In this document: in pieces, positions 1-30,947 of the stretch
Layout of the letters: each line of letters starts with the position of its first letter
How positions within the stretch are numbered: position 1 is the first letter of the stretch
Origin: a virus
Virus record (IMG/VR): IMGVR_UViG_3300023180_000256
Location: 1 to 30,947 of that record
Reading direction: 5' to 3' (one strand)
Length of the DNA stretch: 30,947 nucleotides
Position numbers and translations under genes: made by a program
The notes under the pieces: generated by a model
The model's database searches: none
What the model was told of the DNA's origin: nothing
Seen by the model: the letters and a program-made list of their open reading frames with translations, nothing else

Positions 1-3000
1 CATCTGCATAGAACTCTTGATATGAAGTGTTTGTAACATTAGATGTAGTACTAGAAGTACCCATAAGTGTCTCAGTACCACTAGAGTCTCTATGAAAAAC
101 TTTAAAGTAAAATCCTGCACTACCACCCGATGTGTTTCTTATACTACCTACAACGTGAACATTGATATAACCCGGATTACCATTAAATAAGCCTGCATCT
201 GCTATTACTGCACCTACTTCTTGGTCATTAACAGTGATAGAACCTGTTGATATATTTACAGCAGTTGAATCATAATCAGTATCAGATATGGAAGTAACCA
301 TTCTGTAGTAGCCACTGATACTTCCATCTGCTGTATCAGTAGGATAGAAAGTTAATGTAGATGCTAAAGTAGATTTATCAACTTTAGCTAAGTCTAATTC
401 ATCTAATGCACCTTTAACATTTGTTGCAGTTAAGGTATCAGCGTCTGATGGGTCATAAGATAAGTCAGCAGCGTCGTGATTAGAAATATCTGAAACTTGT
501 CCTGTTACATTTCCTGTTAAGTTTCCTATAAATGTAGAAGCTACAAAAGTCTCACTTCCTACTGTCCACCTATCATTGATTTCGTCCCAAATTAAAGTTT
601 TATTAGCGTCATCTCCACGCTCTATTTCAATTCCTGCATTTTCAGATGCTGAACCTGTAGCGTTAGAGTTAAATACAATTATGTTATCTGCAAGATTTAT
701 TGTTTCTGTATTTACTGTGGTTGTTGTACCACTAACAGTTAAGTTACCACTAACTGTCATATCATTGAAAGTTACATTATCAGATGTACCTACTGACTGA
801 CCTATAGATACTTCACCTGCTGATATAGAAACACCTGTTCCAGCAGAGAAGTGAGCCCTAACTTCAGTTGCTGATGGTCCAGTATAAGTAATTACTCCTG
901 TTGTACTGTTATATGCAAGACTTCCATCACCACCGGAGTCTGTTACCGATATCGCAGCTCTACTTCTAGCATCTGTGTAGTATAAATTACTTGAACCTTC
1001 TGTAACATCATCTGTGGTGTTGCTGGTTGTTATTACTGTTCCATCTATTGCGATAGTACCGGAAGAAATTGTTATACCGGTGCCTCCAGTGAAATGAGCT
1101 CTAACTTCAGACGCACTAGGACCAGTATATGTTATTACACCTGTACTTGAATTGTATGATAGCGAGCCATCCCCACCACTATCTGTGACGGATATCGCTC
1201 CTCTAGCATCAATATCTGTATATTGAGTAATAGTTGTAGATATTGTTTCTCCGGAAATACTTATTCCAGTACCTGCAATAAAACTACTTCCTTGAACCGA
1301 TACAACAGAATCTCCACCCATACCGGAATGGCTAGAGCAATAATAATATAATTTATCTGCAGTAGCAGCATTAACTACAATTTGAGTATAAGAACCAGCA
1401 GTTCCCGGAGTTCCGGATGTACTAACACCAGTAGTATAACTTGAACCACTATTATGAGTTCCATCTTTTGTTGTAGAAAATACTAATGGATGACCACTGT
1501 TAGAACTGTCAGATTGGTCAAACCTATAAACAGTTCCCGGTACAAGTTGTACACTTGCAGCAGTCTCACCATCTAAGTGATATTTATTTCCACTGACATC
1601 TGCTACTGTAACTGCAAATTCAACTATTGAATTACCAGCTACTTCTACAACACCTCCACCCATACCGGAGTGTGAACTACAATAATAGTAAAGTCTATCC
1701 GGAGTAGATGCATCTGCTTTTATTTCTACATAGGCACCAGTTGAACCTGCTGTTCCATTTGTAGTTACACCAGTTGTGTATGCAGAGCCACTGTTGTGAG
1801 TTCCATCTAATGTCTCTGAAAATACAAATGGGTGACCACTAACTGAAGAATCAGATACATCAAATCTATATGTTATTCCCGGTGTTAATTGTAAACTTCC
1901 TGCTACTTCACCATCTAATAAGTATTTATTAGAACCGGAAGCATTCGATACAGTAACCATAATTACTGAAATAATGTCGTTACTATCTTCAAGATTTATT
2001 GTTTTATTTTGTAAAGTCTGTGAACCAGTTAATGTAGCTACTGTAGAATCAATATCAAATACACCAGTTGAGCTGTTGTAATCTAATCCAGTACCACCGG
2101 ATACTGTAGCTCTTGCTCTTGCAGTCGTGTGATAAAGGTTTGTAGAACCTTCATTCATACTATCTGTATCAAATTCTGAGAAGTCTATGCTTATAGCACC
2201 TGTATTATAAGTTATTCCAGTTCCACCACTTAAGTGGCTGTCTACCAATGAATCTGCATAATATAAATTAGTTACACCTTCAGCTAAAGAATCTGTGTCG
2301 TGGTTAGAAATATCAGAAACAGTACCTGTTACGTCTCCAGTTAAATCTCCCTCAAAAGTAGCTGCGACAAATGTCTCAGAACCTACTGTCCACTTATCGT
2401 TAGTTTCATTCCATAATAAAGTTTTATTTGCACTGTCACCTCGTTCAATTTCTATTCCAGCATTTTCTGTAGGTGTAGCAGCAGAGTTAGAATTTAAAAT
2501 AATTATGTTGTCATCAACTGTTAATGTTTCAGTGTTTATATATGTAGTTGTACCGGATACAGTTAAGTTACCTTGTACTGTAATGTCACCATCAGCAGAT
2601 ATATCATTGAATGTAACATCAGATGTTGTTTCTACTGCTTGTCCTATAGATATTTCTCCGGAGGATATTGAAACACCGGTTCCTGCTGTAAAATGTGCTC
2701 TGACTTCTGAAGCTGATGGTCCAGTATATGTTATAACTCCAGTTGAGTTGTCATATGAAAGTGAACCATCTCCACCACTATCAGTTACAGAAAGTAATGT
2801 TCTAACTCTTTCGTTTGTATGATAAAGATTAGTTACACCTTCAGTCAAATCATCTGTATCAAAGTTGGATATAGATGAAACGGTTCCTGTTACGTTACCA
2901 GTGACATTACCTGTGACATCACCAGTTAAGTCTCCAGTAACGTTTACTGATATAGAGCTAGGTAATCCTATTGTTACAGTTTGACCACTAGCACTTGTTT

Positions 3001-4753
3001 CTATTTCGTTAGTGGTACCAGCAATTGTTAAAACTTGACTATCTAAATCAACTGAACCTGTTGAACCAGCATCACCTGCAATATCTAAATCCTCTGCTGT
3101 AACTTGTGCATCTACATAAGCAGTTGTTGCTACTTTAGTAGAGTTATCATTAGGAGATTGTGTTGTAGCAGTAACACCATCTGCAAGTACAGAAGTAGCT
3201 GTAACATTACCAGTTAAATCTCCGGTAACGTCTCCAGTAACATCTCCAGTTACATTACCTGTTAAATTAGCAATTACAGTTCCTGCTGCTAAAGTATCAC
3301 CATTAATGCTAAATCTATCGTTAGTTTCATCCCAGTAAAAATGTTTGTGTTGTAAGTTACCTCTTAAAAATTCTATTTCTACATTTAAAGTATTATCAGT
3401 ACCATCTGCGTCTTGATTTATAGATATAGTATTAGTTCCGTGGACTACTTGACCACCAGTTGTTAAGTCACCATCTATTTGAGCGTCTGCAAACTGTACA
3501 TTAGAAGTTGTTTCTACAGCCTGCCCAATACTTATTGTTGGTGTAGCTGTTTCACCACTATTGTTAGAAAGTGTTACACCTGTTCCGGCAACAAGACTAG
3601 CTACATAGTCACCTTCTGTATCAGTACCTAAGTTAAGTGGTTCGTTTACAAAAACTGAACCATTGTATCTAAGTATGTCACCTGTTGCAGTTGAAGTAAG
3701 AGTTACATCAGACAAGTCTCCAATACTAGCTGCTGCAATACGACCATCTGCTCTTGTGTCTGTATAGTATAAATTACTTCCCTCTGTAATACTTCCAGTA
3801 TCAAATTCTGTAAAGTCTATTGCTAAGGTAGGTGTTTGAGCTTCACCGGAAGTTATATCAATAGATATTCCAGTTCCACCTGTAATGCTTTCTACATAAT
3901 CACCAACAGTATCTGTTGCTAAATTAAGTGGGTCATTAATCCATACTGAACCGTTGTATCTTAAAACATCACCATCTGCTGGAGATGTTAAAGTGACATC
4001 GTTCATCTCACTTAATTCATTTTCAGAAGCTACTGCATCATCTACATAACTTTCTGTCGCATAACTATTAGTTGTTAGGTAAGTTCCGACCCTTGCGTCA
4101 GTGTAATATAAATTAGTTGAGCCTTCTGCTATATCATCAGTATCGTGATTACTTACATCTGATACTGTACCTGTAACATTACCGGTTAAATTACCAATAA
4201 ATGTTGCAGCTACAAAATCATAAGAACCTACTGTCCATCTATCATTAGATTCATCCCAAATAAAAGTAACATTGGTATCATCGCCTCTTTCAATTTCTAT
4301 ACCAGCATCTTCAGAAGCAGAACCTGTAGCATTTGAATTTAAAATAATTAGGTTGTCATCTACTGTTAAAGTTTCAGTTTCTAATATTGTTTGAGTACCG
4401 GATACTGTTAAATTACCGGATACTGTTAAGTTGTTAAATGTTGGAGAATCTGAAGAACTTAATCCTAAAGATGCTCTAGCTGTACTACCGGATTCTGTTA
4501 CAAAGTTGGTTCCATCACCAACAATAAAATAGCTGTCTCCCGGAGTTAATCCTGCAATATCATCTAATTGTGCATCCCAAGATTGAATATCTGTGCCAAT
4601 TACTAAACCTAAAGAAGTTCTTGCACCTGCTGCAGTTATTGCACCAGTACCACCGTCTTCTATTCCTATATATTCAGATGCTTGAAACTCGGCTAAACCG
4701 ACTAAATCGCCATCACCGTTGAAATCACCTCTGATTGGGGTTTTATTTGCCAT
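1..4753 (-). CDS. Giant repetitive tail fibre protein, 3' end outside the window
   Basis: An open frame of 1584 codons starts at ATG 4753..4751 (MANKTPIRGDFNGDGD) and is still open at base 1, so the C-terminus is missing. It lies three bases after the tandem stops TAA TAG of the upstream structural gene. The protein is low in Cys and rich in Thr, Ser, Gly and Asn. Three copies of a long module (INDEX motifs ETLTVDDN, IEIERGD, WDE.NDRWTVG, GNLTGNVTG, SNHDTDD, NLYYTDAR) lie near 4080-4440, 2220-2580 and 420-780. Other repeats contain TGPSASEVRAHF and SVTDSGGDGSLSY. Residues about 932-1155 hold two cupredoxin-like modules listed separately. Such beta-rich tandem modules are typical of long phage fibres that bind host surfaces; that role is inferred from repeat type and position at the end of the tail cluster. 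Adhesin or attachment protein is safe; the receptor is unknown. Confidence 0.85.
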   Translation of the reverse strand, partial: MANKTPIRGDFNGDGDLVGLAEFQASEYIGIEDGGTGAITAAGARTSLGLVIGTDIQSWDAQLDDIAGLTPGDSYFIVGDGTNFVTESGSTARASLGLSSSDSPTFNNLTVSGNLTVSGTQTILETETLTVDDNLIILNSNATGSASEDAGIEIERGDDTNVTFIWDESNDRWTVGSYDFVAATFIGNLTGNVTGTVSDVSNHDTDDIAEGSTNLYYTDARVGTYLTTNSYATESYVDDAVASENELSEMNDVTLTSPADGDVLRYNGSVWINDPLNLATDTVGDYVESITGGTGISIDITSGEAQTPTLAIDFTEFDTGSITEGSNLYYTDTRADGRIAAASIGDLSDVTLTSTATGDILRYNGSVFVNEPLNLGTDTEGDYVASLVAGTGVTLSNNSGETATPTISIGQAVETTSNVQFADAQIDGDLTTGGQVVHGTNTISINQDADGTDNTLNVEIEFLRGNLQHKHFYWDETNDRFSINGDTLAAGTVIANLTGNVTGDVTGDVTGDLTGNVTATSVLADGVTATTQSPNDNSTKVATTAYVDAQVTAEDLDIAGDAGSTGSVDLDSQVLTIAGTTNEIETSASGQTVTIGLPSSISVNVTGDLTGDVTGNVTGNVTGTVSSISNFDTDDLTEGVTNLYHTNERVRTLLSVTDSGGDGSLSYDNSTGVITYTGPSASEVRAHFTAGTGVSISSGEISIGQAVETTSDVTFNDISADGDITVQGNLTVSGTTTYINTETLTVDDNIIILNSNSAATPTENAGIEIERGDSANKTLLWNETNDKWTVGSETFVAATFEGDLTGDVTGTVSDISNHDTDSLAEGVTNLYYADSLVDSHLSGGTGITYNTGAISIDFSEFDTDSMNEGSTNLYHTTARARATVSGGTGLDYNSSTGVFDIDSTVATLTGSQTLQNKTINLEDSNDIISVIMVTVSNASGSNKYLLDGEVAGSLQLTPGITYRFDVSDSSVSGHPFVFSETLDGTHNSGSAYTTGVTTNGTAGSTGAYVEIKADASTPDRLYYYCSSHSGMGGGVVEVAGNSIVEFAVTVADVSGNKYHLDGETAASVQLVPGTVYRFDQSDSSNSGHPLVFSTTKDGTHNSGSSYTTGVSTSGTPGTAGSYTQIVVNAATADKLYYYCSSHSGMGGDSVVSVQGSSFIAGTGISISGETISTTITQYTDIDARGAISVTDSGGDGSLSYNSSTGVITYTGPSASEVRAHFTGGTGITISSGTIAIDGTVITTSNTTDDVTEGSSNLYYTDARSRAAISVTDSGGDGSLAYNSTTGVITYTGPSATEVRAHFSAGTGVSISAGEVSIGQSVGTSDNVTFNDMTVSGNLTVSGTTTTVNTETINLADNIIVFNSNATGSASENAGIEIERGDDANKTLIWDEINDRWTVGSETFVASTFIGNLTGNVTGQVSDISNHDAADLSYDPSDADTLTATNVKGALDELDLAKVDKSTLASTLTFYPTDTADGSISGYYRMVTSISDTDYDSTAVNISTGSITVNDQEVGAVIADAGLFNGNPGYINVHVVGSIRNTSGGSAGFYFKVFHRDSSGTETLMGTSSTTSNVTNTSYQEFYAD
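1290..1625 (-). other. Cupredoxin-like (type 1 copper) module 2 within the fibre
   Basis: Residues about 1043-1155, directly after module 1 and clearly its duplicate: both share YRFD, SGHP, DGTHNSGS, YTTGV and YYYCSSHSGMGG in the same order. The ligands are His1088, Cys1139, His1142 and Met1145, with the same 51-residue His-to-Cys distance. All four ligands are kept although intervening positions have diverged (for example LVFSTTKDG against FVFSETLDG), which suggests selection on the site. Confidence 0.6.
1634..1959 (-). other. Cupredoxin-like (type 1 copper) module 1 within the fibre
   Basis: Residues about 932-1040 of the fibre. The module has His974 in SGHPFVF, then Cys1025, His1028 and Met1031 in YYYCSSHSGMGG. 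That is the H ... C-x2-H-x2-M ligand set of type 1 copper sites, with the amicyanin-like short C-to-M spacing; His to Cys is 51 residues, within the range of known cupredoxins. Strand-like segments (TYRFDVSD before His, RLYYY before Cys) fit a Greek-key barrel. Copper binding is inferred from the ligands; the family relation is by motif only. Confidence 0.6.
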
Positions 4754-4756
4754 CTA

Positions 4757-5998
4757 TTACGCTGCCATTGTTATATCTTTGGTTACTGTTGTCCCATCTG
4801 CTTTAGTTAATGTAAACACCAAGCTGTCCCCATCGGTTGTAGCTGGCATAATCATAAACTTATATGTGCTACCATCTGATTTTAGCAGACGTAATGCTCG
4901 TGTTGACATACCTACGCTACTTCCACCTCCATTTACAGCTAAAGAAGTAGTTTCGTTTATAAAATAATTTTTTAAAGGAGTACCATTTAATTCTTCATCA
5001 GACAATGTTGTTGGAATATAACCTAATTTTGATAATCTTTCTAGTTTGTTAGCTCTTATAGTTATTTTGTCTTCGGCATCGCTTGTTGTTATTTTTATAC
5101 CGGTGCCTTCTTCTAAAGTCAATGTATCAGTAGAGCTATCTGCTACTATATCGCTTTGTCCAGCTACCGAAATTGTTTTAAATACATCTTCTGTAGAACC
5201 ACCAACTCCACCTGTAGAAGTTATTGTTACTGTATCTGTTGTAGCATCTGTAGTAATAGAAATTCCAGTACCAGCTGCAAAATTTAATGTATCAGATGCT
5301 TGGTCAAGTGTTATATCATCCTGTCCACTAACTGAAATAGTAGAAAATACGTTAGGCTGAGTTGCAGATATTGTTAATGTATTAGTTGATGCATTTGGAC
5401 TAAGAGTTATATTATCTCCAGCAGTAAATGTTACAGAATCCCCTACGCTATTTGCATCTAGGTCTATCCCACCAACTGTGATAGTTCCAAAAGCGTTGTT
5501 ATTGTCGATAGTAACCCATTCAATAGTTCCATTACCTGCATTTCTAATATATTGTCCTGCAGTTCCTTGAGAACCATTGATGGTCATTTTTTGAAAGTCT
5601 AAGTAACCACCTTCAGTTATTTTTACCCATTGGGTTCCATTAGTTCCAAAATGTAATTCTTTTTGTCCTGTAGTACCAATAGAAAGAGTTTTATCAGATA
5701 TTATCGATTTACCATCAATATATAAATTTGATTCGGGGACAGTTGAACCATCACCCGATGTAACTTGTACTGTAGCTGCTCCTACAGCAAAACCATTAAA
5801 TGTTGAAGCTGCACCATTTTGGTCATCGGTGGCATCACCGACTTCCATTTGGTCATTTGGGTTGGTAAGTGTTAAAACGGTAGAGGATAGATTTATACGC
5901 TCTACGCCATTTAATTCAGCAATTATTTTGGCTAAGCCATCAGTAGAGGCATCAATTACCTCTAACTTTGAATCTCCTTCGCTTATTATGTCTGCCAT
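4757..5998 (-). CDS. Repeat-rich virion structural protein
   Basis: 413 residues, starting MADIISEGDSK at ATG 5998, with AAGG about nine bases upstream. Residues about 165-315 contain three related repeats of the form F.TI.V.G...I..D...DTL....GTGI.ITT followed by DTVTI or similar. This is the same beta-repeat style as the giant fibre that follows directly. The C-terminal 100 residues are non-repetitive (LAVNGGGSS, then a beta-rich end TLTKADGTTVTKDITMAA). The start lies 47 bases inside the previous gene in another frame. The position between the tail-tip protein and the giant fibre makes a fibre base, collar or short fibre likely. No enzymatic motif is visible; the exact role is open. Confidence 0.8.
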   Translation of the reverse strand: MADIISEGDSKLEVIDASTDGLAKIIAELNGVERINLSSTVLTLTNPNDQMEVGDATDDQNGAASTFNGFAVGAATVQVTSGDGSTVPESNLYIDGKSIISDKTLSIGTTGQKELHFGTNGTQWVKITEGGYLDFQKMTINGSQGTAGQYIRNAGNGTIEWVTIDNNNAFGTITVGGIDLDANSVGDSVTFTAGDNITLSPNASTNTLTISATQPNVFSTISVSGQDDITLDQASDTLNFAAGTGISITTDATTDTVTITSTGGVGGSTEDVFKTISVAGQSDIVADSSTDTLTLEEGTGIKITTSDAEDKITIRANKLERLSKLGYIPTTLSDEELNGTPLKNYFINETTSLAVNGGGSSVGMSTRALRLLKSDGSTYKFMIMPATTDGDSLVFTLTKADGTTVTKDITMAA

Positions 5999-6746
5999 CT
6001 TTGAACCTTGCTGTTATACTCCTATAACTATTCTTGAACTTTGTATTGAGTTCCCACTTCTGTTTATTTTCTTCCTCTTTATCAAGTTCATCCATTTGAG
6101 AAACTGAGTGTGACCAATCTTCTCTTTTAAAAGGTATTACTTGAATGAAAGGTGTTCCTCTGTCTATTATAGCGTCTTTATTCGTGTGCCAAATAGTAGG
6201 AAAGTTCACTTGATGATAAGCGTCAGTTTCTACTATTCCGGGCAACACTGTAAATCTATGTTCAAATTGATAGTAAGGTGGTAAAAACATAACAGAATAT
6301 CCCGGTGGTGTATGAATACGCCAAGGGTTAATAAATTTAACACCTTCCGGAAAATCAGTCTTCTTAAGGTTCCAGTTATATATTTGTTCATTGACGTGAA
6401 ACTCTATTCCATATGGAAAACCTTTATTGTTCCATTCAAGAAGTTTTTTATCTCTTTGGACAAGAAAGTCACACCACATTGGTATGATATAGCCTTCCTT
6501 CATAATGTCTACAATAGCTGGACATCTTTTAACTGTTCCGTGAGAAAATTTCTTAGATATTTCTCCTTCTTTACCAAAACGATTACCTTGTACTTCCGGT
6601 TGTGGTGCTAGGGGTATTGAATCATTAATATCTTTAAACCACTGTGGTATAAAAAATTTAGAAGGTCTTACGGGTGCGAATTCATCTAAACCTTTAACAT
6701 CTGTTTTGAATTCTATATGTTGTCCGTTTCCCATCGAAAATTTCAT
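5952..6746 (-). CDS. Marine-phage accessory protein with a dUTPase-like pattern
   Basis: 264 residues, starting MKFSMGNGQHIEF; the ATG shares one base with the stop of the preceding gene (TAATG). I recognise the pattern KFIPQWFK, TVKRCPA, GYIIPMWCDF, NPWRIHTPPGYS, VLPGIVETDAYH and RGTPFIQVIPFKRE from proteins of unknown function widespread in marine tailed phages. The block from HTPPGYS to GTPFIQVIPF follows the order of dUTPase/dCTP deaminase barrels (IPPGY, vIDsDYRGE, kGdriaQl). The catalytic Asp position appears to be Glu and the PRS motif is missing, so an inactive barrel is the better guess. The C-terminus is strongly basic (KRRRFKVRGN) and overlaps the next gene. The function is unknown; the fold assignment is inference. 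Confidence 0.8.
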   Translation of the reverse strand: MKFSMGNGQHIEFKTDVKGLDEFAPVRPSKFFIPQWFKDINDSIPLAPQPEVQGNRFGKEGEISKKFSHGTVKRCPAIVDIMKEGYIIPMWCDFLVQRDKKLLEWNNKGFPYGIEFHVNEQIYNWNLKKTDFPEGVKFINPWRIHTPPGYSVMFLPPYYQFEHRFTVLPGIVETDAYHQVNFPTIWHTNKDAIIDRGTPFIQVIPFKREDWSHSVSQMDELDKEEENKQKWELNTKFKNSYRSITARFKDGRHNKRRRFKVRGN

Positions 6747-6964
6747 TACGTTCCGTCTCTTTCGGCTATAAGTAAATCTAACTCTTCTGACTTAGCAGTC
6801 AGTAAATCTTCTAATTCTGTTATGTTTGACTGGGGAACATCTTCTAAATTCTGCATAGTAACTAATAATTGTTCCATATTTGTTATATCAACAGTCAAAT
6901 CAGATATTTGTGTATCAATATCTAATTCTTGATTTTCATCATAAAATTGTGGAGTATAAGGCAT
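6746..6964 (-). CDS. Small acidic helical protein, unknown
   Basis: 72 residues, starting MPYTPQFYDENQEL. Residues about 15-70 are acidic and rich in Leu, Glu and Asp with heptad-like spacing (NITELEDLL, KSEELDLLIAERD), so an alpha-helical hairpin or coiled coil is likely. There are no Cys residues and no membrane segment. It is joined to both neighbours by one-base TAATG overlaps. Small helical proteins next to fibre genes are often assembly helpers or minor virion proteins, but nothing in the sequence decides this. Confidence 0.7.
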   Translation of the reverse strand: MPYTPQFYDENQELDIDTQISDLTVDITNMEQLLVTMQNLEDVPQSNITELEDLLTAKSEELDLLIAERDGT

Positions 6965-7200
6965 TACAACTCGTTATCTTGTGCTATATCGTAAGTTCCA
7001 CCTAATGATTCATATTGTTCTTTAAAATCATTTATTATTGTTTCTAGAGAATCTAAAATATATTGATTTGGTGTAGATAAGCTAGATTGTGCTGCATACT
7101 CTTTTTCGTTAGCTTCTATTTTGTTTCTTAATTTTTCTAATTGGTCCTGTAAAGACTCTTCAGAACTATTGTTATAAAAGCTGTATTCTATAATTGCCAT
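6964..7200 (-). CDS. Small coiled-coil protein, unknown
   Basis: 78 residues, starting MAIIEYSFYNNSSEESL. A predicted helical stretch (LQDQLEKLRNKIEANEKEY) is followed by a second one (YILDSLETIINDFKEQYESL). It begins one base after the tail-tip gene stops and shares one base with the next start. It is similar in size and charge to the following 72-residue protein, but I see no convincing sequence match between them. It could be a chaperone for the fibres or a minor tail component. Confidence 0.7.
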   Translation of the reverse strand: MAIIEYSFYNNSSEESLQDQLEKLRNKIEANEKEYAAQSSLSTPNQYILDSLETIINDFKEQYESLGGTYDIAQDNEL

Positions 7201-7201
7201 A

Positions 7202-10200
7202 TTATCCTTCTAATACTTCTATTCTATCTTCTAACTCTTCAATTTTAGCAGATAATTCTTGTACTGCTTTGACTAATGGAACAACAAATGTAGCATAATC
7301 TATTCTTCCGACTTCGTCATCGCCATAAGTAGCAACTTCTTCTGAAGATATATTTTTCTTTATAACACCGGAGAAAGCATCATTATTACCTGTTAAATCA
7401 AATACTGCTTGTTGGACTTCTTGAGCTATAAAACCTTGTTGAACATTTTGATATACAGCCTTTACTCTTTGTCCTACTGGTAAATCTTGAAATTTACCAT
7501 ACTCATCTTCTAGATATTGTTCAGTCCAATAATAATCTCTAGGTTGCAAAGCTTTAATAAAATCTAGACCTAGTGATGTTTCATTAACAGTTGTTTTAAA
7601 TCTTGAGTCAGATGAATTGTGACCAAGAGCATAAGTAATATAGTGACCAGTTATAGCACTGTCTACAGAAGCGTTAGTAGCATAAGGGTGATTGTGTGAA
7701 GGTGCATAATTAGTATTGTGCATACTGTTGTCGTGATTTATAGTATGACTGTGTCCATCTTCACCAATTTTGTAATAATTATTTCTTACTGTATTCCAAA
7801 TAGAGTTTCCATCATTTACATATGGGTGATTATGTGAAGGTTCATAAGGGTGATTATGTGAGGGTTCATATGGGTGATTATGAGCTGGTGCATATAGATT
7901 GCCGTGGTCATTGTGATAAATTAATACAGCACCTGTGTTACCAGTATTTCCTGTACTAATATTATCACCAACAACTCCAACAGAACTGACGCCACCGGAA
8001 GCATTACCCCAACTTACATTTGCTCCATTTGTTTTTAAGAATTGTCCTGCAGTACCAGCATTTCCACTAATCTTTATACCCGGACCACCTATATTGTTAC
8101 CTTGTAAATCTAAATATTGACCTTTCATTTCAACAGTATCAAGAGGAGATAATTTTACATTATTACTAGCACCTAAATCTAAGGCTCCTGTTGCTGATAA
8201 AGTTAAAGAACTGCTGTCACCAGTAAGTTGTCCTTGAAAGTTAGTTCGGTAAATTTGTACAGTTCCGTCACCTTTAATTTCTGCTCTATCATTTCCATTT
8301 CCAGTTTTTAAAGATGCACTAGTGTTAGACATAGTTACATTGTTAGAAATATTTGCACCGGAAAGAGTTCCACGAATAGTTACATTTGCAAAATCAGCAC
8401 TACCGTCTGAATTTAATTGAAAACCACTGTTACCCCCACTGTTTCCATAACTAGAACTTCTCATATAGTTACTAGATATTTGCATACCACCTAAAGTTCC
8501 ACCATCGATAGCATCTCCAACTTCGAAAACTCCAGTTAGATTTAATTTTTCGGCATCGATAGTTATGCCTTCATTGGAAGCATTAATAGTTGCAAGTATT
8601 GTTCCTGCTTCAGCACCACCAATATCACCTGCATCAAAGTTAATTTGAGATGTAGTAATGGTTGGAAGCCTATCTACATTCAAAGTACCTGCAGTGATGT
8701 TATCTGCATCAAGGTTAGTTACTGTAATAGTTGAAGCGTCTAATGTTCCTGTTGTTATGTCAGATGCATTTAAAGTTCCTCTAATAATCGCATCTTGAAA
8801 TTCAGCAGTTCCATCAGCAGCTATTTGCCAACCAGCAGAGCCAGTAGAAAAGTTATAAGATTGTATAAATCCTTCTGTATTAGAAACCCCACCAACAGTA
8901 ATTTCTCCACCAGTAATAGTTCCGGAAGTAATTTTATTTGCAGATAAATCATTTATTTTTGCATCTGTAATAGTTGCCTCTGCAATAAGAGCATTAGTTA
9001 TTTGTGCTTCTCCTATTTTTGCAGTTGTTATAGTAGCATCAGCTATGTTAGCTTCAGCAATTAAATTAGCATTAGCTGCTTGCCCATCGGATGGGTCTGA
9101 CTCGTTACCCGATTTATCAACTGCTACAATTCTGAAATAGTAATCTTCTGAGTCTTCAAGTTCTAATGTTGCTATAGAAGGAATTTGTTGTAACAAGTTA
9201 CCGGATGTAACTCTTACCTCTCCAATTTTATTGGATTGTGCAACAGTAAAATCTATATCATTTCCACTTTGTGTTACTGCGTGTATATCTAAGTGGTCTA
9301 CATCACCTTCTAAAGTAAAGTTGCCATAAGGATTCCCTTGGCCATCAGTCCCATCTTTACCAAGATAATGAGTTACTTGAACTCTTAAAGGACCAGCAGC
9401 AATTGTTGCTGTAGCTGGTTTGGAAGGTGCTTGACCATCTTTTTCTATTTCAACTCTTGCGTTAGTAGCATAATCTGCATTGATACTTGGAGAGTTTGTA
9501 TACAAATCTTCACCAGTTCCATCGTAAGCTGACATTTTCTTGAAACCCGATTTATCAACTGCTGATACACCTATGTCATAAGTAACACCTACTGTTAAAT
9601 CTTGGATAAGAAGACTCTCTGAACTTACTCCAGTAAAAGGAAAGTTCTGATAAGAATATTCATTGTCTGTTACTTTTTTGTACCTTATTCTATAGTGACT
9701 ACCATCTGTGATTTGAGAGCCGTCTATGTTTGTTGGTTTTGATACAGTAACTCTTATAAACCCTACAGAATCACCAGTAGCATTCAGATAAGTTCCAGCT
9801 TGTAGTGTTGGTGTGCTTGGTAAATCCGGTATAGAAAAAGCACCTGCTGTTTCTCTTGATAATGAATACTCAGAAAATCTTAAGTCATCTCCTATGGTTC
9901 TAATTACATCACCTAGTTCAACTTGTGCTGAACCATTTTCATATTCAACATACTCAGTTAAGTCTGTATAGTTTCCATCTTTATCTCTAAAGTAAACACC
10001 CATATTATCCATTATTGGATAAGTTATACCAATAACTCTTACCTTGATTGGATTAATAACTTCTCCACGGAATGTTATTTCATATAAATCTCTTGATTCA
10101 GCTGATGCTTCTGCTGATGTATCTACGAAACCAATTTCCGGGTCAAAGGCATAAATGTAATCTCCAGCTTTTAAATCACCACTTACTTCATATTGTGTTA

Positions 10201-11122
10201 AATCTAAATTAAGTACTTTTTTAACTCTTGATAATTCATTGAGCATAAGTTGTGCTCTTGAATTTAGATTATCTTCCGGTACATCCGGCTCTTGTACTAA
10301 AGCTACTCTCTTTAATGGATTACCGTGTAAATCTTTATATGGATTTGAAGATATATTTGCTTCACCTGCAACGTCAGTTGCATCGTCAAACGAACCTACC
10401 TCACCTGTAAAGTCAACTCTTGAAACCCAGTCGGTAGCATCAAATTCTGTTCTTAATCCTTGTGGTACTACACCTTCGAATTCCGGGTCTTCACCATAAG
10501 CACTTTTAACAACAATAGTATTTGGTTCACTTGTTCCAACACCACTAAATAAATTTGCTGCTGGGCCTGCATCTAAAGTTCCATCTGCATTTACTTTATA
10601 TTCTGTGTTTAGTATTTCTGAGACAAACTTTAAAGCAGATAAAGCAGTTTCTACGAAATGCTGACCTTTGTAAAGAGTGGATGGGTTATATATTGTTCCT
10701 TGTGTAATAGCTTGTGAGCTTCCAGTTTCATCAAGCATAATTCCAAAAGGTTTACCTGCTGAAACTGTTGAATTAAACAATGTTTCTGATAATGTCGTGT
10801 CTGTATAAACCCTAACTTTTCCTATATTATTTGATTCAGCAATGACCATACCTTTAGCTGCACCATCGCCCATATACAATTCAAGGCCTTGTCCACTAAC
10901 CGTGACTATTCCTTCTTCTAGAGTTCTATTAAGAATAATTCCTGTATAGGAGGCAGCAGAGAGAATATCACTATCAGATAAAGTTAAGATATCAACTTTT
11001 TGAGGGGTTATAACAATATGACCCCATTCTTTAATTTTTTCAATTATTTCAGTAGGTGTAAACTCTTGGGAAAAATTAACGCTGTAATTACCCGGAGACA
11101 TTAACCTCTCTGTAACTGACAT
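7202..11122 (-). CDS. Tail-tip/hub protein with FN3-like domains, HxH cluster and S74 chaperone
   Basis: 1306 residues, starting MSVTERLMSPGNYS. Residues 1 to about 420 resemble a baseplate-hub (gp27/Tal-like) region. About 430-660 look like fibronectin type III domains (IRYKKVTDNEYSY, YDIGVSAVDKSG, YYFRIVAVDKSGNES). About 660-800 are fibre repeats (ATITTAKIGEAQIT, TSGTITGGEITVG). Residues about 1065-1146 are rich in HxH motifs. The C-terminal 136 residues are a peptidase S74-type intramolecular chaperone: S1171-D-S-R-F-K1176 carries the Ser/Lys pair, followed by LGLDFIKALQPRDYYW, GFIAQEVQQ, YATFVVPLVKAVQEL and a terminal coiled coil. By family knowledge the chaperone folds the trimeric fibre and then cuts itself off before the Ser. 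This is probably the central tail fibre that first contacts the host. Confidence 0.85.
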   Translation of the reverse strand: MSVTERLMSPGNYSVNFSQEFTPTEIIEKIKEWGHIVITPQKVDILTLSDSDILSAASYTGIILNRTLEEGIVTVSGQGLELYMGDGAAKGMVIAESNNIGKVRVYTDTTLSETLFNSTVSAGKPFGIMLDETGSSQAITQGTIYNPSTLYKGQHFVETALSALKFVSEILNTEYKVNADGTLDAGPAANLFSGVGTSEPNTIVVKSAYGEDPEFEGVVPQGLRTEFDATDWVSRVDFTGEVGSFDDATDVAGEANISSNPYKDLHGNPLKRVALVQEPDVPEDNLNSRAQLMLNELSRVKKVLNLDLTQYEVSGDLKAGDYIYAFDPEIGFVDTSAEASAESRDLYEITFRGEVINPIKVRVIGITYPIMDNMGVYFRDKDGNYTDLTEYVEYENGSAQVELGDVIRTIGDDLRFSEYSLSRETAGAFSIPDLPSTPTLQAGTYLNATGDSVGFIRVTVSKPTNIDGSQITDGSHYRIRYKKVTDNEYSYQNFPFTGVSSESLLIQDLTVGVTYDIGVSAVDKSGFKKMSAYDGTGEDLYTNSPSINADYATNARVEIEKDGQAPSKPATATIAAGPLRVQVTHYLGKDGTDGQGNPYGNFTLEGDVDHLDIHAVTQSGNDIDFTVAQSNKIGEVRVTSGNLLQQIPSIATLELEDSEDYYFRIVAVDKSGNESDPSDGQAANANLIAEANIADATITTAKIGEAQITNALIAEATITDAKINDLSANKITSGTITGGEITVGGVSNTEGFIQSYNFSTGSAGWQIAADGTAEFQDAIIRGTLNASDITTGTLDASTITVTNLDADNITAGTLNVDRLPTITTSQINFDAGDIGGAEAGTILATINASNEGITIDAEKLNLTGVFEVGDAIDGGTLGGMQISSNYMRSSSYGNSGGNSGFQLNSDGSADFANVTIRGTLSGANISNNVTMSNTSASLKTGNGNDRAEIKGDGTVQIYRTNFQGQLTGDSSSLTLSATGALDLGASNNVKLSPLDTVEMKGQYLDLQGNNIGGPGIKISGNAGTAGQFLKTNGANVSWGNASGGVSSVGVVGDNISTGNTGNTGAVLIYHNDHGNLYAPAHNHPYEPSHNHPYEPSHNHPYVNDGNSIWNTVRNNYYKIGEDGHSHTINHDNSMHNTNYAPSHNHPYATNASVDSAITGHYITYALGHNSSDSRFKTTVNETSLGLDFIKALQPRDYYWTEQYLEDEYGKFQDLPVGQRVKAVYQNVQQGFIAQEVQQAVFDLTGNNDAFSGVIKKNISSEEVATYGDDEVGRIDYATFVVPLVKAVQELSAKIEELEDRIEVLEG
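7676..7910 (-). repeat. HxH metal-binding-type cluster with three 24-bp tandem repeats
   Basis: Bases 7821-7844, 7845-7868 and 7869-7892 are three near-identical 24-bp units, each encoding the pattern (A/E)P(A/S)HNHPY. A fourth HNHPY and one HSH occur further on, near 7680-7770, with extra single His residues around them. In T4 gp37, HxH motifs at the fibre tip coordinate a line of iron ions inside the trimer. The same placement here, just before the self-cleaving chaperone, suggests a metal-filled fibre tip. The metal is not known. Confidence 0.7.
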
Positions 11123-11123
11123 A

Positions 11124-12374
11124 CTAAGCCCTCACTAATCTAACATTTTCATACAAACTTTGTAAGTACTGGTCCCTAACTGCATCTGCAGCATCTATAT
11201 CTTGTGGACTATCAGCATTATATACATACCCTACAAAAGCTTTAAACTGGCTAGTTGATAAATGTATCAACTTATTAGATGTATCTGCTGTGTATCCTTG
11301 TGGACTGCCAATCATAAATTTTTGACCAGCACCATCAGTAGAGCTTTCTATCATATATCCAGTATCTTCTGAAAATGTCCCTCCGTTATCTGTTACTTCT
11401 AAGTTTATTCTACTTGTAGCACTTCGGTCAGAAGTAGGACCTTGGCTGGCTACAATTGATGCGTGATGGGCTCCTCTCTTTAGAGACACATCTACTGTGA
11501 GTCGCCCATCTCCGTTATCGTCAGAATAGGTTGCAAAACGCACTACACATTCGTGAGGTTCATTTCTTAAAATCTGTACTGTGTTCCACAAGTTCCAGTC
11601 TGTTCTAGAACTACCATAGGTTAAAGCGATTTCTTTGTCACTAACCCAAGAACCATTATCATAAAATTGGGTAGTAAATCTAGATTCATCAGATGTAGAA
11701 CCCGATGTTAATCTTATTATACCATTTGAAATTGTCACTCCAGTTGGATTGTTTTTATTTAAATATCCAGTCATAGTTGTATTGTCTATGATTATTTTTG
11801 CTGCACCTTTGTAATAATCTGAAGGAGCAACAATCCATTGTGCTGCTTTATCTCTTAGATTAGTGTCATAATAAAATGCAACATTACCGTTTTCAGAAGC
11901 TCTAGTCACATCAATAGGAGCTTCATCGTGCTTGTAATTATAAGCATTAACAGGCAGTGCGTGCCAAGGTGCATAAGTAGTTGACGTAATACTGTGAGAG
12001 TTGGTAACAAGAGCACCGGACATATTTGATTCAAATATCATTTCTGACTCTCTACCTTTAACTTCTAAAGAGAAACTGTAATTAAAAAGACCGGAACCTA
12101 ACTTACTACTGTCTACAGTAACACTACTTATTTTTGTATATCCTTTGAATGTATCATCACCTTCATAAGTAAAAGGCAATATTAGATTTGAATTTCCCAT
12201 TGATATTAATTCATCTCTTAAAACTTTTGCAGCAGCAATATTATCAGCTACAAATCTACCACTCATAGCAACAGTTCTGTCCATAGAGTTTCTTGAACCA
12301 TCTTGTACTGAACTAAAATTTATACTTGCTGGTGAAGTAAAAGTCATTCTTCCTATTGTTATAGTATTAGCCAT
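11124..12374 (-). CDS. Distal tail (Dit-like) protein with extra C-terminal domain
   Basis: 416 residues from ATG 12374 (MANTITIGRMTF). I prefer this start to an in-frame TTG eight codons upstream because AAAGGA lies at the right distance, and the ATG shares one base with the stop of the preceding small gene. Residues 1 to about 115 have the look of a distal tail or tail-tip adaptor (RMTFTSPASINF, GNSNLILPF, YSFSLEVKGRE). The remaining 300 residues form a beta-rich region (WNTVQILRNEPHECVVRFATY, GDGRLTVDVSLKRG), which could be a carbohydrate-binding insertion as in evolved Dit proteins. It sits between the tape measure and the hub gene, the normal Dit position. The assignment rests more on order than on motif. 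Confidence 0.65.
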   Translation of the reverse strand: MANTITIGRMTFTSPASINFSSVQDGSRNSMDRTVAMSGRFVADNIAAAKVLRDELISMGNSNLILPFTYEGDDTFKGYTKISSVTVDSSKLGSGLFNYSFSLEVKGRESEMIFESNMSGALVTNSHSITSTTYAPWHALPVNAYNYKHDEAPIDVTRASENGNVAFYYDTNLRDKAAQWIVAPSDYYKGAAKIIIDNTTMTGYLNKNNPTGVTISNGIIRLTSGSTSDESRFTTQFYDNGSWVSDKEIALTYGSSRTDWNLWNTVQILRNEPHECVVRFATYSDDNGDGRLTVDVSLKRGAHHASIVASQGPTSDRSATSRINLEVTDNGGTFSEDTGYMIESSTDGAGQKFMIGSPQGYTADTSNKLIHLSTSQFKAFVGYVYNADSPQDIDAADAVRDQYLQSLYENVRLVRA

Positions 12375-12535
12375 TAGCAGATATCCTTTTTGCGACAAGT
12401 TTCACAATATCTATATTTATCATCCATTTTCCAATAATAATAAGAACAGCCATCTTCTTCACAAGGAACCATATTGTCTACATAATCATTAATGTGAGTT
12501 AATACGTGATGGAAATTTGCGTGTGATGAAACCAT
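12374..12535 (-). CDS. 53-residue zinc-ribbon-like protein between tape measure and Dit
   Basis: The ATG at 12535 overlaps the tape measure stop by one base (TAATG), and its TAA overlaps the next ATG in the same way, so it is translationally coupled on both sides. The protein starts MVSSHANFHHVLTH and contains CEEDGC and, 13 residues later, CETC, ending in C. C-x4-C plus C-x2-C is a plausible four-Cys zinc site, with a further His-rich start. It is too short to be found by a 60-codon cutoff. The function is unknown; the place suggests a tail assembly helper or a small virion protein. Confidence 0.7.
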   Translation of the reverse strand: MVSSHANFHHVLTHINDYVDNMVPCEEDGCSYYYWKMDDKYRYCETCRKKDIC

Positions 12536-15500
12536 TATCTTATTACTCCACTTCTACCATCTTTAGCTAACTTATTAAGTTCTCTTTGTATGTTTTGTGC
12601 AATTCTTCTTGCAGCAATTGGGTCTGTTGGTAACCCTGTAACATTAACATTAACAATATTTGGTGCACTTTGTTGTGATTGAAAATCTTTGATTTTAGAA
12701 ACCATACCACCACCACCGGGGAATTGTTTAAGAACTTCCGGACCATATTCTCCAACAAGAGATGTTCTACCCGGACCAACAAAGCCACCCATATGACTTA
12801 CTAACAATGGTTTATTAAATATATCATTTTCTCTTCTACTATCTGCTTGAGAGCCTTGTACAAAGTCTAAAGCCCCAAATGAACCAGCTGCTGTAGCTCT
12901 ATCATTTACAAACTTTCCGGATTCAACTCTTAAGTGGTTTATAAGAGTCATCGTTCCATCTAGTACATTATAAGGTAGGCCTAACGCTTCAGCCATTTTC
13001 TTGGCTTCTTCTTCTACTACAGGAGTTAAATCTTTGAAACCAGCTAATAAATCTAAGTTTGCATTAATAAGAGTTTTCTGTGCTGTGTGTATTTCATAGT
13101 GAGCCTTCTTAATTTCTTTAGGAAGTTCTAATAAACGCTCATTAATTTCAATACGTCTATTTTCAATTTCTTCAATTCTCTTCTCACGAGCTTCATAAGC
13201 CTCTTGATTAATTGTTTGAATATCGCCTTTAAGTTCTTCAATCTTTTTAAGTTCATTTTGTCTACGTAGTTGAGCATTTTCACCAATTTCAGCTGCTTCA
13301 TTTCTTAATATCTGAGCGTCTTCTGCAGTTACAGCACCCTTATCAATTTCTGCTATTTGCTCTTTGAGGGCTTCTTTTTCTAACTCAGCAAATTCTAAAG
13401 AACCTTGTGCTGCTGCTAGTTCTACTTTACGTAAATCTTTTTTAAGTTTTTCTTTTCTTAATTGCTCATTAGCAGTAAGGAACATACCACGACGAACTCT
13501 ATCTTCTATTTCAAGAGCTTCGTTAATTAAATCTTGTTGCTTCTTTTGTTCCTCAAGAGTCATAACTCCTTCGGTTCTATGTTTATTTTCTAAAGCAGTA
13601 TATTCAGTAGTTTTTTCTTGTATCTCTAATTTGTCTTCTGCTGTTAAAATATCTTCAGCCTGTATACGTGCTAATTCTTCAGCTAAGGCATTGTCCTCTT
13701 CGTGTAGCTTTTGACCTTCTTTATGTAATTCGTTATGTGCTTTATGTGCATCTGCAACTTCAAACTCAGCAAGCTCTACTTTGAATTGCATTTCAGTAGG
13801 TTTAAATATTGCATTAATAGTTTCACGGAAAATTTCGGCATCTTTTGCAAGCTGTTCTTGTGCAGACAACATTTCATCAACTTTTTCTTCTACAGGTATA
13901 GCTTCTATAAGTGGTGCTAAATATCCAAACTCTTTCACTAATTTTTTAGCAGTAGAAACCATACTTTCTTCATCTTTGAGCATTCCATTAATTACGGTTT
14001 CAGATAGTCCTTGAGCTTTTAATATTGAATAAAGTTCTTTTCTAAGTTTTTCCTGTGGGCTAAGTGTTCCTTCTGCAGCTTCATTAATAGCTACGTAGTA
14101 ATATAAAATATCTTGAAGATAAGATGCTTGGTCTGTTAATTCACCGTTGCTTTTCATTAACTCATCACGTAATGCAAATGCAGTTTCATAAATTGGACCA
14201 AAGACATCTTTGCCACCTAATCTGTCCATTTCCTGTAGTGCTGCTGTTAATTGTTCTGCAGAATTTCCATCAAAAATATCACCGACACCCATAGCATTTC
14301 GTAAAGCACCTGTAATATTTTCATTCATCAAATCGCCTAATCCAACTGCAAACTCTGAAGTTGCTTCAGTAACTTCACGACTTCTTATAGCTGCACTTAC
14401 AGATTCACCAATTGTCTCGGGTAGTTTATCTACAAGAGCTTCCATTGTGTTGTAATTAAATGCCTCAACAAAGTTTTCACCTTCTGCTACTAACTCTTTA
14501 AAAGAATCTGTAACTGAAGCAACTGTGTTGTTAAATTCTTCAAAATCTTTTTGTTTGCCACCAAGTTTAAATAATGCTCTAAGTCCAGCAACAATCATCA
14601 TTATTGGACCTGCTACTTTTGAAACTATTTTAAATAAACCTTTAAATAGTCCAGTAATCTTACCTAGGAATCCACTTGCTTTTCCACCCATACCGAAAAG
14701 ACCTTTTAATATGTTAAAGATATCTGCAAATAATTTGATAACCATTGCAATAAAACCAGCTGCAACTATCTTCTTCATACGGTCTGATAATTCTTTGAAA
14801 CCTCTTATAGCACCAATTACACCTTTTGCTATTTGTATCATTACATCAACAATTCTGTGTATTATAGGCATAAAATATTCACCGATTTGCTGACCTGCAA
14901 CATTCATAATAGATTTGAACTGGTTCATTTTTTGTGTAACAGTTTCGAATCTAGTTGCAGCCTCTTCATTTAAAGCGTTTTGAGCAATTGCCTCTTCTTT
15001 TGCAAGTTTTAATGCTTCAGCCAAACCTTCTGAGTTATTCGCTAGAGATAGCAAAGCTCTCGAAGTTCTTGCTTGATTCAGACCTAATGCTTGTAAGACA
15101 GCTATTGTAGACTGACCTTGAGCATTCATCTCATTTAAACCATCGAAGAACATAGTAGCTGCTTTACCAATGTCAGTTTCTATAATCTCTGCCATTTCGT
15201 GAACAGATACACCTGCAACCTCAGCAAATTTAAATAATGCACTAGCATCGCCTTGGTTAGCTTCGCTTAATGTCATAAACAATTTACCTAAAGCTGTAGC
15301 ACCAGCTGATGCCTGTTGACCAGTTTCTCGCATAGCTGCTGAAAATCCTAAGACTTCCTCAGCAGATAAACCAACAACTGTAGCAACAGCACCAAAGTTT
15401 TGTGCTAAAAGTATTATTTCAGATTCTTGAGCTGCGACATTGTTACCTAACTGAACCAATATAGATGCAAACTTACCAACAGTATCAGTACTTTGATTAG

Positions 15501-15972
15501 TAACATTTAAGAATCTAGCTAGAGAAGTAGCAGCTTGTTCACCAGTCATATTGGTAGCAACACCTAATTTACCAGTTACTTCTACGAATTTAGATACATC
15601 AGCAGCACCTACGCCTAACTGACCGGCAACAGCACCTAATGCTGCTAGTTCTGTTGCTCTAACAGGTATTTGAGTTGCAAGGGTCTGTAAGTCTTTTGCT
15701 ATTTTGTCGAATACTTTTGGGTCATCAACTTCTGACATTGTTTTCTTGACCATAGCAAAAGCATCTTCAAATTCGATTGCTGCTCGTGTACCAGCTACTA
15801 AACCAACACCAAGAGATGCGATGATTGCTACTGTAGCAGTATTAATCATTCCACCTATTCCGGAAAATGCTTTAGCTAGTCTAGAACCAACTTTGGTGAC
15901 AACCTTAGCACCCTCATCCTCGACATCCGAAGCGTTACCATAAAACTCAATTACGTTTTTTGAAACTGCCAT
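12535..15972 (-). CDS. Tail tape measure protein
   Basis: 1145 residues, starting MAVSKNVIEFYGNASD. Residues about 60-390 match the TP901-type tape measure core (GTRAAIEFEDAFAMVKKT, LQTLATQIPVRATELAALG, SAAMRETGQQASAGATALG, ALGLNQARTSRAL). A hydrophobic stretch at about 400-470 is rich in Gly, Phe, Ile and Leu, as expected for the part that enters the host membrane. Residues about 700-970 form a long charged coiled coil with many Glu and Lys. The C-terminus has the common GGFVGPGRTSLVGEYGPEVL pattern. It sets tail length; using the usual 1.5 angstroms per residue, a tail of about 170 nm is implied. It follows the chaperone genes as usual. Confidence 0.95.
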   Translation of the reverse strand: MAVSKNVIEFYGNASDVEDEGAKVVTKVGSRLAKAFSGIGGMINTATVAIIASLGVGLVAGTRAAIEFEDAFAMVKKTMSEVDDPKVFDKIAKDLQTLATQIPVRATELAALGAVAGQLGVGAADVSKFVEVTGKLGVATNMTGEQAATSLARFLNVTNQSTDTVGKFASILVQLGNNVAAQESEIILLAQNFGAVATVVGLSAEEVLGFSAAMRETGQQASAGATALGKLFMTLSEANQGDASALFKFAEVAGVSVHEMAEIIETDIGKAATMFFDGLNEMNAQGQSTIAVLQALGLNQARTSRALLSLANNSEGLAEALKLAKEEAIAQNALNEEAATRFETVTQKMNQFKSIMNVAGQQIGEYFMPIIHRIVDVMIQIAKGVIGAIRGFKELSDRMKKIVAAGFIAMVIKLFADIFNILKGLFGMGGKASGFLGKITGLFKGLFKIVSKVAGPIMMIVAGLRALFKLGGKQKDFEEFNNTVASVTDSFKELVAEGENFVEAFNYNTMEALVDKLPETIGESVSAAIRSREVTEATSEFAVGLGDLMNENITGALRNAMGVGDIFDGNSAEQLTAALQEMDRLGGKDVFGPIYETAFALRDELMKSNGELTDQASYLQDILYYYVAINEAAEGTLSPQEKLRKELYSILKAQGLSETVINGMLKDEESMVSTAKKLVKEFGYLAPLIEAIPVEEKVDEMLSAQEQLAKDAEIFRETINAIFKPTEMQFKVELAEFEVADAHKAHNELHKEGQKLHEEDNALAEELARIQAEDILTAEDKLEIQEKTTEYTALENKHRTEGVMTLEEQKKQQDLINEALEIEDRVRRGMFLTANEQLRKEKLKKDLRKVELAAAQGSLEFAELEKEALKEQIAEIDKGAVTAEDAQILRNEAAEIGENAQLRRQNELKKIEELKGDIQTINQEAYEAREKRIEEIENRRIEINERLLELPKEIKKAHYEIHTAQKTLINANLDLLAGFKDLTPVVEEEAKKMAEALGLPYNVLDGTMTLINHLRVESGKFVNDRATAAGSFGALDFVQGSQADSRRENDIFNKPLLVSHMGGFVGPGRTSLVGEYGPEVLKQFPGGGGMVSKIKDFQSQQSAPNIVNVNVTGLPTDPIAARRIAQNIQRELNKLAKDGRSGVIR

Positions 15973-15973
15973 T

Positions 15974-16246
15974 TTACTCTTCTTTAAATCCTAAATCACT
16001 CATTGCATCTTCTAATGAAATTTGTACTTTAGGAGTATTGCCTCTGTTTTTGACTTCTTCTTTCATTTCCTCGTACATATCTCTCATATAAGGTGCATAA
16101 AATGCAGACTCTTCTGAAATAAGGCTAAAGAGAAGAACAGTAAACTTTCTCCAAGTCAACTGTAAAGGGTTTAGTCTATAAAACCTGTGGAAATCAGCCT
16201 CAACATTTGTGAAACGTTTTAAAACATCATCATAAGTGATGTTTAT
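15974..16246 (-). CDS. Tail assembly chaperone, frameshift-extension part (T)
   Basis: This open frame has no convincing start of its own; an internal TTG exists near 16159 without a ribosome binding site. It is in the -1 frame relative to the chaperone at 16243..16596 and continues it after the slippery site at 16246..16252. The extension is 90 residues (INITYDDVLKRF ... LNPLQLTWRKF ... LEDAMSDLGFKEE), giving a fused product of 207 residues. By knowledge of lambda gpG-gpT and many siphoviruses, the fused form binds the tape measure and recruits tail subunits. It ends one base before the tape measure start region. Confidence 0.8.
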   Translation of the reverse strand: MNITYDDVLKRFTNVEADFHRFYRLNPLQLTWRKFTVLLFSLISEESAFYAPYMRDMYEEMKEEVKNRGNTPKVQISLEDAMSDLGFKEE

Positions 16247-16252
16247 TTTGGG
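16222..16252 (-). promoter_or_regulatory. Programmed -1 frameshift site: C CCA AAA slippery heptamer plus hairpin
   Basis: At 16252..16246 the zero frame reads GCC CCA AAA TAA, so C CCA AAA fits X XXY YYZ and lies directly before the zero-frame stop. Slipping by -1 continues into 90 more codons. One base later an 8-bp perfect hairpin can form: 16244..16237 pairs with 16229..16222 around a 7-base loop. The one-base gap is shorter than the usual five to nine, so the lower stem would have to open; the nearby stop may itself act as the pause. Confidence 0.7.
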
Positions 16253-16596
16253 GCTTCTTCCTCTCCCCCTTCAGAACCTTCTTCATCGGAGACTTCTTCT
16301 TTAGGAATTACTCCATATTCTTGTAAAAGCCACATTAAAAGTTCTTCCAATATAGCCCAAGAAACATTTCTGTTAAGCATATCTTCATATACTTCTTTTC
16401 CTAAAAGAGCTTCTAGCCACTCTCCAATGTTTTTAGTTCCAACCTCTCCTAAATCATTTGCTAAACGCAACTGAGTTAGGACGACTTTCGCTGGTAGCTG
16501 ACCCGGGACTTTATATTCCTTGCCAGCTACCTTGAAAGCTAGTTCTGCTTGGTCGGCTTCTTCTATTGCCTTGTCAAAATTCTTATAACTTGACAT
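16243..16596 (-). CDS. Tail assembly chaperone (G)
   Basis: 117 residues, starting MSSYKNFDKAIEEADQ, with AGGAGGG seven bases upstream. The order major tail protein, this gene, frameshifted extension, tape measure is the standard siphovirus arrangement. The protein has an N-terminal beta-like start (FKVAGKEYKVPGQLP), helical segments (IGEWLEALLGKEVYEDML, AILEELLMWLLQEYG) and an acidic disordered end (EEGSEGGEEEAPK) that acts as a linker in the fused form. Most ribosomes should stop at the TAA and give this short form in excess. Confidence 0.85.
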   Translation of the reverse strand: MSSYKNFDKAIEEADQAELAFKVAGKEYKVPGQLPAKVVLTQLRLANDLGEVGTKNIGEWLEALLGKEVYEDMLNRNVSWAILEELLMWLLQEYGVIPKEEVSDEEGSEGGEEEAPK

Positions 16597-16614
16597 TACC
16601 CTCCTATACTAAAT

Positions 16615-17220
16615 TTATACTTCGTCTATTACCTTAAAGATATTAGCGAATGGAGCATCACTGTTAGGCTTCAGTACTTTATATTCAATTGTAACTGTTA
16701 CCTTTTGTGGTGCTTTTGCGTGAACCATTGAGAAAGCTCCGATGTTAACTGCTCTAGGGACTTGAATGTCTCTAGATTTAGCAGTTCCACCTTCATCAGT
16801 TCCCGGTGCATTAACTCTTAACAAAAGACCATACTCAATGAATGAGTCTGTTGTTGGAGGAGCTAATTGTGAGAAACCAGCAGAAGGAGTATCTTCTGAT
16901 ATTGTTCCACCTGCCATAGCAAGTTTTAAGTTTGCTAATGATGCCTGTGCTAACTCACCTGTGATTCTTACTTCTTGTGCAGTTTTGATTGTCTTAATTG
17001 GGTCAATCTCTTCTGCAACCATAATATCTTCAAATGTCTTATCATATTCTAATGAGAATCCACCTTCAGAATATCCGATATCTGTGAAGTATGAGCTGCT
17101 TGGAGTTGTAGTCGGGTCTGTTGGGAAGCTCGCATTAGGAGTTTCTCCATTCAAATCAGATTCCAAAACAGTATACAACGTACCGGTTCCTAAAAGGACC
17201 TCTGTAATACTTTGTGCCAT
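16615..17220 (-). CDS. Major tail protein
   Basis: 201 residues, starting MAQSITEVLLGTGTLY. It is beta-rich with patterns seen in siphovirus tube subunits (YTDIGYSEGGFSLEYD-like N-terminal region, AQEVRITGELAQASLANLKLAM in the centre, and a C-terminal VTVTIEYKVL strand). It sits directly before the chaperone pair, the usual place for the tube protein, and after the terminator. Its size fits a single-domain tube subunit without a decoration domain. The ATG is preceded by GGTAGGT about nine bases upstream. A 37-base gap upstream holds no clear consensus promoter, although this protein is needed in large amounts. Confidence 0.85.
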   Translation of the reverse strand: MAQSITEVLLGTGTLYTVLESDLNGETPNASFPTDPTTTPSSSYFTDIGYSEGGFSLEYDKTFEDIMVAEEIDPIKTIKTAQEVRITGELAQASLANLKLAMAGGTISEDTPSAGFSQLAPPTTDSFIEYGLLLRVNAPGTDEGGTAKSRDIQVPRAVNIGAFSMVHAKAPQKVTVTIEYKVLKPNSDAPFANIFKVIDEV

Positions 17221-17257
17221 TTAATTACCTACCTATTACTAACGGAATAGCTTGTCA

Positions 17258-17545
17258 CTATTCTTCTTCTACTATTGCGTCAGTGCCGAACCAATCCTCA
17301 TCGCTAGAATCTACTTCTTCTTTTTTTGTGTCTTGAACTAGATTCTTTACATCGCCCATACCATCTTCTTTTGAAATAAATGTTGGTAAAATAATGTCAC
17401 CCTGCTTGGTTTCAGCATCTTTCAGCCTGCTCCAATCAGATTCTTTTACTTCAATCCAACTATTTTTATCAAAAAATACGTCAAGTTTTTCATCCCTTAT
17501 GGAATCAAAACTTCTTATATATGGATTTAACTTAACATTTTTCAC
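17258..17545 (-). CDS. Small acidic protein between tail terminator and major tail protein
   Basis: 95 residues from a GTG start that overlaps the preceding stop (GTGA). It starts MKNVKLNPYIRSFDSIRDEK and ends in an acidic tail (DSSDEDWFGTDAIVEEE). The middle contains SWIEVKESDWSRLKDAETKQGD. I see no known domain. Many siphoviruses carry a small gene at this spot, sometimes involved in tail completion, but nothing here proves that role. The four-base overlap indicates coupled translation with the terminator. Confidence 0.7.
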   Translation of the reverse strand: MKNVKLNPYIRSFDSIRDEKLDVFFDKNSWIEVKESDWSRLKDAETKQGDIILPTFISKEDGMGDVKNLVQDTKKEEVDSSDEDWFGTDAIVEEE

Positions 17546-17994
17546 GTTACTGCTCCATAAACCATTACTACTTCTATATTATAGCGTGCCAAACCAAGCT
17601 CGGGCTCGTCGACTCTTGAAGGACCACTCTGAGAATAGAAACCATAAATTATTCCAGTCTCTCCACCATCGCTTGTATATTTAGCTGGTTTAGCGTCAAA
17701 TGTTTCAGATACTATATTCTTAGCTAAGTTATAAGAGCCAGCATAATCCGGTTGTCCTTTTGAACCTCCACTTCCGTATTTGCCAGCGTAAGAATCCACC
17801 ATAAAAGTAGCTTCATAAATTAACGCTTCATCAGCAGATGGTTGACCACCAACTTGTGTGATAACTAAAAAAGGTAGTGTTGCATTTTGTGGAAGTCTTG
17901 TTGCAACTCTAGTAGAAACAATATCTGTTATAGATGTTTTGTCTACTAAAAAACTTCTAAATAATATCTCGCCGTCCGGTAAATTCTGTGCCAT
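17542..17994 (-). CDS. Tail terminator / tail completion protein
   Basis: 150 residues, starting MAQNLPDGEILFRSFLVD. It resembles the DUF3168/gpU-type terminator fold: an N-terminal helix, then TRLPQNATLPFLVITQVGG (the LPF.V...VGG pattern is typical), a central strand EATFMVDSYA, a helix with NLAKNIVSETF, and a C-terminal strand ARYNIEVVMVYGA. Such proteins form the hexameric ring that closes the tail tube and docks to the head. It overlaps the gp10-like gene by one base (TAATG) and precedes the major tail gene region, which fits. Confidence 0.75.
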   Translation of the reverse strand: MAQNLPDGEILFRSFLVDKTSITDIVSTRVATRLPQNATLPFLVITQVGGQPSADEALIYEATFMVDSYAGKYGSGGSKGQPDYAGSYNLAKNIVSETFDAKPAKYTSDGGETGIIYGFYSQSGPSRVDEPELGLARYNIEVVMVYGAVT

Positions 17995-18980
17995 TATATC
18001 TTCTTAACATTCTTGGCATCTCTAATAATCTCTTGCCAAGACTCTCTCCTTCTTACTTTTACACCCATACGTTTAATCTTTTCAATTTCTTTGTAAGCAC
18101 CTCTTCTTAACATAGCTCCTTTACCAGTGTTAGGATTTACTGCTCTTCTATATTCTCCTGCTCTTAAATATTGAACTTCGGAACCTGCTGGCATAAGTTC
18201 TTTAACTGCAGCTGGGGTTCCTTGTTCAAAACCTTCACCCGAACCATATTCAATCTTATGAGCATAATCAATACCTTCTCCACCCATTTCAACTTTAGTA
18301 CCCTGCATATCTCCACCTTTAATTTTAATATCATTTCTACCCGGCCTAATAGAGCCACGAAGTTTACCTGTTTTTACTGGTGTATAGTCATATGCATTTC
18401 TTGCAGTTCCTTCAGCAACAGCTTCTAATAATTTTGTGATTTGTGGAGAATCGAATAAAGCTTGAGTATCTAAGTATCCTTTTGCAGTAGCAGCTGGTTT
18501 TGAACCCGGCTTTTTCTTTCCAAATAGTTTATTGGTTAAATCATTAAATTCTTTTTGCATATTTGCACCAACAATAGACCTAGTACCACGAGCAACAAAG
18601 TTTTGTCCCGGTATAGCCATAAGAACTTTACCGGTCATACGACCACCAAAACGTCTAAAGTAACGCTCTCCTAATCTTGTACTTTCATTCGTTGCATCAC
18701 CTAAAACACTCTTGAAAGAGTTACTTATAGCTTTTGCATCACCTAAAACACGACCAGCCTTAAGGAAAGCTGCTCTAGAAGAGTTAGCAAATTTAAAGGT
18801 TCCAATACCCGGCAAAGCATTGAAGTCACCAACAAACAGTGAATACTCATAAAAGAATGTTCTTAAATCAGCTATAGATTTAATTTCACTTGGAGTTCTA
18901 TATCTATTTTTACCAGCAAAGCCTTGACTTATAGCACGGCCAGTTCTTTTAGATATTCTTAGTACTGCTTTTGCTGACAT
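17994..18980 (-). CDS. HK97 gp10-like neck protein with long N-terminal extension
   Basis: 328 residues, starting MSAKAVLRISKRTGRAIS. The C-terminal part from about residue 185 has the gp10-like pattern: AYDYTPVKTGKLRGSIRP, a beta region, then IDYAHKIEYGSG. These proteins join the head completion and tail terminator proteins. The family core is usually about 120-150 residues, so the basic N-terminal 180 residues (many Arg and Lys, FGKKKPGSKPAATAKG) are extra and may bind DNA or the head interior; that is inference. It is coupled by TAATG to both neighbours. Confidence 0.7.
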   Translation of the reverse strand: MSAKAVLRISKRTGRAISQGFAGKNRYRTPSEIKSIADLRTFFYEYSLFVGDFNALPGIGTFKFANSSRAAFLKAGRVLGDAKAISNSFKSVLGDATNESTRLGERYFRRFGGRMTGKVLMAIPGQNFVARGTRSIVGANMQKEFNDLTNKLFGKKKPGSKPAATAKGYLDTQALFDSPQITKLLEAVAEGTARNAYDYTPVKTGKLRGSIRPGRNDIKIKGGDMQGTKVEMGGEGIDYAHKIEYGSGEGFEQGTPAAVKELMPAGSEVQYLRAGEYRRAVNPNTGKGAMLRRGAYKEIEKIKRMGVKVRRRESWQEIIRDAKNVKKI

Positions 18981-19327
18981 TAGTAACCCGAGTCTGCGTA
19001 AAGCTTTTTATAAAATACTTGACCAAAACGGTCTTTTACATTTACAACATTTCTTATATTGTAGTAGTTGCCGTCATAAGAAATTCTATCTTGTTCGTTA
19101 ACAGTTACGTCTTTAGATACAAGAAAATGAAATTCTTTGTTTAGCTCTGTTCTTGAATCTACTTCGTCTTCTGAAAAGCCTTTATCTGACCTTACTACTT
19201 TGCATTGTACATTTGTTTGCGAATCTGCATAGCTAGCTGAAGACAGTCCTCTGTCATCTACATCACTACCGGATAATGATTGTATTGTTAATGTTTCGTT
19301 TAATAACGCTGTTGAAAGTATTGGCAT
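18980..19327 (-). CDS. Head closure / head-tail adaptor protein
   Basis: 115 residues, starting MPILSTALLNETLTIQSL. The pattern LTIQSLSGSDVDDRG, CKVVRSDKGF, FLVSKDVTVNEQDRISYDG.YY and a C-terminal strand fits the SPP1 gp16-like stopper family, small beta barrels with an N-terminal strand, a loop and a GxxYxI-type motif (here GNYYNIRNV). It lies just upstream of the gp10-like gene as usual. The ATG lies six bases after an extended -10 box with no Shine-Dalgarno site, so its mRNA is probably leaderless. Its gene neighbours on the other side are the inserted regulatory island, not the connector gene. Confidence 0.7.
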   Translation of the reverse strand: MPILSTALLNETLTIQSLSGSDVDDRGLSSASYADSQTNVQCKVVRSDKGFSEDEVDSRTELNKEFHFLVSKDVTVNEQDRISYDGNYYNIRNVVNVKDRFGQVFYKKLYADSGY

Positions 19328-19342
19328 AAGATAATTATACCA
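19327..19342 (-). promoter_or_regulatory. Extended -10 promoter giving a leaderless mRNA
   Basis: On the minus strand 19342..19334 reads TGGTATAAT, an extended -10 with perfect TATAAT at 19339..19334. Six bases follow, then the A of the ATG at 19327, which is where transcription would be expected to start. No good -35 box and no Shine-Dalgarno site is visible. It would restart transcription of the neck and tail genes directly after the terminator at 19348..19373. Confidence 0.6.
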
Positions 19343-19347
19343 ATAGA

Positions 19348-19373
19348 AAAGCTCCCCACGGATGAGGAGCTTT
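19348..19373 (-). terminator. Rho-independent terminator after the HTH gene
   Basis: AAAGCTCC at 19348..19355 pairs perfectly with GGAGCTTT at 19366..19373, an 8-bp stem with a 10-base loop. On the minus strand the stem is followed by TTTTCTATT. It ends the leaderless HTH transcript 22 bases after that gene and separates it from the neck and tail genes. Confidence 0.7.
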
Positions 19374-19395
19374 ATCTAAATATGGAACACCCTTA

Positions 19396-20136
19396 CTAAG
19401 TGTTAGTTATAGTGTATCCTTGCCCAAGATAATAGTCAAGCGTTTTTTGCTTAGCTACATCAAAAGCATTATCTTGCCCTTTTAGTTTCTGATACTCACT
19501 TTGAAACTTTTTACAGTAAGTTTGTAAACCAGTTTTGGATTTTACACTTCTACCAAATTCAGAAGCTGGTAATAAACCAATTTCCGGCACTGATGCACAT
19601 ACTTTTTCTGTTACTGTTGGCTCAGTAACTTCTTCTCTTTGGTCATAATAATTTTTAACCATAGATTTAACTGCTTCTTTAGAACGATTGCTGTAACCAT
19701 CTATAGAGTTTTTATCTTTATAAAACTCTGATATAGGTAATAGCTTACCAGTAACAGAACATACTTTGTGAGTAGGGTTCTTTCTTTGGTAATCTGCAAA
19801 TTCAATTGCTTCGTTAAGCTTAGCTTTTAATTCCGGGTGTTCTTTACACCAAGATAAAAATCTTCCCTTTCCTACGTTTGGAAATTTTGCATAAGTTCTT
19901 GCAGTCGATACAGTTCCTTTCCCACTGCGTATAAATTCTATAATTTCTTCTGCAATCTGCTCATCAAAACTTCCTCGTGGTGGAAGTCCTATTTGTTCCT
20001 TAAGTTGACGAACTCTTTCGTAGGATATTCCCCATTCTTTACCCCATTGACGTAATGTCTTATTAGGATATTTCTTGAATAGCCACTCCATCTGTTCATA
20101 ACTAGGACGATATGTTGTATCATTATCTGTTATCAT
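19396..20136 (-). CDS. HTH protein with two decayed treble-clef-like repeats, probable regulator
   Basis: 246 residues, starting MITDNDTTYRPSYEQME. Residues about 12-50 form a helix-turn-helix-like segment (TLRQWGKEWGISYERVRQLKEQIG, a sigma-region-4-like SYERVRQ pattern). Residues about 120-165 and 175-225 are two related repeats (VCSVTGKLLPISEFYK...S.DGYS and VCASV...LLPASEFGR...KTGLQTYCKK). They match the layout of phage CxxC...F.k...dG...C..C zinc motifs but keep only one or two of four Cys, so zinc binding is probably lost. It is divergent from the plus-strand lysis operon and has a TTGACA/AATAAT promoter placing the start at the ATG. A transcription regulator of the divergent region is the best guess. 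Confidence 0.65.
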   Translation of the reverse strand: MITDNDTTYRPSYEQMEWLFKKYPNKTLRQWGKEWGISYERVRQLKEQIGLPPRGSFDEQIAEEIIEFIRSGKGTVSTARTYAKFPNVGKGRFLSWCKEHPELKAKLNEAIEFADYQRKNPTHKVCSVTGKLLPISEFYKDKNSIDGYSNRSKEAVKSMVKNYYDQREEVTEPTVTEKVCASVPEIGLLPASEFGRSVKSKTGLQTYCKKFQSEYQKLKGQDNAFDVAKQKTLDYYLGQGYTITNT

Positions 20137-20171
20137 ATTCTAATTATTACACACCTTTTAAAATTTGTCAA
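20137..20171 (-). promoter_or_regulatory. Leaderless promoter of the HTH gene
   Basis: On the minus strand TTGACA (20171..20166) is followed by a 17-base spacer and AATAAT (20148..20143, five of six, preceded by TGT). Six bases later comes the ATG at 20136, with no Shine-Dalgarno site. The -35 overlaps the palindrome TCAATTGA at 20168..20175, a possible operator. Confidence 0.65.
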
Positions 20172-20189
20172 TTGATTTTTCAAGTTTTA

Positions 20190-20218
20190 TTGTTATTTTG
20201 TATAATTTATGGTATAAT
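20190..20218 (+). promoter_or_regulatory. Promoter of the 76-residue gene and plus-strand operon
   Basis: TTGTTA (20190..20195), a 17-base spacer and TATAAT (20213..20218), with TGG before the -10. A second TATAAT lies at 20201..20206, so TATAATT is repeated at 12-base distance. A strong GGAGG at 20231..20235 precedes the ATG at 20240 by four bases. Confidence 0.6.
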
Positions 20219-20239
20219 TAAAGTAACAGAGGAGGTTGT

Positions 20240-20470
20240 ATGGACACAACCAATGCAGAGTTAATAGCTGTTGATGGACAACAAAAGCTATTAAAAGTAC
20301 AAGATAAGACAATATATCTTGCTTGGAACAAGTATGCATCTTGTTGGGAAGCTGAAATTTTCCATCAAGTACAAGATGAATATGGGAGATTTACTAGCCA
20401 GTTTCTTACTGGTGTTACTGGTAACTCCGAAAAGCAAGTCATAGAAGAAGCATTAAAAGTTAAAATATAG
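20240..20470 (+). CDS. Small protein of unknown function, first gene of the plus-strand island
   Basis: 76 residues, starting MDTTNAELIAVDGQQKL. It appears compact and beta-rich at the start (LLKVQDKTIYLAWNKYASCWEAEIF) with a C-terminal helix (SEKQVIEEALKVKI). No signal peptide, membrane segment or metal motif is seen. It has its own promoter and a strong ribosome binding site and is divergent from the HTH gene, so it may be an early or regulatory product such as an anti-regulator. That is inferred only from the layout. Confidence 0.65.
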   Translation: MDTTNAELIAVDGQQKLLKVQDKTIYLAWNKYASCWEAEIFHQVQDEYGRFTSQFLTGVTGNSEKQVIEEALKVKI

Positions 20471-20498
20471 TTGACATAATTTATACTTCTGTTATAAT
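20471..20498 (+). promoter_or_regulatory. Strong consensus promoter of the endolysin gene
   Basis: Perfect TTGACA (20471..20476), a 16-base spacer and perfect TATAAT (20493..20498). The -35 box begins directly after the stop codon of the preceding gene. AAGGAG (20508..20513) lies eight bases before the ATG at 20522. Confidence 0.75.
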
Positions 20499-20506
20499 AG
20501 AAGTAT
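20483..20506. promoter_or_regulatory. Inverted repeat operator around the -10 box
   Basis: ATACTTCT (20483..20490) and AGAAGTAT (20499..20506) are perfect 8-base inverted repeats separated by eight bases that contain the whole TATAAT box. A dimeric repressor bound here would block the promoter. The HTH protein at 19396..20136 is a candidate binder, by proximity only. Confidence 0.55.
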
Positions 20507-20521
20507 GAAGGAGAAAAACTA

Positions 20522-21073
20522 ATGATAGCAGAATGTTTAATATTCCTAGCGACAGCTTTACCCCAAAATGGGTTAATAACTGAAAATTACATTAATGAAT
20601 ACCATTGGTGTGATTCGATTATATCTAGAGATGTAAGAGAGCACAGTGATGTATTATTGGAATTTTTTGATGACAATAAGCAACTAAGTACAGCAGTTAA
20701 AGTAATTTGGTGCGAATCTAGAGGAAATACAAATGCAGTTAGAACTGCTGAAGGCAACAATGACTCGGGGCTATTTCAATTTGTGCCGTGGACTTGGAAT
20801 TGGATTGCAGAAGAATACGACTTACCTAAATGGAATACTTGGGTAGTTTTAAAAGATGATAGACCATATACAGAAAATAAAGTATCTAAAAGTAGTGTTG
20901 GTTTTGAAATGGTAAAAGTTCAACATAGTGAATATTACAACATTATGTTTGGCTATTTATTATCTCAAGATATTTACGGAAAATCACAGTGGAAAGACTG
21001 GAGTTCAAGTAAACATTGTTGGGATAAAGACTGGAAATATATAACTAAATTAAGGAGAGAGAATGCTTATTAG
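20522..21073 (+). CDS. Lysozyme/transglycosylase-like endolysin
   Basis: 183 residues, starting MIAECLIFLATALP. The core is AVKVIWCESRGN (Glu65 as the likely catalytic acid), then A...EGNNDSGLFQFVPWTWNWIA. This is the SLT/lysozyme-like pattern [E-S-x-G-N ... GLFQ-x-x-P-x-T-W] used to cut the glycan strands of peptidoglycan; similar CES cores occur in actinobacterial cell wall enzymes. The first 13 residues are hydrophobic but lack a positive charge, so a signal peptide is doubtful. There are Cys at 4, 30 and 64 and one near the C-terminus. It has the strongest promoter in the window. No separate holin is obvious; a virion-associated role is possible but less likely on the opposite strand. Confidence 0.75.
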   Translation: MIAECLIFLATALPQNGLITENYINEYHWCDSIISRDVREHSDVLLEFFDDNKQLSTAVKVIWCESRGNTNAVRTAEGNNDSGLFQFVPWTWNWIAEEYDLPKWNTWVVLKDDRPYTENKVSKSSVGFEMVKVQHSEYYNIMFGYLLSQDIYGKSQWKDWSSSKHCWDKDWKYITKLRRENAY

Positions 21074-21224
21074 AAGAACACTAGTTAAATTATTTAGATA
21101 TATAAATAAATTAACTGATGAAGCAATAGATAGATTAATGTATATCAGAGAACTTAGAGAATGGGAAAAAGAAAAACGCAAAGAGGGTTTTCCTAAAGAA
21201 TGGTTTGAAGATGAATCAGCCTAG
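21063..21224 (+). CDS. 53-residue basic amphipathic protein, unknown
   Basis: The ATG at 21063 lies inside the end of the endolysin gene (11-base overlap), with AGGAGAG just upstream. The protein starts MLIRRTLVKLFRYINK and ends in FPKEWFEDESA. The first half is a basic amphipathic helix (RRTLVKLFRYINKLTDEAIDR split by few polar residues) and the middle is highly charged (REWEKEKRK). It has no classical transmembrane segment, though the helix could lie on a membrane and assist lysis. The overlap on both sides supports it as a real gene. Confidence 0.65.
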   Translation: MLIRRTLVKLFRYINKLTDEAIDRLMYIRELREWEKEKRKEGFPKEWFEDESA

Positions 21225-21396
21225 TATTTATAGAATATACAAGACAAAAGAAAAGATGTGGTCTTGGTTTGAATGTGCTATGTGTGATGGAAAGTTTATG
21301 GAAGTCTTTTATAAAGAAGAAGATATGTGGGACATAGACACTTGTGCTAAGTGCAATCCGGAATATCAAGCATATGTTAAAAGTAAGGGGTACTAA
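21211..21396 (+). CDS. Small zinc-ribbon protein with two CxxC pairs
   Basis: 61 residues from ATG 21211 (MNQPSIYRIYKTKEKM); an upstream in-frame TTG adds two residues but lies deeper in the preceding gene, so I chose the ATG. FECAMC and DTCAKC, about 25 residues apart, form a typical four-Cys zinc ribbon. It overlaps the preceding gene by 14 bases and the next by one. Such ribbons occur in many small phage proteins that bind nucleic acid or host proteins; the partner is unknown. Confidence 0.7.
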   Translation: MNQPSIYRIYKTKEKMWSWFECAMCDGKFMEVFYKEEDMWDIDTCAKCNPEYQAYVKSKGY

Positions 21397-21668
21397 TGTT
21401 TAGTTTTATTATGGCCATAATGATTGTAGGTGGTGGAGTATCATCTCCTATGCCTAATTATTATTGGGATAACTACGCAGAAATTTATTGTGAAGATTTA
21501 GACCCTATGACACCACCCGGAAATTGCCAACATAGAGAAGATTTTTCAGATGCTATATTTTGGTATGAAGGTGAAATAGTTAGTGAACACGACGACAGTA
21601 TTATGCCGGAAGATTGTTCAGTAACTCAAATAGAACAAGGTAATTGTAAATATGGCTTTTTGCCTTAA
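21396..21668 (+). CDS. Small acidic, possibly exported Cys-containing protein
   Basis: 90 residues, starting MFSFIMAIMIVGGGVSS at an ATG sharing one base with the previous stop (TAATG). The hydrophobic first 12 residues followed by small residues look like a short signal peptide or membrane anchor. The rest is acidic with four Cys (YCEDLD, GNCQH, EDCSV, GNCKYG), even in number and spread, as in disulfide-bonded exported proteins. It ends the plus-strand operon after the endolysin, so a lysis helper (spanin-like or periplasmic factor) is conceivable. It overlaps the convergent FmdB-like gene by four bases. Confidence 0.6.
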   Translation: MFSFIMAIMIVGGGVSSPMPNYYWDNYAEIYCEDLDPMTPPGNCQHREDFSDAIFWYEGEIVSEHDDSIMPEDCSVTQIEQGNCKYGFLP

Positions 21669-21904
21669 AATTTTACTTTACGTTTAGATGCTGCCTTAGC
21701 TTTGTCTCTCATAGATTGAGAAACTTTGCTAGGGTCAGTATTCCAATTAATACCAACAGTTCCATAGAGATTAACCCTAGAGCTAATTTGTCTATGAGAT
21801 ATTGCTTTACATTTTTCACATTTTACCTTTGGGTCTTCGTGTATTGAATGCTGTACTTCAAATACGTGTTCACACTTAGAACACTTATAATCGTACCTAG
21901 CCAT
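21665..21904 (-). CDS. FmdB-type zinc ribbon protein
   Basis: 79 residues, starting MARYDYKCSKCEHVFEVQHS. The pattern YDYKCxxCxHxFEVxxSI ... KCEKC matches the FmdB/CxxC zinc ribbon family, with Cys pairs at about 8/11 and 29/34-type positions (KCEKC is compact here). Family members are 60-110 residues, so it is complete. A basic tail follows (RDKAKAASKRKVKF), suggesting nucleic acid contact. The role in phages is not established. It is converge-transcribed against the plus-strand operon and coupled to the 61-residue gene before it by TAATG. Confidence 0.8.
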   Translation of the reverse strand: MARYDYKCSKCEHVFEVQHSIHEDPKVKCEKCKAISHRQISSRVNLYGTVGINWNTDPSKVSQSMRDKAKAASKRKVKF

Positions 21905-22089
21905 TATTTAATTGGGTATTTTTTACACACTTTAAGATATTCGTTTAAGATAACATCCATATCGTCTACTAAATTTACTTTTTGTAGTCGAAGTGAATTC
22001 ATTTGGTCCAAAACGGCTTCTTTAAATTTTGCATCATCGATTCCTCGAAGATACGCAATTCTTTGTGCTTTATTTGATTCTATATCCAT
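21904..22089 (-). CDS. 61-residue helical protein, unknown
   Basis: It starts MDIESNKAQRIAYLRGIDD and is largely helical and charged (AKFKEAVLDQMNSLRLQKVN, DMDVILNEYLKVCKKY). It lies nine bases after the connector gene and is coupled to the FmdB-like gene. It has no known motif. It is probably the last gene read from the head operon before the island, or a partner of the zinc ribbon. Confidence 0.65.
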   Translation of the reverse strand: MDIESNKAQRIAYLRGIDDAKFKEAVLDQMNSLRLQKVNLVDDMDVILNEYLKVCKKYPIK

Positions 22090-22098
22090 ATAAACAGT

Positions 22099-22785
22099 TT
22101 AGTCGAGTATGGATGCCGATGTAAAATATTGCCTTTTATATTTTGATAATACCTTCAAATCCATCTCGTTTATAATTCCTTTGTCCAACAATGCTGGAAC
22201 ACTTTCATATGTTGCAGAATAATCTCCAAGAGATTCCTGTCTTACTAAGTTAAAATTTGCATCAGTAGAAGTATCTGCATTGTGTGTTGCTACCTCTCCT
22301 GTTGGTTGTTGTGCTGATAAAGCTGCACCTATGATAAACATTTTTCCTGCTGCTTTTGCACTTATATATTTAATATCTTTAGGAATATCCTCTACACCTG
22401 CTTCTGTATCTGAATATCCTGCAGAATAAACTACTGTAATATTTTGCAATCTAGTAGTTGACCATCTTTTGTTATTTGTTTTACGTATTCTACCTTCGTT
22501 TTTATAAACAACAAAATGTTCTTGATTACCTTCAGTTAATGCAACTTCGTCTTCTGTAACAGAAGTAACACTAATAATTGGTGCTACTTTTGTATAAAAC
22601 TCTTCTTCACCGTTACCATCGTATGTTTCTGAAATAGAAGATGAATACTCTAATTCGTATCCAATATAGTTTTTAATTGTTGCATCAACTGCCGGTATAA
22701 AAATGTTTGTTATAGCTGTTTCATCAGCTGAAGACATATCTACACCAATAACACTTTTTACGTCAGAAACTGTTGAAAGTGCCAC
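22099..22785 (-). CDS. Head-tail connector (gp6-like) protein
   Basis: 228 residues from GTG 22785, chosen because AGGAGGT lies five bases upstream. It begins MALSTVSDVKSVIGVD, then ADETAITNIFIPAVDATIKNYIGY, which is the gp6/gp15-like adaptor pattern (helices with a conserved Y.G near the end). A beta section (YTKVAPIISVTSV, VVYSAGYSD) and further helices (PKDIKYISAKAAGKMF, NEMDLKVLSKYKRQ) follow. The ring of this protein docks below the portal. It lies two genes after the capsid gene as expected, but the stopper gene that normally follows is displaced by 2.8 kb. Confidence 0.8.
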   Translation of the reverse strand: MALSTVSDVKSVIGVDMSSADETAITNIFIPAVDATIKNYIGYELEYSSSISETYDGNGEEEFYTKVAPIISVTSVTEDEVALTEGNQEHFVVYKNEGRIRKTNNKRWSTTRLQNITVVYSAGYSDTEAGVEDIPKDIKYISAKAAGKMFIIGAALSAQQPTGEVATHNADTSTDANFNLVRQESLGDYSATYESVPALLDKGIINEMDLKVLSKYKRQYFTSASILD

Positions 22786-22795
22786 AGGCTACCTC

Positions 22796-23050
22796 CTATT
22801 TGTCTTCTACGTCTTCGGGCTTAACAGCTTTATCTTCTATTGTTTTTTTGGAAGCTGATTTCTTTTTAGAAGATTTTTTAACTTCTTCTTTTTTACCCCA
22901 ACCGTGAAATTCTAAATACTCTTTAGAATATTCTTTTCCAGCTTTGGCTATTGAAGATGGGTTACCTTTAGGAACATCATTGATATTACCTTCAAACAAA
23001 GTACCATCCTGCATCTTCCAAATGTCTTTTTCTACTTTAATATATTCCAT
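22796..23050 (-). CDS. Small Lys-rich protein after the capsid gene
   Basis: 84 residues, starting MEYIKVEKDIWKMQDG, with AAGGA five bases before the ATG. The first 50 residues may form a small fold (FEGNINDVPKGNPSSIAK, YLEFHGWGKK). The end is a Lys/Glu-rich tail (KKSSKKKSASKK, then acidic). It has no known domain. Genes here in other siphoviruses may encode head decoration proteins or small head completion factors; the charged tail suggests DNA or capsid contact. This is unproven. Confidence 0.65.
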   Translation of the reverse strand: MEYIKVEKDIWKMQDGTLFEGNINDVPKGNPSSIAKAGKEYSKEYLEFHGWGKKEEVKKSSKKKSASKKTIEDKAVKPEDVEDK

Positions 23051-23077
23051 AAAAATCCTTTTAATTCTTTAAATTGA

Positions 23078-23099
23078 AGGGGCAGAATAATCCACCCCT
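23078..23099 (-). terminator. Weak hairpin behind the major capsid gene
   Basis: AGGGG (23078..23082) pairs with CCCCT (23095..23099) around a 12-base loop, in the 72-base gap after the capsid gene. There is no T-run on the minus strand, so it is at best a partial terminator or an mRNA end stabiliser. Confidence 0.25.
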
Positions 23100-23122
23100 C
23101 CAAAGTAATCTTAAGAAACTTC

Positions 23123-24364
23123 TTAGAAAGAAGTTACTTTTGAGAATGCTGCTTGTCTATAAACAGCAAGACCAACTCTCATTGTTGCTCTAATAGCCAA
23201 TTTTCCTTTAAGGAAGAAGTCGCTATGAGAATCTGAGATAGCAAGGTCGAGACCTTGTCTCATTACAACGTGAGCAGCTTCTCCACCACCGAATCTACCA
23301 ACGAGAACTGTGTTCTCTGAGATAGCTGTTGATGGAACAACTGGAATACCCCATAATCTTGGTTGTGGAGCATCACCGAAACCACCAGCAACAACGAATA
23401 ATGGTGAGTTAGCAGCATAACCTGCTGAACTTGTACCTTCGAAGTCACTAACTGTAGTTACTAATTGATACCAGTCGTTTGGATGCATAACAATTGCATC
23501 CGGCTCTACGAAAGCACCAGTTCTAATGTTTGTAATTGCTTGATAAATAGCACCGAATTGCTTTAATTCACCACTGTATGATGAATAATCAACTTCGTCA
23601 ACACTAGTTTTACCTGCATCAAGGATACCCTCGATGTTTGGTGCAGTTCCGTCGCCACTGAGAAGCTGAGAATCTAATCTCAATTTCATCATTGTAGCTA
23701 GTCTTGAGTTAACATAACCTTGAATTCCGGAAACATCTGCTAGAAGTTCTTCAGTTACAGGCAAGAAAACACCAATCTTTCTGATTGGAGCTGTTTGCTC
23801 TGTGAAATCTAGAGCTGCTTCAGCAGTAGTTGCTTCTTCAGCTTGCTCAGCTGCTGCATTTGTGAAAGTAGTTTCTTCCATATATGCAAAGGAATTTTGG
23901 TCTGTTTCAATTTGGTCAAAAAGACCAATAACAGCATCCGGGTCTCTAAGAGCACTTTCTAGGATGCCGGGTTGTCTTAAAACTTCCGGAGCGTAAGAGT
24001 TTGTAAGGCCAGCACCTAAAGTAGCTTTATAACCCATTGGGCTAAATCCTACTGTAGAGTCAACACCTTTAACACCATCAGCTTTGTAGTTTTGATAAGC
24101 AGCAGACTTAACAAAAGCATCACCTAAAGTTTGAACTGGTTGTGATGGAGCTTCCGGTGCATATGCATCAGTTTCCATAGCCTTTTCATTCTTAGCTTTG
24201 CTTTTAGCTATGTTAGCGTTATCTACTAATTCAGCTAATTCTGTGTTAAGACCTTTGATAGCATTTTTTTGCTCAGCAGAGTACTTACCGTCTTCTGCTG
24301 GATTATCAAATACGTCTTTTAACTCAGCACGCTTTTTGGAAATTTGTTCTTTATAATCTGACAT
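23123..24364 (-). CDS. Major capsid protein, HK97 fold
   Basis: 413 residues from ATG 24364 (MSDYKEQISKKRAEL). I chose this start over an in-frame TTG five codons upstream because GGAG is correctly spaced and lies on that TTG. Residues 1 to about 65 are a charged helical delta-type scaffold region. The fold body follows, with GFSPMGYKATLGAGLTNSY, IRKIGVFLPVTEELLADVSG, LDSQLLSGDGTAPNIEGIL, PDAIVMHPNDWYQL and LAIRATMRVGLAVYRQAAF, all typical of the phage capsid family. The adjacent protease is expected to remove the N-terminal arm during maturation. It shells the head with about 400 copies in a T=7 case, if the usual size applies. Confidence 0.95.
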   Translation of the reverse strand: MSDYKEQISKKRAELKDVFDNPAEDGKYSAEQKNAIKGLNTELAELVDNANIAKSKAKNEKAMETDAYAPEAPSQPVQTLGDAFVKSAAYQNYKADGVKGVDSTVGFSPMGYKATLGAGLTNSYAPEVLRQPGILESALRDPDAVIGLFDQIETDQNSFAYMEETTFTNAAAEQAEEATTAEAALDFTEQTAPIRKIGVFLPVTEELLADVSGIQGYVNSRLATMMKLRLDSQLLSGDGTAPNIEGILDAGKTSVDEVDYSSYSGELKQFGAIYQAITNIRTGAFVEPDAIVMHPNDWYQLVTTVSDFEGTSSAGYAANSPLFVVAGGFGDAPQPRLWGIPVVPSTAISENTVLVGRFGGGEAAHVVMRQGLDLAISDSHSDFFLKGKLAIRATMRVGLAVYRQAAFSKVTSF

Positions 24365-24382
24365 TATGAATTTCTCCAAAAT

Positions 24383-24404
24383 TTATACTTATACTTATAC
24401 TTAT
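24383..24404 (-). repeat. Tandem hexamer repeat before the capsid gene
   Basis: TTATAC is repeated three times on the plus strand (24383..24400) plus a partial TTAT. On the minus strand this reads ATAAGT units and covers the stop region of the protease gene and the leader of the capsid gene. It may be an AT-rich unpaired ribosome landing stretch; chance slippage is also possible. Confidence 0.5.
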
Positions 24405-25717
24405 TCGTCTTCTTCGTCGTCTAATTCAAGGACAATAGCTTCTGAAATGGTTCCTTGTGCTTCTGCGAATAAAGCTTCAAATTCTTCATCTACCTCATCG
24501 ATAGATACTTCTTCTTCAGCTTCTTCTTCAGAAACTTCATCTTCGGGTTCTGACTCAGAATCAGATTCGTCGATTTCTTCAACTTCGACATCTTCAGAAA
24601 CAGCTTCTGCTACTTCTTCAGTAGATACCTCAGCTTCAGCGACTTCAGCGTCAACATCAACTTCTTCTTCTTCTTTTTCAGAGCCGATAATGCTATCTAA
24701 CTCATTCCAAGCGTCATCTAAGTCCTCTTGTACAGCACGTAATGCTGATTCTGCCTTAGAAGACAATTCCCTTCCATCTTTTTCTCGTAAGATTGAAATT
24801 GCTTTCGCTCTAACGATGAGGCTCTCTAATGCAGCAAGCACATCTTTAACCTCGTCTGAAAAACGTTTTCCTTGCAAGCTGGAATCGTCATCAGAAATCT
24901 TTAAATCTTTTTCATTTTCTTTAGCACAGTTACCATCATCACCATATGAACAATGTTTTTCTTTAGATTGGCAACAATCACCTTGGCAACATTCTGAAGA
25001 CTCTTCTCCGGATGATTTCTCATCTTCATCGTCTTCATCTTCGCCCATAGCTGCTTCAAAATCTTCGTGAGTTTTACAAGGCATATAGACTATTTGTCCA
25101 TTTACTTCATACTCGTGAGAACCTTCGCAACCTATTTCTTTAGCTCTAGCTTCAGCTTCTTCTACAGTGCTGAATACTTCGGGAGCTACTTCTTCTTTTT
25201 CTTCTATGTTGGAGTTTTGATAAACTGCTTCTTCACCGGATTTAATGGCTAATGTGTAGGTTTCTCTATTTGCTCCTACTAAAACTGGTGAAACTTCATA
25301 AACTTCTAAATTTTTTAAATAACGAACATCTACAGGTTCTTCCATATCATCGCTTTTATATTCTGCAATTTCATAATCGTGAATTCTAAAACCAAATGAC
25401 CATTCTTGTAAGTCACCCATTTCTTTTGCAAGATTGTAAGCTTCTCTACCTGCTTCTGTATTCATAAAGAAATTTCCTTTGAATACTGCTTTGTCATCAT
25501 CTGAGATAATTGTTCCTTTTCCTATAGGTTGGTCCCACTTGTGTGCGAATACCATAGGAACTTGGTTATCTTTAAAACCGGACTTTATTGCTCCGGGAAC
25601 AACTACATCACCGTCTGTATCTAATTTGTTGTAAACAGAAAATACTGCTTCAACATTTCCTTTTGTATCATCAGTCGCTTTAAATTCGACTGACTTCGTG
25701 AATTTTTCACTAGCCAT
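24401..25717 (-). CDS. HK97-type prohead protease with Cys/His inserts and acidic scaffold-like tail
   Basis: 438 residues, starting MASEKFTKSVEFKATDD, with AAGGAG 11 bases upstream. Residues 1 to about 160 are the protease: His59 in FAHKWDQPIG, Ser107 in LQEWSFGF, and an acidic residue in LEVYEVSPV. Residues 180-225 hold C197-x3-H201 and C214-x2-H217 (GCEGSHEY, YMPCKTH), which could bind zinc. Residues 243-264 hold six Cys (ECCQGDCC, HC, NC). Residues 280-345 are helical, and about 345-438 are extremely acidic, as in scaffold proteins. HK97 gp4 is about 225 residues, so half of this protein is extra. It cuts the capsid delta arm and itself. It lies between the two-motif gene and the capsid gene. 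Confidence 0.85.
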   Translation of the reverse strand: MASEKFTKSVEFKATDDTKGNVEAVFSVYNKLDTDGDVVVPGAIKSGFKDNQVPMVFAHKWDQPIGKGTIISDDDKAVFKGNFFMNTEAGREAYNLAKEMGDLQEWSFGFRIHDYEIAEYKSDDMEEPVDVRYLKNLEVYEVSPVLVGANRETYTLAIKSGEEAVYQNSNIEEKEEVAPEVFSTVEEAEARAKEIGCEGSHEYEVNGQIVYMPCKTHEDFEAAMGEDEDDEDEKSSGEESSECCQGDCCQSKEKHCSYGDDGNCAKENEKDLKISDDDSSLQGKRFSDEVKDVLAALESLIVRAKAISILREKDGRELSSKAESALRAVQEDLDDAWNELDSIIGSEKEEEEVDVDAEVAEAEVSTEEVAEAVSEDVEVEEIDESDSESEPEDEVSEEEAEEEVSIDEVDEEFEALFAEAQGTISEAIVLELDDEEDE

Positions 25718-25749
25718 AATAAAAAATACTCCTTATTTACTCTCTTATT

Positions 25750-26778
25750 TTAACTTGTCAAATCGTCGTTGTGAGAGATAAGGTTATCTGCTTGTTTACG
25801 ACGAGCATCTTCTTTCTTTTTTTGCTCGTTCACAATTTTTTTCATAGCACTTACACCGGACTTTGTAACTCCTCCCCACTTCATTACAGCGATGATTCCG
25901 TTTAGTCTAGTGTTTCCCGAGTGTCGGCTCATAAAACGTTCTCTTCTTTTTACCCAAGATAATACAGATGCACTTCTGTCACCAGCTCTGTACTTAGTCC
26001 AGTTACTATATGCATCATTTCCAGTGAAGGAAGTTGGTGGGTTTCCACCGGTACCTGCTCTTCTCCATATTCCCGGATAATTTTCTTTTAAATTTTTAAC
26101 ATAAGCGTGGTCCGGAAATTGTTTAAAGTTTGAATTACTTAAACTTATTTTTTGGTTATCACCGGATGATGGAAAGTTTGTAATGTCATCTTTTGCTTTA
26201 CTACTTTTAGAACTATTAGGATGACCAGCTGGAAGCAAGTCTTGGTCAAAAGGCTTTCTAGGGAATTTACCTTTTAATCCTTTTTGGAATGCGTTGACAC
26301 GAGCTATTCCCCACTGGGTTGCTGAAGAAACATTACCTCGCACTGAAGCTGGGTTTGTTCTATAGGCACCAACACCTCGTCTGAACACAGTTGCCAAAGT
26401 TCCATAACTTGTTCTATGTTTTGGATTACTGTCATTATGGTCTTTTACTTTCTTTTGTAATACTTCTTTAACTTTAGCAGAAATAGCTGGAGCTTTATCT
26501 TCTGTAATAATAAAATCTTGTTCAGCATTTTTGAATTCCATTGTTAAATCTATAGTTACAGTTTTCTTCTTCTTAGGTCTTTTACCTATAACTCTTTTGC
26601 TTCTTCTAACTTCCGGTTGAAATCTAGAAGTGTTTAAAGTATCTTTGCCTTCATCATCAGATTCTTCTTCAGTTTCAGATTCCTGTGATGGTTCAGATTC
26701 CTGTGATGGTTGTGCTGGGGCAGCCGGCTCCTCCATTGAGGTCATAACCCCGGTCTCACCCTCGGGCACAGCCACCAT
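25750..26778 (-). CDS. Two-motif phage protein between portal and protease
   Basis: 342 residues, starting MVAVPEGETGVMTSMEE; a later ATG at the MTSMEEP position is an alternative start. An acidic Ser/Glu-rich start is followed by a basic segment (RRSKRVIGKRPKKKKTV). Residues about 120-190 carry VFRRGVGAYRTNPASVRG, TQWGIARVNAFQKG and DQDLLPAGHP. Residues about 260-320 carry SWVKRRERFMSRHSGNTRLNG, then MKWGGVTKSG. I recognise both motifs from many phage and giant-virus proteins of unknown function, often fused to head proteases or portals. Two copies of a helical DNA- or capsid-binding unit would fit. No catalytic residues are evident. Confidence 0.7.
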   Translation of the reverse strand: MVAVPEGETGVMTSMEEPAAPAQPSQESEPSQESETEEESDDEGKDTLNTSRFQPEVRRSKRVIGKRPKKKKTVTIDLTMEFKNAEQDFIITEDKAPAISAKVKEVLQKKVKDHNDSNPKHRTSYGTLATVFRRGVGAYRTNPASVRGNVSSATQWGIARVNAFQKGLKGKFPRKPFDQDLLPAGHPNSSKSSKAKDDITNFPSSGDNQKISLSNSNFKQFPDHAYVKNLKENYPGIWRRAGTGGNPPTSFTGNDAYSNWTKYRAGDRSASVLSWVKRRERFMSRHSGNTRLNGIIAVMKWGGVTKSGVSAMKKIVNEQKKKEDARRKQADNLISHNDDLTS

Positions 26779-26789
26779 ATTTAATGGTC

Positions 26790-28061
26790 TTAAGAAAATT
26801 TCTGTGATTCATCGGCTTCTAACCCTAGTGTTTTACGTGCTTCTGCAATAGTAACAAAACCACCTTGAACTCCCGAGTTCATAGTAAGAACTTGGTCTTT
26901 CTTGTCTGATGCTAAAGCTCTTACTTCTTCTAAGTCGTAAGCTGCTACGTATTCATAATTATCTTCTTCGAAATCTTTATGTAGTAATTGATGAGTTAAC
27001 TCAGCAGCTACTGCAGACCATAAAGGAATCATCTTCTGTTCTGTAAAGAATTCTCTAAGTTCCTTCGTATTATTGTAGGTCGCTGCATCCAAACCAGCCC
27101 CGAGGCCGGCGAGTATAGCTGGGACGCCAAGAACAGAGGAAACACGTTCTTCCGGTAGTCTTCTTAACGCAGTAAGATTTAATTGCTCCGGTGTAAATGA
27201 AACAATGTCTACGTCCATAGCACCTGTCATAATCATAGGGGCACCTCTATTAGCACCCGAGAACTTAGATTTAAAAGCTTGTGCAATAGCATCAGCTTCT
27301 TCTCTACTTGGACCACCCATTGTGTCATCTTTTGGACTTAAGATAACTCCGGGTACAGCCATATTGTGTAACAATGCAACAGCAAATTGTCCTGCTGCTT
27401 CATCACCAGCTAATTCTCTCATCACTGAACGTAAAGGAGAAAAGCCTCTTCTATGGTCATCCGGGTCCATACCTTGTCGAATGTGGACAACATTCTCTCT
27501 TGGTAATTCTATGTAATCTTGTGAAAGTGAGTTTTTTTGTTTTACAGCGTGATATTCGTAATGTGTAATTAATTCTTTTTCATTTCCTCTAACTTTGACA
27601 TATGTAGGCATTAAAGGAACTAACTGAACTACTTGGTTTTGTCTATTTCTTACTTTTAATAAGAATGCATCACCGTGAGCAGCTAAAGATGTCACAAGGT
27701 AATGTGCTAATACAGCACCCGAACTAAATTCGTTAGGCCTTTGCATTAAGATTTCCATTGGATGGTTTCTTATTACTTCTTTACCACCTTCAATTTTTTT
27801 ATAAACCTTTAAAGATGGTTCAGCAAAAGAAGTTGTTAAAACATTGATACAAGCGACTACAGCTGAATTGCCTAATCCATCACCCATTTCATCAATAAGT
27901 TTTTGTGGGAAGTAACCGGATTGGGTATTAAAACCCCAGTTACTTGTTAGTACACTATCGTGTCTATCTAATAAACTTCTTTTTTGACCATCTACTAATC
28001 TCTGTGGTGGTTTCTGTAAATACTCTACAGTTCTTCTATAAAAACTTTTGTTCTCAGCCAT
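26790..28061 (-). CDS. Portal protein, HK97 family
   Basis: 423 residues, starting MAENKSFYRRTVEYLQ. The family pattern is clear: NSAVVACINVLTTSFAEPSLKVYKK, HPMEILMQRPNEFSSG, LAAHGDAFLLKVRN, VVHIRQGMDPDDHRRGFSPLRSV, ALLHNMAVPGVILSP, and EERVSSVLGVPAILAGLGAGLDAATYNNTKELREFF. The last part is the clip and stem region with its conserved P..L.G....TYNN. The length is normal for the family (about 380-450). It forms the 12-fold ring through which TerL pumps DNA. Its ATG follows the terminase TAA immediately. Confidence 0.95.
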   Translation of the reverse strand: MAENKSFYRRTVEYLQKPPQRLVDGQKRSLLDRHDSVLTSNWGFNTQSGYFPQKLIDEMGDGLGNSAVVACINVLTTSFAEPSLKVYKKIEGGKEVIRNHPMEILMQRPNEFSSGAVLAHYLVTSLAAHGDAFLLKVRNRQNQVVQLVPLMPTYVKVRGNEKELITHYEYHAVKQKNSLSQDYIELPRENVVHIRQGMDPDDHRRGFSPLRSVMRELAGDEAAGQFAVALLHNMAVPGVILSPKDDTMGGPSREEADAIAQAFKSKFSGANRGAPMIMTGAMDVDIVSFTPEQLNLTALRRLPEERVSSVLGVPAILAGLGAGLDAATYNNTKELREFFTEQKMIPLWSAVAAELTHQLLHKDFEEDNYEYVAAYDLEEVRALASDKKDQVLTMNSGVQGGFVTIAEARKTLGLEADESQKFS

Positions 28062-29321
28062 TTAATATGCTTGCCATTTCCTCTTCTTTTGGCTAGTTAA
28101 GCAAGCGTAAGCTAAAGTATCCACGATATCATCGTGAGCACCTATTGGAAAAGTTAACAACTCTCGCTCAACTTCACTAACCCATTCTGCGTCTTTGGGA
28201 AAGTAAACCAATCCTCTCTCCATCTTAGCAGACAAAGGTAGTGCCCGTGAACGCTTGTCTTTGTCAGCCCTCAATTCTCTAATTCTGATGCCTTGTCTTC
28301 TAGCAAACTGTACAATAGCAAGCTGATATCCAGCTCTTTCTATACCCACCCATTCAAGATTATGGATACCAACCATTCTTTCAATTTGAGGAACAATATC
28401 GGGTGCTTCTACTCTTGCTCTAAACATATCGAGCATAAATAATTTATCATCATCTGCGTGATAACCAAATACAGATATCACGGTATAGTCAGCGTGTTCT
28501 TTAGTTGAGACTGCTAAGTCAACAGTTGCATATTTTTGAAGGTCTTCGTTTATTTTATATTTCTTTCCATCAGCCCAAAGCGTTCCGACACCTTCTTTAT
28601 AATAATTAAACCAAGATGACCTAAATACCTGTGCACCTTCAGAAATAAATTCAGCAAGGTACTCTTGAGCAAATACTAATTCTCCTAAATCTTCTCTAGC
28701 TGATTCAACTTCAGCTGGGTCAATAATAGGATTGGCTACTGTAGGATATTGAAAGCGAGCCCAACCTTCTGATTTTTCTGCTTTTTCCCATAGATGATAA
28801 AACCAATTGTCCATTCCAATAGGAGTACTGATGAATAATGCAGAACCTTTGTTTTCTGTAAGGGTAGGTCGTAGTACTTCAGTCCAAGTTTCTTCCCTAA
28901 CAAATGCAGCCTCATCCATAACTAAGAAGTTCAAACCTTCACCTCTTAACCTTTGTGGATTGTCAGCAGACTTAACAGCAATAGAACCTCCACCCGGAAA
29001 TTTAACTTCCATATCGCCGATACGTATGTCAACTCCAGCTTCTTTTGGAAACTCTGAAGCAGCTGCAACAACATCACGCCAACCAACTCTAGCTATTGCG
29101 AATGTAGGTGCAACCCACCAAACACGTCCACCATCTAATGCTTGTTGTAAACAAAGTTGAACACCAAGTCTTGATTTACCGAAACGACGACCTGCACAAA
29201 GTATTTTCCAACGAGCAGGATGTTCTGCTACTTCTTTTTGTGCTTCGTGTAATGGTGGAAATTCCAACTCAAAAGTTGGTCCTGTTTCTACGTCTTGAAC
29301 TTCTAGGTAGTCTCTTCCCAT
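28062..29321 (-). CDS. Terminase large subunit
   Basis: 419 residues, starting MGRDYLEVQDVETG. The ATPase motifs are A43-G-R-R-F-G-K-S-R51 (Walker A), LVMDEA at 133-138 (Walker B with Glu137) and STP at 165-167. The RNase H-like nuclease has Asp268 (TVDLAVS), Glu328 (GIERAG) and HDD at 396-398 with Asp401. It packages DNA into the prohead through the portal and cuts the concatemer. The small subunit is not identified. TATACT lies eight bases before the ATG, with AAGAGG nearly touching it, so a very short leader is possible. A terminator at 29340..29366 insulates it from the upstream genes. Confidence 0.95.
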   Translation of the reverse strand: MGRDYLEVQDVETGPTFELEFPPLHEAQKEVAEHPARWKILCAGRRFGKSRLGVQLCLQQALDGGRVWWVAPTFAIARVGWRDVVAAASEFPKEAGVDIRIGDMEVKFPGGGSIAVKSADNPQRLRGEGLNFLVMDEAAFVREETWTEVLRPTLTENKGSALFISTPIGMDNWFYHLWEKAEKSEGWARFQYPTVANPIIDPAEVESAREDLGELVFAQEYLAEFISEGAQVFRSSWFNYYKEGVGTLWADGKKYKINEDLQKYATVDLAVSTKEHADYTVISVFGYHADDDKLFMLDMFRARVEAPDIVPQIERMVGIHNLEWVGIERAGYQLAIVQFARRQGIRIRELRADKDKRSRALPLSAKMERGLVYFPKDAEWVSEVERELLTFPIGAHDDIVDTLAYACLTSQKKRKWQAY

Positions 29322-29339
29322 ACCTCTTAAGTATAACCT

Positions 29340-29366
29340 AAAAAATAATGCCCTATTACTAGGGCA
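29340..29366 (-). terminator. Rho-independent terminator before terL
   Basis: TGCCCTA (29349..29355) pairs with TAGGGCA (29360..29366), a perfect 7-bp stem with a 4-base loop. On the minus strand it is followed by TTATTTTTT. It ends transcripts from the 29464..30165 gene, so the terminase operon needs its own promoter, possibly the TATACT at about 29336..29331. Confidence 0.75.
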
Positions 29367-29378
29367 ATTGGACAGAGA

Positions 29379-29449
29379 TTATATGAATGACTTCATATGA
29401 ATTACCATAATCGGTAACAGGCATAGTTTACACCTGCTACCGAATTATG
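29379..29449. other. Two further hairpins in the terL upstream gap
   Basis: ATATGAA (29381..29387) pairs perfectly with TTCATAT (29392..29398) around TGAC. Next to it lies a longer stem: CATAATCGGTA-A-CAGG (29406..29421) with CCTG-C-TACCG-A-ATTATG (29433..29449), 15 pairs with one mismatch and one bulged A, and an 11-base loop. Neither has a T-run, so they are not plain terminators. Operator, RNA element or packaging site are all possible. Confidence 0.55.
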
Positions 29450-29463
29450 TCAAGAGATGTTTG

Positions 29464-30165
29464 TTATTCTTCTTCCAAAGAACTAGCAATTGCGAGAATC
29501 ATTTTAGATTCACCTTCAGTTAATTGATTGTTAGCAACCTTTTTAAAAAGTTCGCTTTCAAGACTAACTTGTGACCTATAAGTATTTTCTGCACGTTGGA
29601 AACGAGCAACTTTATACTTACGTATTTGCTTAGTTACAAAACCTTTATAAGCATTATCTAAAAAGAAAAGCTGATAAAAGAACTTTGAAAGAACTACTGG
29701 ACTATCAGAATCGTTAATATCCTTTCTAGTCCATTGCTTATGTGATTGAAAATGACGTTTTACATAAGATACTGCAGAGCCAAAGCCTTGCTTTATCAAT
29801 TTGTAAAAGAATCCAGCCACATACGAAGTCCAAGTTTTTTGGTCCCAGCCAATATGGCCGTGCCAAAAACCGGGTTCGCTCCCATTGTGAGAGTGTCCGT
29901 TATGTGTTAATAGGATTTCTTCGTTGTTCAACCAACGAGCAAATTTATGTGCGTGTTTATGACACAAACGAAAGTAAGGGTCCTTACAATCGTAGTTATC
30001 AGTGAAATCACCATAACCACTAGAAATTATAAGGTCCAATGCACCTTCGTCGTTAGGAGCAAATGATTCCCACTTGCAACTTTTGACAGCACATCTGCTT
30101 ACGTGTTCCTCGTAACGAGATTCACGTTCTGTGTCTACGACACTATTATTTTCTGAATTAGGCAT
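29464..30165 (-). CDS. Cys/His-rich protein upstream of terL, unknown
   Basis: 233 residues, starting MPNSENNSVVDTERES, with AAAGGTGG nine bases before the ATG. Residues 25-73 contain C25-x4-C30, C60, C68 and H69, H71, H73 (RLCHKHAHKF), a plausible zinc site. Residues 88-105 are rich in His (THNGHSHNG, FWHGHIGWD). The C-terminal part is basic and helical (QIRKYKVARFQRAENTYRS) and ends acidic. The place directly before terL is where the small terminase often lies, but no HTH or oligomer pattern supports that. I do not recognise the family. Confidence 0.7.
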   Translation of the reverse strand: MPNSENNSVVDTERESRYEEHVSRCAVKSCKWESFAPNDEGALDLIISSGYGDFTDNYDCKDPYFRLCHKHAHKFARWLNNEEILLTHNGHSHNGSEPGFWHGHIGWDQKTWTSYVAGFFYKLIKQGFGSAVSYVKRHFQSHKQWTRKDINDSDSPVVLSKFFYQLFFLDNAYKGFVTKQIRKYKVARFQRAENTYRSQVSLESELFKKVANNQLTEGESKMILAIASSLEEE

Positions 30166-30207
30166 TTATTAGCCACCTTTCAACTAGTTATCTTCTTCTC
30201 ACGTGTC

Positions 30208-30308
30208 GTAAACACTATAGAGTTCCCAATTAGTTCTGATGTGTAGTCCTTTCTAGGCAACACACCCTAACTACGTACAAACAGGGGATGGGAACTCTAA
30301 CTGTTTAC
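30208..30308. ncRNA. Structured 101-base element starting at a stop codon
   Basis: GTAAACA (30208..30214) pairs with TGTTTAC (30302..30308), and TAGAGTTCCCA (30218..30228) with TGGGAACTCTA (30289..30299): 18 pairs with a small CTA/AC internal loop. Inside, TAGTT/AACTA, TGTGT/ACACA and CCT/AGG can nest. On the minus strand the outer stem contains the TAA of the 127-residue gene. It fills most of the 139-base gap between two genes. An RNA element in the mRNA or a separate small RNA is likely; the type is unknown. Confidence 0.5.
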
Positions 30309-30688
30309 AGCTCGTCTTTTACTGCTTCTCTAGCAGAATCTATAAACTTCCAAATATCATCATAATTTGGGTCTTTAGAATGATATCCGTTATCGAATTC
30401 TTCTAAAGTATTTCTCTCGTCTTCAACTTCGTAAAGTTTAAAAACGTTTGAGACAATCTCAGAGTCAATCAAATCCACATCTCTTAACTGAAAGTCGTGT
30501 GCCGACCATAAGTTTCCAAGTGGAACTATTCTTTCCCCTTCTTTAACAACAAGAATAACTTCTTTTCTTCCTGTTTCAGTATTCATTGCGTAAGCAACGT
30601 CAATACTGCCGGCTAATCTCTTAGCCATTAGATACTTTTCGTACAGCTTACCCATTGCGTTTTTATGTTGTGAATGTTCTCTATCCAT
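30305..30688 (-). CDS. 127-residue protein of unknown function
   Basis: It starts MDREHSQHKNAMGKLYEKY with GGAGG seven bases before the ATG. An N-terminal helix (LYEKYLMAKRLAGSID) is followed by strands (VAYAMNTETGRKEVILVVKEGERIVPLG) and an acidic helical end (YDDIWKFIDSAREAVKDEL). I see no known motif. It overlaps the 53-residue gene before it by eight bases, so the two are coupled. Its stop codon lies in the outer stem of the 101-base structured element. Confidence 0.7.
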   Translation of the reverse strand: MDREHSQHKNAMGKLYEKYLMAKRLAGSIDVAYAMNTETGRKEVILVVKEGERIVPLGNLWSAHDFQLRDVDLIDSEIVSNVFKLYEVEDERNTLEEFDNGYHSKDPNYDDIWKFIDSAREAVKDEL

Positions 30689-30842
30689 TATTTTCCTCCG
30701 TTTCTCTTGTTACAGAATCAAACTTCATATTGAAGTTAGGGTGAATATATTTCAATTCACCTTCTACTGTTTTCTTAGCTTCATCAAAAGTATCTGCAAA
30801 AATAATTTTGTGCCCACTAAATTTAACGATATACTTATCCAT
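30681..30842 (-). CDS. 53-residue protein of unknown function
   Basis: ATG at 30842, stop TAG at 30683..30681. The start shares one base with the previous stop (TAATG), and the end overlaps the next gene by eight bases in another frame. The protein starts MDKYIVKFSGHKIIFADTF and ends DSVTRETEENNG. The strand-helix-strand pattern (YIVKFSGHKIIFA, DEAKKTVEGELKY) looks like a small folded domain. The function is unknown; the overlaps on both sides support coding. Confidence 0.65.
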   Translation of the reverse strand: MDKYIVKFSGHKIIFADTFDEAKKTVEGELKYIHPNFNMKFDSVTRETEENNG

Positions 30843-30947
30843 TATTCTTCCTCTCCAAACATTTCAAGCCAACACTTTGGATGTGTGCCTGTAATCATTT
30901 GTTCTCTTAAATCTTTATCTAAAGACTTAACTGCTTCTTGAATGTGC
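30842..30947 (-). CDS. C-terminal end of a gene cut by the window edge
   Basis: An open frame enters from the right edge and stops at TAA 30844..30842, overlapping the next ATG by one base. The visible 34 residues run HIQEAVKSLDKDLREQ, then MITGTHPKCWLEMFGEEE. The frame has no stop and keeps the same coupling as its neighbours. The family cannot be judged from this part. Confidence 0.55.
   Translation of the reverse strand, partial: HIQEAVKSLDKDLREQMITGTHPKCWLEMFGEEE

Follow-up and report, generated by a model that had tools for sequence, protein, structure and literature searches.

Tandem cupredoxin-like modules with predicted type 1 copper sites in the tail fibre of an apparently marine siphovirus

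What are two complete sets of type 1 copper ligands doing in the middle of a phage tail fibre? The question is raised by the DNA analyzed here (the window, i.e., the whole stretch of 30,947 bases), for which an earlier note had claimed two tandem type 1 copper, cupredoxin-like modules inside a tail fibre gene. Our answer, to which we give an even chance of being right, is that two cupredoxin domains stand in tandem in the middle of a siphovirus fibre, each with its type 1 site intact, and serve as copper-binding display modules that aid contact with the cell or the stability of the beta-sandwich. The relevant elements are the following:

2..4753, minus strand: tail-fibre open reading frame, 1584 amino acids, start at 4753, open at the left edge of the window (PHROGs structural and tail fiber families, gene order)
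1640..1969, minus strand: cupredoxin module 1, residues about 929-1038 (motif, alignment, Pfam, tandem model)
1280..1639, minus strand: cupredoxin module 2, residues 1039-1158 (motif, alignment, AlphaFold2 model with pLDDT 92.7, fold matches)
1832..1834, minus strand: candidate ligand His974 of module 1 (motif, invariant column)
1661..1681, minus strand: candidate ligand loop Cys1025-x2-His1028-x2-Met1031 of module 1 (motif, invariant columns)
1490..1492, minus strand: candidate ligand His1088 of module 2 (motif, invariant column)
1319..1339, minus strand: candidate ligand loop Cys1139-x2-His1142-x2-Met1145 of module 2 (motif, invariant columns)

The fibre gene and its two modules

The reading frame at 2..4753 matches the PHROGs families phrog_697 and phrog_30742 (structural, tail fiber), and the genes on the minus strand of the window follow a siphovirus-like order of terminase, head protease, capsid, tape measure and tail-tip protein, with the fibre frame in last place. 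It is this similarity to fibre families, taken together with a position after the tape measure and tail-tip genes, that identifies the product as a tail fibre. The virus is apparently marine and infects bacteria, and searches with its terminase and capsid retrieved distant relatives only. Close relatives align to the fibre protein from residue 1 on, and its N-terminus DFNGDGDLVGLAE (residues 10-22, window 4688-4726, minus strand) resembles an EF-hand/dockerin-like calcium-binding loop. A single HKH motif, of the type for which iron binding has been suggested in tail fibres, is located at residues 469-471 (window 3341-3349, minus strand), outside the two modules.

The claim that there are two tandem modules, each with a full set of His and Cys-x2-His-x2-Met, is borne out by the residues of the fibre protein and by a repeat period of 114 residues. 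SGHP is found at residue 972 in module 1 and at residue 1086 in module 2, YYYC at 1022 and 1136, respectively, and in each module the ligand loop reads Cys-Ser-Ser-His-Ser-Gly-Met and follows 51 residues after the first His. When aligned, modules 1 and 2 are 63% identical, and the two ligand cysteines are the only cysteines in the entire 1584-residue frame. The earlier remark that the four ligands are retained in both copies despite differences elsewhere holds for the pair and also applies to its relatives. Of 20,000 shuffled versions of the fibre protein, 4 contained the pattern His-x(40-60)-Cys-x2-His-x2-Met one or more times, whereas the real fibre has two copies; these shuffles, the invariant columns and the homology described below rule out a chance motif.

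A further statement, that the spacing is amicyanin-like, is right for only one of two distances. The short Cys-x2-His-x2-Met loop is indeed common to amicyanin and the modules. The distance from the first His to the Cys, however, is 51 in both modules, compared to 39 in amicyanin (H53/C92); the corresponding values are 47 for plastocyanin (H37/C84) and 53 for rusticyanin (H85/C138). Amicyanin in the strict sense is ruled out by this spacing.

Relationship to cupredoxins

The module pair exceeds the cut-off of the Pfam family PF00127, Copper-bind (23.9 versus 21.2 bits), while module 2 by itself falls below it (14.0 versus 21.2 bits), and a search of solved structures with the module pair only gave no match. 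When a profile built from 98 modules was aligned with plastocyanins of solved structure, each of the four ligands fell on its counterpart, albeit at a weak E-value of 0.068. In bacterial genomes, the same profile found Copper-bind proteins at E-values of 1.5e-7 and 2.6e-4, and here too the His, Cys, His and Met positions coincided. In a profile-profile comparison of the modules with six cellular Copper-bind proteins, a probability of 95.4 and an E-value of 1.7e-8 were obtained. Both modules thus have the ligand order of known cupredoxins and are in register with them. Because of the Copper-bind score, the profile matches with ligands in register and the profile-profile comparison, we conclude at the level of sequence that the modules are homologous to cupredoxins and go beyond mere resemblance. 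Eight of the 98 modules in alignment A2 also match Pfam PF25489, the At5g54830-like domain (best E-value 8.7e-5), which hints that a plant protein contains a related domain.

The structural prediction that the earlier note had called for points in the same direction. AlphaFold2, provided with the alignment of 98 modules, modelled module 2 as a confident beta-sandwich (mean pLDDT 92.7, pTM 0.86). When this model was compared with the PDB by Foldseek, the top rows were occupied by rusticyanin, pseudoazurin, plastocyanin, copper nitrite reductase and laccases, and one row was a pseudoazurin engineered to carry the ligand loop of amicyanin. The best match had an E-value of 1.1e-3 at a probability of 1.00; with E-values this modest and TM-scores of about 0.5, the match to the PDB is a distant one. 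In VIA-align, the first match was the N-terminal cupredoxin of Hyphomicrobium nitrite reductase (Z 9.0, rmsd 2.8, 98 aligned residues), and all 50 matches listed, down to a Z of 7.7, have the cupredoxin fold. For a predicted model, the agreement of these 50 rows is stronger evidence of the fold than the single Z value. A model of both modules in tandem, calculated from 9 close homologues, is moderately reliable (pLDDT 67, below 50 in the flanks), and for each of its modules the covering rows were again copper nitrite reductases and laccases. The predicted model and both structure comparisons thus agree on a cupredoxin beta-sandwich, with pseudoazurin and plastocyanin, two of the proteins proposed for superposition, among the matches. 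Predicted fold, profile homology and conserved ligands all uphold the structural part of the original proposal.

The nearest folds are therefore those of rusticyanin, pseudoazurin, plastocyanin and the N-terminal cupredoxin of Hyphomicrobium nitrite reductase, and the modules share with the plastocyanin/azurin family PF00127 the beta-sandwich and the order His, Cys-x2-His, Met, with ligands in register by profile. Unlike the members of this family, which are exported soluble electron carriers, the fibre modules are internal, tandem and part of a virion protein, and they differ from it by a long, well-conserved segment past the first His, DGTHxxGSxYTTGVTxxGTPG. The His within 'DGTH' (H986 and H1100; column 62 of alignment A1) is an additional one that lies 12 residues past the first ligand and is present in 93% of the modules that bear the segment. 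Tandem cupredoxin domains are also a property of two- and three-domain multicopper oxidases and of copper nitrite reductases, which provide the top VIA-align matches. In contrast to these enzymes, each fibre module has a full type 1 set, and when all His residues of the reading frame were listed, none of the HxH and HCH motifs of trinuclear clusters, which are associated with trinuclear or inter-domain copper, was found within the modules. An identity as multicopper oxidase or laccase was rejected on this ground.

Conservation and loss of the ligands

Among 98 diverse modules with a mean column identity of 42% (alignment A2), no column is invariant except those of the four ligands. Our initial scans of viral sequences and genomes had yielded 183 intact modules out of 183, a biased figure that was obtained with patterns partly overlapping the ligands. 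As such patterns could inflate conservation, the scan was repeated with patterns confined between the first His and the Cys, and tblastn hits in cultured phages were included. This ligand-unbiased scan retrieved 77 complete modules: one had Leu in place of Met (HCHL), one had lost all four ligands together (NSNL), and all others carried HCHM. The rescan thus uncovered real losses, and search bias could be dismissed as the cause of seemingly complete conservation: 183/183 became 75/77 plus a ligand-poor branch. Loss of the ligands in most homologues, which the earlier note had named as an outcome that would speak against a copper site, is the opposite of what is observed. A Leu replacing the axial Met is found in some known type 1 sites, where it alters the potential while the site is kept.

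In cultured phages, tblastn revealed HCHM in the Pelagibacter phages Mosig and Baldr, the methylophage Melnitz, P-SSM2, MED4-213, P-GSP1, S-TIM66, S-B68 and others. The first His and the Cys-His-Met loop have disappeared in structural proteins of six T4-like cyanophages (S-RIM2, S-SSM5, ACG-2014b and d, S-RIM8 and S-RIM14), the first His is the sole ligand left in the P-RSM6 module, and Cyanophage PSS2 gp080 has lost three of the four and retains the Met. In T4-like cyanophages, the ligand-less, diverged cupredoxin-like protein adjoins the tail-fibre gene, being encoded just upstream of it (loci L297, L298, L300, L301, L309 and L191). Across 236 copies, alternative synonymous codons are used at both His positions and at the Cys. 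Judged from these sequences, the ligands are under strong selection and tend to go as a set. The ligand-free branch of T4-like cyanophages keeps much of the domain, and the ligands are therefore not simply needed for the fold. Strong selection, joint loss and persistence of the domain without its ligands form the pattern to be expected if a metal site does more than hold the fold together.

It is at this point that a metal-free alternative has to be weighed, namely that the module is an Ig-like structural element whose Cys, His and Met are kept for packing or by recent common descent. Such an element would agree with the ligand-poor relatives in T4-like cyanophage structural proteins and in PSS2 gp080, and Ig-like folds are frequent as phage decorations. 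We nevertheless regard it as highly improbable in view of ligands that are the sole invariant columns at the given identity, codons that vary synonymously, and the tendency to vanish as a set, as seen in the NSNL module and in the combined loss of first His and loop in the six cyanophage proteins.

Another alternative accepts a metal but not copper: zinc or a different metal would be gained at the same site in the cytoplasm and act as a structural staple, and copper would never be used. Phage fibres fold in the cytoplasm, and recombinant cupredoxin type 1 sites can accept zinc in Escherichia coli. On the other hand, the axial Met, which zinc does not need, is almost always kept, and its retention argues for copper over zinc; moreover, both the profile and the fold comparisons lead to copper proteins. 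We consider a zinc staple unlikely, and the metal predicted at the ligand sites of the modules is very likely copper.

Distribution, carrier proteins and possible roles

The statement in the earlier note that related motifs occur in structural proteins of marine phages proved accurate on a large scale. The module is present in 363 of 50,697 phage records, all of them cyanophages, pelagiphages, methylophages or apparently marine phages, and at least 591 viral stretches match it; it is common among phages of marine cyanobacteria, SAR11 and OM43. A further 68 loci were detected in genomes of mostly marine organisms, some of which may be phage contigs binned with bacteria. The carrier proteins vary. 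Fibres with the module comprise the siphovirus fibre described here, the myovirus tail fibres of Mosig and P-SSM2, and the pelagiphage fibre of Baldr; in S-H34 the carrier is a 'baseplate wedge tail fiber connector', in S-TIM66 it is encoded by a structural gene near the portal, and gp080 of PSS2 (L188, 3992-4330) is a free-standing protein of 112 residues that consists of the module only and is annotated as a baseplate wedge subunit. Bacteroidetes reading frames of 5,494 and 7,362 residues contain the module as well, the former together with DUF285, FG-GAP and bacterial Ig-like domains. In the giant bacterial frames with the module (L290, L291, L293 and L296; up to 7,362 residues), DUF285, FG-GAP and Ig-like or InlB-type repeats were observed.

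Because its carriers range from diverse virion proteins to giant cellular surface proteins, the module looks like a mobile extracellular display module. Ig-like decoration domains are common, mobile beta-sandwiches that occur in variable copy number in unrelated phage virion proteins; the cupredoxin module resembles them in all these respects but has a type 1 ligand set, which is absent from Ig-like domains. A cupredoxin encoded by a marine phage is in itself not without precedent, as petE for plastocyanin is an auxiliary metabolic gene of cyanophages (PMC3037559). While petE stands on its own as a gene for photosynthetic electron transport and presumably acts in the infected cell, the module is part of a structural protein, and we reject an auxiliary photosynthesis gene since the modules are internal to a structural frame.

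We propose that the module is used as a surface-displayed domain in the manner of Ig-like decorations and of domains in giant cell-surface proteins, and that the predicted type 1 site of each module would take up copper. In the cytoplasm, where phage proteins acquire their fold, copper is sequestered and little of it is free; loading from seawater after lysis would therefore be the simplest and most likely route. The bound copper may then steady the sandwich, and the copper-His edge could help the fibre to establish or maintain contact with the surface of the cell. By stiffening or by displaying a contact surface, the metal-loaded module may favour adsorption or the stability of the particle, an effect also ascribed to Ig-like decorations. 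This role in adhesion or stability is inferred by analogy. Since the domain persists without ligands in some phages, copper does not appear to be generally required for a working structural protein.

A redox role has also been weighed, for example scavenging of superoxide, which would protect virions in sunlit seawater, or reaction with redox proteins on the host surface. In all well-studied relatives, to our knowledge, a type 1 copper that has an axial Met serves to transfer electrons, and the one homologue with Leu at the Met position carries a change known to shift the potential while keeping the site. We nonetheless judge a redox role improbable, given that a partner domain is absent, that the modules are devoid of multicopper-oxidase motifs, and that no genetic link to redox genes is apparent within the window. 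Specifically, a function as electron carrier is less likely because a partner is not recognisable on the fibre.

Finally, the fibre might offer copper as a 'Trojan horse' or docking device to copper or metallophore receptors in the host outer membrane. The proposal draws on ligands that are maintained by selection, on the placement of modules in fibres, and on the published analogy of putative iron-binding HxH motifs in tail fibres, for which a host-contact role has been proposed in T4 gp37 and Alteromonas phage R22Y (PMC11705849). The iron sites and the modules have in common that metal ligands on a tail fibre are proposed to make host contact, but site chemistry and fold are different and the modules lack HxH. 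The proposal is weakened by the mid-fibre position of the modules and by the variety of carrier proteins, as relatives in connector, near-portal and free-standing proteins are ill-suited to a receptor-binding tip. In addition, buried type 1 copper is tightly held, which is unlike a bait to be handed over. Overall, we see little prospect for this proposal.

Going back to display modules that would load copper after lysis, a much broader and rather doubtful extension would be that marine phages in general bear copper in their virions, in dedicated type 1 copper domains that are filled only after exit from the cell, that these domains could serve adsorption as a switch triggered by the environment or as a point of contact, and that the copper of ocean viruses might represent an uncounted pool of tightly bound copper. 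In the literature that we found, the metal described on tail fibres of marine phages is iron at HxH sites (PMC11705849), and our search, which covered open-access journal papers, found no report of a cupredoxin-type domain as a virion module in marine phages. The superfamily to which the domain belongs is known, whereas no searchable paper describes marine phages as using it in their virions.

The interest of the modules resides in their breadth and testability more than in a proven mechanism. With a selectively kept type 1 site in hundreds of ocean phages, the question of a redox metal in the virion becomes directly testable in laboratory systems: cultured carriers include P-SSM2, the S-TIM5 group, Pelagibacter phage Mosig and methylophage Melnitz, and the ligand-less cyanophage branch constitutes a natural control. 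Domains filed so far as hypothetical, structural or tail fiber protein also gain a name. In Prochlorococcus phage MED4-213, the large protein CPMG_00018 (L306, 2156-5435) contains two kinds of cupredoxin module, both HCHM, the second of which is nearer to the Copper-bind type of Bacteroidetes.
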